Shown: positions 1-47,904 of the stretch, piece by piece
Layout: each line of letters opens with the position of its first letter
Numbering within the stretch: position 1 is the first letter of the stretch
From: Oligoflexales bacterium
GTDB lineage: Bacteria > Bdellovibrionota_B > Oligoflexia > Oligoflexales > JAGOVF01
Length of the DNA: 47,904 nucleotides
Direction: 5' to 3'
Assembly: GCA_018060885.1 (NCBI GenBank)
Contig: JAGOVF010000007.1
Span: 1 to 47,904, forward strand
The notes under the pieces: generated by a model
Told to the model about the DNA's origin: nothing
What the model saw: the letters and a program-made list of their open reading frames with translations, nothing else
The model's database searches: none
Translations under genes and position numbers: made by a program

Positions 1-1
1 A

Positions 2-802
2 TCTAAGACCCCCACTGAACAAGTTCCGCCGATTATAGTGGGCCGTGGTCTAATGACCCTGCTTAATGCAGAAATTGGCAGCGAAATTTCTCTTATAGCC
101 CCGCACGAGAGTTCCATAAGCAGTGTGAGTCGCTTTAAAATCGTTGGAACTTATTATTCGGGTCTGAACCACTATGACGACAAAATTGCCTTTGCCCCTT
201 TGCGCGCTGCGCAGCTTTTTATGAATATGGGTGACATAGTTACCGGGCTTGAAGTCGGATTATTTGAGCCTATGCAAAGTCCGCTAATAGCAGAAAAGCT
301 TGAGTCCAAGTATCCGCTCTCCATTAAAGAGTGGCAGTCGATCAATCGGCCTATTTTTGAAGCGATGAAAATGGAACGCAATGTGATCGGAATTATTGTA
401 GCTCTGGTCGCCTTGGTTGCAAGCTTCAATATCTTAACGACGATGTTTGTCGCAGTGACGCAAAAGCAGCGGGATATTTCATTACTAAAAGCATTAGGCT
501 CAACGAATATGCGCATTCTCGCAATTTTTATTAAACAGGGCGCGTTGATAGCAGTGGTAGGGTGTCTGCTTGGCACTGTGTTGGCAGTCGCACTCAGTGA
601 AACTATTAAGCGCTATGATATTATTAAACTGCCGGATATTTATTTGCTCGCAAGATTGCCGATAGAATACGACTGGCGGGTGTATGGCATGGTCGTAGGT
701 ATAAGTATTTTTATGGCTATGATTGCGAGTCTTGGCCCTGCAATTATTGCGGCACGTGTATCACCTTCGCAAGGCTTTAGGAGTCTAGAACTTGGAACCT
801 GA
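2..802 (+). CDS. LolC/LolE-type lipoprotein-releasing ABC transporter permease, C-terminal part
   Basis: The reading frame is open from the first bases of the window, so the gene begins upstream and only its C-terminal two thirds or so is visible. The visible part has a periplasmic stretch followed by three hydrophobic segments (starting near VIGIIVALVALVASF, ILAIFIKQGALIAVVG and VYGMVVGISIFMAMI). The cytoplasmic loop QKQRDISLLKALGSTNMRI is the coupling-type motif of the FtsX/LolE family. LolC/LolE work with the LolD ATPase in the inner membrane to release outer-membrane lipoproteins to LolA. That fits a genome this rich in lipoproteins. LolC versus LolE, or a MacB-like exporter, cannot be separated from this fragment. 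An internal GTG at 38 is not a believable start. Confidence 0.75.
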   Translation, partial: SKTPTEQVPPIIVGRGLMTLLNAEIGSEISLIAPHESSISSVSRFKIVGTYYSGLNHYDDKIAFAPLRAAQLFMNMGDIVTGLEVGLFEPMQSPLIAEKLESKYPLSIKEWQSINRPIFEAMKMERNVIGIIVALVALVASFNILTTMFVAVTQKQRDISLLKALGSTNMRILAIFIKQGALIAVVGCLLGTVLAVALSETIKRYDIIKLPDIYLLARLPIEYDWRVYGMVVGISIFMAMIASLGPAIIAARVSPSQGFRSLELGT

Positions 803-1490
803 AAATAAAGAAGCTAAAGAAACTAAAGACAATAAAGAAAAACCAAAGGCTGCTTTTCTTGACCTGGAGATGCACGGTAGTCTGATACGACTAAAATTGA
901 AGGATAAAAAGTATTTTACTTTTGCGCATCGTTTTGAAAAATTATTTGAGTTTGCGGCAAAGATTAGTGATGAGCCTTATCGTTTATTTTTTTACAAAAT
1001 GATTTGCGCTCTGCTGTTAACTAGCCATGCAAGAAAATTGCAGATACCAGAAATTAGAAAGCATATTTTTGATGTAAAAAATAGAATCATTCAATCATTG
1101 CTGAATGATTTTACCAATCGTCGAAAACTATCGTATGTTTATTTAAAGTCAAAAAATTTCCGTGTAGAACAATACTGTCCGACTTGCGCAAAGGAAAATG
1201 AAAAAGTTGAACGCGAAAAATGGAAGTTCTGTGAGAAGTGTAAAGTTGACTGGAAATTTTATGATGTTGTCTGTATTCAGCATTTTTTTAAAAGTGGAAA
1301 GCTTAATTTATTTCTTGGTGGTGAGCAGAGAAATAAATTTCCTAAAAAATTATTGAAGAAAAATGGCAAGCTTGAAGATTATGCGGAAGAGCTGATAATA
1401 GAAGAAAATCTACATTTTTCTTCGAAGAATTTATCTGCGATAGATTTGAAAAGTACTGTAGATATGTCGGAGCAGTTGCTTTTGAAATAA
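792..1490 (+). CDS. Hypothetical zinc-ribbon protein
   Basis: This 232-residue protein starts at a TTG that overlaps the end of the Lol-type permease by 11 bases, so translational coupling is likely. The N-terminus is a charged Lys/Glu-rich tail of about 20 residues. The middle is basic and rich in aromatic residues. Near residues 134-155 two CxxC pairs (CPTC and CEKC, 17 residues apart) look like a zinc ribbon. No signal peptide or membrane segment is visible. I do not recognise the family. Position downstream of a lipoprotein-export permease gives weak context only. Base composition is AT-rich like the neighbours. Confidence 0.6.
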   Translation: MEPENKEAKETKDNKEKPKAAFLDLEMHGSLIRLKLKDKKYFTFAHRFEKLFEFAAKISDEPYRLFFYKMICALLLTSHARKLQIPEIRKHIFDVKNRIIQSLLNDFTNRRKLSYVYLKSKNFRVEQYCPTCAKENEKVEREKWKFCEKCKVDWKFYDVVCIQHFFKSGKLNLFLGGEQRNKFPKKLLKKNGKLEDYAEELIIEENLHFSSKNLSAIDLKSTVDMSEQLLLK

Positions 1491-1554
1491 ATTTATCAAC
1501 TTTCTTTTACTTGATTTTAATTTTCGGACATTCACATATTTATACAATATTCAT

Positions 1555-1713
1555 TTAGAAAGCATGAAGCCTAGGCCGGGCAGGCAGGAGTGGCAGAGGA
1601 CCGCTCAATTTTTAAGCCATCCATGGCAAAATTATCGCTACGGGTTCGGGCTCCTGCCCTCACCAGTTCCTCTGGCACTCCTGCCTGCCCGGCCTAGGCT
1701 TCATGCTTTCTAA
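1555..1713 (+). repeat. Giant hairpin repeat, copy 1 (type L, loop in plus orientation)
   Basis: A 46-nt left arm (1555-1600) pairs with a 46-nt right arm (1668-1713) with one mismatch at 1593. Between them lies a 67-nt loop (1601-1667) nearly identical to the loops at 1927-1993, 34847-34914 and 35187-35379. The outer arm begins TTAGAAAGCATGAAGCC and shares this border with the copy at 34797. It lies between two convergent genes. It has no T-run and is far larger than a terminator. Confidence 0.9.
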
Positions 1714-1882
1714 TGTATTTCTGTTAAGAATATTTGTATGCCGAAGTTCTCAACAAGAGAACCACGTTGAAAACCTTAGTTCTCTAAAATTCATTTGGAG
1801 AGTAATTTAATACGAAGACTATAATAAACAAAAGTAGCCGGATGAATTTTGAACTGCGCCGGCTCTCTGATCTGAAATTCAC

Positions 1883-2037
1883 TTTAGTCTGTAGCTTGCT
1901 GCGTCTGTGCCTTGCCTGCCAGAGGAACTGGTGAGGGCAGGAGCCCGAACCCGTAGCGATAATTTTGCCATGGATGGCTTAAAAATAGAGCGGTCCTCTG
2001 GCAGGCAAGGCACAGACGCAGCAGGCTACAGACTAAA
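1883..2037 (-). repeat. Giant hairpin repeat, copy 2 (type R, loop in minus orientation)
   Basis: Arms 1883-1926 and 1994-2037 are 44 nt each, with one difference that still allows a G-T wobble. The 67-nt loop (1927-1993) is the reverse complement of the copy 1 loop with a single substitution. The outer arm starts TTTAGTCTGTAGC, the border shared with the copy at 35148. Together with copy 1 it forms a head-to-head pair separated by a 169-base spacer (1714-1882) in which I see no gene. Confidence 0.9.
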
Positions 2038-2114
2038 AGAAAATTGAATAAATGTGTGCATGAGCAAAGAGCTGTAACGTCTCATATTTTATCAATAACA
2101 TATCGCAAGAAGAT

Positions 2115-2885
2115 TTATTTCGTTCCGTCTTGCCATGGAAAACGCTGTTTCAAATATTCCGGAAGTACTTTATTTACAGACATAACAAACAAATCTTCTG
2201 CAACTTCTTTTGGTGAAAGCAATTGCTTTTCTGTATACAAACCGATGAACTTATCAACTTCAGGGAAGTCTTGTTTATTTTGGGTGCGGATTAACGTTTG
2301 CATGGGAGTGTCGACAATCCCCGGTGCATAATCTATAACCCTAAGTGTTCCTGTATTCGTTTTTCTAGATTTCCTCGCTACTTGATACTCTTTTACCAGA
2401 CAACGACTCAGCATACTTAGCGCTGCTTTGCTTGTACAATAAGCGGTCCAGCTCGCATAAGCATTTTCTGCTGCGCCCGAGGATAGATTTATAACTGTTA
2501 AATAATCAAACTTTCCGCTTTGCAAAAAAAGTTGTATAAGATGGCAAGGAGCTACGACATTTAATGACAGTGCTTTTTCAAAGTCGTTAATTTCCAAATT
2601 TGCCAGAGGTTTTATGGGTTCTAAAGTTGCGGCATTGTTTATAAGCACGAGTTGGCTGTAATGGTTACTTAAAAAGGGAAGTATATTTTCTTTTATAAGC
2701 TTTTTACGATCAGAACTTTTGTTCAAGTCTGATTGAAAATGATAGTACTCACCAGTTAGTGTTACTGCTTTGCGCGCAACACCTAAAACACACCAGTCTT
2801 CCGCCAAGAACTTTTCTGCGCAAGCAAAGCCCACCCCTGAACTAGTGCCAGTGATGAGTGCTAAGTTTAAATTTTTAGAGGACAT
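2115..2885 (-). CDS. Short-chain dehydrogenase/reductase, sepiapterin/benzil-reductase-like
   Basis: This 256-residue protein is a classical SDR. The dinucleotide-binding TGTSSGVG sits at residues 12-19. An NNAA motif follows near residue 85. The catalytic set is the Ser of INLSSG with YCTSK (YxxxK), and PGIVDTPM follows the active site. SDRs carry out NAD(P)H-dependent carbonyl/alcohol interconversion in the cytoplasm. The overall pattern, including PGIVDTPMQ, resembles sepiapterin reductase and bacterial benzil reductase. The substrate cannot be told from sequence. It runs convergently toward the hairpin-repeat pair and is followed upstream, on the same strand, by the nuclease gene after a 46-base gap. 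Confidence 0.85.
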   Translation of the reverse strand: MSSKNLNLALITGTSSGVGFACAEKFLAEDWCVLGVARKAVTLTGEYYHFQSDLNKSSDRKKLIKENILPFLSNHYSQLVLINNAATLEPIKPLANLEINDFEKALSLNVVAPCHLIQLFLQSGKFDYLTVINLSSGAAENAYASWTAYCTSKAALSMLSRCLVKEYQVARKSRKTNTGTLRVIDYAPGIVDTPMQTLIRTQNKQDFPEVDKFIGLYTEKQLLSPKEVAEDLFVMSVNKVLPEYLKQRFPWQDGTK

Positions 2886-2931
2886 ATGAATAAACCGTGA
2901 AGAAGAAAAACTGCAGTGCGGATGTTATTAA

Positions 2932-3951
2932 TTAATCAAAGGAGCTGCTGTCGCTGTCATAAGCAAAGTATTGGCTGTAATCCCAAAGAATTTTTTCCGC
3001 TTCTTCTAAGGTGTTTTGTGTCGCGCTTGGCATGTCTGGGAAAAAGTCTAGCCCGGTGAGCTGCTCGATAGTATCGATGCTAACTCGATGGCGTTCAATA
3101 TTTATGAGGTTGTCTCTTTCGCATATTTTTGCGGGTTTTTTACTGGTGTCATCTTGGCATTTTGGATTTACTTTGCTGTTTGGATAATCAACATAGCGAT
3201 GGTCAATATTTTTCATGACGAATGCCAGCGCTTCGGGGGAATCTAGATCAGAAATATCGACAACAATCTTATAGAAAGAATCTGGAACTAGTACCGAGTT
3301 TTTGCCAAAAGTTTCTTTTTTCTTTTCGTCATAGATCGGTCCGGAAAGAACAATGACTTGACCACGAACCTCAGCCCAATCTCTAACGGAGCGCTCTAGC
3401 AAAGCCCATAAATGGCGATTAAACCCAATCCCAACCTGTGGGCTAATGTTTGACATTAAAAAGCTTTGCTCAACCGCTTTAGGCCCATGTCCCGCGAAAT
3501 CGCGAGCTGGAGCAAGGTGGCCTCTATCATAACCAGAATTGTTATAGTCTTGGCTGCTTGCTTGGCAAAGAGTCGGAAGTTTGCTGTCCTTATTGAAGCT
3601 GAAGTTTTTACCTTCAGTATTCGGCTTCGGTACAATGTAATTTTTATCTAGAATATGCTGAACCCAGGCGGATGACTTAGTGTCACAATCATAGGTACCA
3701 TAGTAATAAGGATGATCGACATCTGCGCTTTGCCCTGCACTTGTAAGAGGAAGCCCCCAAGTTTCTAGTCTGTCAAACATTTGTGTATATAATTTAGAAT
3801 TTGTAGTTGTGTAAGTGGGGCCAAACTGCTGACTTGCTGTCCCGAATTTTAAACTGCTTTGTTCACTGGATTGTTGAGAGCCACAATGAACAGTGAAAAT
3901 GAAGGAAATTAGAATCATAAGATGCTTCGAGCAGCTCTGGCTCAACTTCAT
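2932..3951 (-). CDS. Exported DNA/RNA non-specific endonuclease (NUC1/EndA family)
   Basis: The 339-residue protein has an export signal ending at a possible lipobox (Cys23 in FTVHCGSQ), so it may be a lipoprotein, though the lipobox is weak. The nuclease signature is DRGHLAPA at about residues 142-149, where His145 would be the general base. The metal-binding Asn of the family fits Asn178 in the stretch SNISPQ...FNRHLWALLE. NUC1 enzymes are Mg-dependent and cut DNA and RNA without sequence preference outside the cytoplasm, often for nutrient salvage. It is probably monocistronic or co-transcribed with the SDR gene. Length is near that of secreted family members. Confidence 0.88.
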   Translation of the reverse strand: MKLSQSCSKHLMILISFIFTVHCGSQQSSEQSSLKFGTASQQFGPTYTTTNSKLYTQMFDRLETWGLPLTSAGQSADVDHPYYYGTYDCDTKSSAWVQHILDKNYIVPKPNTEGKNFSFNKDSKLPTLCQASSQDYNNSGYDRGHLAPARDFAGHGPKAVEQSFLMSNISPQVGIGFNRHLWALLERSVRDWAEVRGQVIVLSGPIYDEKKKETFGKNSVLVPDSFYKIVVDISDLDSPEALAFVMKNIDHRYVDYPNSKVNPKCQDDTSKKPAKICERDNLINIERHRVSIDTIEQLTGLDFFPDMPSATQNTLEEAEKILWDYSQYFAYDSDSSSFD

Positions 3952-4258
3952 GCTTTTTGTTCCCTTCCTTACCTAGTGTCTGAAACTCTTCCTGTCACTG
4001 ACCTGACATCCGACTTACAAAAACATCCAAAGAGAACTCTGAATTTGTTCCTCTATTCTACTTCATATCTAGTGTTGCTCAAGGCAAAAAAGTACTAGAT
4101 TTAGTGTTTTTGCATTGATAAACCATAAATAATGGGTGTTTTGTCTAATGATAATATGCAGTAAAGACCGCTTGGGAGATGAATGTTAGAAATTTGTGAG
4201 GAAGGTAGTGTCGTTTGACTCATCCTTTAACAAATGTCCCAAAATTTGATCAATATTT
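3952..4258. other. Intergenic region between divergent nuclease and tldD genes
   Basis: This AT-rich stretch holds the upstream regions of both divergent genes. Apart from the tldD promoter just beyond it, I see no open frame with a ribosome site, no strong hairpin and no repeat. Confidence 0.5.
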
Positions 4259-4286
4259 TTGCAAAAAGGTACATAGCTTCTATAAT
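4259..4286 (+). promoter_or_regulatory. Predicted sigma-70-type promoter of tldD
   Basis: A TTGCAA box at 4259-4264 (4 of 6 to consensus) is followed after 16 bases by a perfect TATAAT at 4281-4286. This lies 33 bases before the tldD ATG, which has an AAGGAAG ribosome site. Confidence 0.6.
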
Positions 4287-4319
4287 AATCGGACAATTGA
4301 ATAAACCTAAGGAAGCACA

Positions 4320-5753
4320 ATGGAAATAGATAAATTTATTGCTGATTTTCAGCATTGTAGCCAAGCCGCAGATTTTTGCACCTTGCGCCTACATCGAGAG
4401 CAGGGCCAAAATCTCAGTATGCGCAAAGGCGTGCTTCAGCCCAGCAGAAGCAACAGTAACCTCGGCTATATGATGACAGTTTATAAAGGTGGAGCTGCGG
4501 CTTATGCGGCCAGTTCGGATACCTCGGCAGCCGGTTTAGACCGAGCCTTTCGCCTGGCACTGAGCTATGCCGAGATGCATGCCAAAGATCATCTTCTCGA
4601 CTATAAAAAAATTAATTTTCCAAGTCCGACGGGAGAATTCTTCTCGCCGGTGAAAAGCTCTTGGGAGACTCTGCCGTTTAAAGACAAGATTGATTTATTA
4701 GCAGATATCTCACAGCAAGCAAAAATTCATTCCAATATTGTTGAATGGCAAGTTTCACTATGGCGCGACTATAGTGAACGATGGTTTTTGACTAATAAAG
4801 GTGGACGAGTCCGCCAAGTTTTTGATCGTTTAATGCCAAGAATCATGGTGATTGCTAGTGACGGACGCGATAGCCAAAGTCGTAGCTTTGGTCATGAAGC
4901 GACTCAGCAAGTGGGGCTTGAGTTTTTAGATGAGTTAAAATTTCGCAGTATGGGAAAAGTCGTTGCTGAAGAAGCTTTGCAATTATTGGGTGCAGAAAAT
5001 TGCCCTGCAGGAAAAATGGATATTCTCTTAGATCCCGAGCAAATGGTACTACAAATTCACGAATCCATTGGACACCCGCTGGAGCTTGATCGAATCTTAG
5101 GAGATGAGCGCAATTTTGCTGGGACTTCTTTTGTGACGCCAGAAATGTTTGGCACTTATCAATATGGTTCTGAACTTCTTAATATCACCTATGATCCAGA
5201 AAATCCTAGACAGGTAGCGAGTTACAATTTCGATGATGACGGGCTGAAGGCCGAGAAAACTTTTATAATCAAAAATGGCCGTTTAGAAAAACCGCTTGGA
5301 GGCTTGTTTTCTCAAGCTAGAAGCAGCATGAGCGGAGTTGCCTGCGGGCGAGCAGATACGTGGCAGAGGCCAGCAATAGACCGCATGGTTAATTTAAATC
5401 TCGAAAGCGGCAAATCGAGTTTTGCGCAAATGATCACTATGATTGAACGCGGTGTTTATATGCGCACCAATCGCTCCTGGTCTATTGATGACTCGCGGAA
5501 TAAATTTCAGTTTGGCTGTGAGTGGGCGCAATTGATAGAAAATGGGCAGTTAACAAAGGTTGTGAAGAACCCGAATTATAGAGGGATTTCAGCATCTTTT
5601 TGGCGGAATTTAGCTGCAGTCGGAGATCGTGATACGTTGCAAACTATGGGCACGCCCTTTTGTGGAAAGGGCGAACCTAATCAGGTTATTTTTGTTGGCC
5701 ATGCAACGCCGGCGTGTTTGTTTCGCGATATCGATGTTTTTGGCGGTGTGTAG
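4320..5753 (+). CDS. tldD: Metalloprotease TldD
   Basis: This 477-residue protein is the catalytic half of the TldD/TldE metalloprotease. The zinc site HESIGH (HExxxH) lies at residues 247-252. In characterised bacteria TldD and TldE form a heterodimer in the cytoplasm that degrades unfolded peptides, such as the CcdA antitoxin, and trims microcin B17 precursor. The start ATG follows an AAGGAAG ribosome site at good distance and a perfect TATAAT box. The partner gene follows after 48 bases, so the two are very likely one operon. The length matches the family. No microcin-type precursor was noticed nearby. Confidence 0.93.
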   Translation: MEIDKFIADFQHCSQAADFCTLRLHREQGQNLSMRKGVLQPSRSNSNLGYMMTVYKGGAAAYAASSDTSAAGLDRAFRLALSYAEMHAKDHLLDYKKINFPSPTGEFFSPVKSSWETLPFKDKIDLLADISQQAKIHSNIVEWQVSLWRDYSERWFLTNKGGRVRQVFDRLMPRIMVIASDGRDSQSRSFGHEATQQVGLEFLDELKFRSMGKVVAEEALQLLGAENCPAGKMDILLDPEQMVLQIHESIGHPLELDRILGDERNFAGTSFVTPEMFGTYQYGSELLNITYDPENPRQVASYNFDDDGLKAEKTFIIKNGRLEKPLGGLFSQARSSMSGVACGRADTWQRPAIDRMVNLNLESGKSSFAQMITMIERGVYMRTNRSWSIDDSRNKFQFGCEWAQLIENGQLTKVVKNPNYRGISASFWRNLAAVGDRDTLQTMGTPFCGKGEPNQVIFVGHATPACLFRDIDVFGGV

Positions 5754-5801
5754 GGCTTTTTTGAATAATATCATGCTCGGAGAGCGGAGAGATTTTTACA
5801 A

Positions 5802-7124
5802 ATGAAACATTATTTTTATGCGCTAGTTGATAAGGCTATCTCTGAACTTGCGGATAACGAAATATTAACGATGTATTTAAGTGGTGAACAAACAGATTTT
5901 TGTCGCTTTAATCATGCAAAAATTAGGCAACATGGGCATGTGCAGCAGGCTTTTTTGTCGCTTCGGCTAATATGTGACGGCAGAAAAACGATAGCACATT
6001 TACCGCTCACTCAACGTCGAGAAGAAGATGAAAGAGCACTTCGAAGTCACTTGGTAAATCTTAGAGAGCAGGTCAAGCTGTTGCCGGAAGATCCGCATTT
6101 AATCTATTCAAGAGTGGAAACATCGAGCGAGTTTTCTGGAAAGGAAGATACAATCTATTCACATAAAATTATTGAAGATGTTTGTCTTGGGGCTAAAAAC
6201 TTAGACTTTGTCGGACTTTTAGCGTCGGGACAGATTTTTAATGGTTATGCCGATTCATTTGGACAGAAGAATTGGTTTGAAACGAATAGCTACAATCTCG
6301 ATTGGAGTTTATATTTAGAAAAAGACAAAGCTTATAAAGATTGTTTGGCAGGATTTAAATGGGATACAGATGCATTCCATGCAAAAATTTCGGGCTCAGC
6401 ACAAGCCTTAGCTGTACTTAAAAAAGCACCAATCACGATTAGCCCTGGAAAATATAGAGTTTTTTTAGCTCCGAGCGCCGTTTCAGAATTATGCGAATTG
6501 CTTGGAAATGGGGGATTTAGCATGCAAGCCCACCAAGCGCATTTTTCGCCTTTGACGAAAATGACTCAAGGTGAAAAACAATTGAATGAAAAGATTTCGA
6601 TTTATGAAAATTTTGGCAGTGGTTTGGCGGCGAATTTTAATGAAGATGGTTTTATGCGTCCTAGTTCTCTCGCCTTGATCGAACATGGAAAGATTAAGAA
6701 CTATCTAGTATCGCCGCGCACTTCGAAAGAATATGGTGCAGCAACAAATGGTGCAAGCGAGCGTGAGAGTGCCGTGGCTCTAGATATGCATGGCGGCCTT
6801 TTAAAACAGAATCAGATTCTAAGTGAACTTGGTGAAGGCCTTTATGTGAGTAATTTGCATTATCTGAATTATTCAGATCGAGTCAATGGACGTATTACCG
6901 GAATGACTAGGTTTGCGACATTTTGGGTAGAAGATGGAAAGATTAAAGCGCCTCTCAATGTGATGCGTTTTGATGACTCGATTTACAATATCTTGGGCCA
7001 AAATCTCGAAGAGCTTACCCAAGAGCGCGAATTCGTATTTTCTACGATGACTTATTTTGAACGCTCGCGCGACTCGCAACATTTGCCCGGGGCTTTGGTA
7101 AGAGATTTTTGTTTTACTTTATAA
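5802..7124 (+). CDS. pmbA: TldE/PmbA-type protease subunit
   Basis: This 440-residue protein belongs to the PmbA/TldE family, the non-catalytic partner of TldD. No HExxxH motif is present, as expected. Family stretches include the C-terminal NGRITGMTRFATFWVEDG and the central ATNGASERES region. The ATG follows a GGAGAGCGGAGAG purine run that serves as ribosome site. It lies 48 bases after tldD and 13 bases before the next gene. Assignment rests on family pattern plus position beside tldD. Confidence 0.88.
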   Translation: MKHYFYALVDKAISELADNEILTMYLSGEQTDFCRFNHAKIRQHGHVQQAFLSLRLICDGRKTIAHLPLTQRREEDERALRSHLVNLREQVKLLPEDPHLIYSRVETSSEFSGKEDTIYSHKIIEDVCLGAKNLDFVGLLASGQIFNGYADSFGQKNWFETNSYNLDWSLYLEKDKAYKDCLAGFKWDTDAFHAKISGSAQALAVLKKAPITISPGKYRVFLAPSAVSELCELLGNGGFSMQAHQAHFSPLTKMTQGEKQLNEKISIYENFGSGLAANFNEDGFMRPSSLALIEHGKIKNYLVSPRTSKEYGAATNGASERESAVALDMHGGLLKQNQILSELGEGLYVSNLHYLNYSDRVNGRITGMTRFATFWVEDGKIKAPLNVMRFDDSIYNILGQNLEELTQEREFVFSTMTYFERSRDSQHLPGALVRDFCFTL

Positions 7125-7137
7125 AGGAAGATTAGAA

Positions 7138-8259
7138 ATGAATTTTACATCAAGAAATATTTTTACAACGTTAATGCTGAGTTTATATTTTCTCGCGGGT
7201 CTGACGAGCTTGCAAGCCAAGGAAAAAAACGCGACAAGTGCTGAAAAAGAGTCAAATGCATCGCAGTGTTTTCCAGATTGGTCGACGCCCGAATTTCAAA
7301 TGCGCGTTGCTCCCATTCTTGGTTTTAATGCATTAAAAAGCAAAGATGCTCAAGGTAGGGATACCAAGGTCTATAGCTCTGAATTGGGACTAGAATTGGC
7401 GTTGGAAGGAATTCCGCTAGTGCCCGGAAATCCAGGAGTGTATTTAGCGCCCTATGCGGCTTTAGCCGGCGGCAAAAGACTGCTCTCTGGTTATAGAAGC
7501 AGCGATGACAATGCGACTGCTTTTGAAACGAAAAACTATACAAGAACAATAGTCGGCCTAGGGCTGCAAGTGCCAATTAAATTTTATAAACACACCCTTT
7601 CGCTTGAGAAAGGCAAATTAAATTTTAAAAAGGAAGCTGGATCGAATCTTGAAAGCTGGGAAGTCGCAAACGATTTGGGTGTGATGGTTCTGCCACATTT
7701 ATCAGCGCATTTAACGCACACTTATACCAAAGCCTATCAAGTCAATTGGTCGAATCCACTTTTGGTAATGAATGATTTATGGCTGCATGGGCGCATGAAC
7801 TTTGCTTTTTTATCGATGTTTTTTGATATGGGACCTGGGGTTATGTTCTACGATACTTATCAAATCGCTCAGAGTGATACTGGCATCTATAACTATGCCA
7901 AAACAGAGAAGTTAGCTCGAAGTCGAGTCGAGTATTTAAAAGCAGATGCTGGAATGCACATCTTTTGGAAACTCGGCGCGACTGCGGGAATGCAATACAT
8001 TTATCGCGTGAGTGAAGAAGATCGTTTACAAGACTTGGCTGTGCGCCTACCACGCGATGGTTTGAACCAAAGTCGGTCTATCTTTAACCAACCCGAAGAT
8101 ACTTTGCGCGGCTACTTGTTTTTTGGCTTGCAGAATATTTTTTCTGGGGTCGGTTTAGGCTGGCAGTATAATTATGAAATGCTCAATGCAAGCAACAGTA
8201 AAGATCATCAGATAGAAAGCAATCATGGTTTTGGTTTACAGGTTTCGGCGAAGCTTTGA
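7138..8259 (+). CDS. Secreted protein, possibly an outer-membrane barrel
   Basis: This 373-residue protein starts 13 bases after pmbA with an AAGGAAG ribosome site, so it probably belongs to the tldDE operon. Residues 1-28 form a Sec signal peptide ending LQA. The mature part is rich in alternating Gly, aromatic and Leu residues (for example YLFFGLQNIFSGVGLGWQY) and ends in hydrophobic strands, which suggests a periplasmic or outer-membrane beta protein. I do not recognise a family. A link to TldDE function would be inferred from position alone. A hairpin follows 10 bases after the stop codon. Confidence 0.65.
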   Translation: MNFTSRNIFTTLMLSLYFLAGLTSLQAKEKNATSAEKESNASQCFPDWSTPEFQMRVAPILGFNALKSKDAQGRDTKVYSSELGLELALEGIPLVPGNPGVYLAPYAALAGGKRLLSGYRSSDDNATAFETKNYTRTIVGLGLQVPIKFYKHTLSLEKGKLNFKKEAGSNLESWEVANDLGVMVLPHLSAHLTHTYTKAYQVNWSNPLLVMNDLWLHGRMNFAFLSMFFDMGPGVMFYDTYQIAQSDTGIYNYAKTEKLARSRVEYLKADAGMHIFWKLGATAGMQYIYRVSEEDRLQDLAVRLPRDGLNQSRSIFNQPEDTLRGYLFFGLQNIFSGVGLGWQYNYEMLNASNSKDHQIESNHGFGLQVSAKL

Positions 8260-8269
8260 TTTATGTTAA

Positions 8270-8301
8270 AGGCCGTATCTAGAGTTTTTCAGATACGGCC
8301 T
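8270..8301. terminator. Convergent-gene hairpin, probable terminator
   Basis: A perfect 11-bp stem (8270-8280 with 8291-8301) and a 10-nt loop lie between two convergent genes. A-rich DNA follows the stem on the plus side and a short T stretch follows on the minus side, so it may act in both directions. Confidence 0.65.
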
Positions 8302-8330
8302 AATAAAAAACTTACTGTCTGAAACGCTGA

Positions 8331-8801
8331 TTATTGTTGTATATAAACGCCGCAAGTAAATTCCGCTGGTGCGTCTGTATTCGCTAAATAAGAAGTCTTT
8401 ACAGTCATGTGTATTTTGTTCGGATTTAAGTCTGTTATAATTGCGTCAGTGGCTAATTTCACGCACTCATTAAGCTTAAGCGCTTCTGATGAGGTTTTTA
8501 CAGCGAAGATCAGGCCAACGGCTGGAGTTTTAGGGTCACGATTCGATAGAAGTTCACTGCCGTAAACTACGTTATTGTATTTGTCTCGAGTTGTCACAGT
8601 GTATTCTCCGCGCAATTCTAGTCTTACTAATTCTGCGCCAAATTCAGTTACAGATCCCGACAAACTGGAGTTAGAAACTATGGAGAAAATTAAAGTATCT
8701 TCTCGCCAATTTTCCGGTAGGTCTTTACTGTCCGATTGAGCCATAGAAAAATTTGAACTAAGACTCATACAAACTAGCAAGATTGTTTTTACAAGCTTCA
8801 T
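8331..8801 (-). CDS. Hypothetical secreted protein
   Basis: This 156-residue protein has a clear signal peptide of about 21 residues (MKLVKTILLVCMSL... SMAQ), so it is exported to the periplasm or outside. The mature part of about 135 residues has two cysteines (in KLNECVKLA and AEFTCGVYI) that could form a disulfide, and otherwise looks like mixed beta structure. I do not recognise a family. An AGGAGATG ribosome site lies just before the ATG. It appears to be a single-gene unit, with 175 bases separating it from the CAP-protein gene upstream. Confidence 0.6.
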   Translation of the reverse strand: MKLVKTILLVCMSLSSNFSMAQSDSKDLPENWREDTLIFSIVSNSSLSGSVTEFGAELVRLELRGEYTVTTRDKYNNVVYGSELLSNRDPKTPAVGLIFAVKTSSEALKLNECVKLATDAIITDLNPNKIHMTVKTSYLANTDAPAEFTCGVYIQQ

Positions 8802-8976
8802 CGCACATCTCCTTTTTGAAAATTTAAAATAAAAGCAAATTGTTTAAAAAGCTCCAGACCTGGAGCCCGCTGATGCTCTAACAAAAATGGCTGAATATCT
8901 TCAAGCTTATTCGTACAAAAAAAACTGTAAGGTGAAAATACTGTTCACAACTGTTCATTTAAAGATAAAAATGAGC

Positions 8977-10077
8977 TTAATCCTTAGATTTGGCTGTTAC
9001 AACAAGCCCTAGATTTGTTTTTGATTCGGAAGCTTTTGAGGCAAAAGCAATATATTCGGCGCGAGAGTTTAGTAATAGTGCACGATGAGAGGGGGATCTC
9101 CAAAAATGCTGCGCGATTTGCGACAAAGAACTTCCAAGCGCTCGATTTTCTCCAAGCAGTTTCAATTTCTTCTTTTGAGCGCTATCGAAGAGCTTAGAGG
9201 TATTTTCTCGAAAATGCGAACTTGTTTCAGACTTAAGCAGCGGCTTTATCATTATTAACAGATCTTCGTTTGAGTGAAGCTCTTTAATTTTGTATCTGGA
9301 CCTAAGAGCGTTGACCCACTTAATAAAAGTCAATTCTGGATTGATATTTATATTTTTTTCTTGGTCGAACATCTCTTGAAAAGGAAATGAGGAATCTTTG
9401 TTTGGCAAATACAAATAAAGAAGTAAAGGCCCAGTCTGCTCAACATAAGAGGGAAGGCAACTTATGCCAATAGAAACGCTTTTTGTTTTATCCATTGTAA
9501 TATCTTGCTTGGGTAGAAGATTCACATGTTCTATTGTAGATAGATTTTCATCTGCAATAGAATAATTTACTCTATTGCAAACTTTATTTATTTGTTGCCA
9601 GGGTAAGGTGATTTTTTTTTCAGTTACAATAATATCTGAAGATATAGGAAAAGAAGCGAGCCAAATGGTGTCTGGTGTACAGAATCCGAAAGAATAAAAA
9701 AGGTGTCGATGTTTTTTGGCAAGTTTTTTTGCTCGGGCATCTAGGTCATTGTTAAGAGCTGATTTTTTCTTTGTAGAAGTGCTTGAATCTAGTTTGTATT
9801 TGTAGCCAAATATCTGAGCGATGTGGGTGTGTTCGATGTTGTTTGTGCTTGTATCTGAACAAATGTTAGCCGCTAATAGTGGAAATTCTGCAAAATTAGG
9901 CTCGTATTTAACAGTCTGAGCGTAGATGTCACTGCAAGACAAAAAATAAGTTATAAATATAAGAGTTTTACTTCTGTATATATGAGCACTGCTTCTATTT
10001 ATAAAAGCGCTGCTACTTTCTATAAAAGCACTGCTACTATTTATAAAAGCACAGCTTTTAAGAAATCTCTTTTTCAT
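8977..10077 (-). CDS. Secreted protein with C-terminal CAP/SCP-like domain
   Basis: The likely start is the ATG at 10077, whose product begins with basic MKKRFLK and an unusual long leader. The frame also extends to 10122. In the leader, a seven-residue repeat (SSSAFIN, SSSAFIE, RSSAHIY) is encoded by 21-nt DNA repeats. It is followed by a hydrophobic stretch (TLIFITYFL) and a probable cleavage site at IYAQ. The last 110 residues or so resemble a CAP (cysteine-rich secretory/PR-1) domain: WVNALRSRYKI, LGENRALG and FWRSPSHRALLL match the N-R, GEN and W-SP-HR pattern. Bacterial CAP proteins are secreted; their roles vary. The first 250 residues are not recognised. The start overlaps the acyl-CoA dehydrogenase gene by 20 bases. 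Confidence 0.65.
   Translation of the reverse strand: MKKRFLKSCAFINSSSAFIESSSAFINRSSAHIYRSKTLIFITYFLSCSDIYAQTVKYEPNFAEFPLLAANICSDTSTNNIEHTHIAQIFGYKYKLDSSTSTKKKSALNNDLDARAKKLAKKHRHLFYSFGFCTPDTIWLASFPISSDIIVTEKKITLPWQQINKVCNRVNYSIADENLSTIEHVNLLPKQDITMDKTKSVSIGISCLPSYVEQTGPLLLYLYLPNKDSSFPFQEMFDQEKNININPELTFIKWVNALRSRYKIKELHSNEDLLIMIKPLLKSETSSHFRENTSKLFDSAQKKKLKLLGENRALGSSLSQIAQHFWRSPSHRALLLNSRAEYIAFASKASESKTNLGLVVTAKSKD
9977..10060. repeat. Four 21-nt tandem repeats in a signal-peptide region
   Basis: Four consecutive 21-base units (9977, 9998, 10019, 10040) share the pattern TTATAAAAGCACTGCTACT with substitutions. Since 21 is a multiple of three, copy number changes keep the reading frame and would alter the length of the CAP protein leader by seven residues. 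The last unit runs into the stop codon of the acyl-CoA dehydrogenase gene. Confidence 0.8.
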
Positions 10078-11215
10078 ACGCTTTAAAAATCGTCTGCAGC
10101 TGCATGTTGGAAGTTCCTTCATAGAGCTTACCTATCTTGGCATCACGGTAGAATTTCTCGGCAGGGAATTCTTTAATAAAGCCGTAGCCGCCAAATATTT
10201 CAAGCGATAGACTTGCCACTCGTTCTGCAACTTGTGAACAATGATATTTGGTAATTGCAGCTTCTTTGAGGAAATCTTCTCCTGCATCTTTTTTCCGTGC
10301 AGCGTTGTACATCGATAAGCGTGCAGTTTCAATGTCGATAGCCATCTCCGCTAATTGAAACTGAATTCCTTGGAATTGATTGATAGCCTTGCCAAACTGA
10401 CTACGTTCGCGGGCATATTTAAATGCAGCATTAAATGCGCCTTGTGCCAGTCCTAACATTTGCGCAGCAATGCCTATGCGTCCTTCGTTCAAAGTTTCGA
10501 TGGCTATTTTGTAGCCTATTCCGACATCTCCCAGAATGTGACTCTTAGGTACTTTTACTTTATCTAAAATAACTTCACAGGTCGATGAAGCTCTAATGCC
10601 CAGTTTTTTCTCTTTTTTGCCTATAGAAAAACCTGGCATATCTCTCTCGACTATAAATGCAGTGATGCCTTTGTAGCCAGCGCTAGGGTTTGCATTAGTG
10701 AAGACACAAAATATTTCGGCTTCTTTGGCATTTGTAATGAAGATTTTTTTTCCTTCAAGAATGTAATGATCTCCATCCTCGGTAGCTTTTGTTTTTAGAG
10801 CGAAGGCATCAGAGCCGGAATTAGCTTCTGTGAGACAGTAGGCACCGACTTTTTTTGTAGCAAGTTGAGGAAAGTACTTTTCCTGTTGAGCAGGAGAGGC
10901 CCAGCGCTTAAAAATATTATTCACTAAGGTGTTTTGCACATCTACGAGTACCCCTATTGCAGGGTCAACCATAGATATAGCTTCCACTGCTAAACAAGCC
11001 ATAAAAAAACTACCATCAGAGCCGCCGAATTTGCTTGGGACTTCTATACCCATAAGACCCATTTCGAAGAGCTCGGGTAATAGATCACGATTAAGCTCTT
11101 CGCGCTCGTCCATAGATTCGACAAGAGGCGCTATTTTAGCCTTCGCGAAGCGTTCTATTTCTTGTTTAAAAAGTTTTTCATTTTCACTGATACTGGTGAG
11201 GGCTGCTGGGTTCAT
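10058..11215 (-). CDS. Acyl-CoA dehydrogenase (short/branched-chain type)
   Basis: This 385-residue FAD enzyme oxidises acyl-CoA to trans-2-enoyl-CoA and passes electrons to electron-transfer flavoprotein. Family marks are visible: CLTEANSGSDA in the FAD/substrate region, FITNAKEAEIF, ERSQFGKAINQFQGIQ, and LYEGTSNMQLQTI near the C-terminus, whose Glu (about residue 366) is the catalytic base of short-chain members. Length is typical. No other beta-oxidation gene lies beside it. The ATG follows an AGGA ribosome site. The CAP-protein gene overlaps its 3' end, an odd partner for a metabolic enzyme. Butyryl-, 2-methylbutyryl- or isovaleryl-CoA specificity cannot be decided. Confidence 0.92.
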   Translation of the reverse strand: MNPAALTSISENEKLFKQEIERFAKAKIAPLVESMDEREELNRDLLPELFEMGLMGIEVPSKFGGSDGSFFMACLAVEAISMVDPAIGVLVDVQNTLVNNIFKRWASPAQQEKYFPQLATKKVGAYCLTEANSGSDAFALKTKATEDGDHYILEGKKIFITNAKEAEIFCVFTNANPSAGYKGITAFIVERDMPGFSIGKKEKKLGIRASSTCEVILDKVKVPKSHILGDVGIGYKIAIETLNEGRIGIAAQMLGLAQGAFNAAFKYARERSQFGKAINQFQGIQFQLAEMAIDIETARLSMYNAARKKDAGEDFLKEAAITKYHCSQVAERVASLSLEIFGGYGFIKEFPAEKFYRDAKIGKLYEGTSNMQLQTIFKAYEKEIS

Positions 11216-11275
11216 GTTATTTTTCCTATTTAGAAAAAGCGTACTTTTGTAATAATTACGATTTTGACCAAACTA

Positions 11276-12211
11276 TCAATTGACCGAGGCGGCTCGGTTT
11301 TTCTTAAATTTAGGTCGGGGAAGGGGAATTTGCAACTGAGAAGCATCTTTCCAGGCGCTAAAAATCTTTTCTTTGATCAATTCTAGCTCTTTAAACATTT
11401 GGATTAAGGTGATGATCTCGGATGGAGTTGTCTTTGTTCTCTTCTGATTTTGAGAGTGAGGCCGTTTTTTGTCCGTCTTTTCTTCGGAGTTTATGCTTTC
11501 ATATAGCTCAATAATTTCCTCAGCTTTATCGATATAATCACTTTGTAGAGCTTGCACGCGATTCAGCATAGGCCCCTTGTGAATGGGAAGAGCGATATTG
11601 CGCAGAAGGTAGTTTAAGTCTTCAATAGGATTTGAAGTCCGAGGAAGATAAAGTTGAGCGGGGCTGAGTCCATCTCGATTGGAATCAGTTTTAGAATGCA
11701 GCACACCTAAGGTAGAAACAGCCATGTGATTGGCTTGGTTGACAAGAGCTTTAGTATGCTGAAATTCGATCTGGTCGAACTGATTATGGCTGTGTGTTAT
11801 AGATTCTTTTAAATTTTTAATATGCTGCAGAGTAGAGTGAATATTACGTTCATCGATGCGAAAATCATCATTGAGTCCGGTATTCTCGAATTTGAATCTA
11901 ATAAGATTGAGCCACATTTGTTTGTTCGCGCACCGTAAAAATAATTCGATATAACTCTGCAACTGCCTTCCGAGTTCGCCAGCCCAATGGAGTATGTAGC
12001 GGCCTCTACCGGAAATTAAATTTTTTCGTTCAGAAAGAGAAATAAGCTTTTCAATGAGCTCAAATGTTTCTTTGCTGTTATTTTCCAATTGCATAAGAGC
12101 CTTGACCAAAACTTGGTCATTTTGTTCAACGCTATGTGCGATTAAAGATTCAAAGTGGGCGATTTTCGCTTCTATTTCCTGTAATTCTTTGTCCCAATCA
12201 CTTTGGTGCAT
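11276..12211 (-). CDS. Hypothetical helical protein, first of a pair
   Basis: This 311-residue cytoplasmic-type protein has no signal peptide or membrane segment. It is dominated by predicted helix: heptad-like stretches such as ELQEIEAKIAHFESLIAH and ETFELIEKLISLSER suggest coiled coil. A Lys/Arg/Ser/Thr-rich linker near residues 240-262 separates it from a final helix, and the C-terminus is basic (RPKFKKNRAASVN). I do not recognise it. It follows a similarly sized helical gene after 9 bases on the same strand, so both are probably one transcript and may interact. Confidence 0.55.
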   Translation of the reverse strand: MHQSDWDKELQEIEAKIAHFESLIAHSVEQNDQVLVKALMQLENNSKETFELIEKLISLSERKNLISGRGRYILHWAGELGRQLQSYIELFLRCANKQMWLNLIRFKFENTGLNDDFRIDERNIHSTLQHIKNLKESITHSHNQFDQIEFQHTKALVNQANHMAVSTLGVLHSKTDSNRDGLSPAQLYLPRTSNPIEDLNYLLRNIALPIHKGPMLNRVQALQSDYIDKAEEIIELYESINSEEKTDKKRPHSQNQKRTKTTPSEIITLIQMFKELELIKEKIFSAWKDASQLQIPLPRPKFKKNRAASVN

Positions 12212-12220
12212 AGATGTTCC

Positions 12221-13096
12221 TTAGCGAAAATGTCGCGGTGATTTTTTATTCGTTTTTGAAAAGATTTCTTGGCGAATGCTTTCTAATTTTGTTTCTAGAT
12301 GCATGGACATTCTATTTTGCTGTTCAGTGAGGGCGAGGATGGGATTGCTCACAAGGTTTTTCAATTCGGAAACCGGCTGATTTTCAATTTCTTCTCTTAG
12401 CAAAACAGCTTGCATAGGACGCGAAGCGGTATTGAACCCCAACAGTTCATTGGTTTTAAAGGCAGCTAAATTCTTAAGTTCAGACAAAGACTTAATTTTA
12501 CTTGAAATGACAGTGTGTAATTTTTGTATGTAACTTCCGATATCTTTTACGTGGAAAGAAACAAAATTGTACAAAGTTTGTTTTTTCAATAGAAGCAAAT
12601 AAAGGCTGTCGAGTTTTTTGAGATCATATTCTAATGTTCCACGCATGGTGCGCATCTGCCGCATAAAACGATGGATAAAAGAGAGTCGAAATACTAAAAA
12701 AAATTGGCTTTGGCCTTCAAGTGCAGAGTTCTGCCAGTCGATCACTTTTAGAATTTGTTTTTTAATGCGCTCGATAACGTCGTTGTTGTGAATAAAAAAT
12801 CGAGTGAGCACAATTTTTTCGCTGGCGTTGCAACTACTCAAATTTGGCAGGGAAAAATTCGAAACGAGTTTTTGTTTTTGAAATTGCATGCGGCTTTTAT
12901 TTTCTAGCTGCTGGACACGAGAGCGCAAGTGGCTGATTTTTTCGAGGCGCCTTATTGTGCTTTGTCTCTCCTTTCCTTTTGGCAGCGTAGAGTCTTCATT
13001 TAAGACGAGTTCCAAGGCATTTAGCTGCAAATCTATGTTGGTAATGTGCTGAAGGAAATTAGTCGAGGTATTCAATTCCATGTTAGAAAACACCAT
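12221..13096 (-). CDS. Hypothetical helical protein, second of a pair
   Basis: This 291-residue protein has no export signal and is rich in Leu, Lys, Gln and Arg with long predicted helices (for example NIDLQLNALELVLNED and RRLEKISHLRSRVQQLENK). A second in-frame ATG at 13081 is an equally good start. The C-terminus is basic. I do not recognise a family. Size, helical content and immediate adjacency to the following gene suggest two distantly related or cooperating coiled-coil proteins, but no residue-level similarity was established. It is divergent from hemE across about 140 bases. Confidence 0.55.
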   Translation of the reverse strand: MVFSNMELNTSTNFLQHITNIDLQLNALELVLNEDSTLPKGKERQSTIRRLEKISHLRSRVQQLENKSRMQFQKQKLVSNFSLPNLSSCNASEKIVLTRFFIHNNDVIERIKKQILKVIDWQNSALEGQSQFFLVFRLSFIHRFMRQMRTMRGTLEYDLKKLDSLYLLLLKKQTLYNFVSFHVKDIGSYIQKLHTVISSKIKSLSELKNLAAFKTNELLGFNTASRPMQAVLLREEIENQPVSELKNLVSNPILALTEQQNRMSMHLETKLESIRQEIFSKTNKKSPRHFR

Positions 13097-13238
13097 TTTT
13101 TGAGGTTTGAATTTGCTGTGAGAGAAAAAAATTCAATATGTTTGATAAAAATCCTCTTTTTATTTTCCCATTTCCGCGGTTGTGAGTAAATTAGAGGCCA
13201 GATTGTGTAGGGACATTTCTTTAAAAAGGATAAAAAAA

Positions 13239-14291
13239 ATGACTATAGTCCAGTCGAAGCCTTTGGTTGAAGTTATGTCTGGTCGTAAGTCAGACCGTTA
13301 TCCAGTTTGGTTTATGCGCCAGGCTGGCCGTTATTTGCCAGAATATCGCGAAGTGCGAAGTAAGGTGTCGTTTCTTGAGCTTTGCCAAAGTCCAAAGCTG
13401 GCAGCTGAAGTCACTATACAGCCGCTCAGACGCTACGACCTCGATGCGGCAATAATATTTTCTGATATTTTAGTCCCTTGCACTGCTCTTGGAATGGACT
13501 TTTCTATAGATAGTGGGCATGGGCCGCATCTAGCTCCCGTGACACGCTCTGAGAAAGATTTATTAAGTCTGAATACCGACCCCGATGTTGAAAAAACACT
13601 GGGTTATGTCGGCGAAGCCATCGAATTTTGCAGAAAGCAGCTGGGTCCGCGGCAGGCAATGATTGGTTTTGCGGGCGCTCCTTTTACGGTCGCGAGTTAT
13701 ATGATTGAGGGCGGGCCGAGCAAAAATTTTACTGAAGTCAAGCGCTTGATTTTTCAACAACCTGAATTATTTCAAAAGATTTTGCAGGTTCTTAATCACG
13801 TCACTTTTAAATATCTCGCGATGCAAAAAAAGGCGGGCGCAGATGTGCTCATGCTTTTTGATTCATGGGCAGCTCAGCTGAGCGGTGAAGACTATAAAAA
13901 ACATGTATTTCCTCAGACCGCAGATTTGTTGAAACGGCTTCGGTCATTAGCCTGTCCGATAGTGTATTATCCAGGTCAAGGCTCACATTTGCTGCATGAA
14001 TTAAGCGGTCTTTCTGTCGATGTGATTTCAGTAGATTGGCGAGTTAATCTTGGCTTGGCGCATCAAATACTAGAAAAAATTATTCCGACTTGTGCACTAC
14101 AAGGAAATTTAGATCCGCAATATTTAATTGCAGATGAAGCCTTTGTTAGAGAAAAAACCCGTGCAGTATTGATGGCAGCAAAAGCGACAGGACGCTCCCA
14201 TGTGTTTAATGTCGGGCACGGGCTCTTGCCACATACGCCTGAAAAAGCTTTGAGTTGGGTGATTGATGAGATTAGGGCTTGGAAGATATAA
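13239..14291 (+). CDS. hemE: Uroporphyrinogen decarboxylase
   Basis: HemE converts uroporphyrinogen III to coproporphyrinogen III by removing four carboxyl groups, an essential step of haem synthesis in the cytoplasm. The N-terminal [16 protein letters not shown] is the family signature, and the Asp of the following FSDILVP and the GNLDP motif near the C-terminus are also present. The ATG at 13239 is preferred over an upstream GTG at 13182 because it has an AAAAGGA ribosome site and gives the usual 350 residues. No other haem gene is adjacent. The methyltransferase gene follows after 17 bases. Confidence 0.95.
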
Positions 14292-14308
14292 AGAGATATG
14301 GAGCCACT

Positions 14309-15016
14309 ATGTTTATGAAAAGCGCACATTTATACGATACCATCTACAGAAGCTTTAAAGACTATCGACAAGAAGCGGAAAAGGTAAAAAGCCTGATAAC
14401 CAAGCTAAAACCAAACGCCAAAACTGTTCTCGACGTTGCTTGTGGCACGGGTGAGCACAATCTCTATTTGAAAGACAAATATCAAATCGATGGTATTGAT
14501 CTGAATGAGGAGTTCTTGCAACTTGCTCGAGGTAAGAACCCGAAAGGCGAATATTTTGTAGTTGATATGGCGGCTTTTGAACTTCGTAAAAAATATGATG
14601 TGGTAGTCTGTCTTTTTAGTTCTATTGGCTACGTAAAGACGCTTGAAAATGTAAAACTAGCAATCAAAAATTTTGCAGCACATTTGAATCCCGGTGGAAT
14701 TATTATCGTGGAACCTTGGTTTCGACCCGAGCAATGGATAGTTGGAAGAACTCCACATATGGTTATTGTCGATACACCGGAATTAAAAGTGTGCCGGATG
14801 AACTCCAGCGAAGTAGATGGGCGCTTATCGCTTATGACTTTCCACTATCTCGTCGGCAACCAAGATGGTGTCAATCATTTTACAGAAAAACACGAGTTAG
14901 GATTGTTTACGATTGAAGAAATGCAAGACGCGTTTTTGTCTGCTGGTTTGAAAGTGGAATACGATCCGGAAGGCTTGTTTGGTAGAGGTTTATATGTAGG
15001 AAGCCACTTAAAATAA
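14309..15016 (+). CDS. Class I SAM-dependent methyltransferase
   Basis: This protein of about 235 residues has the Rossmann-fold motif [12 protein letters not shown], motif II IDGIDLN and a post-motif [11 protein letters not shown]. It resembles small-molecule N-methyltransferases of the deoxysugar (DesVI-like) group, where ACGTGxH and SSIG are also seen. The substrate is unknown. The ATG at 14309 is chosen over the frame opening at 14279 because GGAG lies five bases upstream. It follows hemE after 17 bases and probably shares its transcript, but a haem-related role is not implied by sequence. Two hairpins follow the stop region. Confidence 0.8.
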
Positions 15017-15028
15017 GTGGCTTCGATT

Positions 15029-15061
15029 AAATGACTTCAAGCATTCATTGAAGTCATTTTT
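15029..15061 (+). terminator. Rho-independent terminator after the methyltransferase gene
   Basis: A 12-bp stem (15029-15040 with 15048-15059), a 7-nt loop and a short T-run follow. Another perfect 9-bp hairpin (15001-15023) overlaps the stop codon just before it. Confidence 0.75.
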
Positions 15062-15170
15062 GAAAATCTAATAGTTGCCAGCTGTTTTTTATTAAAATCA
15101 AAATTATTTAAAAAAATTTAGGAGTCTTAAAAAAGTACACGCTCGAAAATATTTTTTGCTATTAACAGCC

Positions 15171-15198
15171 TTGACAAAAAAAGATCAAATATTATTCT
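15171..15198 (+). promoter_or_regulatory. Predicted promoter of the small-protein gene
   Basis: A perfect TTGACA at 15171-15176 is followed after 16 bases by TATTCT at 15193-15198 (4 of 6 to TATAAT). The start codon is 56 bases further on. Confidence 0.5.
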
Positions 15199-15254
15199 TC
15201 CATTTAAATTTAGCACTCAAACTAATTTAAGTTTATGACAACAAGGAGGAAGCC

Positions 15255-15479
15255 ATGAACTCATTTAAATTAAGTCAAGGTGCCGAAAATTCTACTTACG
15301 CTGAGAATTCCCAAAACAGCACCTACAACCAATTCATTCAAAGTATTGCAAAAACTCAACAAACACAGCTCTATGATCTTCCAATTTATCTCTCACCACT
15401 TGAACAACAATACTGGCTGGAGCAATTAGATTCACAGTTTCATTTTGTGAGACTATTAAAAGCCTCTAAAGAACAATAA
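15255..15479 (+). CDS. Small hypothetical protein with strong expression signals
   Basis: This 74-residue protein has an AAGGAGGAAG ribosome site ideally placed before the ATG, a consensus -35 box upstream and a hairpin terminator downstream. The open frame is therefore very likely a real single-gene unit. It is polar, rich in Gln, Ser, Asn and Tyr, and has no signal peptide or membrane segment. The second half (PIYLSPLEQQYWLEQLDSQF) looks helical and amphipathic. I do not recognise it. The signals suggest abundant expression. A small regulator or binding partner is possible, but that is speculation. Confidence 0.65.
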   Translation: MNSFKLSQGAENSTYAENSQNSTYNQFIQSIAKTQQTQLYDLPIYLSPLEQQYWLEQLDSQFHFVRLLKASKEQ

Positions 15480-15555
15480 ATAGAATTTATTGTTGAATTA
15501 CTGTGAAAATAAAGCAGCTCCAGCTTGGCGGTTTGTCAGTAGGGAGTAGGGCCAT

Positions 15556-15601
15556 AAGTAGTTGTTTAGGGTTTAAGCTCACTTAAACGACTACTTTTTA
15601 T
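15556..15601 (+). terminator. Hairpin terminator downstream of the small-protein gene
   Basis: A 13-bp stem with one G-T wobble (15556-15568 with 15584-15596) is followed by a T-run on the plus strand. It overlaps the stop codon of the convergent lipoprotein gene. Confidence 0.7.
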
Positions 15602-16106
15602 ATACGCCGCTTGCCACAGTCAATTTGCAAGCAGTGCTTGCCTTAAAATACAAATTAATTTCATAGAGTCCGGCATCTAAAGTTCCTAAATCAACATTCA
15701 AATTGCGTTCTATAGTTTCACTCACACTGGTAATTGGTCGATCGCTATCTGTGAGATCAATTACGGATAGCATTGCTATACTAACTTCCCCATTATTCGG
15801 GCAATCGACTATATAGTCAGTAATTTTCAAAAGCACTGATTCGGAGCTTGCAAGGCTAAAATTACCTTTCACTTCAAAAACATGAGACATTTCTTCCGGA
15901 GTTACTGGGAAGCTGTCTTTTTTGAGCACATCTACAACAATGACTGGCGCACCTAGCTCATAGTTAACTTCAATCTTGTTTGGGTTGCTAGGGGTGGGTA
16001 TCTGATCTTGAGAGTTTGGGTCTTTGTTTGACCCTGAGCTTGAGCAATTGCCTATAAAGATCGAAGAAATCAGCATTGTAATAGTCAATAGTACAGTTCT
16101 GTTCAT
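15591..16106 (-). CDS. Hypothetical lipoprotein
   Basis: This 171-residue protein has a lipoprotein signal with the cleavage Cys in IFIGNCSSSG, followed by a Ser/Asn/Pro-rich linker that would tether it to a membrane. The mature domain (residues 45-171) looks like a beta sandwich, with alternating hydrophobic strands and two further cysteines (YIVDCPNNG and STACKLTV). I do not recognise a family. It is divergent from the next plus-strand gene across a 760-base region and convergent with the small-protein gene, overlapping the latter's terminator. Confidence 0.65.
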   Translation of the reverse strand: MNRTVLLTITMLISSIFIGNCSSSGSNKDPNSQDQIPTPSNPNKIEVNYELGAPVIVVDVLKKDSFPVTPEEMSHVFEVKGNFSLASSESVLLKITDYIVDCPNNGEVSIAMLSVIDLTDSDRPITSVSETIERNLNVDLGTLDAGLYEINLYFKASTACKLTVASGVYKK

Positions 16107-16541
16107 TTTGTCTCCAATTCAGATTTATAAAAGTTAATGTTCTAAACTATTTTATTTACCAAAAATGATACGCGCTTTCATTTTGGTGAGCACAGATGCA
16201 ATCTAGCTTTTGTATTGAGATTCACCAGAGCATAAATCAAATTTCGTTAATTAGTGTTCGGCACTGTTCGGTTAGAATTAAAATGAAAGTGTTCGGCAGA
16301 ATTATCGCGAGACATTTTTGTTTGTAAGGAGAAAAGCTGACAAATAATTTGGACAAGGATAAGTGATTCTATGAGGTTTGCAGAGCGTTTACGAATGTGG
16401 AATTGTAGAACACTTACAAAACATTCAGTTTAATCATCTAGTATGATTAATATATTAAGGCTTATTCAAGTTCATAATAGTTAACTGCGATTGGTATCAT
16501 ATTCTTATCAGAAGAATTACAATTTCACGAGGGAGTTTACA
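16107..16541. other. Intergenic region with repeated TGTTCGG boxes
   Basis: The long gap upstream of the minus-strand lipoprotein gene contains GTGTTCGGCA at 16254-16263 and again at 16289-16298, with CTGTTCGG at 16264-16271 between them. These could be binding sites of a regulator. I see no gene here. Confidence 0.35.
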
Positions 16542-16619
16542 ATGAAGGTCAAATCTCAAGAAAAAGCAGGGCGGGGAAAAACAGGAAATTGCAACAATCC
16601 TCTTTATGTACCCAAGTAG
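16542..16619 (+). CDS. Possible 25-residue small protein
   Basis: A short frame (MKVKSQEKAGRGKTGNCNNP and five more residues) starts six bases after a good GAGGGAG ribosome site. It is basic and polar, with no membrane segment. It could also be a leader peptide or chance. A perfect 16-bp hairpin begins 15 bases after its stop codon. I recognise nothing in it. Support comes only from the ribosome site and the adjacent hairpin. Confidence 0.3.
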   Translation: MKVKSQEKAGRGKTGNCNNPLYVPK

Positions 16620-16634
16620 GCATGTAGGAATTGC

Positions 16635-16670
16635 TTTTCCATGTATACAACTTATTGTATACATGGAAAA
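16635..16670. repeat. Perfect 16-bp inverted repeat
   Basis: Arms 16635-16650 and 16655-16670 are perfectly complementary around a CTTA loop. The stem ends in TTTT/AAAA and is centred on CATGTATACAA. It may terminate the preceding short frame or be a palindromic binding site. No separate T-run follows. Confidence 0.8.
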
Positions 16671-16865
16671 ATTCGGTCAATTTGGAAATAATTTCCTAGC
16701 CTGCTTTTCGGCTTCTGTGCTTTTTTTTCGATGTTGAAAATTAATCGTAGTTCTTTTCCAATACTAGGTTGAAGCGTTGGACAATTGCTATCTAACCAGT
16801 CAAATGATAAATTACCAGTAAATAATTTAACAATATGAAAATTCCAGTAATGAGGTAAGGGTGCT

Positions 16866-17813
16866 ATGAGATTTTTTCATCTATGTACATTATGCGTCAT
16901 CATTTTTTCGAGCATTTTTGCATGTAAGTCAACTTCAAATGCCTCTAGTAAGGCGAAGGGGATTGAAGAAATCAGTAGTGCTGAGCTTGTTGAAATGAAA
17001 ACCGGATCATTTATCATAGAGGATAAAAACCGGAATTTATCGGCAAATATTTCTTATTTATTAAAGATCTTCAAACGAAAATCTGAAAGTGGAGTCGAAA
17101 CCTTCGAAGGTTTGTGGTCAAGTAACATTTTGAATAGTAATTGGGGCGATGCTCTTAAGCCTGACAAAGATCATAAGTTAGTTGTGATTAGCAAACTTCC
17201 TGAATGGGTCGATCTTTGGCCAAAAGATCTATTGGAACTAGAAGGTTTGCAATTCGTTAGTGAAAATTCTGATTTCGGTGCCGATGGCCCTATTAATAAT
17301 ATCTTTATTTCTTTGGCGAGTTTGGAGCGAACTTCAGATATTGAAAATATTTTTTACTATAATTTTCGAGCGGAGCTTGTATCTAAATTCGACCAAGTGG
17401 TTAAAGATTTGAACGTAGAATTGGCAGAATTTGGTTCCGAATTGATTGATAAAAGGAAAGTCGGGAAACTAATAGGATCTGTAGGAATGAGTTACGTACG
17501 TGATGTAGAAGCTGAATATTTTTTAAGAATATACAAAAAACCAGATAGCGAGGAGTATTCTGGTATTTTACACATAGAAACAACAAATATGTTGTTTCCA
17601 CTTACGGATCGCCCCTTTGTATCGCGTGGGGTTTTATCTGGGAGATTTGAAGAAGAATGTCAGTGTATAACGTTAAAGGGGCCTAGAGGTCTAGAAGTTA
17701 AATTTGAAAAGAGCACAATGGGTGCAGGAGATGCGGGACTAGACAAGATTATATTTATTGAAGATCCACCTATGTTTACTTTTTACCCCGACCAGGGACC
17801 AGAAATTAATTGA
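16866..17813 (+). CDS. Hypothetical lipoprotein
   Basis: This 315-residue protein has a lipoprotein signal peptide with its Cys in FSSIFACKSTSN (about residue 20). A Ser/Ala/Lys-rich linker follows. The mature part is acidic and probably beta-rich, with a hydrophobic C-terminal third, and has a second region starting EFGSELIDKRKVGKLIG. I do not recognise a family. The ATG follows GAGGTAAGGG at suitable distance. The gene ends just before the higher-order tandem repeat at 17852 and stands alone. Confidence 0.65.
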   Translation: MRFFHLCTLCVIIFSSIFACKSTSNASSKAKGIEEISSAELVEMKTGSFIIEDKNRNLSANISYLLKIFKRKSESGVETFEGLWSSNILNSNWGDALKPDKDHKLVVISKLPEWVDLWPKDLLELEGLQFVSENSDFGADGPINNIFISLASLERTSDIENIFYYNFRAELVSKFDQVVKDLNVELAEFGSELIDKRKVGKLIGSVGMSYVRDVEAEYFLRIYKKPDSEEYSGILHIETTNMLFPLTDRPFVSRGVLSGRFEEECQCITLKGPRGLEVKFEKSTMGAGDAGLDKIIFIEDPPMFTFYPDQGPEIN

Positions 17814-17851
17814 GCGCTTTCAAGGGGAAATGTGAGATTGTGCAAGCCAAG

Positions 17852-18109
17852 ACATAGGTCCTTCGCCTTCGGCTCAGGATGACGCATAGGTCCTTCGCAT
17901 TCGCTCAGGATGACCGCGGGTTCGGCTCAGGATGACCGCGGGTTCGGTTCAGGATGACGCATAGGTCCTTCGCCTTCGGCTCAGGATGACCGCGGGTCCG
18001 GCTCAGGATGACCGCGGGTTCGGTTCAGGATGACGCATAGGTCCTTCGCCTTCGGCTCAGGATGACCGCGGGTCCGGCTCAGGATGACCGCGGGTTCGGT
18101 TCAGGATGG
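17852..18109. repeat. 76-bp higher-order tandem repeat array
   Basis: Three unit types, all ending TCAGGATGA, alternate: A (31-32 bp, CGCATAGGTCCTTCGCCTTC type), B (22 bp, CCGCGGGTCCGG type) and C (22 bp, CCGCGGGTTCGG type). The order is A at 17852; A-B-C at 17883; A-B-C at 17958; A-B-C at 18034. The last two supra-units are 76 bp each and virtually identical, as expected from recent amplification. The array ends six bases before the stop codon of the minus-strand TPR gene. Confidence 0.95.
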
Positions 18110-18114
18110 CACAT

Positions 18115-19128
18115 TTAAATCGGGTGCTGTTCAATTTCAGAGTTTGATTTCAACAAAGTTTCAATTTCATTATTCAACTCTGCGATGACTGTTTTTGCGC
18201 TGTCAGGCAGATCGGGAATTTGCCCTGCCAAAATAATTTGTGCTCGTGCGTTCTCAGCTTGGTTCATGCCAAGATAAGCTTGTGCACAATGCAAATGCAA
18301 TTGCCACGGTAATTGTTTGCCGGCGCTTTTTGCGCGCCAGATTAATGCGGGGATTTCTGCGTATTCTGAGGCGGCTCCTAAAACGGCGCTGTATTCTACG
18401 AGAAAAGCCGGATCGAGCTCTCCACTATCAAAGAGCTGCTTAAATACAAACACGCGTTCTTGGTTATTCAGATGTTCGTTTTGTGACATCCAAAGTGATA
18501 GTCCCATCCAAGAGTCTAGGCCTTCAGATTTTGTTTTAATGTGGTCTAAAAATTCAGCTGTGTTTTCGCTGAAAGTGATTTCTGCGTAGATTTGCCAGAG
18601 GCGAAAATTATTTTTATCAACTTTCAATCCCGCGTCGCACCAGGCCAATGCAGCTTCAAAATTATTCTGTTGCATAGTAATAAGAGCTGCGTTGACATAA
18701 GGCGCGGGCTCTTCCGGCAAAATTTTTTGTGCTGAAGCGAAAAACTCAAGTGCCCTTACATGTTCGCCCATTAACATGTGGGCGATGCCTAATGCAAAGA
18801 TACCTTGAAAATCAGTTTCGTCCCACAAAGCAAGATGGCTTTCGTAGATTTTTATCGAAAGTTGTGGAAGATCCATCGCGACAAGTTCATCGACTAATTG
18901 CGTCAGCTGTGCGGATGAAGTCGGATTAGTTTGTTCGCAAAAGTGAGAAAAAAAATCGATAAAATTTAAACGAAGCTGGCTCGAGATATCCAGAACTTGG
19001 TCGCCGCTGTAATATTGCTCAGGCAGCATAATATAAGAACGGACAGTTTTGCCCATCGGATAGCCGGCTATTTTTAAAAGAGCTTCAGAAACGTTTGGCG
19101 TATTCATAGAATTGCTGTCCTTATCCAA
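18115..19128 (-). CDS. TPR-repeat protein
   Basis: This 337-residue protein has no signal peptide and is built of helical hairpins. Stretches such as FALGIAHMLMGEHVRALEFF, PAPYVNAALITMQQNNFEAA and LHLHCAQAYLGMNQAENARA have the Gly/Ala/Tyr spacing of tetratricopeptide repeats. TPR arrays are protein-binding scaffolds. The partner is unknown. The start overlaps the end of aspS by eight bases, so it is probably translated from the aspS transcript. Its 3' end abuts the tandem repeat array. Confidence 0.75.
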   Translation of the reverse strand: MDKDSNSMNTPNVSEALLKIAGYPMGKTVRSYIMLPEQYYSGDQVLDISSQLRLNFIDFFSHFCEQTNPTSSAQLTQLVDELVAMDLPQLSIKIYESHLALWDETDFQGIFALGIAHMLMGEHVRALEFFASAQKILPEEPAPYVNAALITMQQNNFEAALAWCDAGLKVDKNNFRLWQIYAEITFSENTAEFLDHIKTKSEGLDSWMGLSLWMSQNEHLNNQERVFVFKQLFDSGELDPAFLVEYSAVLGAASEYAEIPALIWRAKSAGKQLPWQLHLHCAQAYLGMNQAENARAQIILAGQIPDLPDSAKTVIAELNNEIETLLKSNSEIEQHPI

Positions 19129-20932
19129 TATCTGCTGAGCCTCTTACCTTAATATGCAGCTCTCGTAAAGCGTCAGCTGAAGCTGGAGAAGGCGACTCTG
19201 TCATTAAACAGGTGGCTTTTTGTGTTTTTGGAAAGGCAATGACATCTCGAATTGCATCGCAACCCGTTATAATCATAGCCAGACGATCCACACCGAAGGC
19301 CATGCCGCCATGCGGCGGCGCGCCAAATTGTAATGCGTCGAGGAGAAAGCCGAATTTATCTCGAGCCTCTTGATCGGTCAAACCTATCGTCGAAAAAAGT
19401 TGCTTTTGCAGTTCTTGATTGTGAATACGTATCGACCCGCCAGCAACCTCATTACCATTAAGCACTAAATCGTAGGCAGCAGCGCGCACTTTTTCTGGCT
19501 CGCGATTGAGTAGAGGAATGTCTTCGGGCAGCGGCATGGTAAAAGGATGATGGCGCGCTACAAAGCGACCAGTTTGTGGAACTTTCTCGAGTAAAGGAAA
19601 ATCCGTGATCCATAAGAGTTTAAACTCATCGGTCTTCATCAACTTCAAGCGGCGGCCGAGTTCTAAACGAACTTCACTTAAATAAGCTTTTGTCGTTTCG
19701 TAAGGCCCGGCACCGAAAAATACTAAATCTCCGACTTTTAATTTAAGGGCGCTGTTAATTTCGCTCTGAGCCTTAGCATCAAAGAATTTAGCGATCGGAG
19801 ATTGCCAGGTCTGGGCTCCGCCCTCTTCGGTCATTTTTAGCCATGCAAGACCCTTTGCACCGTGCTGCTTAGCAACTTCGGTAATTTCGTCGATTGCTTT
19901 TCGGCTTAAGTTTTCTGCTTGTCCACTTACGACAATGGCGTTGACGATCCCGCCCAGATCCAAGGCCTCGCGGAATACGCGGAACTCGGTCTTTGCCACA
20001 ATGCTGCTTAAGTTTTGAAGTTTTAAATCAAAGCGCAAATCTGGCTTGTCGTTGCCGTAGTTTTCCATTGCAACATCAAAAGTCATGCGTGGTAAGGGAA
20101 ACGCAACTTGTTTTAATCCATATTCGTTAAAGGCATTTTGCACGACACGCTCGAACACGGACATCAACATTTGTTGGTTTACAAAAGACATCTCGCAATC
20201 GAGCTGGGTAAATTCAGGCTGGCGGTCGGCGCGTAGATCCTCGTCACGAAAGCACTTAACTAACTGATAATAGCGATCAAATCCAGAAATCATCAATACC
20301 TGTTTAAAGAGCTGCGGGCTTTGCGGCAGGGCATAAAACTGCCCTGGATGAACCCTCGACGGTACGAGAAATTCTCGAGCGCCCTCTGGAGTCGACTTGT
20401 AAAGATAGGGGGTTTCGATCTCGAGGAAGTTTTCAGCTTCCAACGCGCGCCTCATACAGCGCACAAAACGAATGCGGTCGAGCAAGATTTGTTTTTGTTT
20501 CGGGCGGCGCAAATCTAAATAACGGTATTTAAGGCGTAAGCTGTCCGATGCGTCGGCACCTTCACTTATTTGAAAGGGAAGAGTTTCTGACTTATTTAAC
20601 AACTGCATCTCTTCAACGATGACCTCTAATATGCCCGTCGAAAGGTCTTTATTGATCATGCCTTCAGGGCGTAAGCGGACTTTGCCCCTAACGGCTATAA
20701 CAAACTCCTGGCGGAGCTGCTCGCCAACACTGAGTAAGTCTTTACTCTGTGCTGTGTCTAAGACGACTTGCGTCAGTCCAAAACGATCGCGTAAATCGAT
20801 AAATATGACCTGACCGTGATCTCGACGCTTGTGAACCCAGCCCATCAAAGTCACAGTTGTATTTGCATGTGATGCATTCAGCTCACCGCAGTTGTGGGTT
20901 CTTTGCCACTCCAACAGTCCCAATTGATTCAT
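19121..20932 (-). CDS. aspS: Aspartyl-tRNA synthetase
   Basis: AspRS charges tRNA-Asp with aspartate. The 603-residue length is typical of the bacterial form, which carries an inserted GAD domain. Domains in order: N-terminal OB fold with GWVHKRRDHGQVIFIDLRD, class II motif 2 with FRDEDLRADRQPEFTQLD, the inserted domain near residues 290-410, and motif 3 GMAFGVDRLAMI close to the C-terminus. Whether it also charges tRNA-Asn depends on genes outside the window. The downstream TPR gene overlaps by eight bases. It is divergent from the nuo cluster. Confidence 0.97.
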   Translation of the reverse strand: MNQLGLLEWQRTHNCGELNASHANTTVTLMGWVHKRRDHGQVIFIDLRDRFGLTQVVLDTAQSKDLLSVGEQLRQEFVIAVRGKVRLRPEGMINKDLSTGILEVIVEEMQLLNKSETLPFQISEGADASDSLRLKYRYLDLRRPKQKQILLDRIRFVRCMRRALEAENFLEIETPYLYKSTPEGAREFLVPSRVHPGQFYALPQSPQLFKQVLMISGFDRYYQLVKCFRDEDLRADRQPEFTQLDCEMSFVNQQMLMSVFERVVQNAFNEYGLKQVAFPLPRMTFDVAMENYGNDKPDLRFDLKLQNLSSIVAKTEFRVFREALDLGGIVNAIVVSGQAENLSRKAIDEITEVAKQHGAKGLAWLKMTEEGGAQTWQSPIAKFFDAKAQSEINSALKLKVGDLVFFGAGPYETTKAYLSEVRLELGRRLKLMKTDEFKLLWITDFPLLEKVPQTGRFVARHHPFTMPLPEDIPLLNREPEKVRAAAYDLVLNGNEVAGGSIRIHNQELQKQLFSTIGLTDQEARDKFGFLLDALQFGAPPHGGMAFGVDRLAMIITGCDAIRDVIAFPKTQKATCLMTESPSPASADALRELHIKVRGSADIG

Positions 20933-21147
20933 TTCAGAGCCTCGAGTTAAAAATTGAAAATTTTTGAAAGGTCATGCTAAAAGGCCGACCCATAAAAATT
21001 ATCCTAGCCTCCGAGAAAAAACAATCCATTGTTTGCTGAATTTGTATTATAAAAGCGGAGCAATGCTGTATAATAACGTGGCTTGTAAAGCCAATCTTTA
21101 CATTTTAAGGCAAAAAAGAATTTACCTTAACCAAGGTGGTAACTAAA

Positions 21148-22860
21148 GTGCTAGAAAATATTTCAGAGCTTAATAAAAAAATTACCGAAGAGCTTAAAAC
21201 TCAATACCCAAACAGAGAATTTAAACTTTCTTCGTCCTTGGCTCATTTAAATGATCAAAATGTTCTCGAAGTTGATGCAGATATGATGAGCCAAGTATTT
21301 GCAGTCTTGAAAAAAAACTACCCATTTTTAATGGACGTATGCGCGGTTGATTATCCTAACAGAGCTAAGCGTTTTGATGTCGTTTATCACTTAGCGGATC
21401 CAGAAAAAAAGGAGCGCTTGCGGGTAAAAGCTCAGCTTGGTGATGGTGAATCTATAGATAGCGTCACGCCTCATTACAAGTCGGCAAATTGGTTTGAAAG
21501 AGAAGCCTATGATCTTTTAGGTGTGAAATTTAAGAACCACCCTAATTTGCGCCGAATTTTATGCCACGAAGACTTTGTTGGTCACCCTCTGAGAAAAGAA
21601 TATCCTGCGACAAAAAATCAAACTCTCCTTACTCCAATTGATCATACTTTTAAAAAAGATCGAGAAAGAATGTTGGCAGAACAAGAAGATCATCTTTCTG
21701 ACCGCATTTGGATAAATATTGGCCCGGCGCATCCTGCAACCCATGGTACCTTACGATTTATGGCAGTGCTGTCGGGTGAAACGATTGAGAAAGTTGATGT
21801 CGAAATAGGTTATTTACATCGCTGTTTCGAAAAAATGTGTGAGAATCACAACTACAATCAAATAATCCCCTATACTGATCGCTTAAATTATTGTTCTGCA
21901 CCCATTAACAACAACGTGTGGTGTCGTACAATAGAAAATTTAATCGGCATCACCGCGCCTCCCCGCGCACAAGTTATAAGAGTCATTCTTGATGAATTTG
22001 CGCGTATCATCGATCACTTTGTTTGCACGATTACAAACATTCTAGACATTGGTGCGATGACGAATTTCTGGCTAGGCTTTCAAGCACGCGAAGCTGTTTA
22101 TGATTTATTTGAAAAGCTTTGTGGTGCTCGGCTTACTGTTTCTCTAGCGAGAATTGGTGGTCTGGGTTTTGATTTGCCAGATGGTTGGGTGCAGCAGGCC
22201 CGCGACACGGTGAAAATAATTTTACAAGCCAGAGATGAAGTTGATCGTTTGTGCACAAAAAATCGCATTATCGTAAAACGCATGTCTGGAATTGCAGCCA
22301 TAAGCCAACAAGATGCAATTAACTGGGGATTTACTGGACCATGTTTGCGAGCAACTGGTGTGGCACGAGATTTGAGAGTCGATGCGCCGTATTCAATGTA
22401 CGATCAATTTGATTTTGATATTCCCGTCGGCCATCGCGGTGATAGTTATGATCGTTATATGGTGAGAATGGAAGAAATTATTCAATCTTGTCGCATTATC
22501 GAACAAGCGTTAGATCAAATCCCGAGTGGCCCTATCACTGTGGAAGATCCAAGAATCGCTTTCCCCTCTAAACAAAATGTTTATGGTAATATCGAAGGTT
22601 TGATGAACCAATTTATGTTGGTGATTAATGGTGTGCAACCACCTGCGGGTGAAGTTTATGGCTACGGCGAAGGTGCAAACGGCGAGTTAGGTTTCTATGT
22701 TGTTAGCGACGGCAGCGGCGTACCGTATCGGGTAAAGTGTCGTCCGCCTTGTTTCGCAATTTTTCAAGCTTTTCCAGGAATGATTCAGGGCCACATGATA
22801 GCAGACGTTATAGCGGCTTTGGGATCAATTAATATTATTGCTGGTGAGTTAGACCGATAG
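21148..22860 (+). CDS. nuoCD: NADH-quinone oxidoreductase, fused subunit C/D
   Basis: This is a fusion of two complex I peripheral-arm subunits. Residues 1 to about 170 are NuoC, with WFEREAYDLLGVKF and HPNLRRIL. From about residue 183 comes NuoD (49-kDa subunit), starting INIGPAHPATHGTLRF. NuoD lines the quinone-binding cavity together with NuoB. A fused CD is known from several proteobacteria. The GTG at 21148 is preferred over the GTG at 21136 because AAGGTGG lies eight bases before it. A TATAAT at 21069-21074 could serve as promoter, but no good -35 accompanies it. nuoE follows after 32 bases. Confidence 0.95.
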   Translation: MLENISELNKKITEELKTQYPNREFKLSSSLAHLNDQNVLEVDADMMSQVFAVLKKNYPFLMDVCAVDYPNRAKRFDVVYHLADPEKKERLRVKAQLGDGESIDSVTPHYKSANWFEREAYDLLGVKFKNHPNLRRILCHEDFVGHPLRKEYPATKNQTLLTPIDHTFKKDRERMLAEQEDHLSDRIWINIGPAHPATHGTLRFMAVLSGETIEKVDVEIGYLHRCFEKMCENHNYNQIIPYTDRLNYCSAPINNNVWCRTIENLIGITAPPRAQVIRVILDEFARIIDHFVCTITNILDIGAMTNFWLGFQAREAVYDLFEKLCGARLTVSLARIGGLGFDLPDGWVQQARDTVKIILQARDEVDRLCTKNRIIVKRMSGIAAISQQDAINWGFTGPCLRATGVARDLRVDAPYSMYDQFDFDIPVGHRGDSYDRYMVRMEEIIQSCRIIEQALDQIPSGPITVEDPRIAFPSKQNVYGNIEGLMNQFMLVINGVQPPAGEVYGYGEGANGELGFYVVSDGSGVPYRVKCRPPCFAIFQAFPGMIQGHMIADVIAALGSINIIAGELDR

Positions 22861-22892
22861 ATTTTGTTTTTTAAAAAGGAATTTTTTAAATC

Positions 22893-23372
22893 ATGGCTCT
22901 ATTTTCTGCGGAAATAAAATTAAAAATCGAAGCACTGCTTGGGCGTTATGAAACGCGACGCTCCGCGATTTTACCTATATTGCACGTGATTCAAGATGAA
23001 TATGGCTGGATACAGCCTGAGCATTTCGATGCCTTGCATAAAGACTATGACTTAGATCGCGTGCAGGTTTATGAGGTTGCGACTTTTTATTCTATGTATC
23101 GACTCAAAGAGCCCAAGCCTTATCGCATCTTGTTTTGCGATAACATTGTGTGTCACATGATGGGCGCAAAATCAGCGATGGCGACGATTGAGAAAAAGCT
23201 CGAAGCTTTTAAGGTCAAAACTGGTCAAGAAGCACCATTTAGTCTCGATGGGGTTCCTTGCTTGGGAGTCTGCGATGGCGCTCCTGCTATGCTGGTTAAC
23301 AAAGATCGTTACCTTTGTGTCAGCGATGAAAAGAAAATTGACGAAATACTCGCGAAGTACTCAGGTTTATAG
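22893..23372 (+). CDS. nuoE: NADH-quinone oxidoreductase subunit E
   Basis: NuoE is the 24-kDa thioredoxin-like subunit of the NADH dehydrogenase module, carrying 2Fe-2S cluster N1a. The ligand pattern is visible as CDNIVC (C-x4-C) near residue 85 and CLGVC (C-x3-C) near residue 125. The N-terminal part, with RRSAILPILHVIQDEYGWI, is the usual helical bundle. The 159-residue length matches the family. An AAAAAGGA ribosome site precedes the ATG. It lies between nuoCD and nuoF in the same orientation. Confidence 0.96.
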   Translation: MALFSAEIKLKIEALLGRYETRRSAILPILHVIQDEYGWIQPEHFDALHKDYDLDRVQVYEVATFYSMYRLKEPKPYRILFCDNIVCHMMGAKSAMATIEKKLEAFKVKTGQEAPFSLDGVPCLGVCDGAPAMLVNKDRYLCVSDEKKIDEILAKYSGL

Positions 23373-23408
23373 TCTTCGATTAGCAAGTAGATTTTAAGGA
23401 AAAGCTTT

Positions 23409-24683
23409 ATGCCGAATACGACAGAAAAAGTGAAAATTTTAACCGCCTTTGAAGGTGTGCCAAACAGTCGAGCACTGGCAACTTACCGTGCGGCTGGCGG
23501 TTACAAAGCGTTAGAAAAAGCATTAAAAATGGAAGCAGCTGAAATCATCACTACGGTAAAAGATTCAGGCTTAAGAGGTCGTGGCGGTGCGGGCTTCCCG
23601 ACTGGTTTAAAATGGAGTTTTGTTCCGAAAAACATTACGGGTCCAAAATATTTAATTTGTAACAATGATGAAGGTGAGCCAGGGACTTTTAAGGATCGCT
23701 ATATTTGCGAAATAAGTCCGCATATGTTGGTTGAAGGAATGGTCATCGCAGCTCGTGCTTTTGGTGCTTCTAAGGGCTATATATACACGCGTTGTGAATT
23801 TTACGAGGAGATCGCTTGGCTAGAAACAGCCATTGCTGAAGCATATCAAGCTGGCTTTCTTGGAAAAAATATTTTGGGATCTGGATTTGAATTTGATTTA
23901 GACCACTATACCGGCGCTGGTGCATATATATGTGGAGAAGAGACGGGTCTTATATCTTCATTAGAAGGTAAAAAGGGTCAACCAAAATTAAAGCCGCCTT
24001 TTCCGGCAATTGAAGGCTATTTGGGACGCCCGACGGTAGTCAATAACACCGAGACTTTAGCGGCAGTTCCGTGGATCATCAATAACGGTGCGGCGGCTTA
24101 TAAAGCAATAGGAACTGAAAAGAGTCCGGGCACTAAGCTCTTTTGTATTTCTGGGCCGGTTAAGAAACCCGGAGTTTATGAATTACCCCTTGGTTATAGC
24201 TTTAAAAAATTTTTATACGAAGATGCTGGCGGAATGTTACCTGGGCGGGAACTTAAAGCTTGTATTCCTGGTGGAGCTTCAGCGCCAATTTTACTTCCCC
24301 AAGAGCTAGAAACTTTGACGATGGATTACGAGTCTATAGCGGGGGCTGGTAGTATGCTTGGTTCCGGTGCCGTCATGATTATTGATCAAACCCAAAGTAT
24401 GGTAGATCTACTAGATATTGTCACAAAATTCTTCCATCATGAGAGTTGCGGTCAATGCACACCTTGTCGCGAAGGTACAGGCTGGCTAGCAAATATTATG
24501 AATGGAATTAAACACGGCGAAGGTCAAGATTCTGATCTTGATCGGATTTATAATATTGCGACACATATGTCTGGCAAGACAATTTGCGCTTTATCTGAAG
24601 CTGCGGCTGGGCCTTCAAAATCTATTGTGACTAAATTTGGCGAAGAATTTCGCCAATATATTCGGCAAAAAAATCACGCATAA
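23409..24683 (+). CDS. nuoF: NADH-quinone oxidoreductase subunit F
   Basis: NuoF is the 51-kDa subunit that binds NADH and FMN and holds 4Fe-4S cluster N3. The nucleotide loop GLRGRGGAGFPTGLKW is near residues 55-70, and FMN-site residues lie in NNDEGEPGTFKDRY. The cluster ligands are in ESCGQCTPCREGT plus the Cys of TICALSEAAAGP near residue 390. The 424-residue length is normal. AAGGAAAAGC precedes the ATG. The spacing to nuoE (36 bases) and nuoG (40 bases) supports one operon. Confidence 0.96.
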   Translation: MPNTTEKVKILTAFEGVPNSRALATYRAAGGYKALEKALKMEAAEIITTVKDSGLRGRGGAGFPTGLKWSFVPKNITGPKYLICNNDEGEPGTFKDRYICEISPHMLVEGMVIAARAFGASKGYIYTRCEFYEEIAWLETAIAEAYQAGFLGKNILGSGFEFDLDHYTGAGAYICGEETGLISSLEGKKGQPKLKPPFPAIEGYLGRPTVVNNTETLAAVPWIINNGAAAYKAIGTEKSPGTKLFCISGPVKKPGVYELPLGYSFKKFLYEDAGGMLPGRELKACIPGGASAPILLPQELETLTMDYESIAGAGSMLGSGAVMIIDQTQSMVDLLDIVTKFFHHESCGQCTPCREGTGWLANIMNGIKHGEGQDSDLDRIYNIATHMSGKTICALSEAAAGPSKSIVTKFGEEFRQYIRQKNHA

Positions 24684-24723
24684 TTGGCTATATAATGGAC
24701 TGGGGCATGAGGCATAAAATTTT

Positions 24724-26229
24724 ATGAGCGAAACTACTAAAGAAACGGTTACATTTACTCTCAACAATAAAGCAGTGACAGTTCCGCGCGGCTGGACGGT
24801 GATGCAAACCGCAAAGCGAGAGGGCGTCGAAATTCCGCATTTTTGCTGGCATCCGGGTTTGAGTATTGCCGGAGTGTGCCGCTTTTGCATGGTTAAAGTT
24901 GAAGGTCGGCCAAAATTAGAAATCGCCTGCAATCTGACTGCAACTGATGGCATGATTGTTAGCACTGAGACTGAAGAAGTGAAACATGCGCACAAGTGGG
25001 CATTGGAGTTTCACTTAGCAAATCACCCCTTAGATTGCCCAATTTGTGATCAAGCTGGCGAGTGCGGTCTGCAAGACTATTATATGGCAGTAGGAAAATA
25101 TCAGAGCCAGATGACTCGGCCAAAAGTTTTAAAACCAAAAGCACTATCGGTTGGCGGTGACTTGGTGCTTGATACAGAGCGCTGTATTTTATGTTCGCGC
25201 TGCGTGCGTTTTGAAGAAGAAGTTACTAAAACAAACGGTTTAGGTATTTTTGATCGGGGTGATCGCGCGACGATTGGAATCTATGAAGATAAAAAAATAA
25301 CGCATAATTATACGGCTAACTTGGTAGATATTTGTCCCGTAGGTGCTTTTACTTCGAAGGATTTCCGCTTTAAACAAAGGGTCTGGTTTCTTGATGAAAA
25401 AGATGCCACTTGCATCGGCTGTTCGACGGGTTGTCAGGTCAAGGTTTATGGCAAGAGCCAAACTCGCCAATATTACCGCATAAAACCAAGGGAGTCGGAA
25501 GTAAACGGCCATTGGATGTGCGATAAAGGGCGTAAGACTTATTTGCACTTAGCTCCAGCCGAGCGCCAACGCAGCGCATATATGTTAGCTGCGGATGCAA
25601 CGAAAATGGAAAAAGTAGAAGCACGAGATCTTATTAAAAATCTTGCTGAAGTTCTTAATAAATCAGCTCAAAGCGATGTTGCATTGTTAGTTAGTCCATC
25701 CTATACCACAGAGGAGTTGGATTCTTTATTCGGCTATTTTGCGAAAGAAAAAGGCATTAAAAATATATACCAGTGGCGTGATGGGAATGAGCGTCGCGAA
25801 GATTTCGACGGACTGCTCTATCGCGGTGATCACAATCCGAATACGATGGGGATGCAGCGAGTCTTAGAAAAGTACGGATTTAGCCAAGAGGTTAAAAATG
25901 GTTTTTCCGATTGTTTGGCAAAATCGCCACGGGTGTTGATTGTACTTGCCCCAGAAATTGATGAAGCAATTCCGCAAGTAAAAAATGAGCTCAGTCAGTT
26001 GTTGCAACTGCCTTTTGTGTCTTTATGGACAAGCCGCAGCAGTCATAGTGAAGTAGGGAAATTTAAACAAGTTCTACCACTCAAAGCGTTTGCGGAAAAA
26101 AGAGGAAGCTTGTTGAATTATCAGGGCAGAGAAGGTTTGTTGGCCGATCCGTTTTTACCAATCAATGATCAAGTCCTAGGCGTAGAAGAAGTGATTGCGC
26201 AATTAAGAGCTAACAGCGCTAAGAGCTAA
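24724..26229 (+). CDS. nuoG: NADH-quinone oxidoreductase subunit G, short form
   Basis: NuoG is the large Fe-S subunit of the NADH module. Visible ligands, in order, are the N1b 2Fe-2S set (from CWHPG through CRFC), the N5 set HPLDCPICDQAGEC, the N4 set CILCSRC with DICPVGAF, and an N7-type set CIGCSTGC followed by the Cys of GHWMCDKGR. The molybdopterin-oxidoreductase-like C-terminal domain is strongly reduced: total length is 501 residues, against roughly 700-900 in common forms. The gene ends cleanly with a stop and nuoI follows after 75 bases, so a natural short form is likelier than truncation. Confidence 0.93.
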   Translation: MSETTKETVTFTLNNKAVTVPRGWTVMQTAKREGVEIPHFCWHPGLSIAGVCRFCMVKVEGRPKLEIACNLTATDGMIVSTETEEVKHAHKWALEFHLANHPLDCPICDQAGECGLQDYYMAVGKYQSQMTRPKVLKPKALSVGGDLVLDTERCILCSRCVRFEEEVTKTNGLGIFDRGDRATIGIYEDKKITHNYTANLVDICPVGAFTSKDFRFKQRVWFLDEKDATCIGCSTGCQVKVYGKSQTRQYYRIKPRESEVNGHWMCDKGRKTYLHLAPAERQRSAYMLAADATKMEKVEARDLIKNLAEVLNKSAQSDVALLVSPSYTTEELDSLFGYFAKEKGIKNIYQWRDGNERREDFDGLLYRGDHNPNTMGMQRVLEKYGFSQEVKNGFSDCLAKSPRVLIVLAPEIDEAIPQVKNELSQLLQLPFVSLWTSRSSHSEVGKFKQVLPLKAFAEKRGSLLNYQGREGLLADPFLPINDQVLGVEEVIAQLRANSAKS

Positions 26230-26304
26230 CAAAGTTAAAAGCAAATAAATGATTTTGGTGATTTTTTACAGCGAGCGATCACGTTAGAGAAGGAATTTTA
26301 AATT

Positions 26305-26916
26305 ATGGCGATTAAACAAGTCAGTCTTCCCCCTCAGGATAAAAATATTTTGGCCCTTGCTTGGGGCTACATCACAACCATTATGAGTGGGATGTTGCAA
26401 ACGCAAAATGTTTTTTTCAAACAATTATTGGGTTTAGAAAAAACCAATACCTTAGAATGGCCGGAAGAACAGCCGACTTACGGCGATCGCTTTAAAGGCA
26501 AACATTTTTTGACAAAACGCGAAGACGGGCAAGTGCGTTGTACGGCGTGTTTTTTATGCGCGACGAATTGTCCGGCACAGTGCATCCACATAGAAGCTGG
26601 TCAACATCCAGATAATGAGATTGAAAAATTCCCCGTGCGTTTTGAGATTGATATCTTGCGCTGTGTTTTTTGTGGATATTGTGAAGAGGCTTGTCCCGTC
26701 GATGCTATTCGCTTAGGCCCCGAATATGCGATGGTCGGAACTGATGGTGATAAGTGGGTTTACACTAAAGACCAATTGGTTGCGAGAACAGAGCTTAAAG
26801 CTGGTATTGAGAGTATAAAAGAAGAAAATGCCAAACATTCGACCATAGAACATGAAGGTTTACCGCAAGGTAAAAAGCGGCATGCTGAGTTAACGCATGG
26901 ATCGCATCCGCATTGA
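26305..26916 (+). CDS. nuoI: NADH-quinone oxidoreductase subunit I
   Basis: NuoI carries 4Fe-4S clusters N6a and N6b, linking the NADH module to NuoB. Both ferredoxin motifs are present: CTACFLCATNCP and CVFCGYCEEACP, in a protein of 203 residues. The C-terminal tail is rich in His, Lys and Glu. An AGAAGGAA ribosome site precedes the ATG. In most nuo operons nuoH lies between nuoG and nuoI; here it is missing. Beyond this gene the strand changes and the cluster ends, with decayed gene remnants directly downstream. Confidence 0.95.
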   Translation: MAIKQVSLPPQDKNILALAWGYITTIMSGMLQTQNVFFKQLLGLEKTNTLEWPEEQPTYGDRFKGKHFLTKREDGQVRCTACFLCATNCPAQCIHIEAGQHPDNEIEKFPVRFEIDILRCVFCGYCEEACPVDAIRLGPEYAMVGTDGDKWVYTKDQLVARTELKAGIESIKEENAKHSTIEHEGLPQGKKRHAELTHGSHPH

Positions 26917-26950
26917 CACCATTGAAACGAGTTAATTTATTAAACTCAAA

Positions 26951-27037
26951 AGCACGCAAGGTGCCCGAGTAAAATATGTTACTGCAGACGGTGTTGCATC
27001 GCACAATCAACCAAATGGCACAGTGGTGCCTGAATGA
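26951..27037 (+). pseudogene. Remnant of an SH3-like lipoprotein C-terminus
   Basis: The 28 codons starting with STQGARVKYVTADGV and continuing to a TGA match the stretch SSQGARVKYVTADGV of the lipoprotein encoded at 30255-30872 almost residue for residue through NQPNGTVV. The 5' two thirds of the gene and the last 40 or so codons are missing. It is a broken duplicate, and its stop overlaps the ATG of the next remnant. Confidence 0.8.
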
Positions 27038-27165
27038 AAAATGAAACTTTAAAGTTCATGATAGTCATTTTGCCATTGGCCATTTCTGGCACAACAACTT
27101 TTGCAGTCCCACCATTCACCATCGGCACCTTCAGATTTTGCTTAGCAGCAAACACCCTGGCTTAG
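27034..27165 (+). pseudogene. Remnant of a secreted-protein N-terminus
   Basis: The 43-codon frame starting MKNETLKFMIVILPLAISGT has almost the same signal peptide as the frameshifted gene at 29098-30157 (MKNETLKFMIVALPLTISST), and the DNA is nearly identical over about 50 bases. After the signal peptide the similarity stops and a TAG follows. The order lipoprotein tail then signal peptide repeats the gene order at 30.1-30.9 kb, so this is a deleted copy of that gene pair. Confidence 0.75.
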
Positions 27166-27235
27166 GTGTGTGGTTCCGGTTATCACGGCCCGCAAGAGAC
27201 TTTCACTCCCTAGGTATGGACTCTGCCGTGCGCAC

Positions 27236-27269
27236 AAAAAAAAACAGCCCTGAATCGTCGGGGCTGTTT
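27236..27269 (-). terminator. Rho-independent terminator of the serpin gene
   Basis: A 9-bp stem (27242-27250 with 27261-27269) is followed on the minus strand by an unbroken T-run. It lies 33 bases beyond the serpin stop codon. Confidence 0.85.
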
Positions 27270-27302
27270 AATTAATTAAAATTGTAAACAGTCAAGTGGT
27301 AT

Positions 27303-28601
27303 TTATCTGTCGTCAGCTAAAGGGTTGCGAACAACGCCTTCGAATAATGTAACTTTGTTTGCTTCATCACGGATCGCGTATGCGAATGGGCCGTTAATAT
27401 ATAGGAACTTTGGTACTTTTATTGACTCAAGGCCAATACCGCCAACGGTGACTGCAGCTGCTTCGCTACCTTCTTCGTTAACGATGATTTTTGCTTTCTG
27501 AAGAATAAAAGAAAGTTTCGCACGTCGATCATCAGTCATTTGAGCTAGAGCACCTTCTTTGAATAGATCGTTGTAAGAGCCGCTTTTGAAGTTGTTTTGG
27601 ATACCTTCAAGTTTAGTTTCGATTTCGAATTTAGGCATTTTAAATTCATCACATGTATCTGCATAAAACTCTAGATTAAATGCCTCACCACTGACAATGT
27701 ACATATTGTAAACATCCATGACATCTTTCGATGTATCAACACCTATGACACGTTGTGCGCCAAATTCCTCGCTATTTTTAGTCGTCTCTTCGTTAGCAAA
27801 TGCGATGTACATCGCATGTGTTTCGCCTTTGTAAGGCAAGCGAATAACAGTCACATTGTTTGTTCGCAGCGCCTCAGAAAAACCATTTTCAACATCGACA
27901 TTGAACTTAGTCATCATCGGTACTTGAACTTCCGTGACACCTTCAGCTGCTTTAGAAGTTGCTTTGAATGTTGCATCTTTAGTATTTGCATTTTCAAATT
28001 TTTCTTTCCAAGCTCCTTTGAAATAAAGAGCATTGACTAAAAGCGCTAAAAGATTTTCATCAATCATGTCTTCTTGAATAACGTCATTGATCAATTCACT
28101 CGTATTGTCTGAAATCCACAGGTTAATTTTATTTGCAGTATCAACTGGTGCACCGACATCCATCGTTAATGGCGTCAAACCGCCAAAGTTATCAGAAAGT
28201 GATTTTTCGTAACCAGCGAGAAACTTGTATTGGTTGTTGATCCATACATTGTTTGCTGACTGAACTTGAACACCTTCGCTTTTTGTATTTAAAAATGCGC
28301 TTTGTTCAGCAGTTTTATCTATGGTTTGACCAAGATAGTTTTCAAGTAACGCTTGGTTCTCAGCAGTATATCCAAAGCCAACAAGCGCTAACAAAGAATC
28401 TAGTGACGCAGCAGACCAGACCAAGTTATCGCCTTCAGGCTTGTTTGCTATTTCAAGGTGTAATTCAGCGCGGCTCTTTAATGATAATGGAACAGTATCT
28501 ATTCCGGCTAAAGTAGTGGTTTCGGGAACCCTTTGGGTTTTGCAAGCAAACAACACATGGCCTAAGACAATAAACACAACAATTCCCAGTCCTTTTTTCA
28601 T
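27303..28601 (-). CDS. Lipoprotein serpin (serine protease inhibitor)
   Basis: This protein of about 432 residues is a full serpin behind a lipoprotein signal (Cys20 in HVLFACKT). Family marks in order are WINNQYK, NLWISDNTSELINDVI, LVNALYFKGAWKEKF, VPMMTKF, VIRLPYKG, FKMPKFEIET, KAKIIVNEEGSEAAAVT and GPFAYAIRD. The hinge EEGSEAAAVT has the small residues of inhibitory serpins. Counting from Gly at P15 gives Glu392-Ser393 as the likely P1-P1' bond. Serpins trap target proteases by inserting the cleaved loop into a sheet. Here it would act on the cell surface or in the periplasm. The ATG at 28601 is preferred over a TTG at 28613 because GGGG lies six bases upstream. Serpins are sporadic in bacteria, so acquisition by transfer is plausible. 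Confidence 0.93.
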   Translation of the reverse strand: MKKGLGIVVFIVLGHVLFACKTQRVPETTTLAGIDTVPLSLKSRAELHLEIANKPEGDNLVWSAASLDSLLALVGFGYTAENQALLENYLGQTIDKTAEQSAFLNTKSEGVQVQSANNVWINNQYKFLAGYEKSLSDNFGGLTPLTMDVGAPVDTANKINLWISDNTSELINDVIQEDMIDENLLALLVNALYFKGAWKEKFENANTKDATFKATSKAAEGVTEVQVPMMTKFNVDVENGFSEALRTNNVTVIRLPYKGETHAMYIAFANEETTKNSEEFGAQRVIGVDTSKDVMDVYNMYIVSGEAFNLEFYADTCDEFKMPKFEIETKLEGIQNNFKSGSYNDLFKEGALAQMTDDRRAKLSFILQKAKIIVNEEGSEAAAVTVGGIGLESIKVPKFLYINGPFAYAIRDEANKVTLFEGVVRNPLADDR

Positions 28602-28696
28602 TATTTTCCCCAAGAAAAGTAAGTTAAATCAGATTAAATTATCTGTAAAATTCTACCACGACCACAATGGGAATTCAAAACTCTCAAACATAAAGT

Positions 28697-29012
28697 CAGG
28701 GCCACCGCATTTAATTTTCTAATTTAACTAGGCCGACGGCTTCCATCACTTTGGCTAAATAATGAGGATCACGCGCAGATCTAATGCTTTTAAGGTTTTT
28801 ACTAGACGCTGGACCCTTTGCTGATGGTGCTTTGTATAGAATATTCATCGCAATGTGTCTTAATACGGCAAAATTTTCTGCAGCATTATTTTTTCGAAGC
28901 CTACCTTTATCTTGATTGAATGTGACATTAAAAACGTCGTGTAGAGAATTTTAATCCCTGGCCATTCTTTCAAATTGATAACGCTATTTGCTGGTATTGA
29001 TTTATTTCTAAG
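28697..29012 (-). pseudogene. Remnant of an ISAs1-family transposase
   Basis: Minus-strand reading gives NVTFNQDKGRLRKNNAAENF, then AVLRHIAMNIL and a C-terminus ending at a TAA at 28711-28713. This matches the end of ISAs1-type DDE transposases (LDVxFxED-RIRK-xxNLAxLRRIALNLL). Upstream, in another frame, IETKTTLEI and INLKEWPGIK fit the preceding part of the same family, so an internal deletion and frameshifts have destroyed the gene. CAGGG at 28697 may be the terminal repeat edge. Confidence 0.75.
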
Positions 29013-29046
29013 GTGGTTTTAGTTTCGATGTCTAGCTACAATTTCG

Positions 29047-29073
29047 AAAAATGCCGGTTCTAAACAAACCGGC
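29047..29073 (-). terminator. Rho-independent terminator of the frameshifted secreted-protein gene
   Basis: A 7-bp GC-rich stem (29053-29059 with 29067-29073) with a T-run on the minus strand lies 25 bases beyond the stop codon. Confidence 0.75.
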
Positions 29074-29097
29074 CTTAGATTTTAAATTCTATTGAAT

Positions 29098-30157
29098 TCA
29101 GTTTTGTAGAAAAAAGCTATTGGATTGAAAGACAGCGTCAATTTTCCCTGCAGATCCTTGATTAGCCCAAAGAGCAATTGAATTTGCCTCCTTCGCAATG
29201 CCTCTGACTAGTGCGCTGCAGTTTTGGCTGCAGCTGCCACCTTGGCCCCACATGATTTGAACTACGGTGTAGAAGTCTTCTCCACATAGATTGCGAAATC
29301 TGCGTATTACGTTGTTAACCGGTCCAATTCTATTTGAACCATCGCCACTCACCTGATTTTGCTCTTGAATCGCTACTCCATCCATACCTGCATCGCACAT
29401 ACGCTTGATGTCAGCATCTGATGTGCGGTCAATATGTCCTCGAATAGGACCCCAAATAAACTTAAAACCGTGTTGCTCTGTCTTTCTTGCAAATTCGATA
29501 ACGGCGTTTACCTTTTGTTGTGGAGTGGCAAATTCAGAAGCAGGAGTTTTATCTCCTTCCTGGTTATATCCGATCCAATCGATGCCTTTATTTTTAAAAA
29601 GTGCATTAGTTTGTTGATGACTTAGATGCCGACCCGCCGCGTTGTGGGAGGAGAAGATCATCATACGAGCAAAGGCCTCGGGTTGGTCGATTTGTTGAAC
29701 GAACCGGCTGATATTATCTCCTGTACTGCTGAGTTGGGAGTCGGTGGCAAAGCCATAAATAAATATAGGGTATTGTTTGCTTTGCTGGGATATTGCTCCC
29801 CAGTTGGAAGCTTGGATTTGAAAATGTTTTGTGGTTAATTCTTTAATTTTGTTGCTTGGCTCATTCATAGTGCAATCTTGAGTTGTATAACTAATATCCA
29901 TAGGGATTTCAGCCTGCACTGTTTTATCAGGGTGAGATACAACATAAGTTGCAGCTCTTTCTTCATTACCTTCAATCTCACTTTCATAACAAAAGTGGAC
30001 ACCTGCATCTAAAGATTTGTAGGTCTCGGAGAGAACGACGCAGGTGTTGGATTTACAGCGCAATGGGTGGGTTTGAGTCAAATTTTGCAAATGTCGCTGT
30101 GCTAGATATGGTCAATGGCAAAGCGACTATCATGAACTTTAAAGTTTCATTTTTCAT
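29098..30157 (-). pseudogene. Secreted protein of unknown family, interrupted by a frameshift
   Basis: The N-terminus (MKNETLKFMIVALPLTISST, ending TFA) is a signal peptide with a GAGGGGG ribosome site, encoded from 30157. That frame stops at 30053, and the remaining 320 or so codons are open in another frame from about 30090. One indel between 30053 and 30090 would join them. The main part has eight cysteines and stretches such as PIFIYGFATDSQL, FKFIWGPIRGHID, GMDGVAIQEQNQV and VVQIMWGQGG. These alternate strand and helix like a TIM-barrel glycosidase-type fold, but no family is recognised. The frame downstream is intact, so a recent mutation or a read error are both possible. An SH3-like lipoprotein gene lies directly upstream. 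Confidence 0.65.
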
Positions 30158-30254
30158 TCAGGCCCCCTCAGGTTCGAAAGAATTTCTTACCCGATTAGGT
30201 ACCATGGGATAGCATGAATAATCAATGAGATTTGACTCGGACTATTTTTGTGCT

Positions 30255-30872
30255 TTATTGCCAAGGAGTTGAACGTCGAGTTCTTCCTACAGGTTGATCG
30301 CTCAAGCCTTGTTTTGAAATGTAATAACCTTCGCTTGTTTTAACCCAGTTGCTTTCATCCCAAACTAAAGGATGGTCGCCAAGACTCAAGGTTTCGACCA
30401 CAGTACCATTCGGTTGATTATGAGCTGTGACACCATCTGCGGTGACATATTTTACTCTGGCTCCCTGCGAACTTTGCGGCACTGTATTGACTTGGTTTAC
30501 TGGAGCAACTGGAGTGCCATTCATGCCTACTGTGTTGGCCGTAGCATTGTTTATCATCATGTTTTGGCTTGCGGTGTTATTCATAGGAAATTCTTGCGAA
30601 GCACCCTCATTAATTCCCATATTTTCCATTAAATCATCGGCAGAGGCGTTGTTGACAAATTCGCCATTGTCTTCAGTAGATTCTTCATTTTCTACTTCGC
30701 TGTTTTCCGTTCCTTGGTTTTCCGAATAATTGTTATTTTCCGTTGCGGCTTCTTCTTCACCAGAAGTTTCTAGCTCTTCATCAGTTGGCTCAGTGCTGGA
30801 GCAGTTAACTATAAAAAGTCCTGAGAGTAATAATATGCCATAGAGTTTTAAACTTTTTAAATCAGCTATCAT
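30255..30872 (-). CDS. Lipoprotein with acidic Asn-rich linker and C-terminal SH3-like domain
   Basis: This 205-residue protein has a lipoprotein signal (Cys in LFIVNCSSTEP). About 110 residues of Glu/Asn/Thr-rich, low-complexity linker follow, then a compact domain (ARVKYVTADGVTAHNQPNGT, then TLSLGDHPLVWDESNWVKTS and GYYISKQGL) that looks like a bacterial SH3 fold. Such domains often bind peptidoglycan or peptides. It likely sits in the cell envelope with the domain on a flexible tether. It is upstream of the frameshifted secreted protein on the same strand, 97 bases away. A fragment of a paralogue lies at 26951. Confidence 0.7.
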   Translation of the reverse strand: MIADLKSLKLYGILLLSGLFIVNCSSTEPTDEELETSGEEEAATENNNYSENQGTENSEVENEESTEDNGEFVNNASADDLMENMGINEGASQEFPMNNTASQNMMINNATANTVGMNGTPVAPVNQVNTVPQSSQGARVKYVTADGVTAHNQPNGTVVETLSLGDHPLVWDESNWVKTSEGYYISKQGLSDQPVGRTRRSTPWQ

Positions 30873-31090
30873 CTTAATTTCCCCTTTATCGACATATCCA
30901 GTAGTGTTTGATCTGAATAAAGCTCACATCAATGGTTCGACAGACCTTAAGTCGGCTTTTTGTAATTGTGCTTTAATTTTTTCTATGTAATTTCAATACA
31001 CTAAAGCTGTTATGGCCTGTTTATTTTGGCTTTTTACATTATATTTGTTTTTTGATAGAACTCGCACTTATTGAAGCAGGAGAATTAACA

Positions 31091-31453
31091 ATGATTGAAG
31101 AGCAAAACTTCGTTTCTTTTACAAGCGAAGCTCTGGAAATGGCAAAGCAGCTTCAACTTCAACAGGAGCTTGAAGACAAAAAGTCGCTGCGACTTTATAT
31201 AGATGGCAAAGGTTGCGATGGTTTTTATTATGGGGTTTGTTTTGACAGTAAAATGGACGGTGATAAAATTTTTGACCATCAAGGCATAGAGCTTTTAGTT
31301 GATAACGAAGCTTTTGGTTTCGTTGCGGGGTCGTCCATAGAATGGGTCGACGACGAAAGAGGCAAGGGCTTTTTAGTCAATAATCCTCGACACCGTCAGT
31401 TCCGGGGGAAGTTTTATAAAAAGTCGGACTGGCAAACTAAAATCATTAAATAA
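31091..31453 (+). CDS. A-type Fe-S carrier-like (HesB/IscA fold) protein, non-canonical
   Basis: This 120-residue protein follows the A-type carrier pattern: FTSEALEMAKQL, LRLYIDGKGCDGFYYG, then IELLVDNEAFGF, GSSIEWVDDERGKGFLVNNP. IscA, ErpA and SufA hold Fe-S clusters with three Cys, one in this GC-G loop and two in a C-terminal CGC motif. Here only the first Cys is kept; the C-terminus reads HRQFRGKFYKKSDW, with no Cys. It may have lost cluster transfer or use other ligands (a Cys in YGVCFD is near). The ATG at 31091 has AGGAG eight bases upstream, so the frame opening at 31052 is rejected. Confidence 0.75.
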   Translation: MIEEQNFVSFTSEALEMAKQLQLQQELEDKKSLRLYIDGKGCDGFYYGVCFDSKMDGDKIFDHQGIELLVDNEAFGFVAGSSIEWVDDERGKGFLVNNPRHRQFRGKFYKKSDWQTKIIK

Positions 31454-31486
31454 TTCAAAGGCGGCTCGCTTTTAATTTATTTGCGA

Positions 31487-32170
31487 ATGAAAGAATCCAG
31501 GAATTTGAAGTTTGAAGAAGAAAACTCTGGTGACACATTGAAAAAGAGCGTTAGTTCTTTAATGCGAAAAAATTTCGTCATGCAAGCTAGTTTTGTCTAT
31601 ATCACTTTAGCTTTAATTTCTCTTACTGCAATTCGTTATGGCCAAAAGAACTTAGAGACAATTTTTTCCTTTGATGTTTTTAAAAATGTCGGATCAACAA
31701 CAATATTAAAGCAAGTGGCATTGGCTGTTGCCTTTCTCATCTTGTTGAGTCAGGCCTTTCAACTCTGGTCAAAAAGCTATCGTGTCACAGTGCAATATTT
31801 TTCTCGTGTATTTGGCTCGATGAATTTGCTGACTCTTTTATATTTGGCGATTCTGTCTTCCGTCGCCGAAGAGATGCTGTTTAGAGGTGTTTTGCAACCT
31901 TATTTAGGTGTGATCTTGACGAGTCTTATTTTTGGGCTGATGCATATGGGGCCTGGCGGTTTAGGAATCTGGAGTCTATGGGCGCTTATTGCAGGTCTTG
32001 TTTTGGGCCTGCTGTTTGATGCGCATCAGAATTTAATTCCTGTCATTATCATACATTTCATTGTGAACTTTTCGTCTTTTGTCATGATTTATTATAAAAA
32101 TCTGCGCAGGTTTAAAGACGCTGCACAGTTGCAGAATGGGGTGGAAGTGCCGCCTCATTTTCCAAAGTAA
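31487..32170 (+). CDS. CPBP-family intramembrane metalloprotease
   Basis: This membrane protein of about 227 residues has at least six hydrophobic segments. The glutamic-type active site pattern is complete: EEMLFRG (EExxxR), FGLMH (FxxxH) and HFIVN (HxxxN) in successive segments. CPBP proteins include the Rce1 CAAX protease and bacterial proteins involved in bacteriocin immunity and membrane-protein processing. The substrate here is unknown. The ATG at 31487 is used; a TTG six bases earlier is possible. TrmL follows after 25 bases. Confidence 0.88.
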   Translation: MKESRNLKFEEENSGDTLKKSVSSLMRKNFVMQASFVYITLALISLTAIRYGQKNLETIFSFDVFKNVGSTTILKQVALAVAFLILLSQAFQLWSKSYRVTVQYFSRVFGSMNLLTLLYLAILSSVAEEMLFRGVLQPYLGVILTSLIFGLMHMGPGGLGIWSLWALIAGLVLGLLFDAHQNLIPVIIIHFIVNFSSFVMIYYKNLRRFKDAAQLQNGVEVPPHFPK

Positions 32171-32195
32171 ATTTAATTTTTTAGGGTCGGTGCGT

Positions 32196-32690
32196 GTGCG
32201 GGCAGGACATTTGCATGTTTGTTTATACCAACCAGAAATTCCACAAAACACTGGTAATATCGGTCGGCTTGTTGCAGCCACCCAGTGTCGCCTACATTTA
32301 ATTAAACCTTTCGGATTTGGCTTAAGCGATAAGAATTTGCGACGACCGGGTTTAGACTATTGGCCTTTTTTAGATCTCGAAATCCACGATAATTTCGAAA
32401 AGCTGCTGGAACGGGTTGAAGGAAAGGTCGCATTTTTTTCGAAGTCTGCACAAAGCCAAAATTATTTGGAAGTCGCGCAGGATACTGAATTGTTGGTGTT
32501 TGGTAACGAAACTTCAGGACTGCCACCCACCTTGCATCAGAAATACGCAAAATTTTTCTACCAAATACCAATGTTTCACGTCGGAGTCCGTAGTTTAAAT
32601 TTAGCAAACGCGGTTTCTGTGGTTTTATACCATCAATTGGTTAAAAAAATCGGAGCAGAGAAATTTGTGCAAACTTCGATAAAGATATGA
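32196..32690 (+). CDS. trmL: tRNA (cytidine/uridine-34 2'-O)-methyltransferase TrmL
   Basis: TrmL is a small SPOUT methyltransferase that methylates the ribose of wobble base 34 in tRNA-Leu species. The SPOUT knot motifs are visible: IPQNTGNIGRL near the N-terminus, FGNETSGLP in the middle and SLNLANAVSVVLY near the C-terminus. Length of about 164 residues matches the stand-alone TrmL type rather than the longer TrmH or RlmB. The frame opens at 32136 inside the CPBP gene; the GTG at 32196 has AGGG nine bases before it and fits family N-termini, with a GTG at 32190 as alternative. Confidence 0.9.
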   Translation: MRAGHLHVCLYQPEIPQNTGNIGRLVAATQCRLHLIKPFGFGLSDKNLRRPGLDYWPFLDLEIHDNFEKLLERVEGKVAFFSKSAQSQNYLEVAQDTELLVFGNETSGLPPTLHQKYAKFFYQIPMFHVGVRSLNLANAVSVVLYHQLVKKIGAEKFVQTSIKI

Positions 32691-32721
32691 TTTCTAATTT
32701 TTTTGGAGAATGTTTTTAAAC

Positions 32722-33846
32722 ATGAATAGCAATATCATCCCTCAAACTCCAGATCTACAATGGCTTAATTCATTTGTGCATGAAAGTTTGGTGAAAGCGC
32801 CAGGCTATGAATTAGATGCGCCAGATATAAAAATTAAGTTAGATCAAAATGAAAGTCCATGGGACTGGCCTAGTGATTTAAAAGCAGCGATTCTTAAAGA
32901 ACTTTCAAATGCTGCGTGGAATCGTTATCCGCAGCCTTTCCCAATAGAACTACAAAGGATGGTGGCTAAGCATGTTGGTGTTGCGCCAGAAAATATTTTA
33001 CTCAGTCCAGGTTCTAATCATTTGATAAGTGTTTTGCTAAATGTTTTTACGCAAAATAACACGGGAAAAGTCGTCATAGCCCGGCCGTCGTTTCCGCTCT
33101 ACGAAGCACATTGTCGATATATGGGAATAGCATATGAGCCTTGGTGTCTTAACGATAGTTTTGATTATGATCTGCAGTTGTTGCCCGATCTGACTCCAGG
33201 CTCCATTGTTTTGTTTGCTTCGCCGAACAATCCAACTGGTACGTCGCTTTCATACAAAGCTTTTGAAAGCCTTTTATTAAAATATCCAAAAGTTTTGTTT
33301 ATGGCTGATGAAGCTTATTTTGAGTTTGCTGAAGAGCCTTACACGCCATTGCTTGAAAAGTATAACAATCTTATTTTGATAAGAACTTTTTCTAAGACTC
33401 TTGGAACAGCTGGTCTCAGGTTGGGTTATATGGTTGGGCATCAGTCTTATATCGAGTTGACACGAAAATTAATGTTGCCATTTACTATTAACGTAATGAC
33501 TGATGTCGCTTTGCGTTACATATTAAATCATAGCGACGCGAAAAAAATTCTCGAAAAAAATATTAACAATGCAAAAAACGAGCGTAGCTTTTTGTATAAT
33601 AAGCTATTGGATTTATCAAAAAAGCAGAATTTTAAAGTCAAAGCATCGGAGGCTAATTTTCTTTTAGTGCAATGGCCTACTAATGAAAGTGGCTTAGCAG
33701 CTTACGGACAATTGGTCGCGAAGGGAATTTTAGTTCGAAATGTGACGCGCGGCCCAGGATTGGCCGGGTGTTTGCGTATTACAGTCGGGACTCGGGAGGA
33801 GAACCTGGCTTTACTTGCGGTACTGACAGATTTTTCTGGCGCTTAA
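32722..33846 (+). CDS. hisC: Histidinol-phosphate aminotransferase-like enzyme
   Basis: This PLP enzyme of about 374 residues is of fold type I. It has the HisC opening KLDQNESPWDWP, the SPGSNHLISVLL cofactor loop, SPNNPTGT, the DEAYFEF motif, the Schiff-base Lys in TFSKTLGTAGLRLGY, and the C-terminal GCLRITVGTREEN. HisC converts imidazole-acetol phosphate to histidinol phosphate; close relatives act on aromatic amino acids. No other his gene is nearby. The ATG at 32722 is chosen because the GGAG at 32705 is too close to the ATG at 32710; spacing is long in either case. The 3' end overlaps the convergent radical SAM gene by 68 bases. Confidence 0.88.
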   Translation: MNSNIIPQTPDLQWLNSFVHESLVKAPGYELDAPDIKIKLDQNESPWDWPSDLKAAILKELSNAAWNRYPQPFPIELQRMVAKHVGVAPENILLSPGSNHLISVLLNVFTQNNTGKVVIARPSFPLYEAHCRYMGIAYEPWCLNDSFDYDLQLLPDLTPGSIVLFASPNNPTGTSLSYKAFESLLLKYPKVLFMADEAYFEFAEEPYTPLLEKYNNLILIRTFSKTLGTAGLRLGYMVGHQSYIELTRKLMLPFTINVMTDVALRYILNHSDAKKILEKNINNAKNERSFLYNKLLDLSKKQNFKVKASEANFLLVQWPTNESGLAAYGQLVAKGILVRNVTRGPGLAGCLRITVGTREENLALLAVLTDFSGA

Positions 33847-34729
33847 AACGGCGGACAAAATTGCATTTTTGACAAAGTTTTTCGCGAAGTTCGCCCAGCT
33901 GGAACCCTTGCCGCATATTCTCGGCACGCGGGCTAGCAAGAATCGATTCTAAACTTGCTGTGTTTATATTGCCGAGACTTAAAACACCTTCTTTGTCTAG
34001 GCAGCAAGGAACGACCGCGCCATCTACATGTATGCCAATATGAGAATTGAGACCGTAGCAGGTGCCTTTGGATCCAAGGTTTGGCAGTGCTAAATCCGGC
34101 CAAATAAACTCGCTGTCAAAGTTTATATATAAACGCCCACGAAGATTAAAAGACTTTTTCTTGCGTAAATTTAACTCTTCCGGCATTTGCGCATTGAATC
34201 TTTCTCTTACTGAACTAAATAATTCATCCTCTTCGTTTGCTAAATTTTTAGCGGCATCCTGTAAATTCCAAAGCCGGTAATTAATATAAAGCTCAGGCCG
34301 AAGCTGGAGAGCTTCTTCGGTAAAATTAAAGATGCGATCTAGATAGGTAATTAAGTTGCCATTTGGGAAGTTCACTCGAAAGCTATGCAGTGAAAAATTG
34401 ATTTGCTTGACTGTGGGATTAAGCAAAGATTTATAGATCTGCTTACGCAACAAAACTCCATTGCTGGTGAGATTGACTGCGACGGAGTAATTTTTGCAAA
34501 TTTCAATAAGCTGAGGCAAATGCGGATGAAGGAGTGGTTCTCCCATTAAATGCAAGGCGACTTGTTTAGTTTTGCCAGCAAGCATGGATATTCGTTTTTC
34601 GAAATCTTCGAGTGAAATGTGACTTTTTTCACGATGGACTTCCGGACAGAAGCTACATTTGAGATTACAGCTGTTGGTGATCTCTAAATGGATTTTTTGA
34701 AAAACATGTTTGGATGAAGTTAGCGACAT
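33779..34729 (-). CDS. Radical SAM protein with SPASM-type C-terminus
   Basis: The radical SAM cluster motif CNLKCSFCP lies close to the N-terminus, followed by HLMGEPLLHP (the GE motif) and LTSNGVLL. The C-terminal part has Cys residues in GTCYGLNSHIGIHVDG, VVPCCLDKEG and KLCQKCNFVRR, arranged like a SPASM auxiliary-cluster domain. The LGNINTASLESIL stretch is also typical. SPASM enzymes often modify ribosomal peptides or sugars, but no precursor peptide gene was seen nearby. The ATG at 34729 gives a normal N-terminus; the frame opens at a TTG at 34789 next to the hairpin repeat. No clear ribosome site is visible for either. Confidence 0.83.
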   Translation of the reverse strand: MSLTSSKHVFQKIHLEITNSCNLKCSFCPEVHREKSHISLEDFEKRISMLAGKTKQVALHLMGEPLLHPHLPQLIEICKNYSVAVNLTSNGVLLRKQIYKSLLNPTVKQINFSLHSFRVNFPNGNLITYLDRIFNFTEEALQLRPELYINYRLWNLQDAAKNLANEEDELFSSVRERFNAQMPEELNLRKKKSFNLRGRLYINFDSEFIWPDLALPNLGSKGTCYGLNSHIGIHVDGAVVPCCLDKEGVLSLGNINTASLESILASPRAENMRQGFQLGELREKLCQKCNFVRRFKRQKNLSVPQVKPGSPPESRL

Positions 34730-34796
34730 GCCATGGTCATAATTCGTCTTGGTGTTTTTATCAAGGGTTACATGGACACATTCAATCAACTTTCAT

Positions 34797-34964
34797 TTAG
34801 AAAACATGATGCCTAGGCCCCGGGGGTGATAAAGAGTGCCAGAGGACCGCTCAATTTTTATGCCATCCATGGCAAAATTTTCGCTACGGGTTCGGGCATC
34901 CCGCCCTCACCAGTTCCTCTGGCACTCTTTATCACCCCCGGGGCCTAGGCATCATGTTTTCTAA
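34797..34964 (+). repeat. Giant hairpin repeat, copy 3 (type L, loop in plus orientation)
   Basis: Arms 34797-34846 and 34915-34964 are a perfect 50-bp inverted repeat. The 68-nt loop (34847-34914) matches copies 1 and 2 except for a few substitutions and one extra base in the small GGGC-GCCC hairpin. The outer border TTAGAAAACATGATGCC matches copy 1. The middle of the stem (CCCCGGGGGTGATAAAG) has no counterpart in copy 1 but is fully paired here. Confidence 0.92.
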
Positions 34965-35147
34965 TGTAATTTTGAGTTCAAATCATTCGCTGATGAATTT
35001 CGCGAACGAATTATAATGGACACCTTAAGCATTTAAACATTTTGGGATCAAAGTCTGCAGTCCGAGGAGCTTGTTGAACGGAATTTTTGAAAAACAACAG
35101 CCGAATTAATTGAGTACTCTGCGTATGCACCCAGTACTGATAGTCAC

Positions 35148-35418
35148 TTAAGTATGTAGCTTGGTGCTGCCTTGCCTGCCAGAGGAACTGGTGAGGGCAG
35201 GAGCCCGAACCCGTAGCGAAAATTTTGCCATGGATGGCAAGGGGCTGCTCATAATTAAGGAGAACAAGGCAGACCGAAATGAGAAAACCGGAATGTACAT
35301 TCGAGGTACATGAGGATTTTCGAATGAGGTCTAACGCAGTTATCATTTATTATGAGCAGCCCCTTAGAAAATTGAGCGGTCCTCTGGCAGGCAAGGCAGC
35401 ACCAAGCTACATACTAAA
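35148..35418 (-). repeat. Giant hairpin repeat, copy 4 (type R, loop in minus orientation, interrupted)
   Basis: Arms 35148-35186 and 35380-35418 (39 nt, one mismatch) enclose a loop that is the reverse complement of the copy 1-3 loop but is split by a 127-bp insertion at 35239-35365. Without the insert the loop is 66 nt. The outer border TTAAGTATGTAGCTTGG matches copy 2. Confidence 0.9.
35239..35365. mobile_element. 127-bp MITE-like element inserted in hairpin copy 4
   Basis: The insert is bounded by perfect 17-bp terminal inverted repeats (AAGGGGCTGCTCATAAT at 35239-35255 and its complement at 35349-35365). It can fold further: AGACC at 35271-35275 pairs with GGTCT at 35328-35332, and an imperfect hairpin lies at 35282-35320. 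It has no coding capacity. Size and folding are reminiscent of ERIC-type elements, but sequence identity to them is not claimed. No clear target duplication could be assigned. Confidence 0.8.
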
Positions 35419-35641
35419 TGAAAATCGATAATAAGAGTGCACCACGTCGGTAATATTCATGCATCTTTGGTATAGTTTTTAATTTTTATAAAATCATAAA
35501 ATTCACAAGGTCATAAATTTTCGTAACCTGTCAAGGTTAAGTCCAATGTTTTATACTTTGACCCCCGGTATGTTAAAATGATCCTAAGACTGCCTTAGAA
35601 CAACTATAAATTTGTGCTGTGTGAAAATATGGAGTTTCTGC

Positions 35642-36550
35642 GTGTCAGATGAAACTATTATTGCAGATGTTGGGGATCTTAGTTTATTGCGAGAAAAGCG
35701 TCGTAAACGTCCCTGTTTAGTACAGTACAGTGGCCCACAACTGGGCAAAATCTATCATCTTTTGCAAGCTGAAATGACTCTAGGGCGTTCGAAAGATGAA
35801 ACAATTGTCATCGTAGATCAAAGTGTGTCTCGGCAACACGCAAAGCTTATTTTAAAAGATGATGAAACAGTTGAGGTCGAAGATCTTGGAAGTTCAAACG
35901 GTACTTTTATTAACAATACGCAAATAAAAGGCAAAGGGTTGTTGAAGGATTCTGATCTTTTGCAGTTGGGTAATATTGTTCTAAAATTTTGTGCCAGTTT
36001 TAATATCGATGCGATGGTTCAAGATCGAATTTATCAAATGTCGGTGATAGATAATGTCACGAAAATATTTAATCGCAAATATTTGATGGATACCTTAGAG
36101 ATTGAATTTAAGCAGGCACAAAATTCAAAACATCCGCTTTCATTAATTTATTATGACTTGGACCATTTTAAAAAGGTGAATGACACTTATGGACACAATG
36201 CTGGGGACGCAGTTCTGTATGAAAGTGCTCAGTTGGTAAAATCTATTGTTCGGAAAGACGATATTTTAGGTCGTCTTGGTGGCGAAGAGTTTGTCATCGT
36301 GCTTCCAGATACAGATTCTAAGACGGCTTTTGAATTGGCAGAAAGAGTCAGACACGCACTTGAGATGAAAACTTTTGAATTAGAAATTGTAAGTGAAGGT
36401 TTGAAAAAAAGAATTCTATATAAGCAGACTATTTCTTTGGGCGTTGCTCAATATAGTGCGGCCATGACAAAACCAGAAGACCTATTGGAAGTTGCCGACC
36501 AGAAGCTTTATTTGTCTAAAAATAATGGACGTAATAGAGTAACTATATAG
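35642..36550 (+). CDS. FHA-GGDEF diguanylate cyclase
   Basis: This protein of about 302 residues joins an N-terminal FHA domain (LGRSKDETIVI, VSRQHAKLIL, LGSSNGTFIN) to a GGDEF domain with the active site GRLGGEEFVIVLP. Five residues before the GGEEF is RKDD, an RxxD inhibitory site for c-di-GMP feedback. The protein should make c-di-GMP in the cytoplasm, gated by binding of the FHA domain to a phosphothreonine partner. FHA-GGDEF proteins are known from predatory and other deltaproteobacterial-type bacteria. The GTG at 35642 has GGAG seven bases upstream, so the opening at 35612 is rejected. Hairpin copies 3 and 4 lie just upstream. Confidence 0.93.
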   Translation: MSDETIIADVGDLSLLREKRRKRPCLVQYSGPQLGKIYHLLQAEMTLGRSKDETIVIVDQSVSRQHAKLILKDDETVEVEDLGSSNGTFINNTQIKGKGLLKDSDLLQLGNIVLKFCASFNIDAMVQDRIYQMSVIDNVTKIFNRKYLMDTLEIEFKQAQNSKHPLSLIYYDLDHFKKVNDTYGHNAGDAVLYESAQLVKSIVRKDDILGRLGGEEFVIVLPDTDSKTAFELAERVRHALEMKTFELEIVSEGLKKRILYKQTISLGVAQYSAAMTKPEDLLEVADQKLYLSKNNGRNRVTI

Positions 36551-36614
36551 TCAAAGTATTCTATTAAGCTTGTTAATACTAAATCTGCCATTGAAGATCT
36601 GAGGAAAAATACAA

Positions 36615-37220
36615 ATGATTCGGCGCTTTTTTGAGAAATGTTTAAAACAGAAAATCTTGCTTGGCCTAGTTTTTTTGATGAACATTTCTTGCGTCAAAAA
36701 TGTAGAAGAGGGGATCGAACTTAAACCAAGCGTGAAAGAAGATAAGCCTTATTACGAAAGCTATGTTCTACACACACGACAGAAGGTTGTAATTAAAGAT
36801 TTCGAAAAAAAATTCTCAGTTGTAGCTACATACATGTCTAAGAATTTTGTTACTAGCTTAATGGAGCGCTATAAAAATCTATTCAAAGTGAATGAGACCC
36901 CACTAGAAGATGTAAATGGTAAACTTGCTTTTTTTGTAAGCTTTTCGACTCCAGACAGGGAGTATGTAGATATGGCAAATAAGAAATTATGGCGGGTATT
37001 TTCCACTATCGATGGCAATAACATAGAGCCTGTTGTTTTAAAGAAAATAAAAGAAAAAGAGCGATGGCAGGCTTTTTATCCGGAAATTACACCGTGGTCG
37101 CACGAATATTTAGTGATTTTTGATCATCTAGTTCCGGCAACTGCTGGTGATTCGGCAGATAATCTAGGAGTAGAGTTTCTACTTGCTGGCACTGAAGCTG
37201 AAATCAAAATGTTATGGTAG
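36615..37220 (+). CDS. Hypothetical lipoprotein
   Basis: This 201-residue protein has a basic N-terminus, a hydrophobic core and a Cys in FLMNISCVKNVE (residue 26), a lipoprotein signal. The mature part is charged and probably mixed alpha/beta, with FSVVATYMSKNF, KLAFFVSFSTPDREY and EYLVIFDHL. The family is not recognised. A GAGGAAAAA ribosome site precedes the ATG. It lies 64 bases after the FHA-GGDEF gene and 46 bases before another lipoprotein gene, so the three may be one operon. Confidence 0.62.
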   Translation: MIRRFFEKCLKQKILLGLVFLMNISCVKNVEEGIELKPSVKEDKPYYESYVLHTRQKVVIKDFEKKFSVVATYMSKNFVTSLMERYKNLFKVNETPLEDVNGKLAFFVSFSTPDREYVDMANKKLWRVFSTIDGNNIEPVVLKKIKEKERWQAFYPEITPWSHEYLVIFDHLVPATAGDSADNLGVEFLLAGTEAEIKMLW

Positions 37221-37266
37221 TTGAGTTCTACTCGAATAAATTAGGGCTTTGCCAGAAAGAGAACAC

Positions 37267-37986
37267 ATGCAAATTAGAAATTTGAGTTACATTTTGGTTA
37301 TGACTATTCTTACCATTAATTTGAATTGTGTGAGCAAAAAGAAAAGTCCAGCTAACCCAGTAGATGCGACCCAGAAAGTACCAGAAGACAGCAAATTAGA
37401 TGAGAAGAGTCTTCAAACTCACAGTACTAAACTAGATTGTTCCGCACATTGTCAGTTATCCCAAGAGCGCTGTGACGAGCTGTGTTGTATTAATAAAGAC
37501 AATGAGTTTGCACTTTGTGCCGAAAAAGACGGCTCATTTATTCCTCCGTCTCCTGGAAGTCTTCAAGCTTGTGAAGCTTTATGTATTCAAAAACCAGAAG
37601 AATTTAAAAGTTTGATCGCAGCGATTGCAAATGAAGATTTCAAGAAAATTGACGATGGTGATGATGATATCCCTTCCCCTAAAACCATCTTCAATTGTTC
37701 AATTCATAAGGCTGGCGAGTATGAAAATCGTGCGCTCGGACCTGGTGACTGGGTTAAGTTGCATGGCGATGCAGTTGATGTGGACAATAATGCAATTGCC
37801 CATGCAGAAATGCTTATCGAGAGTTCTGACGATGCCGCCCAGCTAGTGATAGGAAGTTGGCGTGCGGCTGTGCTTGAGCCCGGAAAATTTCGCTACACAG
37901 GATTTAATCCTGCTCGCATCACTCTTCATAGAACATGCATACAACATAAATGCAAAGTCGGCAGCACAAGCTGTGAACGAGCTTAA
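37267..37986 (+). CDS. Hypothetical cysteine-rich lipoprotein
   Basis: This protein of about 239 residues starts most plausibly at the ATG at 37267, with AGAAAGAG upstream. The signal peptide ends at the Cys of LTINLNCVSKKK. A Lys/Pro/Asp linker follows, then two Cys-rich segments (CSAHCQLSQERCDELCC and ACEALCIQ) that could form disulfide-bonded knots, and a C-terminal domain ending in HRTCIQHKCKVGSTSCERA. I do not recognise it. Its stop overlaps the convergent tadA stop by four bases. Confidence 0.62.
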   Translation: MQIRNLSYILVMTILTINLNCVSKKKSPANPVDATQKVPEDSKLDEKSLQTHSTKLDCSAHCQLSQERCDELCCINKDNEFALCAEKDGSFIPPSPGSLQACEALCIQKPEEFKSLIAAIANEDFKKIDDGDDDIPSPKTIFNCSIHKAGEYENRALGPGDWVKLHGDAVDVDNNAIAHAEMLIESSDDAAQLVIGSWRAAVLEPGKFRYTGFNPARITLHRTCIQHKCKVGSTSCERA

Positions 37987-38441
37987 TTTCGTCTTTTATT
38001 TCGAAAAAACTGACTCAGCAATTGACCTGCCTCTGCGGCAAAAACTCCAGGCATTACTTCAAATTGATGATTCAATCTCTTATCTTGGTGGACTTGATAG
38101 AGGCTGCCGAGAGCTCCCGCTTTCGGGTCGCTGGCAGCATAGATAACTTTTTCAATTCGAGCTTGAGAAATTGCTCCAGCACACATCAAACAAGGCTCGA
38201 GTGTTACATACAGTTGACAGTTTAAGAGACGCCAGGATTTTAGTTTCTTGCAGGCTGATTCAATTGCAAGAATTTCCGCATGCTGCGTTGGACAACTATT
38301 GCGTTCTTTGAGATTGAAGGCTGAGCTAATTATTCTTTGTTGAGAGTCGACTAAAAGAGCTCCGACAGGAACTTCGTCGTAAGCGGCAGCAGATTCTGCT
38401 AAAGACAATGCCAACTGCATAAAAACGTTATGTTGCTGCAT
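37983..38441 (-). CDS. tadA: tRNA adenosine(34) deaminase
   Basis: TadA converts the wobble adenosine 34 of tRNA-Arg to inosine. The deaminase zinc site is present: HAEILAIE, whose Glu is the proton shuttle, and PCLMCAGAI with two Cys ligands. VPVGALLVD is also typical. The ATG at 38441 gives 152 residues, the usual size; the longer frame to 38522 lies inside the recombinase-like gene and is rejected. The start overlaps that gene's end by 14 bases, so translation is probably coupled. Confidence 0.94.
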   Translation of the reverse strand: MQQHNVFMQLALSLAESAAAYDEVPVGALLVDSQQRIISSAFNLKERNSCPTQHAEILAIESACKKLKSWRLLNCQLYVTLEPCLMCAGAISQARIEKVIYAASDPKAGALGSLYQVHQDKRLNHQFEVMPGVFAAEAGQLLSQFFRNKRRN

Positions 38442-39354
38442 TTTGAATATCTTGTTTAGGCAAATGTTTAAGTATGTTTCCTGCTTGCCGGAGTCCCAAG
38501 CGTTGCATGATATTTTCAACACTTTCGCCCTGCGCGACGAACTTTGCGATAGCCGTATGGCGGAGGATTTCAGTGTTTAAATGATTTAGTCCAACTAGAT
38601 TACCTATTTCATACAAAATGTATTTTAGTCCATGGCGACTCAGGCGAGGAAGAATTTGTGTCCCTCCTCGACCTTGAAAACCGACAAACATAAAATTCGC
38701 CTGTAGTTTTTCAGGATAATTTTTTTGCATTTCGTTATAAAAAATCCTGTATTCACTTAATGCAATAATACTTTCCGAAGAAAGCGCTATGCTTCGCTTG
38801 CGACTTGAATGTATGGTTAAAAAAATTGATCTTGATGTAGATAATTCAGAAGTATCGCTAAGACCTGTCACATCTGACCATTTGATATTTATTAATTCGG
38901 ACGCCTTTATTCCTTCAAATGCTAATAGTGCAAAAGCCGCGATATCGCGTGTAGATTTCGCACAAATATCTTGCTTGCGGCATAATTCAAGACAGAGCGT
39001 GAGTTGCTCTGAACTCAAGCTAGCAGATGGATCCTCTTCTCTTCGAGGAATTACGACATATTCTAAAGGAGAATCTTCGATATAGTTTTGTTTTACCAAG
39101 AAGCGAAAAAATTGTCGTGCTCCTATAATCATTCGTCTAATAGTGTTAGGTTTGTCGTGTAGTTGATTATGTAAATATTTTTCGAAATCTTTGAAAATAG
39201 CAGGATGTACTTGCGCATAACTGAGTCCATAGTTCTCAAGATAATTAAGGAGACTCAGAGCATCGCGCGAATAGGATTCAATAGTTGCTGGCTGGCAGGA
39301 CATTTTGCGCAGATAGAACTTAAACTCTTTGATCAGTTCAGGGGCCGACATCAA
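38428..39354 (-). CDS. Tyrosine-recombinase-fold protein lacking catalytic residues
   Basis: The 308-residue protein has the two-domain layout of XerC/XerD: an N-terminal SAM-like DNA-binding domain (residues 1-90, with MIIGARQFFRFLVKQNY) and a C-terminal domain aligning with the catalytic half. Key residues are changed. The first Arg (GLRxSE in active enzymes) is Lys in EGIKASEL. The His of HxLRH is Glu in TEILRHTA. The His of LGH is Leu in RLGLRQAG. No Tyr follows where the nucleophile should be. Only the second Arg of the set is kept. The frame is intact, so it probably serves as a DNA-binding or structural protein, not a recombinase. It is divergent from the NtrY-like gene. Confidence 0.8.
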   Translation of the reverse strand: MMSAPELIKEFKFYLRKMSCQPATIESYSRDALSLLNYLENYGLSYAQVHPAIFKDFEKYLHNQLHDKPNTIRRMIIGARQFFRFLVKQNYIEDSPLEYVVIPRREEDPSASLSSEQLTLCLELCRKQDICAKSTRDIAAFALLAFEGIKASELINIKWSDVTGLSDTSELSTSRSIFLTIHSSRKRSIALSSESIIALSEYRIFYNEMQKNYPEKLQANFMFVGFQGRGGTQILPRLSRHGLKYILYEIGNLVGLNHLNTEILRHTAIAKFVAQGESVENIMQRLGLRQAGNILKHLPKQDIQNAAT

Positions 39355-39545
39355 AATCCTAAATATTCTAACAACAGTGTGACTTGCTCATATTTCCTAG
39401 AAATTCTATAGTATTATCCTAAGTTTTGACAAGTTCTTTTCAGATTCAGTAGGTTGATTGTCACAGCTCATTTTGAAGATTTAATATAAGATGAAAGCTG
39501 AGATTTCGATCAGCAAAAAATTAACTGCTAGTTCTTGAGAAATTT

Positions 39546-41864
39546 TTGAGTCATTCGCGAGCAAAAATTAGAAATTCCACACACGATCCTGTGCGAGAAT
39601 CGCGTCGGCGCATGTACGAATTTATTGCAATAGGCGCGGTAACAGCAGTTCTATTATTGCTTTCTCGCTTACAAACACGTTTGTTTGAACTCAGTGAAGC
39701 TTTGTCAAAGAGTAAAGAATTTATTTCAACGATTTTTTATTTTGGCATTATAAATATAGATATAATTCTCATATTACTACTCAGCTTTTTGGTTTTTCGC
39801 AATATTGCAAAGTTGATCATTGAACGACGCAGAGGTGTTTTCGGCTCGAAACTGCGAAGTAAATTAGTTGTGTCTCTCGTCTTATTTGCCAGTGCACCAA
39901 CGATTTTGATTTTTTTTATTTCTTTTCAGTTTATTACTGCAAGCTTTGACAAGTGGTTTTCAGAACGTGTTAAGTCGACTGTTGAGCAAGCAAAAGAAGC
40001 TACAAATATGGTTTATGAACAAACTCAAATTCGTTTAGAAACAATACTTCGTCTATCTGAAACAAAAATTTTGATTAACTGGCCGAAAGACTATTTTAGA
40101 CTATCCGAAGTCGAGTTTGCGACAGAGGATTTAGATAAGTTTGTGAAAGACTATAACCTCCAGTCATTTCATCTACTCGATGCAGGGGGCAACATCATTT
40201 GGCCCTTGGATCGACAGGGTCAGTTTTTGCAAGGGCTGGAAGGAGAATTTGTATTTTCTGGCTTGCGTACTTTTCAAGAGGAGCCGCAGAAACGAGTGTT
40301 CAGTGAAGTGCACGGTGAAGCGAATAACGACGTTATTAAAGCTTTGGTTCCCATATTTGACCCTGGTGGACAAAAGGTCATCGCAGCCGTCTATGCTAAA
40401 GAAGTTTTTGAAACAAATTTTGTTGGCTCGATCCAAACAATTTTGGCCGAGTTTAGTAGTTTGCGACCCGGGGCAGAACTACTAAAACTTAGTTTTCTTG
40501 TGCTCATGCTTGTCATGACTTTGCTGATTATATTTGCAGCGATTTGGCTTGGTTTTTATGTAGCAAAAGGTATTACCATGCCTTTGCAAAGCTTGGCTTA
40601 TGCAACTCGGCAAATCGCCCTGGGAAACTATCAAGTTAATATCGATGCGAATGCACAAGATGAGGCAGGACAGCTCATAAAGTCATTTAATCAAATGGCA
40701 CGCGATCTTCAAAAGCACAAAAATCAAGCTAAAGAAGCTCAGCAAAGTTTAGTCACTTCTAATGAAGAATTAGAGCGTAGACGGCAATATATGGAAACAG
40801 TTTTACGGAATATTACATCAGGAGTCATTGCTTTAGACGAACAAGACTGCGTCACGGCTATCAATACAGCGGCTGAAAAGCTGCTTGAAATAAAGGGAAC
40901 GGCCGTCTTAAAAAGAAAGATTGAATTAGGTCTTGGTACACAATTGAGTAAGTTATTTTGGGAGCCAATTAGTGATGACTTACTTTTGCGCGGACAATAT
41001 CATGGTGAATTGGATTTAATTAATGCAGGACTTGAAGTAAGTCTTTTAATAGACGCGGCGAGAATTTTTGACGAACAGGATGGTCGCCAAATTGGTACAG
41101 TGATCGTATTCGAAGATGTTAGAGAAAAGATTAGAGCGCAACGAGCGGCAGCCTGGAGAGAAGTCGCTCGCCGCATCGCACATGAAATTAAAAATCCACT
41201 GACTCCGATAAAATTAAGCACACAAAGGATACTGCGGCGTTTTCATGATAAATTTACCGGTGAGGAAAAAGAAGTTTTTAATACATGTATTGAAACGATT
41301 TTGCACCAGGTCGATACATTGAGAAATCTAGTCAACGAATTCTCGAAATTTGCGCGCCTGCCACAGATTAATCCAGAAATGATGGATATTAATATATTGG
41401 TAAAAGAACTTGTCACTATGTATAAAGCTAGTTATCCAAATATAAACTTTGACCTGCGAAATTTAGATCCACTGCCACAATTATTCGCAGATAAGGAGCA
41501 ACTGAACCGAGTATTTGTCAACTTAGTCTCAAACGCAATTGCTGCGCTGAAGGATTCAGCAACAGGCGGAGTAACGCCTGAAATTGCGATTAAGAGCGAA
41601 GTAGACAAGAAATTAGGCTTTGTGCGTGTTAGTATAATTGACAATGGCCCTGGAATACCGGCTGCTTTGCGCGAAAGAGTTCTTGAACCCTATTTTTCAA
41701 CAAAAGATGAAGGAACTGGCTTGGGTTTAGCAATAGTAAACCAAATAATCTCTGACCATGGAGGTTATTTACGTATTAGTGACCATCATCCACATGGTGC
41801 GATTTTTACAATTGAATTGCCTTTGCCTAAAACTAGTCTCAATAAGAGCCATTTGAGTGAATAA
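39546..41864 (+). CDS. ntrY: NtrY-like membrane sensor histidine kinase
   Basis: This 772-residue protein has two N-terminal hydrophobic segments, a third and a fourth flanking a periplasmic part of about 190 residues, then a HAMP domain, a coiled linker, a PAS-like region (YMETVLRNITSGVIALDEQD), the phospho-acceptor helix RRIAHEIKNPLTPIKLS (His about residue 546) and an ATPase domain with VSNAIAALKD, DNGPGIP and EGTGLGLAIV. Order and length match NtrY, which with NtrX regulates nitrogen or redox/envelope genes. The start is TTG; a later ATG at 39612 (MYEFIAIGA) is possible. The response-regulator gene follows after about 56 bases. The stimulus is unknown. Confidence 0.88.
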   Translation: MSHSRAKIRNSTHDPVRESRRRMYEFIAIGAVTAVLLLLSRLQTRLFELSEALSKSKEFISTIFYFGIINIDIILILLLSFLVFRNIAKLIIERRRGVFGSKLRSKLVVSLVLFASAPTILIFFISFQFITASFDKWFSERVKSTVEQAKEATNMVYEQTQIRLETILRLSETKILINWPKDYFRLSEVEFATEDLDKFVKDYNLQSFHLLDAGGNIIWPLDRQGQFLQGLEGEFVFSGLRTFQEEPQKRVFSEVHGEANNDVIKALVPIFDPGGQKVIAAVYAKEVFETNFVGSIQTILAEFSSLRPGAELLKLSFLVLMLVMTLLIIFAAIWLGFYVAKGITMPLQSLAYATRQIALGNYQVNIDANAQDEAGQLIKSFNQMARDLQKHKNQAKEAQQSLVTSNEELERRRQYMETVLRNITSGVIALDEQDCVTAINTAAEKLLEIKGTAVLKRKIELGLGTQLSKLFWEPISDDLLLRGQYHGELDLINAGLEVSLLIDAARIFDEQDGRQIGTVIVFEDVREKIRAQRAAAWREVARRIAHEIKNPLTPIKLSTQRILRRFHDKFTGEEKEVFNTCIETILHQVDTLRNLVNEFSKFARLPQINPEMMDINILVKELVTMYKASYPNINFDLRNLDPLPQLFADKEQLNRVFVNLVSNAIAALKDSATGGVTPEIAIKSEVDKKLGFVRVSIIDNGPGIPAALRERVLEPYFSTKDEGTGLGLAIVNQIISDHGGYLRISDHHPHGAIFTIELPLPKTSLNKSHLSE

Positions 41865-41932
41865 ATACGAAAGTTACTGTGTTAAAAGAACTGTGAGAAG
41901 AAAGCGAGAACAAAAGATAAATGGAAACTAAA

Positions 41933-43339
41933 ATGAAAGCTCTCATCATAGATGATGAAAATAGCATCAGCTCAACCCTCTCCGATGTCATTACTGACGA
42001 AGGCTGGCAAGTGCAAACGGCTTCAAGTGGAGAAGAGGGCTTAATAAAATTTAAGTCATTTAGGCCACAGATTGTTTTTTTAGATGTCTGGATGCCAGGA
42101 ATTGACGGGATTGAAACTTTGCAACGCCTTAAGGAATTGGATCGATCTGCAAGTGTTGTTGTCATGAGTGGTCATGCCAATATCGAAACGGCAGTAAAAG
42201 CGACTCGATTAGGGGCTCGTGACTTTCTTGAAAAACCAATGTCTTTGGATAAAGTTATTCCCATACTTGAAAAAACAGCTGCGGAGTTTCACTCACAGGC
42301 ATCTGCGTCGTCCGAAATTAAGCCAGTCGAATTGATCGGTGATTCGGAAATTATTCAAGATATTAAAAAACAAGTTCAACTCGTCGCTCCACGAAATAGC
42401 TGGGTGTTTTTAACAGGTGAAAATGGCACTGGAAAGGAAGTCGTTGCTCGTAATATACATTTTTATAGTAAACGCAATGGACGACCATTTATTGCGGTAA
42501 ATTGTGCAGCAATTCCGGAAGAATTGATTGAAAGTGAATTGTTTGGTTATGTTAAAGGTGCATTTTCCAATGCCACACATACCAAAAAGGGAAAATTTGA
42601 ATTGGCTCATAAGGGAACTCTTTTTCTTGATGAGATCGGTGACATGTCGCTTAAAACTCAGGCAAAAGTTTTGAGAATTCTTCAAGAGCAGTCCTTTGAA
42701 AGATTAGGTGATACTGAGACTATAAATATCGATGTGAGGGTTATCGCCGCAACAAACAAAAATTTAGATGAAGAAATAAATAACGGTAGATTTCGCCAAG
42801 ATCTCTACTATAGATTAAATGTCATTCCTATCGACATTCCGCCGTTAAGGCAAAGGCTTCAAGATGTCCCTTTGCTTTTAGCTTATTTTTTAAAAGCCAA
42901 TGCCAGTAACCTTGCAGAAACTGAAAAATTTTTTACTAATAATGCCCTAAACATCATGTGCCGTTATAGCTGGCCAGGAAACGTACGAGAATTAAAAAAT
43001 TTGGTAGAGCGCTTATGCATTATGAACCCGAAAGTCGAGCTAGATGTCGTGGATTTACCGGCCAATATAATTGCAAATTCACAGGCAGAAAAACCGTCGT
43101 TTTCTGATTTCGCAAACAATAGTATCACGACTCAAAAAAATACGGACGAAGATTCAGAACAAACTAAACTTAGCTTAAGTTTAAAAGCTGCAAAGGTAGA
43201 TTTTGAAAAGGCATATTTAGAACAAAAACTACGTGAAAATCAGTGGAATATTTCAAAAACAGCCGATGCCATTGGTATAGAGCGCAGCAATCTTCACAAA
43301 AAAATAAAGCAATATAAAATCGATATTTCTGAGAAGTAA
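41933..43339 (+). CDS. ntrX: NtrX-like response regulator with AAA+ sigma-54 activator domain
   Basis: The receiver domain has the acidic pair in IIDDE and the phospho-acceptor Asp in VFLDVWMPG (about residue 51). The AAA+ domain has Walker A GENGTGKE, Walker B GTLFLDEIGD and an SRH region. The C-terminal Fis-type helix-turn-helix is NISKTADAIGIERSNLHKKI. The sigma-54 contact loop, usually GAFTGA, reads GAFSNA (42557-42574), so activation through sigma-54 may be altered or lost. The ATG at 41933 is used because GGA lies upstream of it; 41921 is possible. It pairs with the NtrY-like kinase. Confidence 0.9.
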   Translation: MKALIIDDENSISSTLSDVITDEGWQVQTASSGEEGLIKFKSFRPQIVFLDVWMPGIDGIETLQRLKELDRSASVVVMSGHANIETAVKATRLGARDFLEKPMSLDKVIPILEKTAAEFHSQASASSEIKPVELIGDSEIIQDIKKQVQLVAPRNSWVFLTGENGTGKEVVARNIHFYSKRNGRPFIAVNCAAIPEELIESELFGYVKGAFSNATHTKKGKFELAHKGTLFLDEIGDMSLKTQAKVLRILQEQSFERLGDTETINIDVRVIAATNKNLDEEINNGRFRQDLYYRLNVIPIDIPPLRQRLQDVPLLLAYFLKANASNLAETEKFFTNNALNIMCRYSWPGNVRELKNLVERLCIMNPKVELDVVDLPANIIANSQAEKPSFSDFANNSITTQKNTDEDSEQTKLSLSLKAAKVDFEKAYLEQKLRENQWNISKTADAIGIERSNLHKKIKQYKIDISEK

Positions 43340-43377
43340 TAGGAATGCGAGCAAATTGTAATTAAGGGAGTTAGTGA

Positions 43378-44613
43378 ATGAAGCAAGATATAAATGAGCC
43401 TCAAAAACTTAGCATAGAAGATGGCAAAATCCTTATTCCCGTAGAAATTTTAAACAAAAACATGACGGCTGAAAATCTTGACTATCAAGTTTGTGGTAGA
43501 CACTCTTTATTTTTCAGTACAAACAGTGGCGGTAAAAAAAAGCAGAACTTTTCTTTTTGTTCGAGTGAAATGTTCGCAGTCTATTTAGATTCTTTAATTC
43601 AATCAGAATATTCCGGTGCGATTGTAGTTGAGGTTGAACAGGATAGTAAAACCTTATACTTTCGTGATGGTCGATTAGTTTTTGCTTCATCAACTCAGAT
43701 AGATGATCGCTTAGGTGAAATTTGTTATCGAGCTAATCTTATAAATATGGACGCCTTTGCCAATTCGACGGTGCAAGTAAACAATCAAATTAAATTCGGA
43801 CAAGTTCTATTAAAAGATCGATTGATGACTCATATCGGACTGTCTCAAGCTTTAAAGCTGCAAGTTGCAGAGATTGCACGTTCCATATTCTTACACAAAG
43901 ATGTTTATTTCGAGTTAGTCCATGGACAAAAACCGTTTACGGAAGTTTTATTTTTGCGAGGGGATCGTCAAGTCGTAATGAATGCAGCCGCCTATGGAGT
44001 TTTATATAAAAATTTTGTTGAGCGCCTCTTGCCAGAAACGGCTATTTATATGACGGATGATGAAGATGAGGGAAGTCAATTTCCACCTTCGACGTTTTAT
44101 GGCGACATCATCGATCTCCTCTTAAAAGAAACTTTGTTAGATGATGTTATACAGTCATTTCGTCTCAATAGAATTTATACGCTCAATGCAATTATGTACT
44201 TGTTCTACAAAGGTGTCATAAAACTAAGTCCGTTAGCACCTATTTCTGCACAAAACAAAACTGAGCAGCGCGGTGAAGTAAAGGCGAAAATTTCTGCGTA
44301 CAACAGAATTAGCGAGGAAATTAATAATTGTTTTGTAACAGAGAAATTGCAATTTCCCATTGCGGAACTACGACACTATGCGCAAATGTTAGATGGAGAT
44401 AATCGCTTTAGTTTTCGTCTCAATCACCTTGGTAGTCTTGATGAGGATAGTGTGTTTGATATTCTTTCTCAAGATCAAAAGATTGTTGGCCGCAACGGCT
44501 ATTTAGTTGATCGCATTGATAGCTTACGACGTTTTGTGATGCAAATCGCTGGTGACCACTTAAGCAAACAAAGTCTAAGTCGCATTGAAAAAATTTTTTA
44601 TGAGGTTGTATGA
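43378..44613 (+). CDS. DUF4388/PATAN-like domain protein
   Basis: This 411-residue cytoplasmic-type protein contains, near residues 75-130, SGAIVVEVEQDSKTLYFRDG followed by RLVFASSTQIDDRLGEICY. This has the beta-strand/dG/vfA pattern of DUF4388 (PATAN) domains found in deltaproteobacterial-type signalling proteins. The rest is helical and not recognised. It starts 38 bases after the NtrX-like gene, with AAGGGAG seven bases before its ATG, and its stop overlaps the rlmB start by four bases (ATGA). Cotranscription with the two-component pair suggests a signalling role; this is inference. Confidence 0.65.
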   Translation: MKQDINEPQKLSIEDGKILIPVEILNKNMTAENLDYQVCGRHSLFFSTNSGGKKKQNFSFCSSEMFAVYLDSLIQSEYSGAIVVEVEQDSKTLYFRDGRLVFASSTQIDDRLGEICYRANLINMDAFANSTVQVNNQIKFGQVLLKDRLMTHIGLSQALKLQVAEIARSIFLHKDVYFELVHGQKPFTEVLFLRGDRQVVMNAAAYGVLYKNFVERLLPETAIYMTDDEDEGSQFPPSTFYGDIIDLLLKETLLDDVIQSFRLNRIYTLNAIMYLFYKGVIKLSPLAPISAQNKTEQRGEVKAKISAYNRISEEINNCFVTEKLQFPIAELRHYAQMLDGDNRFSFRLNHLGSLDEDSVFDILSQDQKIVGRNGYLVDRIDSLRRFVMQIAGDHLSKQSLSRIEKIFYEVV

Positions 44614-45371
44614 AACATCGAAAGCCAGCCTTTAAAAATAAAACGATGAATAGTACCCCTCGTTCACAGTTCGTTGTCGAAGGTGAAAGTTCTGTTCTAG
44701 ACTACTTAAAACTAAATCCGGCACAGGTTATTGGGGTCTATTATCGCGATCGAATTGGTGATGAGTTGGCGACTATTCTTAAACAACATCAAATTAATGC
44801 GGTGCTAGGAGACAAACAAGAGTTTGCTGGTTATGCACCACAAAGTCCAGTTTGGGCGGTGATCAAGATTTCGCTATTGCCAGAAAATGAGCTTTTAGAT
44901 GAGTTAGACCAGCGTCAAAATGATCTCATTGTGATTTGTGATCACATAACAGATCCTAGAAATTTAGGGGCGGTTGTTCGAAGTTGCGCTTATTTTGGTG
45001 TTCAGAATATTGTTATTCCTAATCGAAGGCAGGTACAGTTGACTAATGTTGTCGTGAGCACTGCGCAGGCCGGCTTTGCTCGTACTCAACTGACGGTGGT
45101 TGCTAATATCAATCAAATGATAGCTCGTTTAAAAAAGATGAATTATTGGATTTGCGGTACAAGTTTGGCAGGTAAACCACTTGAAGAATTTTCTAAAAGA
45201 CCTTTTGCAAAAATGGCTTTAATTATCGGATCAGAGGGTAAAGGTATGAGCCAACTTGTAGAACAGAACTGTGATCTCTTAATGAAAATAACTGGAGCTA
45301 AAGAAACTGTTGATTCATTAAATGTTTCCGTCGCGACGGGAATTTTCCTTCATCACTTCTCACTCCCTTAA
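44610..45371 (+). CDS. rlmB: 23S rRNA/tRNA 2'-O-methyltransferase, RlmB/TrmH family
   Basis: This 253-residue SpoU-class methyltransferase has all three SPOUT motifs: DHITDPRNLGAVVRSC, LIIGSEGKGMSQLV and VDSLNVSVATGIFLHH. The N-terminal part (residues 18-85) is the small substrate-binding domain with FVVEGESSVLDYL, as in RlmB, which modifies Gm2251 of 23S rRNA. An alternative is another TrmH-family target. The start overlaps the DUF4388-like gene by four bases. It precedes the tRNA cluster. Confidence 0.88.
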   Translation: MKHRKPAFKNKTMNSTPRSQFVVEGESSVLDYLKLNPAQVIGVYYRDRIGDELATILKQHQINAVLGDKQEFAGYAPQSPVWAVIKISLLPENELLDELDQRQNDLIVICDHITDPRNLGAVVRSCAYFGVQNIVIPNRRQVQLTNVVVSTAQAGFARTQLTVVANINQMIARLKKMNYWICGTSLAGKPLEEFSKRPFAKMALIIGSEGKGMSQLVEQNCDLLMKITGAKETVDSLNVSVATGIFLHHFSLP

Positions 45372-45421
45372 AGCAATGCGTATTTCGAATTTTCAAATTT
45401 TCTTGTGAGTTGTTAATGCCA

Positions 45422-45448
45422 TTGACAGTTTTTATGTAATTATATAAA
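45422..45448 (+). promoter_or_regulatory. Predicted promoter of the tRNA cluster
   Basis: A perfect TTGACA at 45422-45427 and TATAAA at 45443-45448, 15 bases apart, lie 45 bases before tRNA-Thr. No gene intervenes. Confidence 0.6.
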
Positions 45449-45492
45449 ACCTTTGGCCTGTCCTAAAATGACAGCTATTTGTGTTTTGTATT

Positions 45493-45568
45493 GCTGGTGT
45501 AGCTCAATTGGTAGAGCAGCTGACTTGTAATCAGCAGGTTGCGGGTTCAAGTCCCATCACCAGCTCCA
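45493..45568 (+). tRNA. tRNA-Thr (anticodon TGT)
   Basis: A full cloverleaf with acceptor GCTGGTG/CACCAGC and anticodon loop CTTGTAA. The CCA end is encoded. It heads the conserved Thr-Tyr-Gly-Thr-tuf order of many proteobacteria. Confidence 0.95.
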
Positions 45569-45587
45569 TTTCACTACGAATGCCCGC

Positions 45588-45673
45588 GGAGGGGTGCCCG
45601 AGCGGCCAATGGGGACGGGCTGTAAACCCGTTGACTGATGTCTTCGAAGGTTCGAATCCTTCTCCCTCCACCA
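45588..45673 (+). tRNA. tRNA-Tyr (anticodon GTA)
   Basis: An 86-nt class II tRNA with a long variable arm and anticodon loop CTGTAAA. The acceptor stem pairs GGAGGGG with the 3' end, including one G-T pair. The CCA end is encoded. Confidence 0.95.
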
Positions 45674-45705
45674 TTCAGTATAGCTTTAGGATTTTGGTTT
45701 GTGTT

Positions 45706-45782
45706 GCGGGAGTAGCTCAGCTGGCTAGAGCATTAGCCTTCCAAGCTAAGGGTCGCGGGTTCGAATCCCGTCTCCCGCTCCA
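45706..45782 (+). tRNA. tRNA-Gly (anticodon TCC)
   Basis: A cloverleaf with acceptor GCGGGAG/CTCCCGC and anticodon loop CTTCCAA. The CCA end is encoded. Confidence 0.95.
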
Positions 45783-45819
45783 CTGGGCCGATTTTATTTG
45801 TGCTGCGATGAATTGGGCC

Positions 45820-45846
45820 GCGCTAAATTGCGCCGCAGCGCTTTTT
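45820..45846 (+). terminator. Probable terminator after the first three tRNAs
   Basis: GCGCT at 45820-45824 pairs with AGCGC at 45837-45841 and a TTTTT run follows. This would separate tRNA-Thr/Tyr/Gly from the tRNA-Thr-tuf unit. Confidence 0.5.
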
Positions 45847-45894
45847 CGTTGATTTATCTGACGGAAACCTGTAGGCATTTAGCTCTGTTTTAGC

Positions 45895-45923
45895 TTGAGA
45901 TGCGATAGGGTTAGGTCTGTTAT
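45895..45923 (+). promoter_or_regulatory. Possible promoter of tRNA-Thr(GGT)-tuf
   Basis: TTGAGA at 45895-45900 and TGTTAT at 45918-45923 are 17 bases apart. The tRNA starts nine bases later. A separate TATAAT at 46055-46060, without a clear -35, could also serve tuf. Confidence 0.4.
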
Positions 45924-45931
45924 AGAGACGG

Positions 45932-46006
<75 letters not shown>

Positions 46007-46100
46007 TTGCTTTTTTGTTTATATTGTTTTTATGAATTAGTGTTTAGAGGCTAGTATAATTTTCTAACAACGATGTTATTTGAATACTCCGGAGGATGTG

Positions 46101-47294
46101 ATGGCTAAGGAAAAGTTTCAGCGGAACAAGGAACACGTTAACGTCGGAACAATTGGTCACGTTGACCATGGTAAAACGACTTTAACAGCAGCAATTACGA
46201 CAATTGCATCACTGAAGTTCGGTGGTACGGCGAAGAAATTCGACGAGATTGACAAAGCGCCAGAAGAGAAGGCGCGTGGAATTACGATTTCAACTTCACA
46301 CGTTGAATACGAGTCTGAAAAGCGTCACTATGCGCACGTTGACTGCCCAGGTCATGCTGACTACGTTAAAAATATGATTACTGGTGCGGCACAGATGGAC
46401 GGAGCAATTCTCGTTGTGAGCGCTGCTGACGGTCCGATGCCACAAACACGTGAGCACATTCTTCTAGCACGTCAAGTAGGCGTTCCTAAGATCGTTGTTT
46501 TTATGAACAAGTGCGATATGGTCGATGATAGTGAACTATTGGATCTTGTCGAGATGGAAGTTCGTGAGCTTCTTGATCAATATAAATTTCCAGGTGATGC
46601 GACACCTATCATCAAAGGCTCTGCATTAAAAGCGCTAGAGTCAATGGATCCAAAATCTGATGCTTCAAAATGTATATTCGAACTTTTGACAGCTCTCGAT
46701 ACCTATGTTCCAGTTCCTGAAAGAGCGATTGATAAGCCGTTCTTGATGCCAATTGAAGACGTGTTTTCTATTTCTGGTCGTGGAACAGTTGTAACAGGAC
46801 GTGTAGAGCGTGGTATCGTTAAAACTGGTGACGAACTTGAAGTTATTGGTATTAAAGACACACAAAAAACTATTTGTACTGGTGTGGAAATGTTCCGTAA
46901 GTTGCTAGACGAAGGTCGCGCCGGTGATAACGTCGGTGTACTTTTGCGCGGAATTAAGCGTGAAGACGTCATCCGCGGCCAAGTTTTGGCAGCGCCTGGT
47001 TCAATCACGCCACATAAGAAATTTAAGGCTCAGGTTTATATTTTGACTAAAGAAGAGGGTGGTCGTCACACTGCTTTTTACAAAGGCTATAGACCACAAT
47101 TTTATTTCCGCACTACAGACGTCACAGGTATTATCGAATTGCCACCTAATGTCGAGATGGTTATGCCTGGTGACAACATCGATATGGTTGTTGAGTTGAT
47201 CAACCCAATTGCGATGGACAAGGAATTGCGCTTTGCGATTCGCGAAGGTGGTCGTACAGTTGGAGCCGGTGTTGTTGCGGAGATTATTGCGTAA
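46101..47294 (+). CDS. tuf: Elongation factor Tu
   Basis: EF-Tu carries aminoacyl-tRNA to the ribosome as a GTPase. G motifs are GHVDHGKTT (G1), the RGITIS switch, DCPGHAD (G3), NKCDMVDD (G4) and GSALKAL (G5). Domains II and III are complete, ending in [11 protein letters not shown]. The ATG at 46101 follows GGAGG six bases upstream and gives 397 residues; the frame extending to 46080 is rejected. A strong terminator follows. The context of four tRNAs upstream and tRNA-Trp-secE downstream is that of the proteobacterial tufB locus. Confidence 0.98.
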
Positions 47295-47346
47295 GCATTT
47301 AGACCTTCGGCTTATTTCGTAGGTGTGAATTAAACAGTTATACTAG

Positions 47347-47374
47347 GCCACCACCAAGTCGGTGGTGGCTTTTT
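47347..47374 (+). terminator. Rho-independent terminator of tuf
   Basis: A perfect 9-bp stem GCCACCACC/GGTGGTGGC with a 5-nt loop is followed by TTTTT. Confidence 0.95.
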
Positions 47375-47387
47375 ACTTGGGTGATTT

Positions 47388-47460
47388 AGGCGAGTAGCTC
47401 TAATGGTAGAGCAGCGGATTCCAAATCCGCGGGTTGGGGGTTCGAGTCCCTCCTCGCCTG
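47388..47460 (+). tRNA. tRNA-Trp (anticodon CCA)
   Basis: A cloverleaf with acceptor AGGCGAG/CTCGCCT and anticodon loop TTCCAAA. Unlike the other four tRNAs here, the 3' CCA is not encoded (CTC follows the discriminator G), so it must be added by CCA-adding enzyme. Confidence 0.93.
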
Positions 47461-47480
47461 CTCGAAAAAAGGGGAAATCG

Positions 47481-47870
47481 GTGCAAGCACAGCAAAAAGA
47501 TGACAGTTCCTTGCTGAATGTTATTTACGCAGGACTTTTTTTCTTAGTTTTCTACGTGACATGGCGTTTTGGTGAAACAGTTGCTTTGCAAGCAGGCTGG
47601 CTAGAACGGTATGACAGCTGGTTGCCTCAGGTATTAGTTGCTCTTGGAGTCGTAGTAGCTCTTAGCGCGACTTTTTGGGTCGTACGAGATGGCGGCAAGC
47701 GTGAGTACTTGGCAGCTGCAATTGCTGAATTGCGAAAAGTAACTTGGCCGAGTGCTGATGACACAAAAAAAATGACTATTATTGTTGTCGTGGTGGTAGG
47801 TATATTTGCAGTCATTCTATCGGTATTTGATTTTGGTTGGTCTTGGGTACTGCGCCAAATCATTGCTTAA
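47481..47870 (+). CDS. secE: Preprotein translocase subunit SecE
   Basis: SecE stabilises SecY in the protein-conducting channel. The 129-residue product has three hydrophobic segments (LLNVIYAGLFFLVFYV, VLVALGVVVALSATFWV, TIIVVVVVGIFAVIL), the longer three-segment type seen in enterobacteria. The conserved amphipathic helix AELRKVTWPS precedes the last segment. The GTG at 47481 with GGGG eight bases before it is the likely start; the frame running back into tRNA-Trp is rejected. nusG is expected next, beyond the window. Confidence 0.95.
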   Translation: MQAQQKDDSSLLNVIYAGLFFLVFYVTWRFGETVALQAGWLERYDSWLPQVLVALGVVVALSATFWVVRDGGKREYLAAAIAELRKVTWPSADDTKKMTIIVVVVVGIFAVILSVFDFGWSWVLRQIIA

Positions 47871-47904
47871 GTTTAATATCAACTCTATTTCTTAAAAAAT
47901 TTCT

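Follow-up and report, generated by a model that had tools for sequence, protein, structure and literature searches.

Two mirrored hairpin pairs in the window

The window, by which we mean the whole stretch of 47,904 nucleotides analysed here, contains two intergenic pairs of giant hairpins that we assign below to the Rfam family TwoAYGGAY (RF01731). An earlier note, made from the sequence alone, had described near-perfect stems in both pairs and placed one pair in a convergent and the other in a divergent gap. The inverted arms and their folding confirm the stems, with z-scores against shuffled sequences of -17 for 1555-1713 (folded as RNA) and -15.6 for 1883-2037 (folded as DNA), and the flanking genes bear out the gap types: pair 1 lies between convergent genes at 792-1490 (+) and 2115-2885 (-), and pair 2 between divergent genes at 33779-34789 (-) and 35612-36550 (+). 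The features are as follows.

1523-2068: unit 1, 546 bp, in the order degenerate end, left hairpin, spacer, right hairpin, degenerate end
1523-1541, plus strand: left terminal inverted repeat of unit 1 (TTCGGACATTCACATATTT), decayed, matching the consensus CTACGTGATGCACACATTT at 12 of 19 positions
1555-1713, minus strand (the TwoAYGGAY-sense strand): left hairpin 1, with a 46-bp stem topped by a three-way junction that bears two GGA loops; inverted arms 1555-1600/1668-1713 (46 nt, 98%)
1714-1882: spacer of unit 1, from an alignment of 15 units
1883-2037, plus strand (the TwoAYGGAY-sense strand): right hairpin 1, with a 44-bp stem; RF01731 at 41.0 bits (cut-off 43); inverted arms 1883-1926/1994-2037 (44 nt, 98%)
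2050-2068, minus strand: right terminal inverted repeat of unit 1 (TTTGCTCATGCACACATTT read on the minus strand), 14 of 19 positions matching the consensus
34768-35449: unit 2, approximate bounds, the left end being too decayed for exact placing
34797-34964, minus strand: left hairpin 2, RF01731 match at 34809-34952 with 42.3 bits (cut-off 43); inverted arms 34786-34846/34915-34975 (61 nt, 92%)
34965-35147: spacer of unit 2, from an alignment of units
35148-35418, plus strand: right hairpin 2, its tip interrupted by a hairpin of a second repeat family; inverted arms 35148-35186/35380-35418 (39 nt, 97%)
35239-35365: the inserted second-family hairpin, about 127 bp, with about 9 copies in the genome
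35430-35449, minus strand: right terminal inverted repeat of unit 2 (CGACGTGGTGCACTCTTATT read on the minus strand), 5 mismatches to the consensus

The ends of unit 1 were placed where the sequence best fits the end consensus drawn from the whole genome, with 7 and 5 mismatches in 19, while the automatic search gave 9 and 9 mismatches for unit 2 and placed no ends, its bounds coming from inspection of the sequence. The architecture that the earlier note saw shared by the two pairs stands, but the enlarged loop at 35148-35418 has to be corrected to an ordinary loop with an insert: it is large because an unrelated repeated hairpin is inserted there, which also makes unit 2 longer than other units.

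The second repeat family likewise consists of giant hairpins, with a conserved structured core (AAGGAGAACAAGGCAGACCG...GTACATGAGGATTTTCG) on variable self-complementary stems, and its hairpin has no Rfam match. Its other copies in the genome lie at C4:32705, C162:1631, C36:43821, C252:23881, C197:42290 and 30892, C30:45291 and C57:270. Two of the copies are lodged in first-family tips, and a weakly similar hairpin occurs in a genome of another bacterial family (L207 in G024).

Copies, ends and mobility of the unit

The genome from which the window comes (G000) is a MAG of 266 contigs and 3.65 Mb, 93.5% complete. Its aspartyl-tRNA synthetase finds its closest match in an Oligoflexales MAG, at 53%, so that the host probably belongs to the uncultured Oligoflexia. 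Searching it with the 87-nt tip as query gave 41 matches, and a covariance model built from 46 copies gave 58 tip matches. The same model found none in 57 other genomes of the phylum, the exact tip pattern was absent from GTDB contigs and IMG/VR, and blastn of the element against plasmids and phages returned no match. Sixteen head-to-head left/right pairs are seen in G000, and the tip runs in the same direction, from the outer end inwards, in every one of the 48 hairpins whose stem could be measured. The left/right pairing in one orientation proposed in the earlier note thus holds across the genome, and copies in G000 are not mostly single or randomly oriented, because the unpaired hairpins are mostly truncated or degenerate, or lie at contig ends or beside a degenerate or deleted partner. 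Decay products include partners that lack the tip and keep a short palindrome, fused units and truncated units.

Two of the tip-less hairpins, the right-side hairpin of the unit at C162:13887 (L121) and the left-side hairpin at C212:451 (L089), keep a short perfect palindrome, which suggests loss at the stem tip. The tip is inverted in two further hairpins, both cut off by contig ends (C139 and C263). Apparently the same hairpins are present in two contigs each with opposite tips (C139:27548 with C9:151, and C263:3758 with C184:21346), reflecting either assembly ambiguity at the palindrome or a real flip-flop; we did not retain tip flip-flop, since both inverted cases end inside the hairpin and an assembly effect is likely. 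Separately, one unit (C253 near 7180, L081) is adjoined by CGTCATTCTGAACGAAGTGAAGAATCTC, which we take to be reminiscent of a widespread bacterial palindromic repeat.

The 13 units that are neither truncated nor enlarged by a big insert span 538-580 bp including both ends, and the order is a terminal inverted repeat of about 19 bp, the left hairpin, a spacer of about 170 bp, the mirrored right hairpin and the other terminal repeat. The outer ends claimed for the unit recur as inverted sequences at unit borders, with the consensus CTACGTGATGCACACATTT and 0-3 mismatches in the best-preserved units. In the alignment of 15 units, the inner flanks of the hairpins resemble the outer-end sequence in inverted form, and the spacers of different units are homologous yet divergent. 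The terminal repeats of some units are very divergent, and it is doubtful that these serve as transposase sites.

Flanking direct repeats of at least 6 nt, resembling target duplications (TSD-like), accompany 5 of 14 units, compared with 4 of 182 mismatched flank pairs and 1.3% of random flanks. The putative duplications are 6-7 bp long, three of the five being 7 nt (GATAACT, AAGATTC and CTTTATA), and four of the five units have well-kept ends; the match flanking the C176 unit may be due to chance. Where present, these repeats sit 0-4 nt from the end consensus, and they are missing in 9 of 14 units, including most decayed units. Together, the dispersal, the ends and the flanking repeats indicate a transposable element without a gene of its own. 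A search of the genome with the end pattern led to sites beside hairpins or their remnants, with no ORF-bearing relative among the loci read in this incomplete assembly. Neither a transposase nor an autonomous copy nor an empty site came to light, which counts against a MITE-like nature. The earlier view of a non-coding mobile family with outer ends and left/right pairing is supported by the inverted ends, the TSD-like repeats and the 16 pairs; the idea that it matches no known family does not survive the RF01731 match.

TwoAYGGAY identity and the evolution of stem and tip

An Rfam search at relaxed threshold identified the hairpins as TwoAYGGAY at full length, on the strand read from the inside of the unit outwards. 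Among the 31 matches listed for G000, 14 score above the gathering cut-off of 43 bits, the best reaches 48.3 bits and all are full length (1-168); none of 53 relatives or 14 control genomes had an RF01731 match. A search at the gathering cut-off misses the copies in the window because left hairpin 2 and right hairpin 1 score just below it, and an E-value search recovers them; left hairpin 1 was assigned through sister copies. Reciprocally, a model of the new hairpins matches a clostridial TwoAYGGAY copy (L299) with an E-value of 2.8e-4, and others more weakly. Matches to MIR4240, MIR8562 and mir-657 fell far below their own cut-offs and were rejected as long-hairpin noise.

TwoAYGGAY was reported in 2010 by Weinberg et al. 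as an RNA candidate whose function is not known, probably an RNA and not cis-regulatory (PMC2864571). We found it in 35 of 391 sampled clostridial genomes, most with several dispersed copies, and 40 clostridial stretches contained giant hairpins with GGA loops and self-complementary stems that differ between copies of some genomes. The present hairpins share with the motif the full-length covariance-model match, two GGA apical loops on junction arms and a poorly conserved long external stem. They differ from it in several ways: they form constant head-to-head pairs within a unit bounded by inverted ends, the evidence favours maintenance of the stem at the DNA level, and the phyla given for the motif in 2010 do not include theirs (PMC2864571). 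The fixed pair within an ended unit is the special feature here, since most clostridial copies stand alone; a cluster in G237 consists of neighbouring hairpins in the same outward arrangement. Another clostridial locus (L315 in G281) carries two tandem AAAAATGCCATGGATGGCATTTTT palindromes, at 639-662 and 940-963, unlike the mirrored pairs. We considered as a possible autonomous copy a clostridial hairpin pair 1.1 kb apart and rejected it, as it flanks an acetyltransferase-like and an unknown ORF with no evident transposase.

In G000 each hairpin module has a stem, mostly of 36-55 bp, that carries a three-way-junction tip of conserved sequence with its two GGA loops. Averaged over pairs of copies, identity is about 0.96 in the tip and 0.52-0.63 in ends, stems and inner flanks, and the stems are 98% self-complementary despite this divergence between copies. 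Across 48 stems (33 to 63 in length, with arms of equal length in 44) we counted 2007 Watson-Crick pairs, 9 G.T, 9 A.C, 19 other mismatches and 5 gaps, and perfect pairing ends near the same TTTAG/GAGTC border in most copies. In 34 nearest-neighbour comparisons, which share members and so are not independent, the outer arm had 165 substitutions and 77 indels and the inner arm 177 and 77, with only 45 unpaired positions. Mirrored indels are as expected from copying one arm off the other, and template switching at replication is an established route to homogenised stem arms (PMC8794818). Selection for pairing as RNA is not supported, since G.U, expected to be better tolerated than A.C on a functional strand, is not in excess here (9 versus 9); in the clostridial stems the figures are likewise similar, at 57 versus 47, a count that includes poorly paired outer flanks. 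The best-supported reading of these sequence comparisons, though not a proof, is that the stems are kept perfect at the DNA level and not by a selected RNA fold. Selection on a DNA cruciform could also keep them perfect without copying.

The tip evolves differently, with only about ten aligned columns in which two or more copies vary, most of them loop or unpaired positions, and one tip pair changed from U-A to C-G in four copies. GGA is present in both loops of all 48 hairpins (in one of them within a shifted stem); loop 1 is close to AYGGAY, and loop 2, often of 4-5 nt, holds GGA and is not strictly AYGGAY. In the one-third of hairpins whose ends have decayed furthest, tips are 96.8% identical to the consensus and stems 98.6% self-complementary, and end decay is uncorrelated with either tip identity or stem self-complementarity (Spearman 0.04 and 0.02). 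Global gene conversion of tips as the sole cause is rejected because the left and right tips within a unit resemble each other more closely than do tips from different units (0.972 versus 0.944, permutation p 2e-4). The constancy of the tip looks like recognition by something.

Competing explanations and implications

We consider it probable that the unit is a non-autonomous, MITE-like element of about 550 bp whose palindromes are re-copied as DNA and whose tip is held by selection or by use in recognition. A transposase encoded elsewhere would act on the element ends. After insertion, replication would repeatedly copy one arm from the other by template switching inside the hairpin, while selection, or recurrent service as a recognition site, would keep the tip constant. 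The element resembles bacterial MITEs such as ERIC, Correia and RU in being short and non-coding, with inverted ends, target duplication and high copy number, and differs from them in its two internal giant palindromes and strongly conserved structured tip. The double-hairpin elements cited in PMC2800124, which we liken to it by layout, belong to mitochondrial DNA. They too have two hairpins per mobile non-coding element, and they are much smaller.

A possible but rather unlikely alternative is that the hairpins act as CsrA-binding RNA, that is, as decoys or regulators transcribed from gene 3' ends, with two GGA loops and selection on the tip and stem of each copy. CsrA binding has been proposed from the TwoAYGGAY loops, and CsrA-motif matches have been reported (PMC4333381). 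The invariance of GGA while neighbouring loop letters vary, the U-A to C-G change, which is compensatory, and the conservation of tips where ends have decayed all agree with such a role, and G000 encodes CsrA in a single gene; however, relatives without the element have csrA equally, G.U is not preferred to A.C either here or in Clostridia, and indels mirrored in both arms are unexpected from step-by-step RNA compensation.

The gene context raises another alternative. Of 33 placed loci, 18 are in convergent gaps, a type that makes up 17% of the gaps across 11 stretches sampled from the genome (binomial p 1.6e-6; p 6e-4 when weighted by intergenic length), with gap classes based on mechanical ORF calls, and a stop codon often lies no more than tens of bases from the unit. 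This placement would suit a domesticated bidirectional 3'-end element serving convergent genes as terminator or mRNA 3'-end protector, a role of the kind that has been proposed for REP elements. We regard this as unlikely, as insertion at such places may just do the least harm, 15 of the 33 units are not convergent, clostridial copies have no such bias (4 of 29), and a terminator needs no conserved 68-nt tip. The flanks of the clostridial hairpins, examined for terminators, contained no clear T-tracts.

We give less credence to the idea of movement as single-stranded DNA, in which an HUH nuclease or an integrase would recognise the hairpins in single-stranded form, as happens in REPIN/RAYT and attC systems. 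The structured, sequence-conserved tip with invariant loop letters would fit, and paired inverted palindromes, intergenic and often behind genes, are shared with REPINs/BIMEs of RAYT transposases, but the TSD-like flanks favour staggered double-strand integration. REP hairpins are 20-40 nt long, and RAYT is a Y1 transposase with short GTAG-tagged REPs; membership of that group does not fit hairpins of about 155-170 nt in a unit of about 550 bp, with terminal inverted repeats, TSD-like flanks and stems specific to each copy. An assembly artefact or contaminating repeat is hardly credible: although palindromes are prone to misassembly, the genome is a MAG in many contigs, and two of these end inside a hairpin with a flipped tip, every stem is different, the flanking genes differ and many copies lie well inside contigs.

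Within the probable MITE-like reading, because the two hairpins mirror each other, any transcript that reads into a pair behind convergent genes, whichever gene it comes from, would contain one hairpin in the GGA sense. CsrA might bind these transcripts as a plausible side effect or benefit, and any use of the GGA-sense hairpin in transcripts is speculation. It is also conceivable, though quite improbable in our judgement, that the element copies its stem arms within its own replication cycle, in the manner of parvoviral terminal hairpins. The hairpin would prime synthesis at a fixed place at the foot of the stem, as the TTTAG/GAGTC border shared by most copies might suggest. If true, TwoAYGGAY would amount to a DNA palindrome that renews itself, and some of the covariation seen in the family could not be counted as evidence for an RNA.

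The finding is not categorically new, because the motif and MITE-like elements were both known; what is new here is the paired unit and its mode of evolution. It makes two ideas testable: DNA template switching may account for part of the covariation on which some RNA families rest, and a selfish palindrome may carry GGA hairpins that would engage a global regulator, CsrA for example.
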